A stretch of DNA of 64,000 nt from Bacteroidales bacterium. Lineage in GTDB: Bacteria; Bacteroidota; Bacteroidia; Bacteroidales; JAADJA01. A program made the translations under genes and the position numbers. The stretch covers positions 1 through 64,000 of the forward strand of contig JAFGBL010000172.1 in the NCBI GenBank assembly GCA_016933115.1. The letters run 5' to 3'. Shown here piece by piece: positions 1 to 64,000 of this stretch. The notes beneath the pieces are model-generated. The model had not been told where the DNA came from. It did not search any database and saw nothing but the letters and a program-made list of their open reading frames with translations. Numbering within the stretch: position 1 is the stretch's first letter; each line of letters starts with the position of its first letter.

Positions 1-21
1 AACGATACAACATCCATATCA

Positions 22-1338
22 ATGAAAAACACACCAATAGATTACGAAATCGTCAGTGAAAAAATTGCAGCAAGCGGCATTGGAAACATTGGCCAGGCTA
101 CGATCCGTGAAATAAAAAAGCTGATTGACCAGATAGAAAGTGCAACCGGGCAAAAATTTATCAGGATGGAAATGGGCATTCCGGGATTGCCACCTTCACA
201 AATTGCCATTGAAGCCGAGATAGAAGCTTTGCATAAAGGGGTAGCTGCCATTTATCCGGATATTTATGGAATCCCCGAATTAAAAACTGAAATTTCACGT
301 TTTGTGAAGCTGTTTCTCGATATTAATGTGAGTACCGAAGGGTGTATCCCAACTGTTGGTTCGATGATGGGCGCATTTGCATCCTTCCTCACCATCAACC
401 GGATGTATGCCGATCGGGAGGGCACATTGTTCATCGATCCCGGGTTCCCGGTTCAAAAGCAACAGGTCCGCATTTTGGGCCAGGGCCATTATTCCTTCGA
501 CGTGTATGATTTCCGAGGTGATAAATTAAAGGATAAACTGGAATCCTACCTATCAACAGGCAAAATTTCTTCCATATTATATTCAAATCCTAACAATCCT
601 TCCTGGATTTGCTTTACCGATAAGGAATTGCGCATTATCGGAGAATTAGCCAATAAATACAATGCAGTGGTGATTGAAGATCTGGCTTATTTCGGAATGG
701 ATTTCAGGAAAGATTACTCCAGGCCCGGGCAACCGCCTTACCAGCCCACTGTAGCTAAATACACTGACAATTACCTTTTACTGATCTCAAGTTCTAAGGT
801 ATTTAGCTATGCAGGTCAACGGGTAGGCATGATGGTAATTTCGGACAAGCTTTTCAATACTACAGCACCCGATTTGCTCCGTTATTACAAATTTGATAAA
901 GTTGGTCAGGCCATGATCTTCGGAACCGTTTATGCCATGAGCTCAGGAACAGCCCATACACCTCAATATGCACTTGCTGCTGTTTTGAAAGCCGTAAATG
1001 ACGGGAAATACAACTTTATCGAAGTGGTGAAGGAATACGGTGAAAAAGCCCGGATCATGAAAAAAATATTTACCGATAACGGATTCAAGATCGTTTATGA
1101 TAAGGATGAGGATAATCCCATCGCCGACGGATTTTATTTCACATTTTCCTATCCTGGATTTTCGGGCGATGAACTGCTTCACGAACTTGTTTACTACGGA
1201 ATCAGTGCCATTTCACTGGCCATTACCGGGAGCCAAAGACTTGAAGGAATCCGTGCATGCGTTTCATTGGTAAGGCGGGATCAGTTCCCCGAACTTGAGT
1301 TCAGGCTTAAAAAGTTTCATGAGAATCATCCTTTTTAG
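22..1338 (+). CDS. Pyridoxal phosphate-dependent aminotransferase (class I/II)
   Basis: 438-aa ORF with SNPNNPSW and the PLP-Lys region SSSKVFSYAGQRVG, typical of fold-type I aminotransferases. Confidence 0.9.
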   Translation: MKNTPIDYEIVSEKIAASGIGNIGQATIREIKKLIDQIESATGQKFIRMEMGIPGLPPSQIAIEAEIEALHKGVAAIYPDIYGIPELKTEISRFVKLFLDINVSTEGCIPTVGSMMGAFASFLTINRMYADREGTLFIDPGFPVQKQQVRILGQGHYSFDVYDFRGDKLKDKLESYLSTGKISSILYSNPNNPSWICFTDKELRIIGELANKYNAVVIEDLAYFGMDFRKDYSRPGQPPYQPTVAKYTDNYLLLISSSKVFSYAGQRVGMMVISDKLFNTTAPDLLRYYKFDKVGQAMIFGTVYAMSSGTAHTPQYALAAVLKAVNDGKYNFIEVVKEYGEKARIMKKIFTDNGFKIVYDKDEDNPIADGFYFTFSYPGFSGDELLHELVYYGISAISLAITGSQRLEGIRACVSLVRRDQFPELEFRLKKFHENHPF

Positions 1339-1441
1339 AGGTGTTTAGAGCGATATCGATTTTTAGAACCATCCCTTTACTATTTATATTCTATTTAAAT
1401 TGATTTCCAAATAAGGAAAATATCCATTAACTTTTCATTTG

Positions 1442-1466
1442 TTTCAACTAATTTTCTTTAATTTCG
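1442..1466 (+). promoter_or_regulatory. Possible Bacteroidota-type promoter upstream of the 2-oxoacid oxidoreductase operon
   Basis: TTTG ending at 1441, then TAATTTCG (TAnnTTTG-like) at 1459-1466, 17-nt spacing; weak -7 match. Confidence 0.35.
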
Positions 1467-1509
1467 TCCGTTGTTATTTAATAAACAATTTAAAATACGT
1501 GAAAAGCTT

Positions 1510-1731
1510 ATGGCTAAAGTAATAGGTGAAATAGTAGTGGATATCGAAAGGTGCAAGGGTTGCGAAGTTTGCCTGGATGCCTGTCCGACCCAGACCATTG
1601 CTATGGTCGATGAAGTAAATGGAAAGGGCTACCATTACATGCAGAATATTCACAATGCCTGTACAGGTTGCACCAATTGTGCGATTGTTTGCCCCGACGG
1701 TGTAATAACGGTATATAGAGTTAAAGTTTAA
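1510..1731 (+). CDS. 2-oxoacid:ferredoxin oxidoreductase ferredoxin-like (delta) subunit, 2x[4Fe-4S]
   Basis: Two CxxCxxCxxxCP motifs (CKGCEVCLDACP, CTGCTNCAIVCP). ORF opens at 1471, but ATG at 1510 (MAKVIGEI) is the likelier start. Confidence 0.88.
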   Translation: MAKVIGEIVVDIERCKGCEVCLDACPTQTIAMVDEVNGKGYHYMQNIHNACTGCTNCAIVCPDGVITVYRVKV

Positions 1732-1753
1732 TAAATCAGTAATTTGATCAGAT

Positions 1754-2839
1754 ATGAAAAAAGAGCTCAGATTAATGAAGGGGAACGAAGCATTTGCTGA
1801 AGGAGCCATTCGGGCAGGAGTAGATGGTTATTTTGGGTACCCCATCACTCCGCAGTCCGAAGTGATGGAATACCTCACCGCAGAGAAACCGCATGAAAGA
1901 ACCGGCATGGTTGTTTTACAGGCTGAGAGTGAAGTAGCCTCCATCAACATGCTTTATGGTGGCGCCGGTTGTGGAAAAAAAGTAATGACTTCCTCTTCTA
2001 GTCCGGGAATTAGTCTCATGCAGGAAGGAATATCATATATGGCCGGAGCCGAACTCCCCTGTATTGTATTAAATGTAGTCAGGGGCGGGCCGGGCCTTGG
2101 AACCATCCAGCCCGCACAATCCGACTATTTTCAGGCAACCAAAGGTGGCGGACATGGCGATTACAGATTGATCACACTGGCTCCGTCGTCCGTTCAGGAA
2201 ATGTATGATTTTGTGAAACTGGGTTATGATCTGGCATTTAAATATCGTACACCGGTTATGGTTTTATCAGATGGTGCCATAGGACAGATGATGGAAAAGG
2301 TAGAAATCGATGAGCAAATACCCAGAACACAGGATGAAGAGATCCGGAGTAAATATCCCTGGGCAACCATGGGTAAAACCCCTGACCGCGAAAGGAACAT
2401 CATCACTTCCCTCGACCTTGATCCTGCAAGGCATGAAAGGCACAACCTGAAATTGCAAGCCAAATACAGGGAAATAGAAAAAGCAGAAATCCGATTTGAA
2501 ACAATTCAATGTGAAGATGCAGATTTCCTTTTTGTCGCCTATGGCACAAGTTCCAGGATATGCCAGAAATCAATTCAATTGTGTCGTGAAAAGGGCATTA
2601 AAGTAGGATTGTTCCGGCCGATCACCCTTTTCCCGTTCCCTAAAAATGATTTAAAACAGGTGGCCCGGGGATGCAAGGGTATTTTATCGGTTGAAATGAG
2701 TGCCGGGCAAATGATCGAAGATATCCGACTGGCTATTGAAGGCAGCGTTAGGTCTGAACATTACGGCAGGATGGGAGGCATCATTCCCTCGCCCATTGAA
2801 GTGGCAGAGGCGTTGGAACAAAAATTTATTAAAAGTTAA
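1754..2839 (+). CDS. vorB: 2-oxoacid:acceptor oxidoreductase alpha subunit (VorB/KorA-like, 3-methyl-2-oxobutanoate dehydrogenase subunit VorB)
   Basis: MKGNEAFAEGAIRAGVDGYFGYPITPQSE signature of the pyruvate/2-oxoacid ferredoxin oxidoreductase alpha family; operon context. Confidence 0.88.
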   Translation: MKKELRLMKGNEAFAEGAIRAGVDGYFGYPITPQSEVMEYLTAEKPHERTGMVVLQAESEVASINMLYGGAGCGKKVMTSSSSPGISLMQEGISYMAGAELPCIVLNVVRGGPGLGTIQPAQSDYFQATKGGGHGDYRLITLAPSSVQEMYDFVKLGYDLAFKYRTPVMVLSDGAIGQMMEKVEIDEQIPRTQDEEIRSKYPWATMGKTPDRERNIITSLDLDPARHERHNLKLQAKYREIEKAEIRFETIQCEDADFLFVAYGTSSRICQKSIQLCREKGIKVGLFRPITLFPFPKNDLKQVARGCKGILSVEMSAGQMIEDIRLAIEGSVRSEHYGRMGGIIPSPIEVAEALEQKFIKS

Positions 2840-2844
2840 TTATC

Positions 2845-3636
2845 ATGGAAGAAACAATCACGAAATCCGATATCATTAAGCCCGAAAATCTGGTTTACAA
2901 AAAAACCGACCTGATGACGGATAATGTCTTAAGCTACTGTCCGGGTTGCGGTCATGGAACAACACACAGGATCATTATGGAGACCATTGAAGAAATGGGT
3001 GTTCAAAAGGATACCATCGGCATTGCTCCTGTCGGATGTTCTGTTTTGGCTTATGAATTTATGAATATTGATATGCAGCAGGCTGCTCATGGAAGGGCAC
3101 CGGCCCTGGCGACAGCAATAAAAAGATTATTACCGTATAAAACGGTTTTCACTTACCAGGGCGATGGAGATCTTGCAGCGATAGGAACTGCAGAAACCAT
3201 CCATGCTGCTAACCGGGGTGAAAATATCACCATTATTTTCATCAATAATGGAATTTATGGAATGACAGGCGGGCAGATGGCTCCCACAACCCTTGAAGGA
3301 ATGAAATCATCCACCACGCCTTACGGCAGGGATTGGGAAATGATGGGGCATCCTTTGAAAATTACCGAATTACTGGCACAACTTCCCGGAACATATTTCG
3401 TATCCAGGCAGGCGGTGCATACACCGGCCAATGTAAGAAAAACAAAAAAAGCCATCAGGAATGCATTTGAGTTGCAGAAATTAAACCGCGGGATGACATT
3501 TGTTGAAGTGGTTTCCAACTGTAACTCGGGCTGGAAAATGACCCCGGTTCAGGCCAACCAGTGGATGGTTGAAAACATGTTTCCTTTTTATCCACTCGGC
3601 GACATTAAAGTGGATGGTGAATTAGTTAAGAAATAA
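2845..3636 (+). CDS. Thiamine pyrophosphate-dependent 2-oxoacid oxidoreductase beta subunit
   Basis: CPGCGHG and GDGDLAAIG...INNGIYGMTGGQ TPP-binding motifs. Confidence 0.92.
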   Translation: MEETITKSDIIKPENLVYKKTDLMTDNVLSYCPGCGHGTTHRIIMETIEEMGVQKDTIGIAPVGCSVLAYEFMNIDMQQAAHGRAPALATAIKRLLPYKTVFTYQGDGDLAAIGTAETIHAANRGENITIIFINNGIYGMTGGQMAPTTLEGMKSSTTPYGRDWEMMGHPLKITELLAQLPGTYFVSRQAVHTPANVRKTKKAIRNAFELQKLNRGMTFVEVVSNCNSGWKMTPVQANQWMVENMFPFYPLGDIKVDGELVKK

Positions 3637-3650
3637 TAAACACAAATCGT

Positions 3651-4196
3651 ATGACTGAAGAAATTATCATAGCAGGTTTTGGTGGTCAGGGCGTACTTTC
3701 CATGGGTAAAATTTTAGCCTATTCCGGCATTATGCAGGATCAGGAAGTAAGCTGGATGCCATCCTACGGGCCCGAAATGCGCGGTGGAACAGCTAATGTA
3801 ACCGTTATTCTGAGTGATGAGCGTATCAGTTCGCCGATCCTGACACAATATGACACGGCCATTATCCTCAATCAGCAATCCATGGATAAATTTGAACCCA
3901 TGGTAAAGCCGGGTGGATTATTGCTATATGACCCCAATGGTATAACCCGACATCCTGAAAGAAAGGATATCAGGATTGTAAGAATTGAAGCCAGCAAGGA
4001 AGCCGCAGCACTGGGCCTGCGAAAGATATTCAATATGATTGTATTGGGAGGCTATCTTAAAGTAAAACCACTGGTTGAATTTGAAAATGTAATCCTGGGT
4101 TTGAAGAAATCTTTACCGCCGAGATACCATCACATGATACCTGATAACGAGAAGGCAATTAAGCGCGGACTTGAAATTGTAGAAGAGGTACAATAA
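3651..4196 (+). CDS. 2-oxoacid:acceptor oxidoreductase gamma subunit
   Basis: GFGGQGVLSMGKILA and PSYGPEMRGGTANVTV motifs. Confidence 0.92.
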   Translation: MTEEIIIAGFGGQGVLSMGKILAYSGIMQDQEVSWMPSYGPEMRGGTANVTVILSDERISSPILTQYDTAIILNQQSMDKFEPMVKPGGLLLYDPNGITRHPERKDIRIVRIEASKEAAALGLRKIFNMIVLGGYLKVKPLVEFENVILGLKKSLPPRYHHMIPDNEKAIKRGLEIVEEVQ

Positions 4197-4220
4197 AAAA
4201 ATGAGCCGCAACAATCATAG

Positions 4221-4255
4221 AGCCTTCAGAGTATAATAACCTGAAGGCTTTTTTT
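4221..4255 (+). terminator. Rho-independent terminator of the oxidoreductase operon
   Basis: Perfect 9-bp stem AGCCTTCAG/CTGAAGGCT followed by a T-run, 25 bp after the last stop codon. Confidence 0.88.
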
Positions 4256-4340
4256 AAAATATTTTTTTTAATTGACAACTGAAGATTTTTTTATTAAATT
4301 TATGAGATCAAATCAAAGAACGCAATAAAAACCTAAAACA

Positions 4341-4739
4341 ATGAATATAAACTATTTATGTCCGCATTGCAATGGGTACATCGCATTGAACGACTGCTTG
4401 ATTTTCTCAGTCAGGACGCCTGATTCTAAATTTGGCTTAATTTCACTTCATCCTCAACTTGGAAATTATATGGTCAGTAAAAATCCCAAATTCAGTTATA
4501 AAGAAGGGGATGAACTCGATTTTTATTGTCCGATTTGTCATACCGAATTGGCGTCGGGAGTACATCGGAAATTGGCCAAAGTGATCATGATCGATGAAGA
4601 AGGTAACCATTTTGAAGTATTGTTTTCACGGGTGGCCGGCGAAAAAAGCACCTATAAAATCATCGGAGAAACCATGGAAATATTTGGAGACGACTCTGCC
4701 GAATATCTCGACTTCATCAATCTGACTACCATTTTTTAA
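4341..4739 (+). CDS. Conserved hypothetical protein with a zinc-ribbon-like CxxC pair
   Basis: CPHC ... CPIC spaced about 50 aa; no recognised family. Confidence 0.65.
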   Translation: MNINYLCPHCNGYIALNDCLIFSVRTPDSKFGLISLHPQLGNYMVSKNPKFSYKEGDELDFYCPICHTELASGVHRKLAKVIMIDEEGNHFEVLFSRVAGEKSTYKIIGETMEIFGDDSAEYLDFINLTTIF

Positions 4740-4852
4740 AGAATAATCACTCATATTATTCTTTCAAATAGAGGTTTTGTTCTCCGATTTTACTTTTCTT
4801 TTTTTATTAATTTAGGACTTTCATTTTTAGCATTGAAACAAAAACAAATTTT

Positions 4853-5461
4853 ATGAAAAACCTGATATTGATATTCTCGGCTTCCATTTTGCTAATTATT
4901 ACAGGATGCCGGAGTTCCGACTTTGAAATCTCAACTCCAACGAATGAGGAGAATGAAGAATTGGTAAAAATAGGTAATGCCGTTTCAAATGATTTGTTGG
5001 TTTCCCTGAAAGGAGAATTAAAAAAAGCCATCGAAGAGGGCGGATTTAAAAATGCCATCGCTGTTTGCAACCTGAAAGCCATCCCAATTACCGAAATTGT
5101 AGCCAATAAAACGGACAAGAAAGTTACAGTCAAACGGACCACCTTTCAATACAGGAATCCGGCCAACGCACCCAATGAGGCTGAAAAGCAAGCCCTGGAC
5201 TTTTACATTGGAAGATTCGAAGCCAATAAAGCCATTCCCGATATTTATACTCAGAAAGTTAGTGAAAAAGGTCAGGAATACTATTACTTCTACAAACCTT
5301 TGGTAATGGATAATCTATGCCTGATGTGCCATGGAACTTCCCAAACCATGCAATCCGAGATGATGGCATTTATCGATGAACTCTATCCAGAAGATATGGC
5401 AGTTGGCTATAAAGAAGGCGATTTCAGGGCGTTGGTTAGTATTCGGATCGATGACTTATAA
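4853..5461 (+). CDS. DUF3365-type (Tll0287-like) putative heme-binding lipoprotein
   Basis: Lipobox-like ILLIITGC N-terminus; C-terminal CLMCHG heme c motif; overall DUF3365-like pattern. Confidence 0.78.
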   Translation: MKNLILIFSASILLIITGCRSSDFEISTPTNEENEELVKIGNAVSNDLLVSLKGELKKAIEEGGFKNAIAVCNLKAIPITEIVANKTDKKVTVKRTTFQYRNPANAPNEAEKQALDFYIGRFEANKAIPDIYTQKVSEKGQEYYYFYKPLVMDNLCLMCHGTSQTMQSEMMAFIDELYPEDMAVGYKEGDFRALVSIRIDDL

Positions 5462-6046
5462 TTCATAAAACAGGACAAAGCTCAACACTTCATTGTACTG
5501 CCCCTGGTTCCATTTATAGGTTTGACCACTGCTGTGCGGCCTGACCGCCAAAATGGAATTTGAATATCGCACGTTGATTCTTAATCTTTCAAAAATCGAA
5601 TAAAATAACCCAATATTGAAGCTAAGGTCCAAATTGTTAAACTCACCCCCACTGACCCACTCATAACCGTTTGCTTCCTCATGGCTATAAACTAATACTC
5701 CAAGTGAAAGACCGGTTTCGAGGCTGGCCCGCTCGTGAAAATCATAATTATAATGAATCGGCATTTCCACATAATTCAACCTCAGCAAATAAGTATCATA
5801 ACTGGTGGAATCAGGATTTTTCCGGCTTCCTTTCTGGATGAAATCCAACTCCATCTGCACAGAAGATCTTGGGGAGAAATGCCTATTTACGAAACCACCC
5901 AGGTACATTCCCGCTTTATTCGGCCCCTGTAACCTGTCGCCTGATATTTCAGAAGTGCTTAATCCTCCGAGTATCCCACCATGAAAATCCTGGGCCGAAA
6001 TTTGAAGCGTCAAAAAAATAAAAAAAGAAAAATATATATATTTCAT
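5456..6046 (-). CDS. Outer-membrane beta-barrel (PorT-like) family protein
   Basis: Signal peptide; FHGGILGGLSTSEISGD; alternating beta-strand pattern; C-terminal aromatic residue. Confidence 0.7.
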   Translation of the reverse strand: MKYIYFSFFIFLTLQISAQDFHGGILGGLSTSEISGDRLQGPNKAGMYLGGFVNRHFSPRSSVQMELDFIQKGSRKNPDSTSYDTYLLRLNYVEMPIHYNYDFHERASLETGLSLGVLVYSHEEANGYEWVSGGEFNNLDLSFNIGLFYSIFERLRINVRYSNSILAVRPHSSGQTYKWNQGQYNEVLSFVLFYEL

Positions 6047-6093
6047 CCGATAGGAATTAAGGGTGGTAAAGATAAATAAGATTTGATAAACTT

Positions 6094-7923
6094 TTAGCTC
6101 TGACTATTTAACTCTTTCTGAAAAAAATCGAAAACGATTTTTCCCTTTGATTTCCCAACAGTTTCCTGAAGAGCCTCCAACGGAGCCTTTCGGATATTCT
6201 TGATCGATTTGAACTTCCACAACAATTTCTGGGCATTGTTGTATCCGATCCCTTCAATTTCAGTGAGAACCGATTTGATGGTTCCTTTTTCCATTTTTTT
6301 TCGGTGGTGCGTGATCCCAAACCGGTGTGCCTCGTCGCGTAAATACTGGATAACCTTGAGCGTTTCCGATTTTTTATCCAGGTACATAGGCAATGAATCG
6401 CCCGGATAATAAATTTCCTCCAATTTTTTGGCAATCCCGATAATGGTGATTTTCCCTCTTAAATCAAGCTTTTCAAGACTTTTAATAGCCGAACTTAGCT
6501 GCCCTTTTCCCCCATCAATCACAATTAAATGTGGCAAAGGTTTTTCCTCAACCAATAACCTTTTGTAACGCCGATAAATCACCTCCTCCATCGAAGCAAA
6601 ATCATTGGGCCCTTCTACCGTCTTGATATTGAAATGGCGGTATTCCTTTTTATCGGGTTTACCGTTTTTGAAACATACCATGGCCGAAACCGGGTAATCT
6701 CCCTGAGTGTTTGAATTATCAAAACATTCAATATGCCTGGGCTCCTCCTTCATCCGCAAGTCCTTTTTCATTCGGGCCATGATCCGGTTGGTATGGCGAT
6801 CGGGATCAACCAGTTCCAGTTGTTTTTCCTTTTCAAGTTTATAGTATTTGCAATTCCTTTCCGAAAGCTCAAGCAACTGCTTTTTATCACCCCGCTGTGG
6901 CACGGTGTAAGTTATTCCCGGGATAATTTCATCGGGTTCAAAAGGAACGATGACCTCTTTGGCGGTGCTTTCAAAGCGTGTATGCAATTCGAAGACTGCA
7001 TGGAAAAGCAATTCCTCCCGGGTTTCATCCAGTTTCTTTTTGATTTTAACAGTATGAGATTGCACAATAGCACCATTCACCACCCTGATGTAATTGACGT
7101 AACCTGCTTCCGGATCAGTTATAATAGAAAAAACATCCACATTATCGATTTTCGGATTGACTACCGTCGACTTACTTTGATATTTTTCAAGTAATTCGAG
7201 TCTTTCCTTTACCACCTGTGCACGCTCGAATTGAAGTGTTTCGGCATATTCCTTCATCAATTTTCGTAACTGTCCGATCACCGAACTGATGTTGCCCTTG
7301 ATGATCTCCTTGATTTCCCTGATGGTTTTATTGTATTCATCTTCTGCCTGTAATGCTTCACATGGCCCAAGACAATTGCCAAGATGATATTCCAGGCAAA
7401 CCTTGAATTTCTTCTTTTTGATATTTTCCTGAGTCAGGCTCAATTTGCAGGTTCGCAAAGGATAAAGTTGACGGATCAGATCAAGCAAGGTATTCATCAT
7501 CCTTACGGATGCATAAGGACCAAAATATTCCGATCCGTCATGGAGGACATTTCGGGTTGGGAAAACGCGGGGAAAAGGTTCATTTTTTATACATATCCAG
7601 GGAAAGGTCTTGTCATCCTTCAGCATCACGTTGTAGCGGGGCTGGTATTTTTTGATCAGGTTATTTTCGAGCAATAAAGCATCCAACTCGGTATCCACAA
7701 TGATATGTCGGATCTCCGCAATTTTTTTTACCAACACATATAACTTCCCGCTTAGCGCCGTATCTTTATTGAAATAGGAAGTAACTCTCTTTTTCAGGTC
7801 TTTTGCTTTACCAACATATAGAATTTTACCTTCCTTATCAAAAAACTGGTAAATGCCCGGTTTGCCCGGTAAAGTCTTGATTACCGGTTCCAATTGGTCA
7901 TAATATTTGTTAACAGGATTCAA
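6094..7923 (-). CDS. uvrC: Excinuclease ABC subunit C
   Basis: GIY-YIG-type N-terminus (PGIYQFFDKEGKILYVGKAKDLKKRV), UVR motif, C-terminal HhH. Confidence 0.97.
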   Translation of the reverse strand: MNPVNKYYDQLEPVIKTLPGKPGIYQFFDKEGKILYVGKAKDLKKRVTSYFNKDTALSGKLYVLVKKIAEIRHIIVDTELDALLLENNLIKKYQPRYNVMLKDDKTFPWICIKNEPFPRVFPTRNVLHDGSEYFGPYASVRMMNTLLDLIRQLYPLRTCKLSLTQENIKKKKFKVCLEYHLGNCLGPCEALQAEDEYNKTIREIKEIIKGNISSVIGQLRKLMKEYAETLQFERAQVVKERLELLEKYQSKSTVVNPKIDNVDVFSIITDPEAGYVNYIRVVNGAIVQSHTVKIKKKLDETREELLFHAVFELHTRFESTAKEVIVPFEPDEIIPGITYTVPQRGDKKQLLELSERNCKYYKLEKEKQLELVDPDRHTNRIMARMKKDLRMKEEPRHIECFDNSNTQGDYPVSAMVCFKNGKPDKKEYRHFNIKTVEGPNDFASMEEVIYRRYKRLLVEEKPLPHLIVIDGGKGQLSSAIKSLEKLDLRGKITIIGIAKKLEEIYYPGDSLPMYLDKKSETLKVIQYLRDEAHRFGITHHRKKMEKGTIKSVLTEIEGIGYNNAQKLLWKFKSIKNIRKAPLEALQETVGKSKGKIVFDFFQKELNSQS

Positions 7924-7956
7924 AGGACCACGATTTAACCAGGACTATAATGATAT

Positions 7957-9030
7957 TTATTTCTTTTTTCTGACTACAGACCGTTCTCTTTTTAAAAATG
8001 CATCCCAACCCTGCGCTGTCAAAGGCACTTGCGTATTGGAGCGGGTGATCATGTTTGTTCCGGAGCTTTCTTCCGTCATGTGGCCGATCACTGAAATTTC
8101 ACTTAAATCCTTGATCAATTCATAATTTTTTTGCCGAATCGTAAAAAGCAATTCATAATCTTCACCGCCATGGAGAGCGCAGGTTGAAGGATCGATGGAA
8201 AATTCCCTGGCAACAATGGCTGTGGCAGTATCGACGGGAATTTTATCTTCGTAAATATTGCAACCCAGCTTCGACTGCTTACAAATATGTAATACTTCCG
8301 AGGCCAACCCATCTGAAATATCGATCATGGCGGTAGGTTTCACCTTTAATTCTTTTAATTTCCTTAAAACCTCAGTTCTCAATTCGGGTTTCAGTTGCCT
8401 GCCCAGGATATAATCATGGCCTTGAAGTTCGGGTTGCATTTTGGGATCTGCTTTAAAAACCTGTTTTTCTCTTTCAAGTACCATCAATCCCATGTAAGCT
8501 GCACCCAAATCGCCGGTAACGCAAATAAGGTCACCTTTTTTGGCTGTATTTCTAAAAACCAGGTCTTTCCTGCTGACATAACCGATAGCAGTAATAGACA
8601 GGACAAGTCCTGAATTACTTGAAACTGTGTCACCTCCTACCAGGTCGACATCGTAATTGGTACATGCCAAATAAATCCCTTTATATATTTCTTCTATCGC
8701 TTCCACCGAAAAACGGTTTGAAACCCCGATGGAAACCACGATTTGTTGTGGAATGCCGTTCATGGCAAGGATATCGGAAAGATTCACGATTACTGCTTTA
8801 TAACCTATATGCTTGAGCGGTGAATAGGTCAGGTCAAAATGGGACCCTTCAAGCAACAAGTCCGAAGTAACCAATGTATCCCGTGTGTCAAAATTTAGCA
8901 CTGCAGCATCATCGCCCACACCTTTAACGGTCGTCTTATTTTTTATTTTAATGGCACTGGTCAGGTAATCAATCAACCCAAATTCTCCCAATTCTGCCAG
9001 TTCGGTTCGATGTTGTTTATTTTCAATCAT
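7957..9030 (-). CDS. thiL: Thiamine-monophosphate kinase
   Basis: GDDAAVL, SDLLLEGSHFDL, GGDTVSS and ISDGLASE motifs. Confidence 0.95.
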   Translation of the reverse strand: MIENKQHRTELAELGEFGLIDYLTSAIKIKNKTTVKGVGDDAAVLNFDTRDTLVTSDLLLEGSHFDLTYSPLKHIGYKAVIVNLSDILAMNGIPQQIVVSIGVSNRFSVEAIEEIYKGIYLACTNYDVDLVGGDTVSSNSGLVLSITAIGYVSRKDLVFRNTAKKGDLICVTGDLGAAYMGLMVLEREKQVFKADPKMQPELQGHDYILGRQLKPELRTEVLRKLKELKVKPTAMIDISDGLASEVLHICKQSKLGCNIYEDKIPVDTATAIVAREFSIDPSTCALHGGEDYELLFTIRQKNYELIKDLSEISVIGHMTEESSGTNMITRSNTQVPLTAQGWDAFLKRERSVVRKKK

Positions 9031-9229
9031 TTATTTGTATTTTATGCCGGTAAAATTAGTAAAATTCCTTCTCCCAAAAATTGCATCAAATCAAATGAAC
9101 TAACGGGCAACAAATCCCTTTAACCTTTGTTATATCAAATAAGGCATAATATATTACAATTACAAGGTTAATTTGTAAATTTGCAGCCCTATTTAAAATT
9201 TATCTAAATAAGTAGATTGAGGAAAAAAA

Positions 9230-10675
9230 ATGGGAAACGAAAACAACATATTGGATCAGGTAACACAAGGTGAATATAAATATGGATTTTATACGGATAT
9301 AGAAACCGATATAGCCCCGAAAGGACTCAATGAAGGGATTATCAGGTTGATTTCTCAAAAAAAGAACGAACCTGAATTTATGCTGGAGTTCCGTTTAAAA
9401 GCCTTCGAGAAATGGAAAACCATGAAACAGCCCAATTGGGCGCACCTGAGTATTCCTCCTATCGATTACCAGGATATCAGTTATTATGCGGCTCCGAAAA
9501 AGAAAAAAGAGATCGGCAGTCTTGATGAGGTAGATCCTGAATTGCTTGATACATTTAACAAACTCGGTATTTCCCTGGAAGAGCAAAAAAGACTCACCGG
9601 AGTGGCAGTTGATGCTGTTTTTGATAGTGTTTCGGTAAAGACCACTTTCCGCGGTACATTAGAAAAGCATGGGATCATTTTTTGTTCCTTCAGCGAAGCC
9701 GTTCAGAATCATCCTGATCTCATAAAAAAATATATGGGATCGGTAGTACCGGCCGGGGATAACTATTTTGCAGCACTCAATTCAGCCGTTTTTACCGATG
9801 GATCGTTCTGCTACATCCCACCGGGAGTGAGATGCCCGGTTGAGCTTTCAACCTATTTCAGGATCAATACGGCTGGGACCGGACAATTTGAAAGAACGCT
9901 GATCGTTGCTGATGAAGGAAGCTACGTAAGTTACATGGAAGGCTGTACTGCACCCATGCGTGATGAAAATCAGTTGCATGCGGCCGTCGTCGAAATCGTT
10001 GCTTTAAAAGACGCTGTAGTAAAATATTCGACTGTTCAAAATTGGTATCCCGGAGATAAAAACGGTAAAGGGGGTGTTTACAATTTCGTCACCAAAAGAG
10101 GGATGTGCAAGGGAAGCCATTCCAAAATTTCATGGACACAGGTTGAAACGGGATCAGCCATTACCTGGAAATATCCAAGTTGTATTTTACTGGGGGATTA
10201 TTCGGTAGGTGAGTTTTATTCCGTTGCTGTCACCAATAACCACCAGCAAGCCGATACCGGCTCAAAAATGACCCACATCGGCAAGAATACTAAAAGTACG
10301 ATCATATCAAAAGGTATTTCAGCTGGGGTGAGCAATAACAGTTACCGTGGATTGGTAAAAATCAGCCGCAGGGCAGAGAATTCAAGGAATTTCAGCCAGT
10401 GCGATTCGTTGTTGCTGGGGGATAAATGCGGTGCACATACCTTCCCATATATCGATACACAAAACAGTTCGTCCATTGTAGAGCATGAAGCCACTACCTC
10501 AAAAATTTCGGATGATCAGTTGTTTTACTGCCTGCAAAGGGGAATTGACACGGAAAAAGCCATTGGCCTCATCGTCAACGGATACGCTAAGGAGGTATTA
10601 AAACAGCTTCCTATGGAATTTGCAGTTGAAGCGCAAAAATTGCTTTCAATCAGCCTTGAAGGAAGTGTTGGATAA
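9230..10675 (+). CDS. sufB: Fe-S cluster assembly protein SufB
   Basis: Full-length SufB with MEGCTAP and conserved C-terminal region; operon context. Confidence 0.97.
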
Positions 10676-10711
10676 TTAATAAGATTTCGAATTAAAAAAA
10701 TAGAATCAGTA

Positions 10712-11461
10712 ATGTTGAAAATAAAAAACTTGCATGTCTCCATTGAAGGGAAAGAAATTTTGAGGGGACTGAACCTGGAAGTTAATCCCGGGGAAGTGCA
10801 TGCGGTAATGGGACCCAACGGAACCGGAAAAAGCACCCTGGCTCTGGTGATTACCGGGCGCGAAGGATACGAAATAACCGAAGGTGAAATCACATATAAA
10901 GGAAAAGACCTGTTTGAACTATCCACAGAAGAAAGGGCACTTGAGGGCATTTTTCTCGGATTTCAATATCCGGTGGAAATTCCGGGAGTCAGCATGACCA
11001 ACTTCATGCGTACGGCTCTGAACGAACACAGAAAATACAGAGGTCTGGATCCAATATCGGCAGCCGATTTCCTGGCAAGGATGGAAGAAAAGAGAAAACT
11101 GGTAGACATCCATGACAAGCTCACAAACAGGTCGGTAAACGAAGGGTTTTCGGGTGGTGAGAAGAAAAGGAATGAAATTTTCCAAATGGCTATTCTTGAA
11201 CCATCGCTGGCTATTTTGGACGAAACCGATTCGGGCCTCGACATTGATGCTTTGAAGGTTGTGGCAAACGGAGTAAACAAATTACGTTCGAAAGATAATT
11301 CTACCATTATAATTACCCACTATCAGAGATTGCTTGAGCACATCATTCCTGATTTTGTGCATGTATTGTTCGACGGAAGGATAGTAAAATCTGGCGGTAA
11401 GGAACTGGCTCTTGAATTGGAACAGAAAGGATATGAGTGGCTTAAAGCAGAGGCAGTTTAA
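10712..11461 (+). CDS. sufC: Fe-S cluster assembly ATPase SufC
   Basis: Walker A GPNGTGKST, signature GFSGGEKKRNEI, Walker B LAILDETDSGLDID. Confidence 0.97.
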   Translation: MLKIKNLHVSIEGKEILRGLNLEVNPGEVHAVMGPNGTGKSTLALVITGREGYEITEGEITYKGKDLFELSTEERALEGIFLGFQYPVEIPGVSMTNFMRTALNEHRKYRGLDPISAADFLARMEEKRKLVDIHDKLTNRSVNEGFSGGEKKRNEIFQMAILEPSLAILDETDSGLDIDALKVVANGVNKLRSKDNSTIIITHYQRLLEHIIPDFVHVLFDGRIVKSGGKELALELEQKGYEWLKAEAV

Positions 11462-11482
11462 ATTTATAGGATTAATTGTTTT

Positions 11483-12880
11483 ATGGAAACTGAATTGAAA
11501 GAAAAAATAACCGGACTTTTCGAAAAGAACAGGGAACGCATATTTTCAAACGATCCTCCTGAGATATCACATTTGCGGGAAGAATCATTCAACCGGTTCC
11601 TGGAACTGGATTTCCCTTCAACGCGACTGGAAGGGTGGAAAAATACTGATCTGAAGAAAGTGCTTGGGCGTGATTATAATTTTTATTTCGAACCTTTGGA
11701 TGAAAAAATCGATTTTGATAAAATTTTCCAGTGTGAGGTTCCCGACTTTGATACGCACATTATTTCATTATACAACGGATGGTATATTTACCGCGACAAA
11801 CCACTGGTGAAACTGCCAAATGGAACGATTATAGGGAGTTTTGCAAAGGCATTGAAAGAATATCCTGAAATCGTCCTTAAACATTTTAACAAATATGCCA
11901 AAAACCGGGTAAATGGTCTCAATGCACTGAACACCGCTTACGCGCAGGATGGAGTTTTTATTTATGTGCCTGATGGAGTTGAAGCCTATAAAACCATTCA
12001 GATGGTGAATGTGCTGAACCGGGAGGATGATCTTTTCGTTCAAAACAGAAACCTGGTGGTTTTAGGAAAAAACAGTAAGCTGACCCTTGTGCATTGCGAT
12101 GATTCTCATAATTTCAAATCCAGCTTTACAAATTCGGTTACTGAAATTTATTTGGATGAGGGTTCATACCTTAATCATTATAAACTCCAGAACCTGAATA
12201 ACAATACCTCACTCATCAACTCAACTTTTTTCCAACAGGAAAAGGACAGTAATCTATCGACTTTTGCAATCTCCCTCAATGGCGGATTAATCCGGAACGA
12301 CCTGAATATTACGTTGAATGGTTCTGGCAGTAATGCTGATGTTTTCGGTTTGTACCTGGTGGATAAGGAACAACATGTCGATAACCAGGTATATATCGAT
12401 CATGCCAAACCAAATTGTACTTCCAACGAATTGTTTAAAGGAATACTGGATGATCAGGGAAGCGCGGTTTTTAACGGCCATATCCTGGTTAGGAAAGATG
12501 CTCAGAAAACCAATGCTTACCAAACGAACAGAAATATTCTGTTAACGGATAAAGCTACAGTGAATTCCAAACCATTTCTGGAAATTTATGCTGATGATGT
12601 AAGATGTAGCCATGGTGCAACGGTAGGCCAGTTGGATGACAATGCCATGTTTTACATCAAATCGAGGGGTATCAGCGAATACAATGCAAAACTGCTGTTA
12701 ATGTACGCTTTTGCAGCCGAAGTGATCAACCGGATTTCAATTGCACCCTTAAAGGACCGGATCGATGACCTCGTAAAGAAAAGGCTTCGGGGCGAACTGG
12801 CTGTTTGCGATCAATGTGTATTGCATTGCAAAAATCAGGAAAAGAAGTATGAGTTCAACATTGATATGAGTAAAATATAA
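11483..12880 (+). CDS. sufD: Fe-S cluster assembly protein SufD
   Basis: SufD-type C-terminus (CSHGATVGQLDDNAMFYIKSRGI); operon position. Confidence 0.95.
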   Translation: METELKEKITGLFEKNRERIFSNDPPEISHLREESFNRFLELDFPSTRLEGWKNTDLKKVLGRDYNFYFEPLDEKIDFDKIFQCEVPDFDTHIISLYNGWYIYRDKPLVKLPNGTIIGSFAKALKEYPEIVLKHFNKYAKNRVNGLNALNTAYAQDGVFIYVPDGVEAYKTIQMVNVLNREDDLFVQNRNLVVLGKNSKLTLVHCDDSHNFKSSFTNSVTEIYLDEGSYLNHYKLQNLNNNTSLINSTFFQQEKDSNLSTFAISLNGGLIRNDLNITLNGSGSNADVFGLYLVDKEQHVDNQVYIDHAKPNCTSNELFKGILDDQGSAVFNGHILVRKDAQKTNAYQTNRNILLTDKATVNSKPFLEIYADDVRCSHGATVGQLDDNAMFYIKSRGISEYNAKLLLMYAFAAEVINRISIAPLKDRIDDLVKKRLRGELAVCDQCVLHCKNQEKKYEFNIDMSKI

Positions 12881-12891
12881 AAAAACTTGAT

Positions 12892-14112
12892 TTGAACTTC
12901 GATGTAGAGAAAATCAGAAAAGATTTTCCGGCTTTGAACCAGGAAGTTTACGGAAAGCCGCTGGTTTATTTCGATAACGCTGCAACATCGCAAAAACCAA
13001 GGGTTGTCATCGATACCCTGGTCAGTTATTATTCAGGCATCAACAGCAATGTTCACCGGGGTGTTCATTACCTGAGCCAGCAGGCGACCGAGGCATTTGA
13101 GCAAACTCGCGACCTAATCAGAGATTACATCCATGCAAAAAGTAACTCCGAAATCATCATCACCAAAGGGGCTACCGATTCAATTAACCTGGTGGCCAAC
13201 TCTTTCGGGAGGCATTTTTTTAAACCTGGAGATGAAGTTATTATTTCAGCAACCGAACATCACGCCAATATCGTTCCGTGGCAAGTGATCTGCAAGGATA
13301 CAGGCTCAAAACTGAAAGTGATCCCCACCGATGAAAACGGAAATTTGAATTTGGATTCATTCAAAGGATTGATCTCACACAAAACGAAGATCATTTCAGT
13401 CGGTCATATTTCCAATGCACTGGGTGTCGTGAATCCTATCAGGGAAATTATTAGAATCGCACATCAAAATAACATTCCGGTAATGATCGATGGTGCACAG
13501 GGCATTGTTCACAGGGAAGTGGATGTTCAGGAACTGGATTGCGATTTTTACTGTTTTTCGAGCCATAAGTTTTATGGCCCCATGGGAGTCGGCATTTTGT
13601 ACGGCAGGGAAAAATTCCTTGAGCAAATGCCTCCCTATCAAACCGGCGGTGAAATGATCAAAAGCGTAACATTTGAAAATACCACATTCAATGAACTGCC
13701 TTTTAAATTTGAAACAGGAACTCCCAATGTAGCCGGGGTGATCGGTTTTGGAGCTGCCCTGGAGTACATCAAAAAAATCGGGATGCCTGATATCATCAGC
13801 TATGAAGATGATCTGCTGAAGTATGCACTAAAGAAGCTCAACAATTTGGATTACTTGCAGATTTATGGTAATTCACAGGAGCGTGCCGGAGTTATTTCCT
13901 TTAACCTGAAAGATATACACCCTTACGATGCAGGAACAATTATCGACAAATTCGGTATCGCGGTCAGAACCGGCAACCATTGTGCTCAACCTGTTATGGA
14001 CTTCCTTGGGACAACGGGTACTATCAGGGCTTCAATGGCGTTTTATAATACAAGGGAAGAGGTCGACCGCCTGTTGGTTGCCATCGAAAAGGTAAAGGAA
14101 ATGTTCGGTTAA
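12892..14112 (+). CDS. sufS: Cysteine desulfurase SufS
   Basis: YFDNAATSQKP, PLP-Lys region CFSSHKFYGPMGVG, RTGNHCAQP; apparent TTG start. Confidence 0.96.
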   Translation: MNFDVEKIRKDFPALNQEVYGKPLVYFDNAATSQKPRVVIDTLVSYYSGINSNVHRGVHYLSQQATEAFEQTRDLIRDYIHAKSNSEIIITKGATDSINLVANSFGRHFFKPGDEVIISATEHHANIVPWQVICKDTGSKLKVIPTDENGNLNLDSFKGLISHKTKIISVGHISNALGVVNPIREIIRIAHQNNIPVMIDGAQGIVHREVDVQELDCDFYCFSSHKFYGPMGVGILYGREKFLEQMPPYQTGGEMIKSVTFENTTFNELPFKFETGTPNVAGVIGFGAALEYIKKIGMPDIISYEDDLLKYALKKLNNLDYLQIYGNSQERAGVISFNLKDIHPYDAGTIIDKFGIAVRTGNHCAQPVMDFLGTTGTIRASMAFYNTREEVDRLLVAIEKVKEMFG

Positions 14113-14136
14113 TGGTTAACTTTGTAAAAAAAAATT

Positions 14137-14568
14137 GTGACTATCACTGAAAAAGAACATCAAGTTATAGAGGAATTCAGCCTGTTCGACGACTGGATGG
14201 ATAAATACAACTACCTGATCGAAATGGGCAAAACGACACCAATAATCGATGAGAAGTTCAAAACTGAGCAGTATCTTATTTCCGGATGTCAGTCAAGGGT
14301 TTGGTTATCGGCGGAAATGGCAGACGGGAAAGTTATTTTTAAAGCCGATAGTGACGCCGTGATCACCAAAGGAATAGTTAATCTGCTGATCCGGGTGCTT
14401 TCGAATCAAACACCAGAGGATATTCTGGCAACCGATATGGAATTCGTTGACAAAATCGGGTTAAAGGAACACCTGTCCCCTACCCGCTCCAACGGGCTGA
14501 CTTCCATGATCAAACAAATGAAACTATATGCACTGGTTTATAAAACTAAAAAGGAACAACAAAACTAA
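14137..14568 (+). CDS. sufE: SufE family cysteine desulfuration protein
   Basis: ISGCQSRVWL active-site Cys motif; apparent GTG start. Confidence 0.94.
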   Translation: MTITEKEHQVIEEFSLFDDWMDKYNYLIEMGKTTPIIDEKFKTEQYLISGCQSRVWLSAEMADGKVIFKADSDAVITKGIVNLLIRVLSNQTPEDILATDMEFVDKIGLKEHLSPTRSNGLTSMIKQMKLYALVYKTKKEQQN

Positions 14569-14579
14569 ACGCTTAAACC

Positions 14580-14903
14580 ATGGCGACTGAAATAACAAAA
14601 AATATACTGGGTGATGCCATAGTCGAAGCATTGAAAGATGTTTACGATCCTGAAATACCTGTCAATATTTGGGAACTGGGTATGATTTATGAAATAAAAG
14701 TGGACGACGAACTGAATGCACATATATTGATGACACTGACCACGCCCAACTGCCCGGTTGCCGAATCACTTCCCGAAGATGTCAAATATAAAGTCGAAGG
14801 TATTGATGGAATTAAAAATGTGAAAGTTGAAATTACCTTTGAACCGCCCTGGGATCAAAGTATGATGTCGGAAGCAGCTATGCTTGAGTTGGGTTTTCTA
14901 TAG
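14580..14903 (+). CDS. DUF59/MIP18 family metal-sulfur cluster assembly protein (SufT-like)
   Basis: DVYDPEIPVNIWELGMIY and TTPNCPVAESLPEDV motifs. Confidence 0.92.
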   Translation: MATEITKNILGDAIVEALKDVYDPEIPVNIWELGMIYEIKVDDELNAHILMTLTTPNCPVAESLPEDVKYKVEGIDGIKNVKVEITFEPPWDQSMMSEAAMLELGFL

Positions 14904-14995
14904 CATTACAAAGCGGGATTTTCCAAAATAATATTAGTTTTGTTTGAAAGTTGCAGGTCGGATTTAATTTCAAATTTTAGAGGATAAGAAACGAT

Positions 14996-16894
14996 ATGAC
15001 CCCGGTAAAAGGTGAGTTATTGGCTAAAATTAATTTACCGGAAGACCTTAGAATGCTTCCGGAAGATGATTTGCCGCAATTGTGCGATGAGGTCAGGGAA
15101 TTTATCATAGATGTTATATCGGCCAACCCTGGCCATTTGGCAGCCAGCCTGGGAGCAGTGGAACTGGCAGTCGCCATCCATTACGTTTTCGACACTCCCA
15201 ACGACAAACTTATCTGGGATGTGGGGCACCAGGCATATGCGCACAAAATACTCACCGGTCGGAAAGATGTTTTTTATACCAACCGAAAACTTGGTGGGAT
15301 CAGTGGGTTTCCAAAAATAAAGGAAAGCAAATACGATGCCTTCGGGACGGGCCATTCATCCACTTCCATTTCGGCGGCTCTTGGGATGGCCGTGGCCAGC
15401 TCGCTTCAGGATAAAAACGGCCAACAACACATAGCCGTGATCGGTGACGGTGCCATGACCGGTGGTATGGCCATGGAAGCCCTGAACAATGCAGGAGTTT
15501 CCAAAGCCAATTTGTTGGTGATTTTAAATGACAACCGGATTGCCATCGACACCAATGTGGGGGCCATGAAGGAATACCTCGTCGGGATAACCACTTCACG
15601 CTCCTACAACAGATTTAAAGATTTGGTATGGAAAATCATGGGTGGAAATACACAGTACGGAGCCAACTCCAGGGCAATCGTCAAACAACTTGGGAACGCC
15701 GTGAAGTCATCCATCCTAAAGAAAAGCAACCTGTTCGAAGCCTTTAATTTCAGGTATTTCGGGCCAACAGACGGTCATGATGTCGTTCGAATGGTTAAGC
15801 TGTTAAGAGATTTACAAAGGATACCGGGTCCCAAGTTGCTGCATGTCCTGACAAAAAAGGGGAAAGGCTTATCGAATGCTGAAAACGAGCCGACGGCATA
15901 CCATTCACCCGGGCTTTTCGACCGAAAAACCGGTGAAATCAAAAAAAGCGAATGCCCGGAAAAATTACCGCCAAAATACCAGCACGTTTTTGGTAAAACA
16001 ATGATCGAACTGGCGGAACAAAATGCACGGATTGTCGGCATAACGCCAGCCATGCCTACCGGTTCATCCATGAATATGATGATGCAGGTGATGCCTCACC
16101 GGGCTTTCGATGTAGGAATTGCTGAGCAACATGCAGTGACTTTCGCTGCCGGACTTGCAACCCAGGGGATGATCCCGTTTTGCAATATTTACTCAACCTT
16201 CATGCAGCGTGCATATGACCAGTTGATCCACGATGTGGCACTTCAAAACTTGCATGTAGTTTTTTGTCTCGACCGTGGCGGACTGGTCGGTGAGGACGGA
16301 GCAACACATCATGGTGCCTTTGACCTGGCCTACCTGAGAAGCATTCCGAACATTACCATTGCGTCACCTTTGAACGAGATTGAATTGCGCAATATGATGT
16401 ACACAGCCCAGTTGGAAGGTATGGGCACTTTTTCGATCCGTTATCCGCGGGGAAGGGGAGTAATTCCTGAATGGAGACAACCCTTTGAAAAAATGGAAAT
16501 CGGAAAGGGCATCTGTATCCGGGAAGGAAAGGATATTGCAATCATAGCTATCGGGCATATCGGAAATGTCGCCCTGACAGCTGCAAAAGACCTGGAAAAG
16601 GAAGGAATATCAACGGGTGTTTACAACATGCGTTTTTTAAAACCCATCGATACGCAATTGCTTCATGATATTTTAAAGAAATTCAAAAAGATCATAACAA
16701 TTGAGGACGGGACGGTAGTTGGCGGACTTGGAAGCGCAGTTCTTGAGTTTCAAAACGATCATGGATACAATGCGAAAATTACAAGGCTCGGCATTCCCGA
16801 TAAATTCATTGAACAGGGCTCACCTGAAGAACTTTTCCGTCTCTGCGGATTTGATGCAGAAGGAATAAAATCCGAAGTGAAAAAATTGACCTAA
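14996..16894 (+). CDS. dxs: 1-deoxy-D-xylulose-5-phosphate synthase
   Basis: GHLAASLGAVEL, GDGAMTGGMAMEALN, DVGIAEQHAVTFAAG motifs. Confidence 0.97.
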   Translation: MTPVKGELLAKINLPEDLRMLPEDDLPQLCDEVREFIIDVISANPGHLAASLGAVELAVAIHYVFDTPNDKLIWDVGHQAYAHKILTGRKDVFYTNRKLGGISGFPKIKESKYDAFGTGHSSTSISAALGMAVASSLQDKNGQQHIAVIGDGAMTGGMAMEALNNAGVSKANLLVILNDNRIAIDTNVGAMKEYLVGITTSRSYNRFKDLVWKIMGGNTQYGANSRAIVKQLGNAVKSSILKKSNLFEAFNFRYFGPTDGHDVVRMVKLLRDLQRIPGPKLLHVLTKKGKGLSNAENEPTAYHSPGLFDRKTGEIKKSECPEKLPPKYQHVFGKTMIELAEQNARIVGITPAMPTGSSMNMMMQVMPHRAFDVGIAEQHAVTFAAGLATQGMIPFCNIYSTFMQRAYDQLIHDVALQNLHVVFCLDRGGLVGEDGATHHGAFDLAYLRSIPNITIASPLNEIELRNMMYTAQLEGMGTFSIRYPRGRGVIPEWRQPFEKMEIGKGICIREGKDIAIIAIGHIGNVALTAAKDLEKEGISTGVYNMRFLKPIDTQLLHDILKKFKKIITIEDGTVVGGLGSAVLEFQNDHGYNAKITRLGIPDKFIEQGSPEELFRLCGFDAEGIKSEVKKLT

Positions 16895-16994
16895 CAGGTC
16901 GCCTCTGACCTGTTAAATTGAATTTTTACTGGCCACCCTCTTTTCGACCTAACAGGTCTCCACGCTGCAGGCCGGTTTCGACTTGTTAGGTCAA
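16886..16994. repeat. Inverted-repeat element (about 109 bp) built from GACCTAACAGGTC units between convergent genes; may act as a bidirectional terminator
   Basis: Outer arms TTGACCTAACAGGTC (16886-16900) and GACTTGTTAGGTCAA (16980-16994) are 14/15 complementary; internal units at 16907-16915 and 16946-16958. Confidence 0.85.
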
Positions 16995-18197
16995 GGTTTC
17001 TTCAACCGATTCTACAACCACATTAATAACTATTTGTACCTGTTCATCTGTTAAATCGTAATAAACCGGCAGGCTGATCACCCTGGAATAATTGTCGTAT
17101 GAACCCGGAAACTGCGCCATGTTGTATCCGGCATTTTTATAGTAGGTCATCATGGGCAGCGGAATGAAGTGGACATTTACCGTAACCCCTTTTTCATATA
17201 TCTTCTGTATCATGGCATCCCGGCGCCTCTCCGAAACATCCCTGATCCTTAATAGAAATACATGGTATGAAGATTTTTTATCGGAAGTTTCATATACCGG
17301 GAGCTCTGCCCAGCTATATTCGGCAAATGCACCGGAATAGGCATCGAAAATATGTTTCCGCCTGACCAGCATATCGCTGTCGTATCTCGCCAACTCAACC
17401 AAACCCATGGCTGCGGCAATATCTGTCATATTGAACTTATATCCGGGTTCTGTGATATCATATTTCCACCCGCCGATCTGAACCTTTGAAAAAGCATCCT
17501 TCGACTGCCCATGGAGTGATTTTATCCGAAGATAGCTGTAGATAGCCGAATTATCAAACGGTTCCGGCAGGTTAAGGCAGACTGCGCCACCTTCAGCAGT
17601 TGTAAGGTTCTTAACAGCATGAAAAGAGTAAACCGTAATGTCTGTCAGGTTCCCGGTTCGTTTTCCCTTGTAAATTCCACCGAGGGAATGCGCTGCATCG
17701 GACAGGATCAGAATCCTCCCCAATCGTTGCTGCTCTTCAGTTCGGGCACGGAATTTAGCTTTGACATCAAGTCGTTGAACCAATCGGTTCAAATCGTCAT
17801 AATCACAGGGAAATCCGGCCAGGTCAACCGGCATGATCACTTTGGTTTTGTCGGTTATGGCTTTTTCAACGGCTTTTACATCTATGTTAAAATCCTTCCC
17901 GACATCTACAAAAACCACTTTCGCACCACAATGGACAACCACGTTTGCAGTTGCCGAATAGGTGTAAGCGGGAACGATGACTTCATCACCTTCCTGAACC
18001 CCGAACCAACGCAGCATTAGTTCCAGACCTGACGATGCCGAGCTCACACACAAAGTAGCTTTTTGTCCACCAAATTCGGTCAAATTCTCTTCAAATCGTT
18101 TGACTTTCGGGCCGGTTGTGATCCAGCCCGATTTCAGTGTGTCGATCACCTCATCGATGATCTTCTGGTCCATGCGGGGTGGGGAAAATGGAATCAT
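16986..18197 (-). CDS. DegT/DnrJ/EryC1/StrS family aminotransferase
   Basis: PPRMDQKIIDEVIDTLKSGWITTGPKV, SDAAHSLGG, PLP-Lys region YSFHAVKNLTTAEGGAV. Confidence 0.92.
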   Translation of the reverse strand: MIPFSPPRMDQKIIDEVIDTLKSGWITTGPKVKRFEENLTEFGGQKATLCVSSASSGLELMLRWFGVQEGDEVIVPAYTYSATANVVVHCGAKVVFVDVGKDFNIDVKAVEKAITDKTKVIMPVDLAGFPCDYDDLNRLVQRLDVKAKFRARTEEQQRLGRILILSDAAHSLGGIYKGKRTGNLTDITVYSFHAVKNLTTAEGGAVCLNLPEPFDNSAIYSYLRIKSLHGQSKDAFSKVQIGGWKYDITEPGYKFNMTDIAAAMGLVELARYDSDMLVRRKHIFDAYSGAFAEYSWAELPVYETSDKKSSYHVFLLRIRDVSERRRDAMIQKIYEKGVTVNVHFIPLPMMTYYKNAGYNMAQFPGSYDNYSRVISLPVYYDLTDEQVQIVINVVVESVEETLT

Positions 18198-18203
18198 AAA
18201 GCA

Positions 18204-18231
18204 GTTTGATGTTTGAAGTTTGAAGTTTGAA
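18204..18231. repeat. Short 7-bp tandem repeat (GTTTGAA)x4
   Basis: gtttgat gtttgaa gtttgaa gtttgaa read directly. Confidence 0.9.
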
Positions 18232-18235
18232 GTTA

Positions 18236-19186
18236 TTACAGGTTAGCATCCAGGAATGCCATGATATTTTTTTCGATCCGGCTGTGAATGTCTGAAGTAT
18301 CGGATTTTACAAATTTCTCTCCGGTAATTCCTTCGTACAATTCGATATAACGTTCCGAAACACTCTTTACAAAATCGTCCGTCATGAAAGGCATTTTTTG
18401 CCCGGTTAATCCCTGGAAACCCTGTGTCATCAGCCATTCCCTGACAAACTCCTTGGAAAGCTGTTTTTGTTGCTCCCCTTTGGCAAAACGCTCCTCATAG
18501 CCGCTTTTGTAAAAATAACGTGAAGAATCAGGTGTATGAATTTCATCGATCAGGTAAATCTTACCATCCTTTTTCCCGAATTCATATTTTGTATCAACCA
18601 GGATTAATCCCTTCTCATCGGCTATTTCAGAGCCACGCTGAAACAACTCTTTGGTATATTTTTCAAGTAAATTATAATCCTCCTGCGATACCAAACCCTG
18701 TTGAATGATCTCCTCCCTTGAAATATCCTCATCGTGACCTTCCTTGGCTTTGGTGGTCGGTGTTACGATGGGTTCAGGAAATTGCTGGTGTTCCTTCATC
18801 CCATCCGGGATAGGGACACCGCAAATCTCGCGTGCACCTTTTTTATAGGTTCTCCATGAACTCCCGGTCAAATATCCGCGGATGATCATTTCAACAGGAA
18901 AAGGCTCACAGAAATGGCCGATTGTGACCATGGGATCGGGAGTGGCAATTTTCCAGTTGGGACAAATATCGTTTGTCATATCCAAAAATTTGGCTGCAAT
19001 TTGATTCAACATCTGGCCCTTGTAAGGTATCCCTTTTGGTAAAACGACATCGAAAGCTGAAATCCGGTCCGTTGCGATCATCACCAGGAAACGGTTATCG
19101 ATATTATAAACATCCCTCACTTTTCCCTTATAAACACTCTTTTGACGTGGAAAATTAAAATCGGTTTTTGTGATTGCATTACTCAT
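18236..19186 (-). CDS. purC: Phosphoribosylaminoimidazole-succinocarboxamide synthase
   Basis: [38 protein letters not shown]. Confidence 0.96.
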
Positions 19187-20180
19187 TTGTCTTCTTTGTA
19201 TTTTGTTTGTTATAAGCTTGAATTATTTTCGTCACCAGTTTATGCCTGACTACATCCCTGTCATCGAGGTATATGAAATCGATACCATCAATCTCCTTTA
19301 AAATCCTTTCGGCCTGAAACAGTCCCGAAGCCTGGTTCCGAGGAAGATCGATCTGAGTGATGTCGCCTGTTACAATAAACCTCGACGACCTCCCCATCCT
19401 GGTGGTAAACATCTTCAACTGCATTTCGGTTGCATTCTGCGCTTCATCGAGTATGGCAAATGCATGGTCCAGTGTCCTTCCGCGCATGAATGCCAATGGT
19501 GCGATCTCGATTGTCCCGTCTTCCAGGTATTTCAGCAATTTTTGCATCGGGATCATATCACGCAAAGCATCATACAATGGCTGAAGGTAAGGATCCAGTT
19601 TATCCCGCAGATCGCCGGGCAAAAAACCCAGGTTCTCACCGGCTTCCACAGCAGGCCGCGTTAAAATGATCCTTTTCACTTCCTTTCTTTTCAACGCCCT
19701 CACTGCCAGTGCCACAGCGGTGTATGTTTTACCGGTTCCAGCAGGGCCGATGGCAAACACGAGGTCGTTTTTCTCAGAACTCTCGACCATTCGCTTTTGA
19801 TTTGGAGTAAGGGGTTTAACCAACAAACCGCCCCTGCCGTGAACCAGTATTCCATTTGCAGTATAATCTGGTTCGGAGCGGGAATAACCTTCATCTTCAC
19901 TAAAAATCTGATCAATCTCCAGTTCATCTATCTTCCCGAACTTCTCATAGTTTAATAACAACAAATTCATTTTTTGTTCAAAATCGTCCAATTCTTCATC
20001 ATTACCGATGGCTTTAATAACCTCACCACGGCTGATGATCTTTAATTTTGGGAAGTAAGATTTAATGAGGTTGATATTTTTATCATTAACTCCTAGTATT
20101 TCAAGCGGGCTGTAGGATGCAAGGTTGATGCTGCGTTCGTTCATAGTTTGGGGTTCAACGGTTTTAAACCTGATCAGCAA
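19179..20180 (-). CDS. phoH: PhoH family ATPase
   Basis: [42 protein letters not shown]. Confidence 0.93.
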
Positions 20181-20289
20181 ATAAAAACAAGCGGTTTAAA
20201 AATTTATTCATTGTGGTTTAATTACTACTTTTGACAGGCACAAAATTAATGAATTTCATCACTGAACAGGAAGCGGACCTTATAAATTT

Positions 20290-21063
20290 ATGCCTATTAT
20301 AACTCTTACCAGCGACTGGGGTTTGAAAGATCATTATCTGGCTGCCGTAAAAGGCTCGATTTTGAAAAGATTGCCAGGTTGTACCATCGTCGACATTACA
20401 CATAGTATTCCTCCCTTTAATATTGAGCAGGCTGCTTTTGTTGTTAAAAATGCCTATCCCTACTTTCCTGATGGAACCATTCATATCCTCGGCATCAATA
20501 CGGAAGAATCGGATAAGCTCCCACATACGGTAATTGAAATCAACAACCAGTTTTTTATCGGAACCGATAATGGTATTTTTTCCTTGATTTTCGACAAACA
20601 ACCCGATCGTATCCTGGAACTGAACATTCCGCAGGATTCTGATTTTTTCACTTTTTCGACACGCGACCGGTTCGTGAAAGCAGCCATTCACATCGCACAG
20701 AACAAACCCCTGAAAGAGTTGGGTGAACCGAAATCCAAACTGAATGAGAAAATGTTGTTCAAGCCGGTTACGGATCAAAATAATATCAAAGGGCATGTGT
20801 TGTATATCGATGGTTACCAGAATATTATCACCAACATTGAAGAAAGCCTGTTTAAAGAAATCGGCCGTGGCCGTAAGTTCAGTATTCTTTTCCGCACTTA
20901 CAGCATCACCAAAATCAGTAAATCTTACACCGATGTAGCCCCAGGTGAAATTGTTGCCTTGTTCGATTCGAACCGGTATCTCGAAATAGCCATGAACCAG
21001 GGAAATGCAGCAGGTTTGCTCGGAATGGACTATAAGGACATGGTCCGCATTGAGTTTATCTGA
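20290..21063 (+). CDS. SAM hydroxide adenosyltransferase (DUF62 family)
   Basis: ITLTSDWGLKDHYLAAVKG and DRFVKAAIHIAQ motifs. Confidence 0.87.
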   Translation: MPIITLTSDWGLKDHYLAAVKGSILKRLPGCTIVDITHSIPPFNIEQAAFVVKNAYPYFPDGTIHILGINTEESDKLPHTVIEINNQFFIGTDNGIFSLIFDKQPDRILELNIPQDSDFFTFSTRDRFVKAAIHIAQNKPLKELGEPKSKLNEKMLFKPVTDQNNIKGHVLYIDGYQNIITNIEESLFKEIGRGRKFSILFRTYSITKISKSYTDVAPGEIVALFDSNRYLEIAMNQGNAAGLLGMDYKDMVRIEFI

Positions 21064-21118
21064 TAAACAAAAATCAATTGTTACTGTTAAATATTTCCAA
21101 CCATTTAATCAATTGATT

Positions 21119-21535
21119 ATGGCAGAATTAAAAACCAAACAAAATGATGGAGATGTTTTTTCATTCCTTAATGGGATTGAAGATGACCAAAAGCGGGAAG
21201 ACAGCTTATCGGTTCTTAAACTGATGAAAAAAATCACCGGTGAAGAGCCCAAAATGTGGGGATCAAGCATCGTGGGATTCGGTGATTATCATTACAAATA
21301 CGCGAGCGGAAGAGAAGGCGACTGGTTTTTTACCGGTTTTTCACCCCGTAAACAAGCACTTACCCTTTATATTATGGATTATGTTGGAAAGCATCAAAAT
21401 ATACTGGAAAACCTGGGCAAGTTTAAACATGGAAAAGGTTGTTTGTATGTGAAAAAACTGGACGATATCAATTTAAAAGTGCTGGAGGAATTGATACGTG
21501 AATCGGTTAAAAAGTTGAAATCATTAAATCAATAG
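21119..21535 (+). CDS. DUF1801 domain-containing protein
   Basis: EEPKMWGSSIVGFGDYHYKYASGREGDWFFTGFSPRKQALTLYI signature; ATG at 21119 preferred over the upstream ORF start. Confidence 0.85.
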   Translation: MAELKTKQNDGDVFSFLNGIEDDQKREDSLSVLKLMKKITGEEPKMWGSSIVGFGDYHYKYASGREGDWFFTGFSPRKQALTLYIMDYVGKHQNILENLGKFKHGKGCLYVKKLDDINLKVLEELIRESVKKLKSLNQ

Positions 21536-21557
21536 AGGTGAAATATGTTACAAGGGT

Positions 21558-22790
21558 TTATTTGAAGAACAAATAAGCCATCAAAATAGCAGCGACAATT
21601 CCTGCGAAATCTGCGATCAGTCCGCAGGTTACTGCATATCTTGTATTTTTAATTCCAACCGATCCGAAATAAACTGCAATGATATAAAAGGTTGTATCGG
21701 TTGCTCCCTGTACCGTTGAAGCAACCCTTCCAACAAATGAATCAGCACCGAAGGTGTCCATCGCCTCCACCATCATACCCCGTGCACCACTACCACTCAA
21801 AGGTTTCATCAATGCAGTCGGCAAGGCTTCCACGAAAGCTGTATCTATTCCAATCGACTGGAATACCCACCTTACACCATCCGTAAACATTTCCATAGCC
21901 CCCGATGCCCTGAATGCACCTATAGCAACTAAAATAGCCACCAGGAACGGGATGATCTTAATTGCAATTTGAAAACCTTCTTTAGCTCCTTCAATAAATG
22001 TTTCGTAAATATTGATTTTTTTGCGGATGGCCAGGAGAATAAATGAAATAATAACCGAAAACAATATGAGTGAACTGGCAATTGATGAGATATTCGTAAT
22101 TTGTTCTTGTTCAAGTGTAGAAAAATAATAGATAACTCCAACTATCAGAACTGTCAATCCTCCCAGGTAGGCTAGGACAACTTTATTCAGCAGGTTAATT
22201 TTCTGATAAACTGCAACTGCCAATAGGCCGGCAATTGTTGAAAAATACGTCGCGAGCAGGATGGGGATAAAAATATCAGCAGGGTTGGCTGCTCCCAGCT
22301 GTGCACGGTAAACCATGATACTGATAGGTAAAATAGTGAGGCCGGAAGTATTTAAAACAAGGAACATGATCATGGCATTTGAAGCTGTATCCTTTGCCAT
22401 GTTTGTTTTTTGCATTTCCTCCATGGCTTTCAAACCCATTGGGGTAGCTGCATTATCCAATCCCAACATATTTGCGGAGATATTCAGCATCATTGGGCCA
22501 TAAGCAGGATGGTCATTTGGTAAATCAGGGAACAACCTGTTAAAGAATGGGCCGACAGCCCTGGCAAAAATATTGACAACACCTCCTTTTTCTCCAATTC
22601 GCATCAGCCCAAGCCACAGGGTAAGCACTCCTGTCAATCCCAATGAAATGGTAAACCCTGCATCAGCAGAATCAAATACACTGTTTATCATAGCTGGGAA
22701 AACTTCAATATCTCCAAAAAACACCAACCTGGCCAATCCAATAACAAAGGCGATCAGAAAGAAAAAAATCCAGATATAATTTAAAGCCAT
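21558..22790 (-). CDS. SpmA/SpmB-like nucleoside recognition (Gate) domain membrane protein
   Basis: Two Gate-like halves: ...NMLGLDNAATPMGLKAMEEMQ... and ...GSGARGMMVEAMDTFGADSFVGRVASTVQGATDTTFYIIAVYFG... Confidence 0.88.
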   Translation of the reverse strand: MALNYIWIFFFLIAFVIGLARLVFFGDIEVFPAMINSVFDSADAGFTISLGLTGVLTLWLGLMRIGEKGGVVNIFARAVGPFFNRLFPDLPNDHPAYGPMMLNISANMLGLDNAATPMGLKAMEEMQKTNMAKDTASNAMIMFLVLNTSGLTILPISIMVYRAQLGAANPADIFIPILLATYFSTIAGLLAVAVYQKINLLNKVVLAYLGGLTVLIVGVIYYFSTLEQEQITNISSIASSLILFSVIISFILLAIRKKINIYETFIEGAKEGFQIAIKIIPFLVAILVAIGAFRASGAMEMFTDGVRWVFQSIGIDTAFVEALPTALMKPLSGSGARGMMVEAMDTFGADSFVGRVASTVQGATDTTFYIIAVYFGSVGIKNTRYAVTCGLIADFAGIVAAILMAYLFFK

Positions 22791-23045
22791 ATTAATTTAT
22801 CAACAGCAATGCCCGAAATTAATTTATTTATCTACACATTTAAAGCTTCAATCAAATTCTTTACTAAGAATTACCTGTTAATAATGAATCCTTTATCAAA
22901 TTTTGTCAATGTTAACGATTATATGAAAGGAGGATGTAAAAAAAATTGTTATTTTTACGGCTTCTTAATAATGTGTTATTTTGAGTGTCTTTCATAGATA
23001 TATCTTTATTTTCAACACACATCGAAAAGTTTAATCATACCATTT

Positions 23046-24554
23046 ATGATAAAAAAAATACTTGTAGCCAACAGGGGTGAGATTGCTGTAAGGGTAATGA
23101 GGACATGCCGGGAAATGGGCATTCATTCGGTTGCCGTTTTTTCGGATGCCGATCGCAATGCCATGCATGTAAGATATGCCGATGAAGCCTATCACATCGG
23201 GCCTTCCCCTTCCAGTGAAAGCTATCTGGATATCGACAAAATAATTGCTGCAGCTAAAAAATCAAAAGCCGATGCCATCCATCCGGGGTATGGTTTCTTG
23301 TCGGAAAATGCTGAATTCTCCAAAAGATGCAGTAAAGAAGGCATAAAGTTTATTGGGCCATCAGCCGATTCAATTGCTGCGATGGGGGATAAAATTACCG
23401 CCCGAAGAGCCATTACCAGGGCCGGAGTACCAATTGTTCCGGGAACAACAGATCCCCTCACTTCTGATGAAGATGCATTAAAAGTGATTAAAGGCATTGG
23501 CCTTCCTGTGATGATAAAAGCATCAGCAGGTGGGGGTGGAAAAGGTATGCGGCTGGTAAGCAATGAAAAGGATATCATTCCTTCACTCAGGGCAGCCAAA
23601 TCGGAAGCCAGGGCTTCATTTGGTAATGACGCTGTTTATGTTGAAAAATACATTTCATCACCGCACCACATCGAATTTCAAATTCTGGCCGATCAATACG
23701 GGAACGTAATTCACTTGTTTGAGCGGGAATGTTCAGTTCAGCGAAGACATCAAAAAGTGATTGAAGAAACACCGAGTCCGCTCCTTACATCGGAAATCAG
23801 GGAAGAAATGGGTAGCCACGCCGTAGCTGTTGCCAAGGCTGCAAGTTACGAGGGAGCAGGCACCATTGAATTCATCGTGGATGAGAACCTGAATTATTTT
23901 TTTCTCGAAATGAATACGAGGCTTCAGGTAGAGCATCCCATTACAGAAAGGGTCGTAGGTATAGATCTTGTGAGGGAACAAATCAATATTGCAAATGGAT
24001 TTGAACTGACATATAAACAGAACGAAGTCACGCAAAATGGCCATGCCATTGAATGCCGTATTTACGCGGAAGACCCGGATAATAATTTTATTCCGAGTCC
24101 CGGAGTCATTCAGCATATTACTGAGCCCCTTGGTTTTGGCGTCAGGCATGATGGATATGTTTATGAAGGGTATGAAATACCAATGTATTATGACCCGCTT
24201 ATTTCCAAGTTGATCATTTGGGGAAAAACCAGGGACGAAGCCATTGCCAGGATGAAAAGAGCCCTGTTCGCATATAAAATAACCGGTGTTAAAACATCCA
24301 TAAAATTCCTTGAGCGAATCATGAATACACCGGATTTTGTAAACGGGAATTATAACACTCATTTCATTGAAAAAAACTGGAAGTTTTTGCAGGATGAAGA
24401 TAAATGCACCGGAGATTGTAAAGCAATGGCCATCATAGCCGCATTTATTGACTATCAAAACAGGATTAAGGAAGTGAAGGGTAAAATGAACACTAAATCA
24501 TCAGGCTCCAACTGGAAATCTTGTAATCGTAAGAAAAGCATGTTAAGATTATAA
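23046..24554 (+). CDS. accC: Biotin carboxylase subunit (acetyl-/propionyl-CoA carboxylase)
   Basis: KKILVANRGEIAVRVMRTCREMG, KASAGGGGKGMR, EMNTRLQVEHPITE. Confidence 0.96.
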   Translation: MIKKILVANRGEIAVRVMRTCREMGIHSVAVFSDADRNAMHVRYADEAYHIGPSPSSESYLDIDKIIAAAKKSKADAIHPGYGFLSENAEFSKRCSKEGIKFIGPSADSIAAMGDKITARRAITRAGVPIVPGTTDPLTSDEDALKVIKGIGLPVMIKASAGGGGKGMRLVSNEKDIIPSLRAAKSEARASFGNDAVYVEKYISSPHHIEFQILADQYGNVIHLFERECSVQRRHQKVIEETPSPLLTSEIREEMGSHAVAVAKAASYEGAGTIEFIVDENLNYFFLEMNTRLQVEHPITERVVGIDLVREQINIANGFELTYKQNEVTQNGHAIECRIYAEDPDNNFIPSPGVIQHITEPLGFGVRHDGYVYEGYEIPMYYDPLISKLIIWGKTRDEAIARMKRALFAYKITGVKTSIKFLERIMNTPDFVNGNYNTHFIEKNWKFLQDEDKCTGDCKAMAIIAAFIDYQNRIKEVKGKMNTKSSGSNWKSCNRKKSMLRL

Positions 24555-24565
24555 TAAAAAGTATT

Positions 24566-25072
24566 ATGGCTTTAGAAATTAATATAGACGGAAAATCCGT
24601 CAGCGTTGAATTGATCGGACAGGTTGGCAACCGACATCAGATTTCCATCAATGGAAAGGTATATGATGTTGATCTGGTTCAGGTGGAGAAAGGTGTGTAC
24701 TCAATTTTATACAAGAACAAATCTTACAATGTTGAACTGACACAGGGAAAAATACCCAAAACCTATACCATCAATACCCTATATAATTCATACGACATCA
24801 GTATAATGGATGCCGAAGCCAAGTACCTGAAAGGCCGATCGCATGACCACCTGGATGATGGAACTACCATCTCCTCACCCATGCCCGGAAAAGTGGTAAG
24901 GGTACTTGTGAATGAAGGAGAAAAGGTGGTTGCCGGTGATACGGTGATTATTATTTCAGCCATGAAAATGGAAAGCGAATATAAAGTAAAAAAAGACCGG
25001 ACCATTAAAAAGATCCTGGTAAAAGAGGGAGATACCATTGATGGAAGCCAGCCATTGATAATCACCGAGTAA
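24566..25072 (+). CDS. Biotin carboxyl carrier protein
   Basis: SAMKMESEYK biotinylation motif in a C-terminal biotinyl domain (SSPMPGKVVRVLVNEGE). Confidence 0.93.
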   Translation: MALEINIDGKSVSVELIGQVGNRHQISINGKVYDVDLVQVEKGVYSILYKNKSYNVELTQGKIPKTYTINTLYNSYDISIMDAEAKYLKGRSHDHLDDGTTISSPMPGKVVRVLVNEGEKVVAGDTVIIISAMKMESEYKVKKDRTIKKILVKEGDTIDGSQPLIITE

Positions 25073-25111
25073 TTATTATTACATTCACGGAAAATATAAA
25101 GGAAAAATATT

Positions 25112-26647
25112 ATGGGGTTAGACGAAAAATACAATCAGTTTGAAGAAAGAAGCAAATTAGCTGAATTAGGTGGAGGAAAAGAACGAATTGACAAACAACA
25201 TAATGCGGGTAGAAAAACTGCTCGGGAACGGATCAATGACTTGCTCGATCCGGATACTTTTGTTGAAACAGATAAATTTGTAACTCACAGGGCTACTGAT
25301 TTCGGAATCGACAAAAACAGAATTCTGGGCGATGGAGTTGTTGCCGGCCATGGGAAAATAGACGGACGCCTGGTATTTGTTTTCGCACAGGATTTTACTG
25401 TTTTCGGCGGTACTTTAAGCCGGGCGAATGCAGATAAGATCACCAAGATCATGGATCTGGCCTTAAAAATGGGCGCTCCTGTTATCGGCCTTAATGATTC
25501 CGGAGGGGCTCGTATACAGGAAGGTGTGGAAAGCCTGGCCGGTTATGCCGATATTTTTTATCGAAATACAATCGCCTCTGGAGTTATACCACAGATTTCT
25601 GCTGTGTTGGGCCCTTGCGCCGGTGGTGCGGTTTATTCACCTGCCATTACCGATTTTATCATGATGGTAAAAGATACCAGCTACATGTTTGTAACCGGAC
25701 CTGATGTCATTAAAACAGTAACCCATGAGGAGGTTACCAAAGAAGACCTCGGTGGTGCCATGACCCATAACTCCAAAAGTGGCGTAGCTCATTTCATTGC
25801 TGAAAATGATGAGAATGCTATGATGATGATACGGGAACTGATCAGTTTCATCCCCTCCAATAATCTGGAGGACCCACCGATAAAGCCCTGTACTGATGAT
25901 ATCTACAGGGAGGATGAAAGACTTCAGACAATTGTACCTGATGATCCGAATAAACCTTATGACATGAAAGAAATTATCACCACAGTAGTGGATGAGCATA
26001 ATTTCTTTGAAGTGATGCCTTACTATGCTCAAAATATCATTGTCGGATTTGCCAGGTTTGGTGGAAGACCGGTTGGTATTGTAGCAAACCAGCCTGGCAA
26101 TCTTGCAGGTGTTCTTGACATTAGTTCTTCGGTAAAAGGAGCTCGTTTTGTCAGATTTTGCGATGCATTCAACATCCCATTGGTAACTTTTGTTGATGTT
26201 CCCGGATTTCTTCCCGGTACGGCCCAGGAATTCGGAGGAATTATAAAGCATGGGGCAAAATTGTTATTTGCTTTTGCCGAAGCTACTGTCCCAAAAATCA
26301 CGCTCATTACTCGCAAAGCCTATGGCGGAGCTTATGACGTGATGTCGAGCAAACACATCGGCGCCGATGTTAACTTCGCATACCCAACTGCAGAGATTGC
26401 CGTTATGGGACCTGAAGGTGCAGTTAACATCATTTTTAGGGATAAACTAAGTGATGAAGATAAAAAGCAGGCTGTTGAAGAATATAAGAAAACTTTCGCC
26501 AGTCCCTATAAAGCTGCAGCTTTAGGTTATATAGACGAAATTATATATCCCAAACAGACGCGTTTTAAAATAATTCAGGCACTTGAAATGACACAGAACA
26601 AGGCGAAATCACATCCGCCCAAGAAACATGGAAATATACCATTGTAA
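25112..26647 (+). CDS. Acyl-CoA carboxylase carboxyltransferase beta subunit (propionyl-/methylmalonyl-CoA type)
   Basis: [51 protein letters not shown] motifs. Confidence 0.95.
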
Positions 26648-27040
26648 TTAAGCTTTGGGAGCTTTTTCGTTTTCGGTAAGTTGTTTGCTTAGGATTTCCT
26701 TTTCCTGTTTAACCTGTTCAATGGCATTGTTGAGGGTTGTATTGATACGCTCTACCAATTGAGGAACTTCATCCAGGTTAATGTTGTCCCTGGTATTATT
26801 CTCAAGCCTGCGAATATCTTGTTTTATCTCATTGATACAAAAAATATCAACAGAAGATTTAAGTTTATGGGCAAGCTTACTTACTCCATCCATATCGTTC
26901 TTCTCATAACAAATATTCAGTTCGGAAAGGCTTTCCGGAGTGGCTTGCAGAAAGATTTTTATCATTTGAAAAATGGCACTTCTATCGCCCCCGAGCATTT
27001 CATCAAGATTGGTAAGGTCAAACAATTTTTTAGCTTCCAT
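26648..27040 (-). CDS. Hpt domain-containing protein
   Basis: Histidine phosphotransfer motif LAHKLKSSVDIF in a 130-aa helical ORF. Confidence 0.85.
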   Translation of the reverse strand: MEAKKLFDLTNLDEMLGGDRSAIFQMIKIFLQATPESLSELNICYEKNDMDGVSKLAHKLKSSVDIFCINEIKQDIRRLENNTRDNINLDEVPQLVERINTTLNNAIEQVKQEKEILSKQLTENEKAPKA

Positions 27041-27270
27041 TGATTGTAAGGTATTTTTATTTGAATTAAAATTTGTTTATAATAATTTGATATTTAGGTT
27101 TAGCAACTATTATACCACACATTCAAACACTTGTATTTAAAGCTTTTATAATAATTTTACAACTTCAATTATTTCCCCTTTTGATAATTCAATTTAAAAA
27201 ATGGAAATTAATATAAATTGTCGATGATTATCAATTGATCTTATTAATATTCCAACAAAAACTGCCAAAA

Positions 27271-28614
27271 TCAGATTTCGTTGTTTTTAAGCATTCTATA
27301 GATCGTCGACTTCCCGATATCCAGTTTCTTGGCTACGACCATTACATTGTTATTATATTTTTGAAGATAGTACTTTACAATCTTGTTGACATACCCTTGT
27401 AAGGTATCTTCTTCCAAAAGAAAATCACTTTTTGCATTTGTTGAATTGAAAGTTACGTGCTCGTCCTCAATGACGGCAGTGTTGGTCATAACACAGGCAA
27501 GTTCCATAACTGCTTTCAACTCCCTTACATTACCCGGAAATGGATACTTCATTAGTTTTTCCTGGGCTTTTGCCGAAATATCCAGCTTATTCATTTTATT
27601 TTCCCTGCAGAAATCATCTACAAAAAATTTGGCCAAAATCAGAATATCATTTCCCCGGTAACGAAGTGGCGGAATTTCGATAGGTAATCCCAACAACCTG
27701 TAATAAAGATCTTCACGAAAATTGCCCTTTTGAACCTCCTTAGCTAAATTCCGGTTGGTAGCAACAATTACACGTGCATCAAATTTAACCGGCTTGTTAC
27801 CGCCCACACGGTACAACTCCTTTTCCTGGATCACGCGCAATAACTTGGCTTGCATATTCAGATCCATTTCACCAATCTCATCCAAAAAAATGGTTCCTTT
27901 GTTGGCCACCTCAAATTTTCCTATTTTCCGGGCGTTTGCACCCGTGAATGATCCTTTTTCATGGCCAAACATTTCACTCTCGATCAATTCACTTGGAATC
28001 GCCGTAACATTAATTGGAACAAACGTATGTCTTGACCTTGGGGAATTATAGTGAATGGCTTTAGCGACCAGTTCTTTTCCTGTTCCGGTTTCACCGTAGA
28101 GAGAGACTGTTATATTTGTTTTAGTTGCTTTTTCAATTAGTCCGAATATTTGCTTGATAGCAGGACTATTCCCCTTTATGATCTTCTTAAATTCATATTT
28201 TTTCCCGATTTCTTCCTTCAGGACGTTGATCTCTTCCTTTAATTCCAGGCGTTCCTTGATGTTTTTCAAGGTGTTCCATAACCGTTCCTTGGTATCTTCA
28301 TCCTTTACAAAATAGTCATAGGCTCCTTCCTTTAACAATTTAACGGCAGTTGCTACATCTTCCTGACCCGAAACAATAACGATGGGTATTTCATTGCTGA
28401 ATTCCCTAACCCTTCTAATCACCTCAAAGCCCGACATATCCGGGAGAGAATAATCCAAAGATATGAGTGAAGGATTCAAATATAGATTTTTAAGGCATTC
28501 CGTCCCTGTCTCAAATTTAAAAACTTCATTGTCAGGATTTAACGACAAATGGTACTTGAGCATCTCACCATACAACGGATCATCCTCCACAACGAATATC
28601 TTGAACGAACTCAT
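27271..28614 (-). CDS. Sigma-54-dependent response regulator (NtrC family: receiver-AAA+-HTH)
   Basis: Receiver D in SLDYSLPD; GETGTGKELVAKAIH; ESEMFGHEKGSFTGA; Fis-like HTH VAKKLDIGKSTIYRMLK. Confidence 0.95.
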   Translation of the reverse strand: MSSFKIFVVEDDPLYGEMLKYHLSLNPDNEVFKFETGTECLKNLYLNPSLISLDYSLPDMSGFEVIRRVREFSNEIPIVIVSGQEDVATAVKLLKEGAYDYFVKDEDTKERLWNTLKNIKERLELKEEINVLKEEIGKKYEFKKIIKGNSPAIKQIFGLIEKATKTNITVSLYGETGTGKELVAKAIHYNSPRSRHTFVPINVTAIPSELIESEMFGHEKGSFTGANARKIGKFEVANKGTIFLDEIGEMDLNMQAKLLRVIQEKELYRVGGNKPVKFDARVIVATNRNLAKEVQKGNFREDLYYRLLGLPIEIPPLRYRGNDILILAKFFVDDFCRENKMNKLDISAKAQEKLMKYPFPGNVRELKAVMELACVMTNTAVIEDEHVTFNSTNAKSDFLLEEDTLQGYVNKIVKYYLQKYNNNVMVVAKKLDIGKSTIYRMLKNNEI

Positions 28615-28940
28615 ACAAGCAACGGTTTAAATTTTCGAATTTACTACAATTTTTTCAGAGTTTCCCAAAATGAGAATGTTTTTTCAATTAATCCTATTTC
28701 CATGTTTTGAACTCATTGTGAAAACTCATATTAATCTTATTGATTTGTTTTTCTGATTATTATAAATTATTAAATGCTTCCACATTCCAAATCCTGGGAT
28801 ATTACGAATATTAATAACTAATTGTTTCATAAATGATTTATTAAAGCCATGGTAAATGATTCCCAAAATGAAAATCTTTCCAAATTAATTTTCACTTTCA
28901 AGTATTACTTTGATTTATTTCCTTTTCAATCTCATTAAAG

Positions 28941-28966
28941 TTGCTGATTTTTAATTCGTAATTTTG
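28941..28966 (+). promoter_or_regulatory. Possible Bacteroidota promoter for the PHP-like/glycosyltransferase operon
   Basis: TTG at 28941-28943 and TAATTTTG at 28959-28966; falls upstream of the ATG at 28997. Confidence 0.4.
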
Positions 28967-28996
28967 CAAATTCAAAATTTTCCAGATTCAGATAAA

Positions 28997-30214
28997 ATGG
29001 TCAAAATAATTCTGAAGTTGCTAAAGTCGGTTGCTAATCTTCTTTTGGGTACAATGGCCTTATTGATCCTGATATTTACCATCAAATACATTACATGCCC
29101 GGTTTTTACCTTTGAGAAGGCGCAACCTTTTTCAGGGAATAAAATTTACAATCCTTATGATGGAATTAAAAGCACCAATTGGCAAAAGGCTAATTTCCAG
29201 GTACAATCCTATGCCTGGTCAGGAATTACTTCTGGTAGGGGAAATACGAACCAGGAGATTTACGATGTATATAAAAGACTGGGATATGATGTAATAGCCA
29301 CCTCAGATTACCAAAAAATAAACCGGTTCAGAGAAGGTGACCCTTCTTATATTCCGGTATATGAACATGGTTATGGGATCAGGAAAAATCACCAGGTTCT
29401 GATCGGGGCAAAAAAAGTAATGTGGAAGGATTATCCTATATTTCAAACGATCCACAACAAACAAAACATACTCAACAATCTCAGGGAACAAAATGAGTTG
29501 GTTTATATCGCACATCCCAAACTGCGTGAAGGTTACCAACCTGAAGACATGGAACTGTTGTCAAATTATGATGGAATCGAGGTCCTGAATAATTACCGAA
29601 CTTCACTTGAGCACTGGGATGCTGCCTTATCTTCAGGGAAATATGTTACCATCCTTGGTAACGATGACGCGCATGATATTTCCAATCCCGACGAAATCGG
29701 CCATCACTGTACCTTCATCAATGCCCCAACCAATCGCCGTGAAGATGTTATTTCTGCCTTGAAAGCCGGAAGGTCGTTCGGTGCAAAGATTTACAGGCCC
29801 AATGGTGAATCGTTTGCTGATAAAATAGACCGTATCCGGATTTTACCCATAATCCAAAGTGTTGAAGTTAAAAACGATACTTTATTTATTGAATGTGATT
29901 CCGTAGCAACAGCGTTCAGGTTCTTAGGTCAAAATGGTAGGATATTGAAAACATCCGGACCATCTGCCTCAGCATCTTACCACATACAAGCAGAAGATCA
30001 CTATGTCAGGGCCGAAATCGAATTTCCGGGAAAATCCATTTTTTACCTGAATCCAATTGCACGATATGACAATAAATTCCCACATAACAATAACATCCCG
30101 GTGATCGACACCTTTAAAACATCTATCCTTCGCATTATCGGATTTGCTTCCCTGGTATTTATTTTCCTGAATATTCTTTTCCTTCGAAAAAGGATAAAAT
30201 CAGACAAGAAATGA
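28997..30214 (+). CDS. Membrane-anchored PHP-domain-like protein
   Basis: N- and C-terminal TM segments; PHP-like RLGYDVIATSDYQKIN, VYIAHP, GNDDAHD. ORF opens with TTG at 28964; ATG 28997 (MVKIILK) preferred. Confidence 0.7.
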   Translation: MVKIILKLLKSVANLLLGTMALLILIFTIKYITCPVFTFEKAQPFSGNKIYNPYDGIKSTNWQKANFQVQSYAWSGITSGRGNTNQEIYDVYKRLGYDVIATSDYQKINRFREGDPSYIPVYEHGYGIRKNHQVLIGAKKVMWKDYPIFQTIHNKQNILNNLREQNELVYIAHPKLREGYQPEDMELLSNYDGIEVLNNYRTSLEHWDAALSSGKYVTILGNDDAHDISNPDEIGHHCTFINAPTNRREDVISALKAGRSFGAKIYRPNGESFADKIDRIRILPIIQSVEVKNDTLFIECDSVATAFRFLGQNGRILKTSGPSASASYHIQAEDHYVRAEIEFPGKSIFYLNPIARYDNKFPHNNNIPVIDTFKTSILRIIGFASLVFIFLNILFLRKRIKSDKK

Positions 30215-31773
30215 TTTCGGAACATTACAAGAAGAAGATATTCATTTTGATATCCGTTTCGGTTATTGTAAGAATTTTCCTTGCAAATTTTACCGAACTT
30301 GGAAATGACGAAGTATATTACTGGACCTATGCGCTTTATCCTGACCTGAGCCATTTTGATCATCCACCTATGGTTGGGTTTATGATCCAATTATTTTCGT
30401 TTAACCTGTTTTTCGAAAGCGAACTCTGGATCAGGTTGAGTTCCATCGTTTTGGGTTCGGTCAATATCTGGCTGATTTATCTGATCGGATCCAGAATTAA
30501 TGGAAACAGGACCGGGTTTTATTCGGCTGTTCTTTATGTTTCTTCGCTATATGGATCGGTCATTACCGGAATTTTCATTTTGCCCGATACGCCGCAAATG
30601 TTTTTTTGGGTGCTCAGCCTCTTCTATATTATTCAAATGGTCGAACCAAATAACCAAATAAAACAGTCAAATTTCCTGTTCATAGCTTTTGGGATTACCG
30701 CTGGCCTCGCCCTCCTATCGAAATACACTTCTATATTCCTATGGATTGGCGTCTTCATCTATGTGTTAATCTACAACCGGCAGAAACTGAAAACAGGCAT
30801 CCTTTATTTATCGGTCATGATATCGATATTAATCTTTCTACCTGTTATTTTGTGGAATTTTCAGAACGACTTCATCAGCTTTACCTTTCAGGGTGGCCGT
30901 GTTGCTATTTCTGATAAGAGTTTTTTCAGACCCGATTATTTTTTACTGGAAATCCTGGGTGAGTTCTTTTATAACAATCCAATTAACGTTGTAATTGTCA
31001 TTTTATCACTTTTTTCAATTGCAAAAAGAAGAATTCCAATAAATCCCCAAATTAAGATTTTACTTTCCATTGGATTGCCGTTGATTATAACTTTTCTGGT
31101 TATTTCCCTTTTCAAAAGAACCTTACCCCACTGGACGGCTCCGGGATACACCACACTTTTAATTGTAGCGGCTTATTATCTTGATATCAGCTACCAGGAA
31201 ATAACGAAAAAAGGAATTCTTCCTTCAATATTAAAATACTCCCTGTTGCTATTGGGTTTTGTGGTCATCCTCAGTTTTCTCCAGATTAATTTTGGTTTGA
31301 TCAGATTTGAAAATCCCAACAAAGTATCTGCCCAATCGCTTGGAAAAATGGACATCTCGTTGGATATTTATGGTTGGAGGCAAATCGGAACAAAATTCAC
31401 TTCAATTCACCAGCGGGATCAACAAAATGGAACATTTAAATCCAATACAATTATCAGCCACCGGTGGTTCCCTGCTGCCAATCTCGACTATTATGCGGCC
31501 AAACCAAACCAAATGAATGTGCTGGCGATCGGGTACATCAGTGCTATTCATAAGTATTACTGGATCAACTGGCAAAGGGGTGGGTTCCACCTGGGTATGG
31601 ATGCCTATTGTATCACCACAAGCCACGATTATTCGGATCCTGTGGTGGATTTCTCACAATTTTTTACGACAGTAGAGCCCTCGGATACCATCCGCATTGA
31701 GAGAGGTGGCAAACATGTGATGAATGCCTTTGTTTACCGGCTTACAGATATGAAAAGGCTTCCAAAATGGTAA
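30211..31773 (+). CDS. Glycosyltransferase family 39 / ArnT-like membrane protein
   Basis: NDEVYYWTYALYPDLSHFDHPPMVGFMI motif with multiple TM segments; ATGA overlap with the upstream gene. Confidence 0.9.
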   Translation: MISEHYKKKIFILISVSVIVRIFLANFTELGNDEVYYWTYALYPDLSHFDHPPMVGFMIQLFSFNLFFESELWIRLSSIVLGSVNIWLIYLIGSRINGNRTGFYSAVLYVSSLYGSVITGIFILPDTPQMFFWVLSLFYIIQMVEPNNQIKQSNFLFIAFGITAGLALLSKYTSIFLWIGVFIYVLIYNRQKLKTGILYLSVMISILIFLPVILWNFQNDFISFTFQGGRVAISDKSFFRPDYFLLEILGEFFYNNPINVVIVILSLFSIAKRRIPINPQIKILLSIGLPLIITFLVISLFKRTLPHWTAPGYTTLLIVAAYYLDISYQEITKKGILPSILKYSLLLLGFVVILSFLQINFGLIRFENPNKVSAQSLGKMDISLDIYGWRQIGTKFTSIHQRDQQNGTFKSNTIISHRWFPAANLDYYAAKPNQMNVLAIGYISAIHKYYWINWQRGGFHLGMDAYCITTSHDYSDPVVDFSQFFTTVEPSDTIRIERGGKHVMNAFVYRLTDMKRLPKW

Positions 31774-31901
31774 TCCAACCAAAAATCTCCATTGTTAAAA
31801 TGGCGGTGATTACATATACTTCAACGGATACCAACTTTAGTCGATTTCCTCTTCAAGTCATTTAAAATGTTAATTGGGTGTTTTGAAATGTGAGGTAAAG
31901 C

Positions 31902-34859
31902 CTACAATTTTTTCTTCACTTCCACTTCTTCGTAGCCTTCAATAATGTCGCCAACCTTGATATCATTGTAATTTTCAATATTCAAACCACATTCATAACC
32001 AGACTTCACCTCCTTCACGTCGTCCTTAAATCGTTTAAGCGAGCCGAGCATTCCGGTATACACTACGATACCATCACGAATAACACGTACTTTTGTGTTT
32101 CGGGTAATGGTGCCGTCAAGAACCATACAACCTGCAATGGTACCAACTTTTGTTATCTTAAAAGTTTCACGCACCTCTATATTACAAACGATCTTCTCCT
32201 CGATCACCGGAGACAACATACCTTCGATAGCGGCTTTGATCTCTTCAATTGCCTGGTAAATAATGGAGTATAGCCGAATATCGATCTGCTCCTGCTCGGC
32301 CAGTTTCCGGGCTCCAACAGAGGGCCTTACCTCGAAAGCAATAATAATGGCATCGGAGGCAGAAGCAAGCATAACATCTGTTTCAGTTACCTGACCTACC
32401 GACTTATGAATAATATTGACCTGAACCTGTTCATTGGATAATTTTAACAGTGAATCGGATAAAGCTTCCACCGAACCGTCTACATCGCCTTTAACAATGA
32501 TGTTCAGCTCTTTAAAATCCCCAATAGCGATCCTACGCCCGATTTCATCCAGTGTAATGTGTTTTTGGGTTCGGATACCCTGCTCCCGCTGAAGTTGTTG
32601 TCTTTTGGTAGAAATCGCCTTGGCTTCCCTTTCATCGGACATAACCTTGAAACTGTCACCAGCTTGCGGAGCACCATTTAAACCGAGCAACAACAATGGA
32701 GTTGATGGCCCAGCGATGGTAATCCTTTGATTTCTTTCATTGTACATGGCTTTCACTTTTCCGTATGTAGAGCCGGCCAAAACCACATCTCCCATATTCA
32801 AAGTTCCCTCCTGAACAAGGATCTTGGCAACATATCCACGGCCTTTATCGAGTGAACTTTCGATTACCGTACCATAGGCCGGTTTATCCGGATTTGCTTT
32901 CAGATCGAGCATTTCCGCTTCGAGCAAAACCTTCTCCAGTAATTCGTCGATATTGATTCCCTGCTTGGCAGAGATTTCCTGGCTTTGATACTTTCCGCCC
33001 CAATCTTCCACCAAAATATTCATCTTTGAAAGTTCTTCTTTAATCTTTTCCGGGTTAGCGGAAGGTTTATCAATTTTATTGATGGCAAAAACGATGGGGA
33101 CACCCGCTGCCTGAGCGTGGTTGATGGCTTCTTTGGTCTGTGGCATTACATTATCATCCGCAGCGACCACAATAATAGCCACATCAGTAACTTTAGCACC
33201 CCTTGCACGCATGGCCGTAAATGCCTCATGACCCGGAGTATCCAGGAATGTAATTTTACGTTCATCGGGTAACTGTACTTCGTAAGCACCGATGTGCTGC
33301 GTGATACCTCCTGCTTCCCCTGCTACAATGTTACTTTTTCTGATATGATCGAGCAACTTGGTTTTTCCATGATCCACATGACCCATCACAGTTACAATCG
33401 GAGCCCTGGGTTGCAATTTACTTTCATCCTCTTCTATCATTTCCTCCTCTTCCGTATGAACAACTTCGGCACTCACAAATTCGACGGTATAACCGAACTC
33501 TTCGGCCAACAATGAAAGTGTTTCTGCATCAAGCCTTTGGTTGATTGAAACGAAAAGGCCCAATGACATACATGTTGAAATAATTTCATTGACCGGAACA
33601 TTCATCATATTTGCCAACTCATTGGCAGTGACAAATTCCGTGACTTTCAGGACACTTTTATCCTGTTCGATTTTTTCAAGCTCTTTTTGCCTTTGCTGAC
33701 TGATGGTTTGCCGTTTTTCCCTTCTGTACTTGGATGTTTTCGATTTGCCTGTACCAGTCAGTTTGGCAAGGGTTTCCTTTATCTGTTGCTGAACATCTTC
33801 TTCTGAAATTTCAGGTCTTTCTCTTTCTTTCCGACCCTTTTTATCCCTGAACTTGGGTTTTTGCTTATCGGTTTTTTCTTCCTTTTCTTTTGCTTCAGGA
33901 GCATCCTGCTTTTTATGTATCCGCTTGCGTTTTCTCCTTTTACTGGATATATCCTCATCCTTGGATGATGCGACCGGTTTTTTCTCCGTCTTTTTCCTAT
34001 CGGGAGGCAATTCAATTTTATCGAGGATTTTGGGGCCTTCCAGTTTTGTCACTTCTGTTTTGATGAAATTTTCTCTGGTTGCCTCTTGTTCCTTAGGTTT
34101 TTCTTTCGGTTTTTCAGGTTCTTTTGCAACTACTTCCTTTTCGGGAGTTTTTTCTAGCACAGTTTTTTCTTCTTTCTTTTCTGGCCTGGTCTTTTGTTCT
34201 GTTGAACCCTTTTCCTTTTTACGCCTATCTTCCCTTTCTCTTTTCTTTTGCTCTGATGTTTTCCTCGGAGGCTTGGTCCGCATATTGATCTTATTCAAAT
34301 CAATTTTCCCAATAACTCTGGGTTGTGTAATATCACCCTCTGCTTCTGCTGGTTCTTTTTCTTCTGTTGCTTCTTTTTCTTCTTTTACTGCTTCAATTAC
34401 CTGCTCCGACCCGGGTTTCTCCGGTATTTCCTTTTCTTCAACTTTTTCAGGATCAGGTTTTGCAGCTTTCATCTTTTCAGCTTCAACTTCTTCCTTCTGC
34501 TCCTTTAATTCTTTTTCTTTGGCCCTGAGTTCTTCTTTGGACAGAGAAATTTCCTTGATAAAGACTTCGTCAAATTCGTCTTCGGAATCAATATCCTTAT
34601 TCTGATCAATTTTATCTTCAATGGAAATAGTATGATGGTCAGAATAATCGAGGCCTATTTTTTTTGCTTCTTCCTTTACTGTTTTCTGAGATTGAAATTC
34701 ACGATCAAGCAAATCATACATTTCCGGTGAAAGTTTTGCATTTGGACTGTTGGAAATCTCAATCCCTTTTTTCATGAGAAATTCAACTATCGTTGTGAGT
34801 CCGACATTGAATTCCCGGGCTGCTTTACTAAGTCTTATAGGTCTTCCCGTTTCTGCCAT
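31902..34859 (-). CDS. infB: Translation initiation factor IF-2
   Basis: [28 protein letters not shown]; Lys/Glu-rich N-terminus. Confidence 0.98.
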
Positions 34860-34926
34860 TAAACTATTAAAGTTTATATATGTATTTAAAATTAAGGGGC
34901 TAAAATACTATTTATTTGGTTCCCCA

Positions 34927-36162
34927 TTATTCAAATTCTTCTCTTAAAATTCTGACCACCTCTTTGACCGTTTCTTCTTCCAGGTCGGTTCGCTTAACCA
35001 AATCTCCGATACTCAAATCCAAAACACTTTTAGCTGTATCGCAGCCAATAGCCTTGAACTCATCAATGATCCACTGATCGATTTCATCAGAAAACTCCTG
35101 TATATCCACATCTTCAGAATCAACATCAGTCTCGCGGTAGACATCAATTTCATAACCCGTCAGTTTTCCAGCAAGCTTAATATTGAAGCCTCCTTTCCCG
35201 ATAGCCAGTGAAACCTGATCCGGTTTCAGATAAACTTCGGCCTTTTTTTCAGCCTCAAGGATATTAATGGATGAAATTTTGGCCGGGCTAAGTGCACGTG
35301 TAATATACAACGAAGAATTATTCGTAAAATTGATCACATCAATGTTTTCATTCTTCAATTCCCTGACAATACCGTGAATACGTGACCCTTTCATCCCAAC
35401 GCATGCACCTACGGGGTCGATCCTGTCGTCGTAGGATTCTACGGCTATTTTTGCCCTTTCACCAGGTACCCTGACGATATTCTTTATCGTGATCAAACCG
35501 TCGAATACCTCAGGAACTTCTGATTCGAACAACCTTTCGAGGAAAACCGGGGATGTTCTGGATAAAATAATGGCCGGCGTATTGTTTCTCATTTCTACCT
35601 TCGAGACTACGGCTCTGATGGTATCACCTTTCCTGTAAAAATCGGTCGGAATTTGTTCCGATTTTGGTAAAACAAGTTCAATTCCTTCATCGTCCAATAC
35701 CAGGATTTCCTTTTTCCAAACCTGGTAAACCTCACCGGTAATGATTTCCCCGATCTTTTCCTTGTATTTCTTATAAACGTTATCCTTTTCGTACTCCTGT
35801 ATTTTCGACATCAGGTTTTGCCTGATGGTTAATATTTCACGCCTTCCAAAATCAATCATTTTGATCTCTTCCGAAACCTCTTCACCCACTTCAAAATCCG
35901 GTTCAATTTTTATAGCCTCGGAATAAGCAATCTGCAAATTCTCATCCTCAATGGCCCCATCTTCCACTATCTCCCTGTTCCTCCAGATTTCCAAATCTCC
36001 TTTATCAATATTTACAATGATGTCGAAGTTGTCGGCACTACCATATTTTTTCGACAGCATATGCCTGAATACATCCTCCAGGATGCGCATCATTGTTTCT
36101 CTTTCGATATTTTTGAATTCCTTGAATTCTGAAAATGTTTCGACAAGATTAATATGTTCCAT
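34927..36162 (-). CDS. nusA: Transcription termination/antitermination factor NusA
   Basis: S1/KH organisation, DPVGACVGMKGSRI, VSLAIGKGGFNIKLA. Confidence 0.97.
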   Translation of the reverse strand: MEHINLVETFSEFKEFKNIERETMMRILEDVFRHMLSKKYGSADNFDIIVNIDKGDLEIWRNREIVEDGAIEDENLQIAYSEAIKIEPDFEVGEEVSEEIKMIDFGRREILTIRQNLMSKIQEYEKDNVYKKYKEKIGEIITGEVYQVWKKEILVLDDEGIELVLPKSEQIPTDFYRKGDTIRAVVSKVEMRNNTPAIILSRTSPVFLERLFESEVPEVFDGLITIKNIVRVPGERAKIAVESYDDRIDPVGACVGMKGSRIHGIVRELKNENIDVINFTNNSSLYITRALSPAKISSINILEAEKKAEVYLKPDQVSLAIGKGGFNIKLAGKLTGYEIDVYRETDVDSEDVDIQEFSDEIDQWIIDEFKAIGCDTAKSVLDLSIGDLVKRTDLEEETVKEVVRILREEFE

Positions 36163-36183
36163 TTTATTTAATAGGTTAATTTT

Positions 36184-36630
36184 TCATTTAAATAATATTT
36201 CGGGCTTCGCGGCCTTTATCAGGTCATATGGAATAACTGCTTTCATAACCTCTTTCGATTTCCTGCCCTGGCTACGCTCAATTTCAATCTCCGTATCATT
36301 AACCGCTAAAAGTTTCCCTTTAAATTTCTCTCCATCAGCAAGCTCCACCTTAATGTCCCGATTTATGTATTTTTTATATTGCCTGAGCATTTTAAAAGGT
36401 TTATCCAATCCAGGCGAACTTACACGTAATTCAAAGTCCTCAGCCTCCCTGTCGAAGTTCGATTCGATGAACCTGCTGATCCTCACGCACTCACCAATAC
36501 TGATGCCCTGATCTCCATCCACAAAAACATCAATAATGTTTACAGAGGATACATCCACATCTACCAGGAACTTATCTGTCCCGGCAAGATGCTCATTCAA
36601 CATATTTTCAATTTTCTCTTTATTTAACAT
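36184..36630 (-). CDS. rimP: Ribosome maturation factor RimP
   Basis: VFVDGDQGISIGECVRISRFIE...ELRVSSPGLDKPF; upstream of nusA. Confidence 0.95.
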   Translation of the reverse strand: MLNKEKIENMLNEHLAGTDKFLVDVDVSSVNIIDVFVDGDQGISIGECVRISRFIESNFDREAEDFELRVSSPGLDKPFKMLRQYKKYINRDIKVELADGEKFKGKLLAVNDTEIEIERSQGRKSKEVMKAVIPYDLIKAAKPEILFK

Positions 36631-36723
36631 GTTATCAAAGAAAGAGGGGACTTATGCCCCCTCAACTTTAATTTCCTATCTATGGCCGCCGTTTGCGTAA
36701 AGATTTCTTTTTAAAATGCGGTG

Positions 36724-36753
36724 CAAAGATAATATTTTTCTTTAACCTACAAA
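36724..36753 (-). promoter_or_regulatory. Bacteroidota-type promoter for rimP-nusA-infB
   Basis: Minus-strand TTTG (36750-36753), 18-nt spacer, TATCTTTG (36724-36731). Confidence 0.7.
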
Positions 36754-37142
36754 TCTTTTACAGCAATATTTCGGAAATAAAAGAATCTTTTAAGAAGAAT
36801 TTTAAATTGACTCCTAAAATTCACTCAAGTAGAATTAAAAATTAAATGCACCCAATGGATTGTAAACTACTTACAACTAAATATTTGTAGAAATCATAAT
36901 GTATCTGCACCCAGGCAAGCGAAATTGTGATCGGTCAAAAAAAAAGGCCATTGGCTTATTAAAATTGGTTCATCCAAATTACGCATGCGGAACAGCGTTA
37001 CTTGTAAAACGATCGCTTTAACTGTGTTATAGCTGATTCGCTTTCGCGTAACTTAAGAGGAGCAAAGGATTAACCCTGATTCTATCTCAATGGCTATCGA
37101 CCAAAGCATTAGTACGTGCCTTTTCTAATGTTAAATCCGGGT

Positions 37143-37712
37143 TTAAGGTAATTTAAAGCTTGCACCAATGGTCAAATAACCAAGACCATATCCCAATTCT
37201 CCAAAGACTCCGAAATTATCCGAAAAGAAGTAACGGCATCCTGCATAAACACCAATTAATGGATTGGTATTATTATCAGTATATTGGGTAGGTTCTGCAT
37301 TGAAGTTGGGCGAATAATACTTATAGGTTTCAAATCGAAGTCCGAGAGCAAGACCTGCATACAAATCAACCTTTTCATTTTCTATTAAGCGGGGATGAAG
37401 TGTACCACGGGCAGCGACTATAAAATCGGACCAGGACCATTCATAGTTATAATTGGAATATGACCAATCATATTTCGCTGATTTCCACCCCACTGTTCCT
37501 CCCAGTGAAATTACACCAACATCCTCAATATCCCAAACTCCCTTTTCAGCACTCAAAGTTATAGCAGGGAACGAAGAAACATTGTATCCATAGCTGTACC
37601 AACCGAATCCAAGTCCGAGATTGGCAGCAAATGTTTCTTTTTTAAATGCCTGGGCATAAATTAGTGAAGATAACATAACAGCAATAAAGGCAACAGCAAT
37701 ATTCTTTTTCAT
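37143..37712 (-). CDS. Outer-membrane beta-barrel-like protein, hypothetical
   Basis: Signal peptide (MKKNIAVAFIAVMLSSLIYAQA) and Gly/aromatic-rich beta-strand pattern. Confidence 0.6.
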   Translation of the reverse strand: MKKNIAVAFIAVMLSSLIYAQAFKKETFAANLGLGFGWYSYGYNVSSFPAITLSAEKGVWDIEDVGVISLGGTVGWKSAKYDWSYSNYNYEWSWSDFIVAARGTLHPRLIENEKVDLYAGLALGLRFETYKYYSPNFNAEPTQYTDNNTNPLIGVYAGCRYFFSDNFGVFGELGYGLGYLTIGASFKLP

Positions 37713-37836
37713 AGGGTCAATTTTTAGAAATTTTCCAATCTACAAATACAAAATTAACCTTTAGTGATATAAATAACCTTTAAAAGCAAAAGGTTAACAT
37801 ATATTTAACACCTGTAATTTTGCATGTGAATATTGC

Positions 37837-39873
37837 CTACACGAATTTCTCAAGAAACTTAACCACCTCTGCTTTAACGGATTCTCCGTAAAATCCGAAT
37901 TGCACATCAAGTATTTTGTATGGCGCCGAAAAACCGAAATGATCCAGGCCAAAAACGGTACCGTTTTTACCTGCCAGCCCTTCCATGGTAACTGGTAAAC
38001 CTGCAGTAAGTGCAAAAACCGGAATATCAGAAGGGATTACATTTTCCTGGTATGATCTATCCTGCAACCTGAACAATCCCTCCGATATCGCTGAAGTTAC
38101 CTGCACTTTATAACCCATATTCTGTAATAATTCTGCTGCTTCCACCAGGGTGCTGACTTCAGAACCACTTGCAACCAGAATTACATCAGGTTTGCCTTCT
38201 GCTTTCTGAACGATGTAACCGCCATTTTCTGCTTGTTTCGCTATCTCAAAACGATCAGCCGTAGATGATGCCGGCAGGTCATTTATATTCTGGCGTGAAA
38301 GAATTAAACCGGTGGGTGTATCGTGGTTCTCAACCGCTATTTTCCAGGCTATAGCTGTTTCGGCTGAGTCCGCCGGACGAAGCACCAGCATGCTGTTTTT
38401 GCCTTTGTGGTTTTTAAGTTTTTCCATCAAACGGATCTGTGCCTCCTGTTCAACAGGCTGATGTGTCGGGCCGTCCTCTCCTACCCTGAAGGAGTCGTGG
38501 GTCCAAACATACTTAACAGGCAACTGCATGAGGGCAGCCAAACGGATGGCCGGTTTCATAAAATCAGAAAAGGCGAAGAATGTTCCGCAAACCGGGATGA
38601 GGTTGGTTAATGCCATGCCATTGGCAATTGAAGCCATGGTGAGCTCCGAAACGCCGGCATGCAAAAAGGCACCGCTGAAATCACCTTTGACAATGGGTTT
38701 GTTCTTTTTGAGGAAACCGTCGGTTTTATCGCTATTGGCAAGGTCGGCCGACATCACCAGCATGTTATCAAATGTCGTTGCAAATTCGCCCAAAACCTTG
38801 GAGGAAGCAGTACGTGTTGCAATGTTCGATTTGAATTCGATCTTACTGTAATCGATCGCCGGAATTTGGCATGATAATATATTTTCCAGTTTCGTCGCTA
38901 AGCCTGGGTTTTCCTTTTTCCAGATTTCAAATTCCTCCTTTTTTACTTTCACCTTTTCTCTTTTCCGGTCCAGGGCAGCCTGGTAAACTTCCTTTGTCTC
39001 AGGAAAAACAGCAAACGGGTCAATTGGATCGCCACCCAAATTCATTATGGTTTTTTCAACCGATCCCCCTGCCGCACTTAAAGGCTGTCCATGCGTCGAC
39101 ACTTGCCCTTCGAAACTTTCGTTGTTTTTTTTCAGGGCACCTTTTCCCATAGTGGTTTGCCCGATGATCAACACCGGTTTTTCCTTTTCCTGCTCAGCTT
39201 TTATAAGAGCACCGCGGATTTCATCTGGATTATTGCCGTTTATGGCAATCACCCGCCAGCCCCATGCTTCATATTTAGCTGCAGTGTTTTCATGCGTCAC
39301 AGCATCCACTTTCGTTGACAACTGTACTTCATTGGCATCATAGAACATCACAAGATTATTAAGCCCCAGGTAACCTGCGATTCGTCCCGTTCCCTGTGAA
39401 ACTTCCTCCTGAATACCGCCATCAGAAATAAAAGCATAAGTTTTGTGTGCCATCCATTCACCGAATCGGGCAACCAGAAACCTTTCAGCAATGGCTGATC
39501 CAACAGCCATGGCATGTCCCTGACCCAAAGGGCCTGAAGTATTTTCAATACCCCGCTCTGCATCAAGCTCAGGATGTCCCGGAGTAGGGCTTTGCCACTG
39601 ACGGAAATTCATCAGATCGTCTGTTGTGTATGTACCAACCAGATGTAATACCGAATACAACATGGGTGACATGTGTCCAGGATCCAAAAAGAACCGGTCG
39701 CGGAACGGCCAGTTCATATCATCGGGATTGAAATTTAAAAATTCCGTGTAAAGTAAATTGATAAAATCGGCTCCGCCCATGGCACCACCGGGATGGCCTG
39801 ATTTAGCTTTCTCAACCATCGCTAGGGCCAGTACCCTGATATTGTTTGCAGCTTTTGTTAAAATGGCATTGTC
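37837..39873 (-). CDS. tkt: Transketolase
   Basis: GHPGGAMGGADFINLLY, DGGIQEEVSQG, HDSFRVGEDGPTHQPVEQ; start at MDNAILTKAANN preferred over ORF start 39918. Confidence 0.96.
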   Translation of the reverse strand, partial: DNAILTKAANNIRVLALAMVEKAKSGHPGGAMGGADFINLLYTEFLNFNPDDMNWPFRDRFFLDPGHMSPMLYSVLHLVGTYTTDDLMNFRQWQSPTPGHPELDAERGIENTSGPLGQGHAMAVGSAIAERFLVARFGEWMAHKTYAFISDGGIQEEVSQGTGRIAGYLGLNNLVMFYDANEVQLSTKVDAVTHENTAAKYEAWGWRVIAINGNNPDEIRGALIKAEQEKEKPVLIIGQTTMGKGALKKNNESFEGQVSTHGQPLSAAGGSVEKTIMNLGGDPIDPFAVFPETKEVYQAALDRKREKVKVKKEEFEIWKKENPGLATKLENILSCQIPAIDYSKIEFKSNIATRTASSKVLGEFATTFDNMLVMSADLANSDKTDGFLKKNKPIVKGDFSGAFLHAGVSELTMASIANGMALTNLIPVCGTFFAFSDFMKPAIRLAALMQLPVKYVWTHDSFRVGEDGPTHQPVEQEAQIRLMEKLKNHKGKNSMLVLRPADSAETAIAWKIAVENHDTPTGLILSRQNINDLPASSTADRFEIAKQAENGGYIVQKAEGKPDVILVASGSEVSTLVEAAELLQNMGYKVQVTSAISEGLFRLQDRSYQENVIPSDIPVFALTAGLPVTMEGLAGKNGTVFGLDHFGFSAPYKILDVQFGFYGESVKAEVVKFLEKFV

Positions 39874-39895
39874 CATTTGCAATCTCTTTGAATTA

Positions 39896-41017
39896 TTATT
39901 GATTGACTTGAAATCCAAATGACCTCAAGGTTGATTTTACTTTTTCATCCGCATGATGCATGGTCAGTTCCCAGGCTGAATTTTCATGCCTGAAGACATA
40001 ATTCCCTCTCAAATCGGCAAAATGTTCTGGTGATGCTTTTAAAGTCACTGAATCCAAATGAATGGGATAAACAGCATTGAATACCATACTGTAAATTTCC
40101 TGTACCGGCATGTCATTACATTCCAGGTCAATTTTTTGTGGATCAGCCGGAATTTCAGGATACCAGGCATCAAGGCCCAATCCATAAATACGGCCTACGG
40201 ACTGCACCGTCATCGCAGTTGCGTTGGCCTTCCCTTCGATGGAATAGCCGGCAATATGCGGTGTGGCAATTTCGGTTATTTCCAGCAATTCAGAATCGAT
40301 ATGGGGTTCGTTTTCCCAAACATCAATCACCAGTCTTTTAATTTTTTCATTTCTGACCGCCAGTTTTAGAACGTCCGAATCTAAAACCGCCCCTCGGGAC
40401 GTATTGATCAGCACGACAGGTTTCACCAATCCTTCAAAGAATTCTTCATTTAAAAGATGAAATGTTTTATGCTCACCGCCAAAGGTAAGTGGCACATGCA
40501 AGGTAATAAAATCGGCATTTTGCTGAATTTCCGTTAAACCAGCAAAACCTTCCGCTCCTTCTGCCTTAGCCCTGGGTGGGTCATTGAGCAGGGTTTTCAT
40601 TCCCAGCAATTCAGCCACCCTGGCAACCCTCGAACCGATTACTCCAACACCGATAATTCCAATCGTTTTACCGGCCAGATCTATTTTTACTTTAGCTGCA
40701 ATCTCCAGCAGTGCTGCCGTAACATATTGTTCTACAGCACCGGCATTGCAGCCTTTGGCGGATGACCAGCGGATGTCATTAGCCTGACAGAATTGTTTGT
40801 CGATGTGATCATCACCAATAGTTGCAGTTGCAATGAAAGTGACAGATGAATTTTTCAGTAAATCTTCATTGCAAATTGTAATTGATCGCGTGAGCAGGAC
40901 ATCTGCATTTTTAAGCGAGGAAGGATCGATTTGATCACCGGGAAGGTAGTCAATTTCAGCAAAAGGTTCGAAAACTCCCTTTAAAAAAGGAATTTTATCA
41001 TCCGCAACTATTTTCAT
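39896..41017 (-). CDS. pdxB: 4-phosphoerythronate dehydrogenase
   Basis: GIIGVGVIGSRVARVAELLGM Rossmann motif; TATIGDDHID; PdxB-type C-terminal domain. Confidence 0.9.
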   Translation of the reverse strand: MKIVADDKIPFLKGVFEPFAEIDYLPGDQIDPSSLKNADVLLTRSITICNEDLLKNSSVTFIATATIGDDHIDKQFCQANDIRWSSAKGCNAGAVEQYVTAALLEIAAKVKIDLAGKTIGIIGVGVIGSRVARVAELLGMKTLLNDPPRAKAEGAEGFAGLTEIQQNADFITLHVPLTFGGEHKTFHLLNEEFFEGLVKPVVLINTSRGAVLDSDVLKLAVRNEKIKRLVIDVWENEPHIDSELLEITEIATPHIAGYSIEGKANATAMTVQSVGRIYGLGLDAWYPEIPADPQKIDLECNDMPVQEIYSMVFNAVYPIHLDSVTLKASPEHFADLRGNYVFRHENSAWELTMHHADEKVKSTLRSFGFQVNQ

Positions 41018-41340
41018 TTATTGCTTCATATCAGTTTAATTGTCTTTCTGCTCCATGGATTTTCATTCCAACAGATTCATTCTCTTCCTGATTTTCGGGC
41101 AAAAATAAAAAAATAGTGCAGTGGTATTTGGGGTGTTGAAAAATGTTGAAAAATATCGAACCATTTTTTGCAGACTTGCAGCGCTTTCGCCTACCTGTCC
41201 GTCAGATTATGCAGGGTTTCAATGCAGCAAAACAGCTTACAAATTTTCCATAATAATTATTCTACCAATATTCAGTACCTCGCCAAGACAAAATCGAAAG
41301 TTTAAATTCTCATTATCCTATTTGCAATTTCAACAAAAAT

Positions 41341-41371
41341 TTTGGTACGGGGCAACCAATTTCTATCTTTG
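41341..41371 (+). promoter_or_regulatory. Bacteroidota-type promoter for the ECF sigma operon
   Basis: TTTG (41341-41344), 19-nt spacer, TATCTTTG (41364-41371), 32 nt upstream of ATG 41404. Confidence 0.75.
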
Positions 41372-41403
41372 AAACACTAACCAATAAATGGCAAAGCAAA
41401 TAG

Positions 41404-41925
41404 ATGCCCGATTTCATAGAAGAAAAAATAATTGAAGGCTGTCTGAAAAACGACAGGGTAGCTCAAAAAGCTTTGTACGATCAATACAAAACAAAAATGT
41501 ACACCCTCGCTTTCAGGATCACAAACAACTTTGAAGACGCTGCAGATGCGGTACAGGAGGGATTTTTACAAGTGTTTGAAAGCCTGCCGACCTTTAATGG
41601 AGATTCGAAGCTTGGTACCTGGATACACACCATCATTGCCAGGGCAGCACTCAAAAAGGTCAAAAGTCAAATGCACTTTGAGGAAATTTCTGAAAATAAT
41701 CAAGATATATTCATCGACTGGGGTTCGGATATTGATGTGCAACAACTTGAAAAAGCCATTGCCGGGCTTCCGGCCGGCTATCGCTCAATATTTACATTGT
41801 ACGAAGTTGAAGGATTTAAACACCGTGAAATAGCAGAAATGCTTGATATTTCCGTGAACACTTCAAAAACACAATTGCTGAAGGCCAAACGAATGCTCAT
41901 TTCCAGACTTAACAACGGTGGATGA
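41404..41925 (+). CDS. RNA polymerase sigma factor, ECF (sigma-70 family)
   Basis: Sigma2 (DAADAVQEGFLQVFESLPTF) and sigma4 (LPAGYRSIFTLYEVEGFKHREIAEMLDISVNTSKTQLLKAKRML). Confidence 0.95.
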   Translation: MPDFIEEKIIEGCLKNDRVAQKALYDQYKTKMYTLAFRITNNFEDAADAVQEGFLQVFESLPTFNGDSKLGTWIHTIIARAALKKVKSQMHFEEISENNQDIFIDWGSDIDVQQLEKAIAGLPAGYRSIFTLYEVEGFKHREIAEMLDISVNTSKTQLLKAKRMLISRLNNGG

Positions 41926-42593
41926 TGGAAAAAAATCGTAAAATATTGCTTAGTGCACTGAAAAGGTTAACTCAACTTAAACCTGAGGATAAGATTTGGG
42001 AAAGCATTGATGAAAATATAAACCGCAAACATTTAACCGGGAAATTGCTTCGGTTCACACCTCCGGATTCAGTGTGGGAAAGCATTGAAGAAGACCTCCA
42101 TATCAGGAAATTGACCAGAAATCTGAATAATTTTGATCCACCTTCGGATGTTTGGCAAAATATCGAATACCAATTAAATACTGATCCATCCAGAAAAAAT
42201 ACAAGTACGATCGGTTTATGGTTAAGATGGTCAATAGCCGCAGCAGCAGTCCTTACTATTGGCTTGATTGTTTACCTGACGCTGATTGATTTCGACAAGG
42301 AAATCTCCTTCTCGGAAGAATGGATTGAAAAACAGGATTCACAAGAGTGGACTTCGGATGAGGAATTATTGGAGAAAACAATCTTTCTTATTTGTCAGGA
42401 AAAACCCGATGTATGCCGATCACCCAAGTTTAAAAAAATGGAAGACGAGCTCGTTTTTCTTACCCAAACCAAAGAAGATATAATCAGCCGTATGAATCCC
42501 TATGAAAATGATAGTGAAATGGCCCTGATGTTAACAAAAATCGAATTGGAACGAACCGATATCATTAACCAAATGGTAGCTTTGATCAACTGA
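41922..42593 (+). CDS. Putative anti-sigma factor with three tandem cytoplasmic repeats and one TM segment
   Basis: Overlaps the sigma stop (ATGATGG); repeats of L-x4-PxDxVWexIexxL; TM WSIAAAAVLTIGLIVYLTLI. Confidence 0.65.
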   Translation: MMEKNRKILLSALKRLTQLKPEDKIWESIDENINRKHLTGKLLRFTPPDSVWESIEEDLHIRKLTRNLNNFDPPSDVWQNIEYQLNTDPSRKNTSTIGLWLRWSIAAAAVLTIGLIVYLTLIDFDKEISFSEEWIEKQDSQEWTSDEELLEKTIFLICQEKPDVCRSPKFKKMEDELVFLTQTKEDIISRMNPYENDSEMALMLTKIELERTDIINQMVALIN

Positions 42594-42597
42594 AAGT

Positions 42598-43497
42598 ATG
42601 AAATACCCCGGAAAAATATGGGTCTTACTGGTTTTTATCTCGCTCATAGCAGGGCCACCTACACTGTCGCAGGTTAAGGTGCAGGTAGTCACGCAAAAGA
42701 TCAGTAAAACATTTGATTGGAATAAAGGCATGTCATTGCAAATGAATGCCGAACATGCAGAGATCATTTGTACAACACATCCTTCAAACACCATCATACT
42801 CGAACTCACCATTACCTCCAAACATGAAAATAAAAATACGGCTGAAGGAGATTTAAAAAAGATGAAATGGCTGGCCGAAATGAAGGGAGATAAATTCTAC
42901 CTGCGGAACTATGTGGAATTGGCACGTGGCGAAACCCGTCCCGAATCGGCGCTCAAGGTTACTTACAACCTGAAGGTTCCGGAAGATTGTCCACTGGATA
43001 TCCGCAATTATTTCGGCAGCATCGACATAAAAAACGTGAAAGCCGGGCTAAAGATCAACAGCGAGTTCAGTAAAATCAGCCTTGGAAAAGTGGGTGGCAA
43101 CGTCAACATACAAACACTTTTCGGAGATATCGACTGCACGCAGGTTGACGGAGAAACAGCCATCATATCCAACCGATCGGATATAAGCATGGCAGAAATG
43201 AGCGGAAATATCGACATTGATGCATCGGTTGCTGAAATTAACCTCGGCAGTTTTGGGAAAGTTAAACAACTTAAGATCAAAGCGGAAAAGTCGGTAATTG
43301 ATCTGAAAATGCCACAATTCGATCAATTCGCTTTTAGTCTGGATCTTTCGGACTGTGAATTCAAAAAACCGGAAAACATGATGGTTGATATTTCCCTGTC
43401 TGATCCGTCAAACATCAAAGCCAAATTCCAGGTAAATTCAAATAAGCCCCTTGTTACTATCAATCTAAATTTTGGATCATTAGCAATAAACCCATAA
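42598..43497 (+). CDS. DUF4097-like (beta-helical adhesin-like) exported hypothetical protein
   Basis: Signal peptide; repetitive short beta strands (DIRNYFGSIDIKNVKAGLKINSEFSKISLGKVGGNVNI). Confidence 0.55.
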   Translation: MKYPGKIWVLLVFISLIAGPPTLSQVKVQVVTQKISKTFDWNKGMSLQMNAEHAEIICTTHPSNTIILELTITSKHENKNTAEGDLKKMKWLAEMKGDKFYLRNYVELARGETRPESALKVTYNLKVPEDCPLDIRNYFGSIDIKNVKAGLKINSEFSKISLGKVGGNVNIQTLFGDIDCTQVDGETAIISNRSDISMAEMSGNIDIDASVAEINLGSFGKVKQLKIKAEKSVIDLKMPQFDQFAFSLDLSDCEFKKPENMMVDISLSDPSNIKAKFQVNSNKPLVTINLNFGSLAINP

Positions 43498-43498
43498 A

Positions 43499-44767
43499 AT
43501 GAATATGAAAAAAGGTCACAAATTGATGAAGTTAATGCAGATCATATTATTGATTGGGTGCATTTCGTTTCAACTAAAATCAAATGCCCAAAGCGGTTTA
43601 AAATCCGACACGGTGTCAAAATTGCCCGACAGCATCATGCAATACATTACACCCCTGGATTATGCATTTATGATGCACGAGGAAACATCGTGGTTGTTAA
43701 AGGGATTTATCTCAACAGACCCCCGGTATGATGACCGACTGCATTTGAAAGTTGCTTTTGAAAAAAGAATCACTCCAGTTTTTACCTTAAATTTTTCAGC
43801 TGATAATTCATCTTCAGATCTATTTCTTTGGGCTCCTGAAAATGATGTATTCAAATTATCAATGGATACACGGTGGTATTATTCACAAAACAAAAAGGTA
43901 AACCAAAGTAAAGTTGCCAGAAGCATGTCAGATAATTATATTTCCCTGGGACTAGAATATATACACTTCTATGAGTACTATCCTGAACATTTTGATTACG
44001 ATCAAAATTATTTTTCAATAAATTCAAAATGGGGATTACAAAGAAGATTGTTAAAGCATGGCATTGTTGATATAGGGTTCAAAACCGGGATCGTATTTGG
44101 GGCACAGAACTACAGTACACCCTCATTTACCTTTAACACATATATTGATCTGGGACTTGCTCTAACCAAAGATAAATACACCCTGGACCGGGAAAAACTA
44201 TGTCCTGTCCTCAGGTGTTATGAATCGCAGAAATATCTGCTAAAAACTGATTTCAGTCAACTTATTAATTTTTCGTTTTTACAAAAAGATATTTATTTCG
44301 AGATATCACCTAAAATTGCATTTGAATATAAAATCGGGAGCAGTCCTTTCTCACTTAATACGGAATTGGGAGGTGGTTTTATGTTTTATAATCATAAAAA
44401 TCCATCTAATCAAAAAGGATTTACGCAAAGTATTTTGCATAATGAATACAAGAACTGGAGAATATATATTGAACTTGAAAGCAGGTGGTATTATAACCTT
44501 CATCGCAGAATTCTGAAGGGCAAATCGGGGAATGGGCTATCTGCCAGTTATATTGCCATTGGGGGGAGCTATAAGTATTTCAAAGAGAACTGGGTACCTG
44601 AAGGATACTATTACCCTAAAGCATATGTTGTTGGCGGTTGGCAAAGACTTTTTACGAAACATTTATATTTCGATATTCAGCTGGGATTTGAACAAACATT
44701 TCAAACTGAATATACCCAGGGTGGTTTGGATCCCCGCATTAAAATCACCCTGGGTTACAGATTCTAA
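43499..44767 (+). CDS. Hypothetical beta-barrel-like exported protein, paralog 1
   Basis: PDSIMQYITPLDYAFMMHEETSW motif shared with the next gene; C-terminal strand ends in F. Confidence 0.65.
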   Translation: MNMKKGHKLMKLMQIILLIGCISFQLKSNAQSGLKSDTVSKLPDSIMQYITPLDYAFMMHEETSWLLKGFISTDPRYDDRLHLKVAFEKRITPVFTLNFSADNSSSDLFLWAPENDVFKLSMDTRWYYSQNKKVNQSKVARSMSDNYISLGLEYIHFYEYYPEHFDYDQNYFSINSKWGLQRRLLKHGIVDIGFKTGIVFGAQNYSTPSFTFNTYIDLGLALTKDKYTLDREKLCPVLRCYESQKYLLKTDFSQLINFSFLQKDIYFEISPKIAFEYKIGSSPFSLNTELGGGFMFYNHKNPSNQKGFTQSILHNEYKNWRIYIELESRWYYNLHRRILKGKSGNGLSASYIAIGGSYKYFKENWVPEGYYYPKAYVVGGWQRLFTKHLYFDIQLGFEQTFQTEYTQGGLDPRIKITLGYRF

Positions 44768-44802
44768 TTTCTTAACAAAACCATGCAAAAAGAATAATAA
44801 AT

Positions 44803-46101
44803 ATGGTCAAACCCTGCAATTTGATATTGAAAGCCACGATTGCGATGATCATCGTTTTAATGAACTCATACTATATTTACCCTCAGAACACTTTAGTCAG
44901 CGATACCTTAATACAACCACCTGACAGCATCATGCAATACATCACACCACTGGAGTACGCTTTTATGATGCACGAGGAGACGAATTGGATCATCAAGGCA
45001 AATGCCCTGGTGAATACACAATTCGGTAATCTATTGAATTATAAACTGGGCCTGGAACAACGGTTAACACCGAGTTTTACATTAAACATCAGTTTGGCCG
45101 GGTCCGTAGCATGGATATCAGAGAAACTTTACCATTCCGATTATATTAATGCAGCTATGGAGGCCAGGTGGTATTACCGTTTAAAACAAAGGAGAATTCA
45201 GAATAAACTGGCGATGAGTATGTCGGATAATTACATTGCACTCGGAATTAGTGATGCGCATTTGATGAATAAAGCTGTTACAGAAAATGTTATTATTCCG
45301 CAGTATCATGATTACCTGAATTTTTATCTGAAATGGGGATTTCAGAGACGATTTTTAAAATCAGGACATGCCGATTTCGGCATAAGTGCAGGAGTTATTA
45401 AACCTATGGCAAAAAATTCAAATTATTCTTTAAGTCTCAGCACTTATGTTGATTTAGGTTTTGCACTTGCAAGAGACAAATATAACCTTAAACAGGAATT
45501 CATTTGTCCTGTGATGAAGTGTTATGAAAACAGGAACTATGTCCTGAAATCAAATTTGAGCCATTTAGTAACTATTGTTATTGATGAATGGATTAGCGGT
45601 TTTGGACTGGATCCAAATATCTCCTTTGAACATAAAATCAATCAATCATCTTTTTCTGTTAATTCCGAATTGAGTGCACAATTTTCTTTTTCACGGTTCA
45701 AATTAACGGAAAATTCAGCCTATTTATCCGACTCGGCTGTTAGGACAGGATACAGAACGGATAATGAGAAAAACTATTCAACAGACATAAACATAGTATT
45801 TTTGGCAGAAGGAAGATGGTATTACAACCTGAAAAGCCGGATGTTTAAAGGCAAATGCGGAAACAGCTTATCGGCTGATTATGCTGCATTTGGTGCAGTC
45901 TACCAATTTACAAGTGATGAATTGTATAACCGTTTCGGATATAATCGGCCCTTTATTTTCCTTAAAGCCGGATGGCAGAGGTTATTTAGCGAACATCTCT
46001 ACTACGACATCCGCTTAGGAGCGGAGTATTATTTTAAAGATGATAAATATAAGGGAGAAATTAAACCATTAATCAGCATTGCTGTAGGTTTCCAGTTATA
46101 A
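44803..46101 (+). CDS. Hypothetical beta-barrel-like exported protein, paralog 2
   Basis: PDSIMQYITPLEYAFMMHEETNW; 21/26 identical to paralog 1 across the core motif. Confidence 0.65.
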   Translation: MVKPCNLILKATIAMIIVLMNSYYIYPQNTLVSDTLIQPPDSIMQYITPLEYAFMMHEETNWIIKANALVNTQFGNLLNYKLGLEQRLTPSFTLNISLAGSVAWISEKLYHSDYINAAMEARWYYRLKQRRIQNKLAMSMSDNYIALGISDAHLMNKAVTENVIIPQYHDYLNFYLKWGFQRRFLKSGHADFGISAGVIKPMAKNSNYSLSLSTYVDLGFALARDKYNLKQEFICPVMKCYENRNYVLKSNLSHLVTIVIDEWISGFGLDPNISFEHKINQSSFSVNSELSAQFSFSRFKLTENSAYLSDSAVRTGYRTDNEKNYSTDINIVFLAEGRWYYNLKSRMFKGKCGNSLSADYAAFGAVYQFTSDELYNRFGYNRPFIFLKAGWQRLFSEHLYYDIRLGAEYYFKDDKYKGEIKPLISIAVGFQL

Positions 46102-46303
46102 CCTTAACAATTTCACCTGCATGGTAAATTGTAATATCTGAATCTTGAATTTAAGTCAACCAACTTTGCGATTTGAAATTTCCATTTTTCAATTTGCATT
46201 TCAAATCCCTGCTATGTGGAAGCCAAATGTTTATTGAAAACGCTGTCAAAAATTGAAAATGCGCACCATAAGTGTTCAACGTAATAGTAGAAGACCATTT
46301 TAA

Positions 46304-46413
46304 AAATTCCTTCATCCTTTTCACAAAATGCTTTGAATCATCCCACTCACCCAACCTGATCCTGTATCCTTTAAAATTCCCGGATTCATTGTCCTTATGG
46401 ATTATCAAGGTAC
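46304..46413 (-). pseudogene. Degraded remnant of a hydE 3' end
   Basis: LIIHKDNESGNFKGYRIRLGEWDDSKHFVKRMKEF resembles the intact HydE tail LIRKINESDMLNGYKIKLGEWGDSRHFARRVN; no upstream radical-SAM portion. Confidence 0.75.
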
Positions 46414-46434
46414 AAAATCGTTAATTTTAACATT

Positions 46435-46504
46435 GTGCACCTACGGAGCACCGAAAAGGTATTGATGTATTTTTCTACCAACATTAAGCCCCTCCGGGGC
46501 TACA
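46435..46504 (+). repeat. REP-like module, copy A
   Basis: Hairpin GTGCACCTACGGAGCAC, TTTTTCTACCAACATT core, hairpin GCCCCTCCGGGGC. Confidence 0.75.
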
Positions 46505-46556
46505 GGAAATTTGCAGTTTGCACATTATTTTTTGCAATTTGAAATTTTAAAACCAA

Positions 46557-46630
46557 GGCACCGTAGGTGCCAAATATGGGTAGAAAAATTTGGTGGAAGG
46601 AGAAATGGCGCGCCGTAGGTGCGCCATATC
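46557..46630 (-). repeat. REP-like module, copy B, inverted relative to copy A
   Basis: GGCACCGTAGGTGCC and GGCGCGCCGTAGGTGCGCC hairpins flank a reverse-complement TTTTTCTACC core. Confidence 0.75.
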
Positions 46631-46655
46631 TGAAATGAAAACCAATGCTAATAAA

Positions 46656-47738
46656 TCAATTCACCCGCCTCGCAAAATGCCTTGAATCCCCCCATTCCCC
46701 CAATTTAATCTTATAACCATTCAGCATATCCGATTCATTGATCTTCCGGATCAGATCATCCGCTTCGGTGAGGTAAGGTTTGTTTTCATAGAGGAAATAG
46801 TTCTCCCGGTATTTTAAGGGCGTTAGGTTCGGCATTAATACATTGGCACCGGCACGAATGGCTTGCAGCCGGCCATCATCCACAAGGGAATCGAGTGCGG
46901 TGGCGGCGGCAATGTTGATGTCGGGCATCAAGATTCGTAAAACTGAAATCGTTAGCAGGGAAAGCTCCAGCCTTTCTTTTTTTGGCAATAATTGGTCCCT
47001 GGATTCAAATAACGGCGTATCCTTATGTTCGATATAGGGCCCCATGCCCACCATGTCGACATTGAGGGTTTTCAGCATCAGAAGGTCATCGACAAGGTTT
47101 CCGATGGTTTGGCCGGGCAGTCCGATCATCATGCCTGAGCCTACCTGATAACCGGTTTCTTTTAAATATTGCAATGAATTCAACCGGTTAAGCAGGAAAT
47201 GTTTTTTGTTGTTGGGATGGATCTTATAATACAACTCCGGATCTGAGGCTTCGAACCGCAACAGGTAACGATGGGCTCCGCTGTCGAACCACCTCTTATA
47301 AGTTTCTTTGGTTTGATCTCCGCAGGAAAGGGTGATCCCGAGTTTGCCTTTCGATAGCATTTTAATCTTTTGAACCAGGTTACTGATGATTTCGATAAAT
47401 TCCTGATCCGTCCGTTCTCCCGACTGTATCACCACTGAACCATAGTTGTTCTCAAAAGCATATTCGGCACAACGAAGCACTTCCTCTTCCTCGATACAGT
47501 AGCGTTCCACGTTTTTATTCCCCGCACGGATACCGCAATAGAAGCAGTTTTTTTCGCAGATATTCGAAAACTCGATCAGTCCGCGGAGGTAAATTTCATT
47601 CCCGACTAATTCCGCTCTGACTTCCATAGCTTTTTGAAAGATCAAATCCCGCTCATTCTGATTTTGCACCGAAAGCAACCGGATCAGGTCTTCGCGCGAA
47701 AGCGATTCTTTTTCCAATATATGGGTTATGTCAGGCAT
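46656..47738 (-). CDS. hydE: [FeFe] hydrogenase H-cluster radical SAM maturase HydE
   Basis: CEKNCFYCGIR radical-SAM motif; next to hydF and hydG. Confidence 0.96.
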   Translation of the reverse strand: MPDITHILEKESLSREDLIRLLSVQNQNERDLIFQKAMEVRAELVGNEIYLRGLIEFSNICEKNCFYCGIRAGNKNVERYCIEEEEVLRCAEYAFENNYGSVVIQSGERTDQEFIEIISNLVQKIKMLSKGKLGITLSCGDQTKETYKRWFDSGAHRYLLRFEASDPELYYKIHPNNKKHFLLNRLNSLQYLKETGYQVGSGMMIGLPGQTIGNLVDDLLMLKTLNVDMVGMGPYIEHKDTPLFESRDQLLPKKERLELSLLTISVLRILMPDINIAAATALDSLVDDGRLQAIRAGANVLMPNLTPLKYRENYFLYENKPYLTEADDLIRKINESDMLNGYKIKLGEWGDSRHFARRVN

Positions 47739-48942
47739 ACACTTTCCGGAAAGGTTCCGTTACACGATCAAACATACCATTCACCCAGGCAATGGCCATA
47801 CCGTAGTTGGAGATGGCAATTTCGGCATCTTTGGCAGGTTTCAGGCGGCTCCACAATTGTTTTCTTGTCACCATGCAGCCACCGCACTGGATCAGAAGTT
47901 TGTAGTCTTCCGGGTCACGGGTGATCTTGTCCAGACCGGCCACGATGTCGAAATCTATTTTTTTCCCGGTATATTCACTGATCCATTTCGGAAGTTTATA
48001 ACGCCCGATATCGTCGCAGTTCACCTGGTGCGTGCATGATTCGAGGATCAGTACCCGGTCCCCATCCTGCAATTCCCCGATCTTCGGGGTTCCTTTCAGA
48101 TAAGCCTCAAAATCGCCCCTGAACCGGGCCAGCATTATGCTGAAGCTCGTAAACGGAACAAAAGCCGGCACAATGTCTTTCATTTTTCCAAACACCTGGC
48201 TGTCGGTAATAGCGAGCTTGGGTTTGATGCCTGAAGTTTTGAAAAAATTCTCCACCTGGTCTTCCTTCAGCACAATGTTGATGGCGTCGTTATCGAGCAC
48301 ATCGCGGATGGCCATCACCTGAGGCAGGATCATCCGTCCATCGGGCGCTTCATTGTCGATGGGGGTGATGAGCAGCACGTAATCGCCTTTTCCGATAAGA
48401 TCGCCCAGTAATTTTGGTTTTTGAAAAACCGATTCGGGTATGGTGTTTTTTAAAGATGCAATTACCTTTTCCAGGTTATGTTTTTCTCTGGCGCTGAAAT
48501 CGGTGAGTTCAGCCTTTGTGATCGTCTCAACACGGATCCGGGTTTTATCTTCCAGCGGTTGTTCGTCTGATTTATTATGAACAAGGATATACGGAACTTC
48601 AAAATTATCAAAGGTTTTGATCAAATCTTCTTCAAACCCTTCGAACGTATTTTCTGAGATCATCAACACGGCACAATCCACGGTTTTGAGAACCTGCAGT
48701 GATTTTTCAATCCGCTTTTCCCCGAGTTCCCCCACGTCATCAATTCCGGCAGTATCCACCACGATAGCCGGCCCGATCCCGAATATCTCGATGGATTTTT
48801 TCACCGGGTCCGTAGTCGTGCCAGCCTGTTCGGAAACAATGGCGATCTCTTGTCCGACCAGCGCATTGATGAATGAGCTTTTGCCGGTGTTTCGCCTTCC
48901 GAATATGCCGATGTGGGGTTTGTTGTCGCGGGTTCTGTTCAT
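47731..48942 (-). CDS. hydF: [FeFe] hydrogenase H-cluster maturation GTPase HydF
   Basis: GRRNTGKSSFINAL, VDTAGIDD; C-terminal CTHQ...QCGGC Fe-S motif. Confidence 0.96.
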   Translation of the reverse strand: MNRTRDNKPHIGIFGRRNTGKSSFINALVGQEIAIVSEQAGTTTDPVKKSIEIFGIGPAIVVDTAGIDDVGELGEKRIEKSLQVLKTVDCAVLMISENTFEGFEEDLIKTFDNFEVPYILVHNKSDEQPLEDKTRIRVETITKAELTDFSAREKHNLEKVIASLKNTIPESVFQKPKLLGDLIGKGDYVLLITPIDNEAPDGRMILPQVMAIRDVLDNDAINIVLKEDQVENFFKTSGIKPKLAITDSQVFGKMKDIVPAFVPFTSFSIMLARFRGDFEAYLKGTPKIGELQDGDRVLILESCTHQVNCDDIGRYKLPKWISEYTGKKIDFDIVAGLDKITRDPEDYKLLIQCGGCMVTRKQLWSRLKPAKDAEIAISNYGMAIAWVNGMFDRVTEPFRKVYA

Positions 48943-48958
48943 TGTAGTTTGATTTAGT

Positions 48959-48993
48959 AAAAAATGGTCAGCAGTCCTTTCGGGCCGCCGACC
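48959..48993 (-). terminator. Intrinsic terminator or attenuator between hydG and hydF
   Basis: Minus strand GGTCGGCGGCCCGAAAGGACTGCTGACC: 12-position stem with one mismatch, GAAA loop, then ATTTTTT. Confidence 0.7.
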
Positions 48994-49053
48994 TTGCTAC
49001 GACAAATTAAATTTAAAAGTGTGTGTATCGTTATTACCCTTACTACTGGGGAA

Positions 49054-49102
49054 GATTGCTTCGCTCCTGCGCACAAGCCAACTGTACTGGCTCGCAATGA
49101 CG
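49054..49102. repeat. Partial copy of an ATTGC-type intergenic repeat with internal extra sequence
   Basis: GATTGCTTCGCTCCTGCGC, 19 nt, TCGCAATGACG; relates to the element at 51811-51889. Confidence 0.6.
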
Positions 49103-49128
49103 ATCGGATATGTGTGTTGTTTTTCATA

Positions 49129-50556
49129 TTAAAAATAAATATCCCGTTCACCCTGTTTGATCTTCTCAATGCGGTTGAGTAACTCATCCTTCCTTCCAAA
49201 ACCATTCAGTTTTTCGATGTTTTCATGAACCACCTTCCAGCCTTTGATCCGGGTTTCGACCGGTGCATAATCGAGCAGGTACTCCACCAGCGTGAGGATG
49301 GCATTTGGGGTGCAATATCTTTTGATGAATCCCGGCACTGAAAACTCCATAAAATGCTGGCCTGTTCTGCCTTTCCGGTAACAGGCCGTGCAAAACGAAG
49401 GCAGGTATCCATGATCCAGCAACTCATCTATCACCTCATTCAAACTCCGGTCATCGCGGATCAGAAATTGCTCTTTGTCGAGATTCTGAGCCTTGTTGAA
49501 TTCTTCTGCATAAGCGCCCAGTTCGATCTTTGTTCCGGCATCTATTTGCGAACAACCGAATTGCAGCACCTCATCCCTCACCTCCTTCGGCTCTCTTGCT
49601 GTCAGTATCATACCGGTGTAAGGAACGGCCAGCCTTAGAATAGCAATGATCCTGACAAACTCCTCATCCGAAACCAGGTAATCCTCATCAATGTCAATAT
49701 CCGAAGCATTTTGCAAACGCGGAAATGAAATGGTATGGGGACCCACATTATAACAGGCTTCCAGATGGTTCACATGCCTTACCAACCCCATCACCTCGTA
49801 TCGCCAGTCGTATAATCCAAATAAAGCCCCGATTCCCACATCATCAATTCCGGCTTCAAAAGCAGTATCGAGCGAAGTGAGCCGGTATTCATAATCTGCC
49901 TTTTTCCCACCCTGATGGTATTTCCGGTATGTATCCGGATGATAGGTTTCCTGAAAAATCTGGTAAGTCCCGATGCCGGCTTCATGTACTTTTTTAAATC
50001 CATCCAGGTCCATGGGGGCCGCATTGATGTTTACCCGCCTGATCTCGCCGTTTCCTTTTTTCACCTGGTAAACCGTTCGAACCGTTTCAGCAATATAATC
50101 AGCCGAATAATTTTTGTGTTCCCCAAAAACCAGGATCAAACGTTTTTGCCCGTTTTCTTCCAGCGCTTCCACATTTTTCACGATCTCATCATGACTCAAA
50201 GTTCTTCGTTCAGCATGGGGATTAGACGCTCTGAACCCGCAGTATTTGCAGTTGTTTGAGCAGAAATTCCCGATATAAAGCGGGGCAAACAATACAATTC
50301 GGTTTCCGTAAACATTTTCCTTCAGCGTTTTTGCTCCCTCTTTGATCAGTTCAATCAGTTCGGGGTCGGTGGTATTTACCAGCACCGCCACATCCTGAAG
50401 GCTCAGCCTTTGTTTGCTGAGTGATTTTTCAATGATCTTTCCAACCACTTTACGGTCGGAAACAGCCGTTCCCAGCATCTTTTCAATTTCATCTGCATCT
50501 ATGAACGGAATCCCGGGACGGTCTTCTATGTTATATTTTTCTGGTGTGAACTTCAT
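49129..50556 (-). CDS. hydG: [FeFe] hydrogenase H-cluster radical SAM maturase HydG
   Basis: CSNNCKYCGFR radical-SAM motif and C-terminal CTACYRKGRTGQHFM. Confidence 0.97.
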   Translation of the reverse strand: MKFTPEKYNIEDRPGIPFIDADEIEKMLGTAVSDRKVVGKIIEKSLSKQRLSLQDVAVLVNTTDPELIELIKEGAKTLKENVYGNRIVLFAPLYIGNFCSNNCKYCGFRASNPHAERRTLSHDEIVKNVEALEENGQKRLILVFGEHKNYSADYIAETVRTVYQVKKGNGEIRRVNINAAPMDLDGFKKVHEAGIGTYQIFQETYHPDTYRKYHQGGKKADYEYRLTSLDTAFEAGIDDVGIGALFGLYDWRYEVMGLVRHVNHLEACYNVGPHTISFPRLQNASDIDIDEDYLVSDEEFVRIIAILRLAVPYTGMILTAREPKEVRDEVLQFGCSQIDAGTKIELGAYAEEFNKAQNLDKEQFLIRDDRSLNEVIDELLDHGYLPSFCTACYRKGRTGQHFMEFSVPGFIKRYCTPNAILTLVEYLLDYAPVETRIKGWKVVHENIEKLNGFGRKDELLNRIEKIKQGERDIYF

Positions 50557-50579
50557 TGTCGTAGTCTTTTGTAGCTTTT

Positions 50580-51698
50580 TTAGTCCGGAATGGTCACCGT
50601 AAACTTTGAACCCACATCGGGCTGACTTTCCACCCTGATCTCCCCATCGTACAATTCCACCAGTTTTTTCACGATGGAAAGCCCTAACCCGCTGCCGGTT
50701 ATATTTTTTGTTTTCATGTTTTTGATCCTCACAAATTCACCGAAAAGTTTGGAAACCTCCTCTTCGGTCATCCCGATGCCGGTGTCTGCCACCGTAATCT
50801 CCAGTTTGCCGTTTTGTTTTTTCAGCCCCACAATCACTTCTCCGCCATCGCGGTTGTATTTCACAGCGTTGGAAAGCAGGTTGTTGAAGATAATCTCGAT
50901 TTCCCCGCGATCGGCATTGATATAAATCTCCTCTTCCTGAACCGGCTGAATTTTAACATTTCTCTGATTTGCCAATGGTTCAATTGTGTCTCTGGCAATT
51001 CTAAAAACTTCAGTTATATCCACTGGTCTGAAATCGCGGGTTTTAACTCCAGATTCGATCTTCGTAAGGTCGAGCAAATCAGAGATAAGCGTTCTCATGC
51101 CTTTCAGCCTTTCAAGCGACCGTTCGATCATCATTTTGTAATCCCCGATGTTATCACCGACTTGTTTGTCTTTCATGATCTGCAGGTATCCTTCGATTGC
51201 ATTCACCGGGCTTTTTAACTCATGCGACAGCACCGACAGGAACTGGAAGCGCAATTGTTGTCCTTCCTCATTCATTTTCCTGGAGATCCTTTTCAGGAAA
51301 AGGTGTTTGGTGATGTTTTCCATCGCGCTCTTCAACTCCTGCGGGGTGAAAGGTTTCGGGACAAAGTTAAAAGCCCCGTTGTTGGTTGCTTTCACTGCCA
51401 GATCGAGAGAAGCATAAGAAGTGATCATCATCACCTCGGCATCATAATTTTTTTTGTTGATATATTCCAGCACCTCGATGCCGTGGATGCCGGGAAGTTT
51501 ATTGTCCAGCAAAACGATGTCGATCTGTTGGTTGTCGATGGTCTCAATGGCTTTTTCGCCGGTTTCGGCTTCAATGATGCTGAAATCGAAATCTTCATCC
51601 ATGAATGGGTAGCCCACCGTAAAGTTCTGAAGAATGCGGTTTATTCCTGAGCGGATACCTGGCTCATCGTCGACTACAAGTACTTTTAGTGTTGCCAT
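50580..51698 (-). CDS. Hybrid protein: N-terminal receiver, C-terminal HisKA/HATPase
   Basis: VVDDEPGIRSG...LLDNKLPG...PKPF receiver; LSHELKSPVNAIEGY H-box; DTGIGMTEEEVSKLF; GSGLGLSIVKKL. Confidence 0.93.
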   Translation of the reverse strand: MATLKVLVVDDEPGIRSGINRILQNFTVGYPFMDEDFDFSIIEAETGEKAIETIDNQQIDIVLLDNKLPGIHGIEVLEYINKKNYDAEVMMITSYASLDLAVKATNNGAFNFVPKPFTPQELKSAMENITKHLFLKRISRKMNEEGQQLRFQFLSVLSHELKSPVNAIEGYLQIMKDKQVGDNIGDYKMMIERSLERLKGMRTLISDLLDLTKIESGVKTRDFRPVDITEVFRIARDTIEPLANQRNVKIQPVQEEEIYINADRGEIEIIFNNLLSNAVKYNRDGGEVIVGLKKQNGKLEITVADTGIGMTEEEVSKLFGEFVRIKNMKTKNITGSGLGLSIVKKLVELYDGEIRVESQPDVGSKFTVTIPD

Positions 51699-51810
51699 TT
51701 CAATCGATTTTTGTTTTAAAAAGACATGCAGGTATTCAAATCCACAGGTCGAACCTGCATGTCGTACTAACCAAGTTACTAATCCATATATTGTGAAAAT
51801 TTGAAACCGA

Positions 51811-51889
51811 CGTTATTGCGAGGAGGCACGACGAAGCAATCTGTCGGATATTACCACAAGCAGATTGCTTTCCTGCGCTCGCAATAACG
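51811..51889. repeat. Intergenic inverted repeat (ATTGC-type)
   Basis: Arms CGTTATTGCGAGGAGGCACGACGAAGCAATCTG (51811-51843) and CAGATTGCTTTCCTGCGCTCGCAATAACG (51861-51889). Confidence 0.88.
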
Positions 51890-51925
51890 GTGACCAATAC
51901 TTCTGAGGAGTTCATCATTATTTTA

Positions 51926-52327
51926 CTAAATCTTCAACAATTTATTGATCTCCCTTTGCAACTGATCCGGCCGGATGCCTTTTTCGAGGTACTGATCGGC
52001 TTTGATCCAATTTCGCTCTTCTTCGGTGTCGAGACCGAAGATCATCCCTGTTTCGGCAGTCACGGCTGTGGCAATGATCACCGGTACATCGGGATATTTC
52101 TTTTTTATTTTGAAACTGAGGATAAATCCGCTGTCCTGGTTTTCCATCATCAGATCGAAAATGGCCAGGTTGGGCTTTTCGGTCTCCAGTAACTTTTCTC
52201 CTTCTTTCTGGCTTTCGGCTGTGATCGTATCAAATCCGAATCGCTCCACCTGCATCTTCATCTGCGTGAGGCTGTCGATATCATCGTCAACGATCATGAT
52301 CTTTTTTCTTGCTTCCATTGCTATCAA
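51926..52327 (-). CDS. Stand-alone receiver with extended beta4-beta5 region
   Basis: MIVDDDIDSLTQMKMQVERFG, LAIFDLMMENQDSGF; insertion TGMIFGLDTEEERNWIKADQYLEK. Confidence 0.88.
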   Translation of the reverse strand: MIAMEARKKIMIVDDDIDSLTQMKMQVERFGFDTITAESQKEGEKLLETEKPNLAIFDLMMENQDSGFILSFKIKKKYPDVPVIIATAVTAETGMIFGLDTEEERNWIKADQYLEKGIRPDQLQREINKLLKI

Positions 52328-52329
52328 AT

Positions 52330-54318
52330 TTATAGTTCCCGTTTTCGCGGTATTGTAATTTTAAATGTTGTTCCTGTTGCCCCTTTTTCGGGATCAGCAT
52401 TGGATTGTACCGTCACCTGGCCTTTGTGCATCTTCACAATGCCATAGATCAGCGGAAGGCCCAGGCCGGTTCCTTTACCCATTTCTTTTGTTGTAAAAAA
52501 CGGAGTAAACAATTTATCCATATTTTCTTCGGGAATCCCGATACCTGTATCACTCACATCAATTTCAACTGTACTTCCGTTTCCTGAAAGAGCTACTGTC
52601 AATACTCCTCCGGCAGGCATGGCTTCCACGGCATTTTTTTCAAGATTGGTCAAAACCTGCATCATCTGGTCCTGATCGAGCTCCAGCAACGGGTTGCTGA
52701 GTTCTGAAATAAATTCGATCTTCACACTTTCGGATTTGATCACCGTTTCCAGGCTATGCTTTACAAAAGATTCGATGTTGGTTTCCTGCAGTCTCACCTG
52801 GTTTTTCCGGGCAAAGTTAAGGAGTCCGCCAACGATGCCCTTGCAGCGGTCGGCCTGTTCAACGATCAGTTGGAGGTCTTTACGGATCGGACTGTCTTCC
52901 GGTGCTTCATCTTTCAGGATGTTGGAATACATGGTGATCACTCCCAGCGGATTATTAAGTTCGTGCGCTATCCCTGCCGAAAGTTGTCCCATGCTCGCCA
53001 GCTTCTCCGATTGTTTAAGTGCCAATTGCGTAGTTGCCAGCTTATCATTCGATTCATTCAGTTCCTCGATGGATTTATGGAGTTTTTCGATGGTAAAAGG
53101 CAGGCACATTTCCGTTTCGGCCAATCCTTCCACAATGGCAATGGCATGATCCACACAGGTTTCATACCCGCAGGCACCGCAATTCAGATGATCTTTAAGG
53201 GTATATTTTCCCATCTTAAGCAGTGCTTCTTCAATTTTCTTTTCATCGGGCAATGGAATGCGACGGTCGGCTGGTTTAAAATGCTGGCTCAGATCTACAT
53301 CACCGAAGGTTTCCACCTGTTGTTGCCACTGCTCATTGTCCAGCCTGTTAAGCTTTTCACGAACATAATTGCTGATTTGCGTGCGACGGGTGTACCGTTT
53401 TCCACCTTTCGACATACCCGGACCCATGATACACCCCTCGCAGCAAAGCAGTTCCAGGTGATGCGACTGCAACAAACCGCTCTCAAACTCCTTTACGGCA
53501 TCCCTGAAATTAACCCTTCCTTCCGCCACTACAATATTTCCTTCAGCAATATCGTCCGATCGGTTCACCGTTTGCAACATTCCCCGGCAAACCGGGAAAA
53601 TAGCGCCTTTCCCGGCAAACGGCGGATCGAATTCCGATTCTTCGGCCTCTTCGGCAACAATACCTTCCGAAGCCAGCAGGTATCTTAATTCGGTAAATGT
53701 TATAGCGGCATCCACTTCGTCCGATTCTGCTTTTTTTGCAATACACGGCCCTATGAAAACCACTTTCAGGTTTTCGCCGTGTTTCTTCCGCAAAATCCTT
53801 GTAATGGCAACCATCGGTGAGGCAACAGGTGCCAGGTAAGGCACCAGCCCCGGATGATATTGCCGGATGTAATACACAATAGCAGGGCAATCGGAGGAGA
53901 TATGGGGCTTCTCTCCATTCAAATCCATCAGCTTCTCATACTCACGCGCCACCATATCCGCTCCAAAAGCCACTTCATTCACCAAATCAAACCCTAATGA
54001 GCGAATCATGCCCACCAGTTTCTTAAAGTTCTTTATATCCGAAAATTCGGCTGCAAAACTCGGTGCCAGCAAGGCTGCTACCTTATGCTCCGAAGCCACC
54101 AAAGCCTTCACTTCCGGATTTGAGTTGTAATATACTTTCGCACCCTGACTGCATACTTTCACGCAGTTTCCACATCCGATACACCGTTCGATCATCACCT
54201 CAGCCTGTCCGTTCATGATGCGGATCGCCTTCACCGGGCACTCTCTGACGCAGGTATAGCAAACCTTACACAGATCTTTCTGCGTGTAAACGAGGTTGGT
54301 ATGTGGGGTGTTGGACAT
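52330..54318 (-). CDS. Sensory [FeFe]-hydrogenase-like protein fused to a histidine kinase (2x[4Fe-4S]-H-cluster domain-[4Fe-4S]-HisKA-HATPase)
   Basis: CKVCYTCVRECP/CIGCGNCVKVCS; SSDCPAIV, GPCIAKKAE, LLCCEGCIMGPG; CGACGYETC; IAHELNNPLGVITMY H-box; GTGLGLPLIYGIV. Confidence 0.93.
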   Translation of the reverse strand: MSNTPHTNLVYTQKDLCKVCYTCVRECPVKAIRIMNGQAEVMIERCIGCGNCVKVCSQGAKVYYNSNPEVKALVASEHKVAALLAPSFAAEFSDIKNFKKLVGMIRSLGFDLVNEVAFGADMVAREYEKLMDLNGEKPHISSDCPAIVYYIRQYHPGLVPYLAPVASPMVAITRILRKKHGENLKVVFIGPCIAKKAESDEVDAAITFTELRYLLASEGIVAEEAEESEFDPPFAGKGAIFPVCRGMLQTVNRSDDIAEGNIVVAEGRVNFRDAVKEFESGLLQSHHLELLCCEGCIMGPGMSKGGKRYTRRTQISNYVREKLNRLDNEQWQQQVETFGDVDLSQHFKPADRRIPLPDEKKIEEALLKMGKYTLKDHLNCGACGYETCVDHAIAIVEGLAETEMCLPFTIEKLHKSIEELNESNDKLATTQLALKQSEKLASMGQLSAGIAHELNNPLGVITMYSNILKDEAPEDSPIRKDLQLIVEQADRCKGIVGGLLNFARKNQVRLQETNIESFVKHSLETVIKSESVKIEFISELSNPLLELDQDQMMQVLTNLEKNAVEAMPAGGVLTVALSGNGSTVEIDVSDTGIGIPEENMDKLFTPFFTTKEMGKGTGLGLPLIYGIVKMHKGQVTVQSNADPEKGATGTTFKITIPRKREL

Positions 54319-54327
54319 TGTTTTTTT

Positions 54328-54358
54328 GCTCTTAGTTTTTGGCTTTTAGCTATTGGCC
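54328..54358. repeat. Degenerate heptad-phased repeat
   Basis: gctctta gtttttg gctttta gctattg gcc. Confidence 0.55.
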
Positions 54359-54434
54359 TTTATAAGACCACTAACCTATGCCCATTTTTATATTTTTTTC
54401 AGTATTTATCTTTGATCTAATTTTGTCCCTATTT

Positions 54435-54525
54435 GCTTAGTGCTTAGTGCTTAGTGCTTAGTGCTTAGTGCTTACTGCTTAGTGCTTAGTGCTTACTGCT
54501 CCACGCTCCCTGCTCCCAGCTCCAC
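54435..54525. repeat. 7-bp tandem repeat array (13 heptads; GCTTAGT grading into GCTCCAC)
   Basis: Five gcttagt, gcttact, two gcttagt, gcttact, then gctccac gctccct gctccca gctccac, no phase break. Confidence 0.95.
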
Positions 54526-54531
54526 GCACCA

Positions 54532-56250
54532 TCACAACGGCACATCCCGCTTCTTATACTCCGTGTGCAACAGGTCATGACTCTTATGCCCGAGGGGTTC
54601 GCCAAGGAATTTTTCATAGAGTTCGATCACTTCCGGATTCTTGTGAGAAACCTTGATGGAATCACGGTCATCAATATCATACAAGGATTTTAACCTTGAC
54701 ATAATTGCACTTTCATCGGCACCGATGTGCTGTCCGCCGCCGGCAATACAGCCGCCCGGACAAGCCATGATCTCGATGAAATGAATGTCATTTCTTCCAT
54801 CCCTGATCTCGTCCAGCAATATTTTTGCATTTTGTAATCCACTCACTACGGCAATTCCCAACTGCAGGTCACCAATCCGGATCTGTGTTTCTTTTCTTCC
54901 GGTTAATCCACGAACAGCATGAATTTTGAATTCCGTCAGTTCTTTGCCGGTGAGTTTAAAATAGGCTGTGCGCAAGGCTGCTTCCATCACTCCACCCGAA
55001 CCGCCGAACAGTTTACCTGCAGAACTGCGGATGCCATGCGGTGAATCGGTCATTTCAGGATCGATGTTGTGCATATCCACACCGTAAAGCCTGATCAACT
55101 GGGCCAGTTCGCGGGTTGTCATCACGGCATCCACATCCGTGATACCCTGATGGGTCATATCTTCGCGCTGAGCCTCGAATTTTTTTGCCGTACAAGGCAT
55201 GATCGACACAGAATAAATATCCTCAGGTTTTGTCGCGATTTTTTCAGCGAAATAAGATTTGATAATAGCTCCCAGCATTTGCTGCGGTGATTTGCAACTC
55301 GAAACATTGGGCAGAAAATCAACAGAAAATTCTTCGGCATATTTTACCCAGGCGGGACAGCAACTGGTGATCAGCGGCAAAGGTCCGTTATTGGTAATCC
55401 GGTGGATCAGTTCAGCCGATTCTTCCATGATCGTGAGGTCAGCCGAAAAACTGGTGTCGAAAACGTAGTCGAATCCGATCTTTCGCAAAGCGGCGTTCAT
55501 GATGCCGTTTACATCCCTTCCGGGTTCCATGCCGAATTCTTCAGCCAGTGAAACCGAAATAGCGGGAGCATATTGAATCACAACCTTTTTGGAAGGATTG
55601 TTCAACGCCATCTGGATTTCATTCAAATGACATTTTTCGCTCAAAGCGCCGGTCGGGCAAACCATGATACATTGGCCGCAATTCACACAACTCGAAGTAT
55701 TCAATCCTTTGTTGAATGAAGTCCCGATCAGGGTTTTGCTTCCGCGATTAATATAGTCAATGGCCGAAACACCCATCACTTCCTCACACACCCTCACACA
55801 ACGTCCGCAAAGGATACATTTGTCCGGATCGCGGGTAATACTTGGACTTGAAAGATCCTTGTTGAAATTATTTTTCACACCTGAAACCCTTCGTTCGGTC
55901 ACATGGTGTTCGACTGCCAGATCCTGCAGGGTACAATTCCCGTTCCGGACACAGTAAAGACAATCATCGGGGTGATTTGAAAGCAGCAGTTCCACAATCA
56001 TCTTTCGGGCCTCAATAACCCGTGTCGTATGCGTTTTGACCTTCATGCCCTCTTCCACCGGATAGGAGCAGGATGTAACCAACCTCCCCGTATTTTCGTG
56101 TTCAACCACACACATCCTGCACGCTCCCGACGGAAAATAATTTTTCATGTGGCAAAGCGTAGGCACCTTGATCCCGTTGCGATTCATCACATCCAGGATG
56201 GTTTCGCCCGCTTTGGCCTCAAATATCTTATTATTGACTTCAATATTCAT
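54532..56250 (-). CDS. hydA: [FeFe] hydrogenase catalytic subunit (HydA/HndD type)
   Basis: N-terminal 2Fe-2S (CHMKNYFPSGACRMCVVE), 2x4Fe-4S, H-cluster motifs TSCCPAW, MPCTAKKFE, MACPGGCIAGGG. Confidence 0.96.
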   Translation of the reverse strand: MNIEVNNKIFEAKAGETILDVMNRNGIKVPTLCHMKNYFPSGACRMCVVEHENTGRLVTSCSYPVEEGMKVKTHTTRVIEARKMIVELLLSNHPDDCLYCVRNGNCTLQDLAVEHHVTERRVSGVKNNFNKDLSSPSITRDPDKCILCGRCVRVCEEVMGVSAIDYINRGSKTLIGTSFNKGLNTSSCVNCGQCIMVCPTGALSEKCHLNEIQMALNNPSKKVVIQYAPAISVSLAEEFGMEPGRDVNGIMNAALRKIGFDYVFDTSFSADLTIMEESAELIHRITNNGPLPLITSCCPAWVKYAEEFSVDFLPNVSSCKSPQQMLGAIIKSYFAEKIATKPEDIYSVSIMPCTAKKFEAQREDMTHQGITDVDAVMTTRELAQLIRLYGVDMHNIDPEMTDSPHGIRSSAGKLFGGSGGVMEAALRTAYFKLTGKELTEFKIHAVRGLTGRKETQIRIGDLQLGIAVVSGLQNAKILLDEIRDGRNDIHFIEIMACPGGCIAGGGQHIGADESAIMSRLKSLYDIDDRDSIKVSHKNPEVIELYEKFLGEPLGHKSHDLLHTEYKKRDVPL

Positions 56251-56267
56251 TTTCGTACTTTCAAATG

Positions 56268-58220
56268 TTAAGCAACCACACTGATCGCATCAAATTTACA
56301 GGCTTCTTCGCAGGAACCGCAACCGATGCATTTATCTTCCACGATGAAATGCGGTGCTTTTTTGGTTCCGATGATGGCTCCGGTAGGGCATTTTCTTGCA
56401 CATACCGTGCAACCTGTACATTTATCCACATTTATCCTGAAAGTCCTCAATTCAGTGCAAACTCCCGGCTGACATTTCCTTTCGTAGATATGCGATTCGT
56501 ATTCATCGCGGAACCACTTGATCGTGCTGAGCACCGGGTTTGGAGCTGTTTGTCCGAGTCCGCAAAGCGAAGTTTCTTTGATCACCTTTCCGAGTTTTTC
56601 AAGTTGTATGATCCCTTTGAACCGTTGCAGCGCTTCTTTTTCGCTGTTTCCGTTGGGTTTATGGGTGATGCTTTCCAAAATCTCAAGCATCCTTCTTGTA
56701 CCTTCACGACAGGGAATACATTTCCCGCAGCTTTCGCGCTGGATGAAATCCATGAAAAATTTGGCTACATCCACCATGCAGGTGTCTTCATCCATCACCA
56801 CCAGGCCACCGGAACCCATCATGGCTCCAACACTGATCAGTGATTCATAATCAATCTGGATGTCGAGGTTTTGTTCGGTGATACAGCCGCCCGAAGGACC
56901 GCCGATCTGCACCGATTTGAATTTTTTGTTGTTGGGAATTCCACCGGCAATATCAAAAATGATCTCGCGCACCGTCGTTCCCATCGGGATTTCCACAAGA
57001 CCCGTCAGGTTGATTTTCCCGGAAAGGGCAAAAACCTTGGTTCCTTTGCTTTTTTCAGTCCCGATTGAAGCAAACCATTCTTCTCCACGAGCCAATATTT
57101 CCGGCACATTCGACAGGGTTTCCACATTGTTGATGATGGTCGGTTTGCCGAACAATCCGCTGATGGCAGGAAACGGTGGCCTCGGTCTCGGCATTCCGCG
57201 CATTCCTTCGATACTGTGGATCAAAGCCGTTTCTTCACCACAAACAAATGCTCCGGCTCCCATCTTGATAATGATGTCGAAACTAAAACCGCTATCGAAA
57301 ATGTTTTTCCCAAGCAAACCATAATCTCTGGCCAGGTTCAGGGCAATTTTTAACCGTTCGATGGCCAACGGATATTCGGCACGGATGTAAACATAGCCTT
57401 TGGTAGCGCCGATTCCGTAGGCAGAGATCGCCATGCCTTCGATGAGTCTGTGCGGATCGCCTTCGATCACAGCCCGATCCATGAATGCTCCCGGATCTCC
57501 CTCATCGGCATTGCAAATCAGGTATTTTTGATCGGCTTCGGCGCCATTGGCAAACTTCCATTTTTTCCCGGTTGGGAACCCTCCGCCGCCACGGCCGCGT
57601 AATCCGCTCTTTTCAATCTTGTCGCATACTTCAATGGAAGTATAGGTTTTCAGTGTATCCAGGAAACTTTTGTAGCCGCCCCTAGCAATGTATTCATTAA
57701 TATCGATGGGGTCAACAATTCCGCAGTTTTTCAGAACGATCCGCTTTTGCGGTGCAAAAAACGGGTGTTCATCAATAAAAGGTACATTCTCCCAGGCTTC
57801 CAGTTTTTCGGAACGGAATTGTCCCAGTATGTTCGGATTGGTTGAATCAAGTGAGAAAACGCTCTCAAGGACTTCATTCACCTTATCGCCGGTTACATTT
57901 TTAAAAGAGATACGGTTTTTCCCCGGAAGCCGCACATCGAGCAGAGGTTCAGCAGCACAAAAACCGATACAGCCCACCTTGATCACTTCTACATCCAGCT
58001 CATGATCTTCGATGAACCGCTGCGTTTCGAGCCAGGTCTTTTCAGCCCCGGCGCCCAGTCCGCAGGTTCCGGTTCCGATGAAGATCACCGGTTTGCTGAC
58101 AATATCACGCCTCAGGTCTGACAATTCCCCGATCACGAACGGATCCACTTCATGAGCCGGGCCGTTCAGCACCTTTTCGATCAGGAATTCCTTCATATTC
58201 ATTGTTCTTGCCGTTTCCAT
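56268..58220 (-). CDS. hydB: NuoF-like hydrogenase subunit (HydB/HndC)
   Basis: N-terminal thioredoxin-like 2Fe-2S; GRGGGGFPTGKKW; SCGKCIPCREG; C-terminal 2x4Fe-4S. Confidence 0.95.
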   Translation of the reverse strand: METARTMNMKEFLIEKVLNGPAHEVDPFVIGELSDLRRDIVSKPVIFIGTGTCGLGAGAEKTWLETQRFIEDHELDVEVIKVGCIGFCAAEPLLDVRLPGKNRISFKNVTGDKVNEVLESVFSLDSTNPNILGQFRSEKLEAWENVPFIDEHPFFAPQKRIVLKNCGIVDPIDINEYIARGGYKSFLDTLKTYTSIEVCDKIEKSGLRGRGGGGFPTGKKWKFANGAEADQKYLICNADEGDPGAFMDRAVIEGDPHRLIEGMAISAYGIGATKGYVYIRAEYPLAIERLKIALNLARDYGLLGKNIFDSGFSFDIIIKMGAGAFVCGEETALIHSIEGMRGMPRPRPPFPAISGLFGKPTIINNVETLSNVPEILARGEEWFASIGTEKSKGTKVFALSGKINLTGLVEIPMGTTVREIIFDIAGGIPNNKKFKSVQIGGPSGGCITEQNLDIQIDYESLISVGAMMGSGGLVVMDEDTCMVDVAKFFMDFIQRESCGKCIPCREGTRRMLEILESITHKPNGNSEKEALQRFKGIIQLEKLGKVIKETSLCGLGQTAPNPVLSTIKWFRDEYESHIYERKCQPGVCTELRTFRINVDKCTGCTVCARKCPTGAIIGTKKAPHFIVEDKCIGCGSCEEACKFDAISVVA

Positions 58221-58684
58221 TACACTTCCTTGTTTTTCAGATTTTCGATGATCTCAACCAGCGACTGTTCGGTGACCTTTGCATGAAAATTCCCATTGAT
58301 GTTGATAACGGGAGCCAATCCGCAGGCCCCGATACAAGCCACCACTTCGATGCTGAACATACCGTCGCGGGTCGTTTGACCTGCCTTTGCTTTGAGTAAT
58401 TTTTCGAGTTTATCCAGTACGGTTGCCGATCCAAGCACATGACATGCTGTTCCGCGGCACACCTGGATGTGGTATTTACCTTTGGGTTCGAACCTGAACT
58501 GGTTGTAAAAGGTCGCAACGCCATAGATCTTGCTGGTTGGGATACCCAGCCTCCTACCCACTTCAGCAATCGCACGCTGAGAGAGAAACCCTTCATTTTC
58601 CTGTATTTCCTGAAGAATGGGTATCAGGCTGTCGCGTTTTGCGTCTCCTCTTGCTTCCAGTATTTCCGCTATCCCTTTTTTCAT
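58220..58684 (-). CDS. hydC: NuoE-like [2Fe-2S] hydrogenase subunit (HydC/HndA)
   Basis: CRGTACHVLGS...CIGACGLAPVININ; TAATG coupling with hydB. Confidence 0.95.
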   Translation of the reverse strand: MKKGIAEILEARGDAKRDSLIPILQEIQENEGFLSQRAIAEVGRRLGIPTSKIYGVATFYNQFRFEPKGKYHIQVCRGTACHVLGSATVLDKLEKLLKAKAGQTTRDGMFSIEVVACIGACGLAPVININGNFHAKVTEQSLVEIIENLKNKEV

Positions 58685-58725
58685 TTTTAATGGTTTTTTG
58701 TCTTTAACCCCGGGGTTCCGATCCC

Positions 58726-59244
58726 TTAATTTGAGTGGAAACTTACCTTTTTGCCAAGCAGTTCTTTGATCTCGGGTAAAAGTTTTTTCGAGTCAACGGG
58801 CTTTTTCAGGAATCCATCCACCGGCAGCCAGATGGTTTTGCCATCGTCGTTGCGATAATCAATGCCTGCTTTTCCGCTTACGATATCCTTCATGAGGATC
58901 ACCTGCAATTCCTTGTATTTGGGATCCTGACGGAATTCACGTGCCATTTCCCTTACACTTTCCTTGGTGGTGGTGAAAACTTCGATGGAGGTTTGCATCA
59001 GAATAGGCATGTTTCTAAAAGCCTGTTCGTTCACCAGCGCTTCAGCCAGTTCGAAACCTTCGTAATGGGTTGTCATCATCACGTCGAGGATGGCCAGGTC
59101 GGGATGGATTTCACGGGCCAGTTGCAGGCCTTCATCCTTATTGTTTGCCGAAAATACCTCGTAACCTTCATTCTCAAGAATGGTGCTGATTACATTGATG
59201 ATATCGATGTCGTCGTCTACGATTAAAATTTTTTGTGTGTTCAT
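58726..59244 (-). CDS. Response regulator receiver with an extended beta4-beta5 insertion
   Basis: ILIVDDDIDIINVISTILENEGYEV, LAILDVMMTTHYEGFEL; insertion to DDGKTIWLPVDGFLKKPVDS. Confidence 0.88.
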   Translation of the reverse strand: MNTQKILIVDDDIDIINVISTILENEGYEVFSANNKDEGLQLAREIHPDLAILDVMMTTHYEGFELAEALVNEQAFRNMPILMQTSIEVFTTTKESVREMAREFRQDPKYKELQVILMKDIVSGKAGIDYRNDDGKTIWLPVDGFLKKPVDSKKLLPEIKELLGKKVSFHSN

Positions 59245-59269
59245 GATACTGTTTTTTCAGGGTTCATAT

Positions 59270-59707
59270 TTAATTAACTAATGAATGATTATCGAATCTG
59301 AGATTCACTGTTTGCAGGCCGGGCGACAGGTAAAACCTTTCTTCCTTGCTGTTCACGATCTCATGCAACAGGTCATAATTATCGTTTGATTTTGCGAGAT
59401 AACCGCTCACACCGGCTGTGATCATTTTATTGATATAACGCTGGTTTTCGAGTGAAGAAAAAGCGATAAACCGGATGTTTGGAAATTTCCGGTGGCCGAT
59501 CAGTGTAGCTTCAAAGCCGCCCATTCCAGTCATAGCCACATCCAGGAAAACGATGTCGGCTTTTTCATTTTCAAGCAGTTCGAGCAGTTGCAGACCATTT
59601 TCCACCTCTCCAATAATTTTAACATTCCCGATGTTGAGAAGAATTCTTTTCAATCCTTCGCGGAAATATTTATTATTGTCGGCGATTATGATCTTCTGTT
59701 TTTTCAC
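59270..59707 (-). CDS. NarL-type receiver domain protein lacking a DNA-binding domain
   Basis: IIIADNNKYFREGLKRILL, VFLDVAMTGMGGFEA; ends after the linker, no LuxR HTH. Confidence 0.85.
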   Translation of the reverse strand: MKKQKIIIADNNKYFREGLKRILLNIGNVKIIGEVENGLQLLELLENEKADIVFLDVAMTGMGGFEATLIGHRKFPNIRFIAFSSLENQRYINKMITAGVSGYLAKSNDNYDLLHEIVNSKEERFYLSPGLQTVNLRFDNHSLVN

Positions 59708-60070
59708 TTTATCAATTTTGATCCAAAAGTAGCATCTGACCCCCCCCTACACAAGAGCGAAAGACGCAAAGGGAAAACAGGTGAAAATACCTGAGATGAA
59801 ATTCCAATTTTCGTTGTTTCAATTAGTTATATGTGATAATTTGTTAATTGTAAAGCTTTGAATGGGTATTGATAAAATTCCAAAATCCAATAAAAGGGTT
59901 GTTGTTATTCAAATAACAGCAAGGGTGAAATTTTGTATTTTATTTGAAAAAAATGAAAATAAATTTTTAGCAGGTGTTTTACACGGGTGGATGGTTTTGG
60001 AGTTTTACGAAGTAATCGGAAAAACCTATTATCCCCGGTCTGTGGCGAACGCGAACCTAACTGGTCAATT

Positions 60071-60706
60071 TTAGTTCACCAACCCATTCTTTATCGCAAA
60101 CATCACCAAATTGGGTGCATTTTTAGCGCCGGTCTTTTCAAACAAGCGGGCACGAAAGCCATCCACAGTGCGGCTGCTGACGCCGAGAAAATTGGCAATC
60201 TCAACATTGGAGTAGCCTTTGCAGATCAACTCCAACACTTCCTGTTCGCGGTCGGTAAGGTTAATTGATGTGTCCTTGTGTTTGGGCTTGAGGTACATAT
60301 TGACAGAACTCATGAACTCTTCGGAAAAATAACTTTCATCTTCGAGCACAAGGTTTATGGCACGCTCAAGTTCTTCTGAAGTAGTTTTTTTAAGGAGAAA
60401 TCCAGATGCGCCCGCTTCGATCATTTTATTGAAATAACTGATCTCCTCGAACATGGTAAGGGCAATGACCTTGATTCCGGGATATTTGGCCGACACTTTT
60501 TTGGTAGCTTCGATGCCGTCCATCACGGGCATTTTGATGTCCATCAAAATTACATCGGCGGGTTGTTTTTTGAGAAGTTCGAGCAATTCATTGCCATTGG
60601 AGGCTTCCCCAACAACTTTTACAAAATCGATCTCATTAAGAATCGTATACAATCCTTTCCTGAAAATAACGTGGTCGTCGACGATGATTATTTTAGCTAT
60701 TTCCAT
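60071..60706 (-). CDS. NarL/FixJ family response regulator (receiver-LuxR HTH)
   Basis: IIIVDDHVIFRKGLYTIL; LTDREQEVLELICKGYSNVEIANFLGVSSRTVDGFRARLFEKTGA. Confidence 0.95.
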   Translation of the reverse strand: MEIAKIIIVDDHVIFRKGLYTILNEIDFVKVVGEASNGNELLELLKKQPADVILMDIKMPVMDGIEATKKVSAKYPGIKVIALTMFEEISYFNKMIEAGASGFLLKKTTSEELERAINLVLEDESYFSEEFMSSVNMYLKPKHKDTSINLTDREQEVLELICKGYSNVEIANFLGVSSRTVDGFRARLFEKTGAKNAPNLVMFAIKNGLVN

Positions 60707-62819
60707 TGTTTAGTTGTTTTGGTTTCAGTTTTAAAGATGCGATCAAAAACATCCCTTCGCCCGGTTTGGTGTTGATGTCCACCGTTCCCTTCACCGATTT
60801 GATCTTGTTTACTATATTATTCAATCCCAATCCCGAATTTTGCTTCATCGCTTCTTCCAAGTCAAAACCGATACCGTCATCGCGGTAATACAAAATTATT
60901 TGATTTTCATAACTTTTCAGTTCAATCTTGATGTTTTTGGCCGATGCATGCCGAATCGTATTGTTGATCAACTCCTTTACTGACTGATAGAGCACAGTCT
61001 CCTCAATACCCCGCTGCTCAATGGTATACTGATAAGTAAACACCTCAATGTTGATCGACTCCGTTTTTTTTATAAAGTTGCAAAAATCATTGACTGCAGC
61101 GGCCAATCCGAAATCCTGCAGAATATTGGGCCGGATGTTGCGTGAGATCGTCCGGGTAGAAGTAATTGCCATATCAACCAGTTCTTCAATGTTTCGCACA
61201 GCTTCTTCTTCATCGATCTTTTTGAAATTTTTCTTTTTCAGAAGATCGGTGTACAATTTAACGGTTGAAAGAATTGGTGCAAGATCATCGTGGAGATCAG
61301 CCGCAAAACGCTTTCTTTCGTTTTCCTCGGTTTGAATAATGGTAGTCAGGATGCGGTCTTCCACTTCCTTGCGCTCGGAAATATCACGGGCAATAGTAAG
61401 AATCATTTTTTCACCTTTGTAGTCAAACACACGGCTTTTCATTTCAACCGGAATGGTTAAACCACTTTTGGATATGATCTCAGATTCATACTGATGTTGG
61501 CCAAATTTTCGGATCCTATTGATGTAAGTATCTACCTTTTGTTTTAACAGCTCAGGTTTGATTTGCCTGATATTCATCTTCATAAATTCCTCACGCGAAT
61601 ATCCAAGGTCATCACAAGCGACCTGGTTCACTTCGATAAAGTTGCCTTCAAAATCGATCACAAAAATATCATCGGAACTATTGTTGAACAGGGTCTGAAA
61701 ATGGCGTTCGGATTGTTCGAGTGCCTGCTGCGTTTGTTTAAGCTTTTTGGAGGAACGTTCAAGTTGCGATAGGAATTTCCTTACATTCTCAGCCGTAATA
61801 AAATATACAAAAACCGATAAGGCAAGAATAATAAAACCTGCAATTATCAGTGAATTATAGATCACCTCGCGAACAAGTGAACCCGTTTCGTCTTTCAGGG
61901 GAACTGCGGCAGCAATGTAGACCTTGAAATCGGGATAATAATCCCATGCAGCGATTTTTTTAATCCTGTCGCGTTTCAAAGTATAAGTCGCTACTCCTGA
62001 AGGTTTTGAAAGAATGGTTTCGATGATCGCCTCATCAGTCCACAATTCGCCGGTAGCGTAGGGATGCACTATGAAACGCCCGGTTTCATCCAACACAAAT
62101 GGGAATCCTTTTTTTCCGATTTTCAGGGAAATGATTTTCTGATGTAACTCTTCAATATCTTTTTCCCTGTCACCTACATATAACATTCCAATAATTTCAT
62201 TTCCTCTATAAATGGGTTCATATGCTGTAATATACCAACTATCAACCACAAAGGCCCTTCCAATGTAGGTTTGACCTTTTTCCACAGTTTTTACAACGGG
62301 TGAATCATTGGGGATAAAAGTGCCAACCGCACGATTGCCATCAGTTTTCATCACGTTGGTCGAAATCCTCATGTATCCGATGTCGATCTTCTGGAAAATA
62401 GTAGCCGTACCTCCCACCAGTTTGTGAATATCATCGACGAAATTATAATTTTGGTATAGAGATTTCCCATTGTATTTCCATACTTTTACCGTTGCGCTGT
62501 GGGTTGAACCCGTGACCTGGTTCAGGACGGGAATCCTTACTGTTTCATTTCCAATGGTGAGTTCTCCGTTATAAAACAACCGGTGGGCGACTTTCAGGTC
62601 TGATTTCACCTTGGCCAGTTTCAGGTCGCGCTCCCGCTCAAACATCTTTTTCAGAGTTTGGACTTCCAGGGTCAAATGCCTTTCAAGTGAGTCATTGATA
62701 TTTTTTTTCAGGTTATTGACAGAAAAAAGTGTTACCGCACTTATTGCTACAACAATTCCAGTTATAATTGGAAGATATAAACGAAACTTTGGTGACAACC
62801 ATTTTTTCTCTTTAAACAT
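60693..62819 (-). CDS. Sensor histidine kinase (Cache-PAS-HisKA_3-HATPase)
   Basis: Periplasmic Cache-like region between TMs, PAS (HFQTLFNNSSDDIFVIDFEGNFIEVNQ), FAADLHDDLAPILSTVKLYTDLL phosphoacceptor; overlaps the NarL regulator. Confidence 0.93.
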   Translation of the reverse strand: MFKEKKWLSPKFRLYLPIITGIVVAISAVTLFSVNNLKKNINDSLERHLTLEVQTLKKMFERERDLKLAKVKSDLKVAHRLFYNGELTIGNETVRIPVLNQVTGSTHSATVKVWKYNGKSLYQNYNFVDDIHKLVGGTATIFQKIDIGYMRISTNVMKTDGNRAVGTFIPNDSPVVKTVEKGQTYIGRAFVVDSWYITAYEPIYRGNEIIGMLYVGDREKDIEELHQKIISLKIGKKGFPFVLDETGRFIVHPYATGELWTDEAIIETILSKPSGVATYTLKRDRIKKIAAWDYYPDFKVYIAAAVPLKDETGSLVREVIYNSLIIAGFIILALSVFVYFITAENVRKFLSQLERSSKKLKQTQQALEQSERHFQTLFNNSSDDIFVIDFEGNFIEVNQVACDDLGYSREEFMKMNIRQIKPELLKQKVDTYINRIRKFGQHQYESEIISKSGLTIPVEMKSRVFDYKGEKMILTIARDISERKEVEDRILTTIIQTEENERKRFAADLHDDLAPILSTVKLYTDLLKKKNFKKIDEEEAVRNIEELVDMAITSTRTISRNIRPNILQDFGLAAAVNDFCNFIKKTESINIEVFTYQYTIEQRGIEETVLYQSVKELINNTIRHASAKNIKIELKSYENQIILYYRDDGIGFDLEEAMKQNSGLGLNNIVNKIKSVKGTVDINTKPGEGMFLIASLKLKPKQLNNGNS

Positions 62820-63248
62820 TCTACCTGGTATATTTTCAACAAAACTAAAGGAAATTAGAAAGAAATAATAAATATCGGTAGTAAATTAGACCCTTAATGC
62901 ACAGTAAACAATTATTACGGCACTTTAAAATGGCCTGCATTTAAATGATTGTAACCATAGAATCAATAACTCCAATTATTCCCTCGCTAAAAAAGAAAGC
63001 CCAGGCCATTTAGTCATCCACAAACGGGGCTCCCTAATGCCCTGAATTTTTATTCAGGACCAGGTATCCGACACATGGAGCCGGTTATTTACAACTGAAA
63101 AAAATTCAGACTGTGGGTTATGTTGGATAAGGTTGTTGCATCAATGAACACAAAACCATTTAAAATTTCCGGGAATTGTCTTACCAGAGGGCTTCATTCA
63201 AATCACGGGACAACTGGTCATTACTTCTGTGCCGACCGTCAGTAAAAC

Positions 63249-63285
63249 AATGGCCGAACAGAAAAAATTTTTCCGTCCGGCCATT
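63249..63285 (-). terminator. Probable intrinsic terminator of the downstream-reading gene at 63312-63779
   Basis: 18-bp stem AATGGCCGGACGGAAAAA/TTTTTCTGTTCGGCCATT on the minus strand (two G.U pairs), 27 bp past the stop codon. Confidence 0.6.
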
Positions 63286-63311
63286 TATAATTATATTTTC
63301 CTTTTCGGAGA

Positions 63312-63779
63312 TTACTTATTTTCTTGAACAAAGGGTATTCCTTCCAGGACTTCCATTCTGATACCAGTTAGTATATAGCCTTCAATTTGGTAAAATTGCG
63401 TGGCAACAATGGCATTGGTAGCCTTTTTGATTTTTTTGTAGTACGTCACAATCAGTTTGTCGGTTGCATTACTCAGCTTGATCACTTCGGCAGTCCATGC
63501 ATCTGCCTGTTCGGCGGTCATGGTATTGTACTGGGTTGCATACTGTTCGAGTAAAGAGATTCGTTTCTTTCCGTTTTCTTTGCGTTCTGCTTCATATTCA
63601 TCGTAGAGGGTCCAGAAAGCTTCATTCTGGGATTCATCAAGGGTAATAAAGTTAGCAACGATGGCCTTTTTTTCCATTCCAAAGGCAGCCTGCATCAGGT
63701 CTACTTCTTCTTTAGCTGATTGCGCAAAACTGCTAAAAGCGATGGCTACCAGAGCCAGTAAAATTGTGATTTTTTTCAT
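63312..63779 (-). CDS. Small exported hypothetical protein (Spy/CpxP-like helical composition)
   Basis: Signal peptide MKKITILLALVAIAFSSFAQ; helical, charged mature region. Confidence 0.6.
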   Translation of the reverse strand: MKKITILLALVAIAFSSFAQSAKEEVDLMQAAFGMEKKAIVANFITLDESQNEAFWTLYDEYEAERKENGKKRISLLEQYATQYNTMTAEQADAWTAEVIKLSNATDKLIVTYYKKIKKATNAIVATQFYQIEGYILTGIRMEVLEGIPFVQENK

Positions 63780-63823
63780 TTGTAAGAATTTAAAGTTATT
63801 GATGATTTATTATTTGGTTTCAT

Positions 63824-64000
63824 TTATTTGACAACCGAATCCTGCCCTTTTATAAACCCTTCCTTAATAAGTTCCGATTTGATAACATACAGAATATCGT
63901 CAAGGGTCTTATCGAGTTGTTCTGGATTGAGTGATGCCGTAGTCCCCGACCACAACAATTTATCCGACTCCAGGGAATAGATGCTTGTTTCAACGTAAAA
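63824..64000 (-). CDS. C-terminal part of a hypothetical exported protein; 5' end lies beyond the window
   Basis: Minus-strand frame reads FYVETSIYSLESDKLLWSGTTASLNPEQLDKTLDDILYVIKSELIKEGFIKGQDSVVK*. Confidence 0.65.
   Translation of the reverse strand, partial: FYVETSIYSLESDKLLWSGTTASLNPEQLDKTLDDILYVIKSELIKEGFIKGQDSVVK

Follow-up and report, generated by a model that had tools for sequence, protein, structure and literature searches.

A histidine kinase-fused, sensory-type [FeFe]-hydrogenase family in Bacteroidota with aspartate at the relay cysteine position

In HydDB, group C1 of the [FeFe] hydrogenases comprises histidine kinase-linked proteins and is described as putative (PMC5037454), and one Bacteroidota C1 gene, ING2E5A_0849 of Petrimonas mucosa, adjoins hnd genes (PMC7768429). 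A search of the literature turned up no experimental demonstration that a histidine kinase-fused group C protein senses H2. Two other sensory proteins, TamHydS and TmHydS, are active (PMC8163306, PMC10055695), and the C-terminal Fe-S cluster of TamHydS is not reduced by H2, a change in secondary structure having been considered instead (PMC13104023). The E252/E289 proton path proposed for TamHydS is described as specific to group D apart from E289. Among the sensory hydrogenases of HydDB at large, the relay residue is Ala in 43%, Cys in 17%, Pro in 10% and Ser in 10%, with Asp unnamed (PMC10055695). The locus described here bears on two questions: whether H2 turnover is a requirement for these proteins or binding is enough, and by what route their state is conveyed to the output domain.

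Aspartate is the one relay replacement known to keep engineered hydrogenases working. In the C299D variant of CpI, the carboxylate lies 2.7 Å from the ADT amine and on the conserved water; C299D and C169D keep 30-80% of H2 release with no build-up of Hhyd, and C299A is dead (PMC6226526). In three enzymes carrying the exchange (C299D, C169D and C298D), 10-58% of evolution and 0.02-4% of oxidation are left and Hox is favoured (PMC9563086). Overall, the published Cys-to-Asp catalytic variants keep about 10-80% of H2 evolution, which Ala abolishes (PMC6226526, PMC9563086).

Domain anatomy and gene neighbourhood

The window, the whole stretch of DNA analysed here, covers 64,000 nucleotides from a Bacteroidales bacterium. 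It contains the gene hydS-HK, whose features are as follows.

52330..54318, minus strand: hydS-HK, sensory [FeFe]-hydrogenase domain plus histidine kinase; confirmed open reading frame of 662 aa
54151..54270, minus strand: N-terminal 2x[4Fe-4S] ferredoxin sites, Cys 17/20/23/27 and 46/49/52/56 (Pfam Fer4_10, Fer4 x2)
53419..54084, minus strand: H-cluster domain Fe_hyd_lg_C, residues 79-300 (Pfam, E 7.3e-46)
53104..53181, minus strand: C-terminal Fe-S motif C380-x2-C383-x4-C388-x16-C405 with invariant Cys (PF04060 at 378-407)
52906..53103, minus strand: predicted long helix, residues 406-471, from the last Fe-S Cys to the DHp helix with no PAS between (AlphaFold2, low confidence at 426-452)
Residues 443-506 of hydS-HK: HisKA (Pfam, 51.6 bits)
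52963..52965, minus strand: His452, predicted autophosphorylation site (H in 128/128)
52342..52677, minus strand: HATPase_c, residues 548-659 (Pfam, 88.5 bits)

The H-domain profile PF02906 scores 157.2 bits, above its gathering score of 22.1, and all eight ferredoxin-site cysteines are invariant in sequence set A1. A first-pass annotation made from the letters alone had placed a CGACGYETC Fe-S domain and a full HisKA-HATPase kinase downstream of the H-domain, and the Pfam matches to PF04060, HisKA and HATPase_c bear this out. Pfam gave no PAS match in hydS-HK, where the Fe-S motif ends at residue 405 and HisKA starts at 443. In the AlphaFold2 model (mean pLDDT 79.9, pTM 0.60, most of the H-domain at 85-97), a single helix runs from residue 406, right behind C405, into the DHp helix with H452, its segment 426-452 having pLDDT below 50; Foldseek searches with this model returned [FeFe] hydrogenases and the ZraS kinase. 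The H, N, G1, F and G2 boxes of two-component kinases are all present, with N562, D590, G592, G616 and G618 found in 128/128 homologues and position 608 occupied by F in 123 and Y in five. A histidine kinase linked to the H-domain is what defines C1 in HydDB, and hydS-HK has one with invariant catalytic residues. Its architecture matches C1 (definition in PMC5037454) and makes it a putative member, with C3 as a possible alternative because other kinase-bearing proteins have been placed there (PMC11406978).

The surrounding genes form a minus-strand block in the order hydC-hydB-hydA-hydS-HK-REC1-RECHK-hydG-hydF-hydE.

58220..58684, minus strand: hydC (NuoE-like; profile match)
56268..58220, minus strand: hydB (NuoF-like; profile match)
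54532..56250, minus strand: hydA, catalytic subunit with the C-E-E-S proton path (NCBIfam group A6, 803 bits)
51926..52327, minus strand: REC1, stand-alone REC directly downstream of hydS-HK (Pfam Response_reg; phospho-acceptor Asp in 123/123)
50580..51698, minus strand: RECHK, REC-HisKA-HATPase (REC Asp in 80/80; His in all 79 rows that have a residue there)
49129..50556, minus strand: hydG maturase (TIGR03955, 503 bits)
47731..48942, minus strand: hydF maturase (TIGR03918, 478 bits)
46656..47738, minus strand: hydE maturase (TIGR03956, 330 bits)

This arrangement recurs among relatives, with hydA directly upstream of hydS-HK in 89 of the 101 loci with room for it and either REC1 or RECHK following it in 140 of 142; in 18 of these, no gene was detected ahead of RECHK. 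Within the genus, HydA and HydS occur together in the two hydrogenase-bearing genomes and are both absent from two others, which are 92-94% complete. The conserved block encodes no DNA-binding output; REC1 stands alone, and RECHK could pass phosphate on. A promoter and terminator scan of the hyd cluster gave matches at chance level, and no inverted repeat was found in the gap between hydA and hydS. Elsewhere in the window, positions 58726-62819, on the same strand and directly upstream of hydC, hold REC2, REC3, a NarL/LuxR-type regulator and a Cache-PAS-HisKA_3 kinase, all four of which occur together only in some relatives. An NtrC-type sigma-54 activator with a REC domain lies at 27271-28614, as a possible output unlinked to the block.

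The H-cluster pocket and the clade that carries aspartate

The codons that concern the pocket are listed with their conservation in 114 close relatives; CpI residue numbers beyond those named in the cited papers were counted on the motif in this analysis.

53890..53892, minus strand: Asp143, at the relay position (C299 of CpI); D in 110/114
53887..53889, minus strand: Cys144, H-cluster ligand (C300 of CpI); 114/114
53743..53745, minus strand: Cys192 of GPC, H-cluster ligand (C355 of CpI); 114/114
53440..53445, minus strand: Cys292, extra, non-ligand and clade-specific (112/114), and Cys293, H-cluster ligand (C499 of CpI; 114/114)
53431..53433, minus strand: Cys296, H-cluster ligand (C503 of CpI); 114/114

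Alignment upholds the initial reading of the first two motifs: TSCCPAW becomes SSDCPAI (residues 141-147), with D143 at the relay Cys, and MPC becomes GPC (190-192), all three canonical motifs (TSCCPAW, MPC and MAC) being kept in the neighbouring HydA. When the PDB was searched with phmmer, the best CpI chain was that of the engineered C299D enzyme (6glz), which at 69.9 bits, against 65.5 for 4xdc, tops all other CpI chains and therefore gives independent support for D143 as the equivalent of C299. The third motif had been read as LLC in place of MAC and as part of a C-x3-C ligand pair. Aligned with the neighbouring HydA and, by HMMER, with the solved TkHydA1 and HDCR HydA2, LELLCCEGC carries a one-residue deletion, and this gap gives LCC (L291-C292-C293) for MAC; all four ligands are indeed kept, but the last two form C-x2-C (C293 and C296, 114/114). 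Cys292 adds a further thiol where CpI has A498. This position is F in 17/17 more distant HydS-HKs (for which "gut-type" is a shorthand label, not one drawn from habitat data), Y, F or H in the 48 copies of a paralogue, HydS2, S at locus L154 and A at locus L148; the motif correspondingly reads LFCEGC in the gut-type proteins and FYCEGC in HydS2. Such variation at position 292, set against the invariance of C293 and C296 throughout the kinase-type proteins, shows that C292 does not serve as a ligand and rules out a C-x3-C pair that includes it.

Around the cluster, the CN-side residues K195 (K358) and P86 are found in 114/114 close relatives and S87 in 113/114. The second sphere has changed (M353 to G190, M497 to Leu291 and C299 to D143), which, beside a catalytic hydrogenase and its maturases, agrees with the earlier description of a sensory-type, kinase-fused H-domain with an altered pocket. 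The canonical outer proton path is lost as well, with E279 replaced by Y127 (Y in 112/114), S319 by A163 and E282 by Leu130. The group A relay and pocket (TSCCP, MPC and MAC with C299, E279, S319 and E282) is thus absent from hydS-HK, which has D143, Y127, A163, Leu130, G190 and Leu291 instead. Y127 is present in all classes and is therefore not specific to the clade with Asp.

Relatives were sampled from 80 genome loci, 297 genomes of the phylum, 294 of the order and 40 extra regions picked for lower similarity; for other phyla, the residue frequencies come from PMC10055695 and a small number of plasmid records. In the 114 close relatives, position 143 holds D 110 times, S three times and N once; it is P in eight, A in six and S in three of the 17 more distant Bacteroidota kinases (L089-L105), and N in 38/48 HydS2 copies. 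The initial expectation that Asp may be uncommon here gives way to Asp as the norm of its clade, an outcome that the first-pass annotation had itself listed as counter-evidence, and a private mutation or sequencing error is ruled out by its presence in 110/114 relatives. In a quick H-domain tree of 143 rows built with the trait columns removed, a single branch sets the rows with Asp (73 tree rows) apart. Fewest-change counts give one relay change inside this clade (tree length 33.5) vs 18 outside it (39.9). The binomial p of 1.6e-4 is indicative only, given how quickly the tree was built and that uniformity was the reason for picking this clade. Next to the H-cluster, two changes, D143 and C292, separate it from the other kinases; its other specific positions are 9, 22, 34, 91, 116, 212, 301 and 391. 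As far as these alignments reach, Asp143 is no quirk of one protein but is fixed across a large family.

Several variants were observed beside this family. HydS2, a PAS-ended HydS paralogue, is a divergent gene upstream of hydC in L006, L007, L012, L017, L018, L025, L026, L166, L167 and many other loci, and forms one clade of 42 tree rows. Its relay is mostly Asn, its K358 equivalent mostly A, T, S or N, and its C293 ligand is kept in 23/48 copies, the position being Asp in 15 and otherwise N, H, R or K; none of the four ligands is left in the copies of L166 and L167. HydS2 is possibly a pseudo-hydrogenase partner of a working sensor, or may use Asp/Asn ligation of a [4Fe-4S] cluster. No SpoIIE/PP2C output was seen in HydS2, whose C-terminal end gives weak PAS matches; the SpoIIE gene adjoining Ruminococcus albus HydS is a separate gene. 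At some loci the HydA beside HydS also has a non-Cys relay (Asp, Ala, Ser or Asn), with Asp in L038, L074, L007, L050, L122, L139 and L140 and Ala in L070, L073, L075, L077 and L078; they represent naturally occurring relay variants within HydABC-type clusters. These HydAs lack E279 in 21/21 cases, and the Asp-type ones retain E282 and S/T319. A coupled loss of the relay Cys and E279 was rejected: its Fisher p of 5e-14 reflects shared ancestry, because no more than five independent pairs can be drawn from the tree, which is not significant. Very divergent HydA-like open reading frames (L162:5774-7456 and L164:5160-6764; long branches, scores 257 and 162), with F or L at the relay, lie beside a normal Asp-type HydS-HK. 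An Asp-type HydS-HK (60% identical) occurs on a contig labelled Spirochaetia (L076), where REC-HK is present and hydABC and REC1 were not found, through transfer or mis-binning. Finally, L186:6001-8310, from the same phylum, joins an H-domain with Pro at the relay to a methyl-accepting chemotaxis domain (C2-like).

Proposed function and comparison with known systems

We consider it fairly likely that hydS-HK is an H-cluster-bearing, H2-responsive histidine kinase that controls the adjacent HydABC through REC and REC-HK, with Asp143 as first proton acceptor. This cytoplasmic sensor would have its H-domain loaded with matured H-cluster by the HydEFG of its own gene cluster. H2 would be split heterolytically at the H-cluster, with Asp143 standing in for the relay Cys as acceptor of the ADT amine's proton, and the electrons would exit via the pair of N-terminal [4Fe-4S] clusters. 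Reduction or protonation, or a conformational change that goes with it, would then be relayed to the DHp domain by the C-terminal Fe-S module, which lies on the route any signal has to take, and by the helix that follows C405; the signal may be redox or conformational, because the TamHydS cluster at the equivalent site is not reduced by H2. Autophosphorylation of His452 would be set by this signal, and phosphate would move to the adjacent REC and/or REC-HK, adjusting the bifurcating-type HydABC hydrogenase. In this way hydS-HK probably reports the H2 level to the anaerobic Bacteroidota cell; we infer the direction of signalling, the receiver that serves as partner and the genes affected.

The part assigned to Asp143 deserves separate weighing. 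The first-pass annotation had proposed a slow or non-turnover sensor, which does not follow from Asp, because Cys-to-Asp variants keep 10-80% of H2 evolution with the carboxylate at hydrogen-bonding distance (2.7 Å) from the ADT amine. By analogy with them, Asp argues for a working first proton step over a dead relay, short of proof of turnover. With E279, S319 and E282 replaced as well, the native protein may or may not turn over, any proton route behind Asp would be new, with Y127 and C292 as its first candidates, and Asp may only tune the cluster. The same analogy offers a counterpoint to an H2-sensing role, since the variants lose most H2 oxidation, the direction that a sensor needs (PMC9563086). 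A bolder proposal, which we regard as tentative and somewhat improbable, is that, in a widespread natural clade of H2-sensing kinases, the fixed Asp and co-fixed Cys292 restore a functional initial proton step at the H-cluster, with the outer path rebuilt behind it, and that the kinase reads the protonation of Asp143 as one component of its signal.

The alternative that survives best, though we think it unlikely, keeps the initial proposal: the H-cluster would bind H2 and stay in one state, or turn over very slowly, and Asp would only shift the redox potential and the ADT hydrogen bonding. The replacement of E279, S319 and E282 by Y, A and L and of M353 and M497 by G and L would suit such a protein, as would the slowness of TmHydS and TamHydS (PMC10055695, PMC8163306) and the 0.02-4% of H2 oxidation left in Cys-to-Asp variants (PMC9563086). 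However, TmHydS and TamHydS do turn over despite Ala at the relay, C299D and C169D release H2 at 30-80% without accumulating Hhyd (PMC6226526), and Asp is nearly invariant in its clade while the relay position drifts elsewhere.

H-clusters bind CO and O2. A sensor of these gases, or of NADH/ferredoxin poise, acting at the H-cluster or Fe-S clusters would fit this chemistry and the tie to a bifurcating-type HydABC with NADH and ferredoxin as partners, yet the maps of window genes place no CO- or O2-related gene in the conserved block, and TmHydS and TamHydS are comparatively CO-tolerant (PMC8163306), so we rate an input other than H2 as quite improbable. Least credible, and in our view highly improbable, is a redox sensor whose Fe-S clusters alone set kinase activity with the H-domain as a structural relic, which HydS2 copies lacking ligands in many genomes and Hydrogenedentota group C1 proteins reportedly without recognisable H-cluster motifs (PMC11406978) would favour, but which is opposed by the HydEFG encoded in the same cluster and by the conservation of the four ligands and K195 (114/114), with P86 and S87 almost as constant, across branches that add up to a tree length of 33.5.

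In the H2-responsive kinase that we favour, sensor and output kinase share one polypeptide, and autophosphorylation could therefore serve as a direct readout of an H2 response. Nature also supplies matched relay sets, with Asp in the hydS-HK clade, Ala, Pro or Ser in distant relatives and Asn in the HydS2 paralogue.

Like P. mucosa ING2E5A_0849, hydS-HK joins an H-domain to a histidine kinase beside a multisubunit bifurcating-type hydrogenase in Bacteroidota. Among the homologues aligned here, the more distant Bacteroidota kinases (40-46% identical) differ in having A, P or S at the relay and F at 292, where the hydS-HK clade has D and C. The spacing Cx2Cx4Cx16C is exactly that of the M2e and M2f sensory proteins TamHydS and TmHydS (PMC8163306). 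With TmHydS of Thermotoga maritima (group C, M2f; PMC10055695), hydS-HK shares the H-domain, the C-terminal Fe-S site, a replaced relay Cys and Gly for M353; TmHydS has Ala at the relay, Ser at M497 and the PAS domain that follows the Fe-S motif in its type, whereas hydS-HK has Asp, Leu and a direct kinase fusion without PAS. With TamHydS of Thermoanaerobacter mathranii (group D, M2e; PMC8163306, PMC10407848, PMC13104023), it shares this motif, Leu for M497, the lack of PAS and adjoining hydrogenase genes, whereas TamHydS differs by its Ala at the relay and Ser at M353 and by lacking a fused kinase; the group D traits of Ser/Thr for M353 and no fused signalling domain are replaced in hydS-HK by G190 and the kinase. 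Finally, the engineered CpI C299D (PDB 6glz, 8pvm; PMC6226526) carries its Asp at the corresponding site next to the ADT bridge, in an enzyme whose remaining proton path is intact, and hydS-HK is its natural counterpart.
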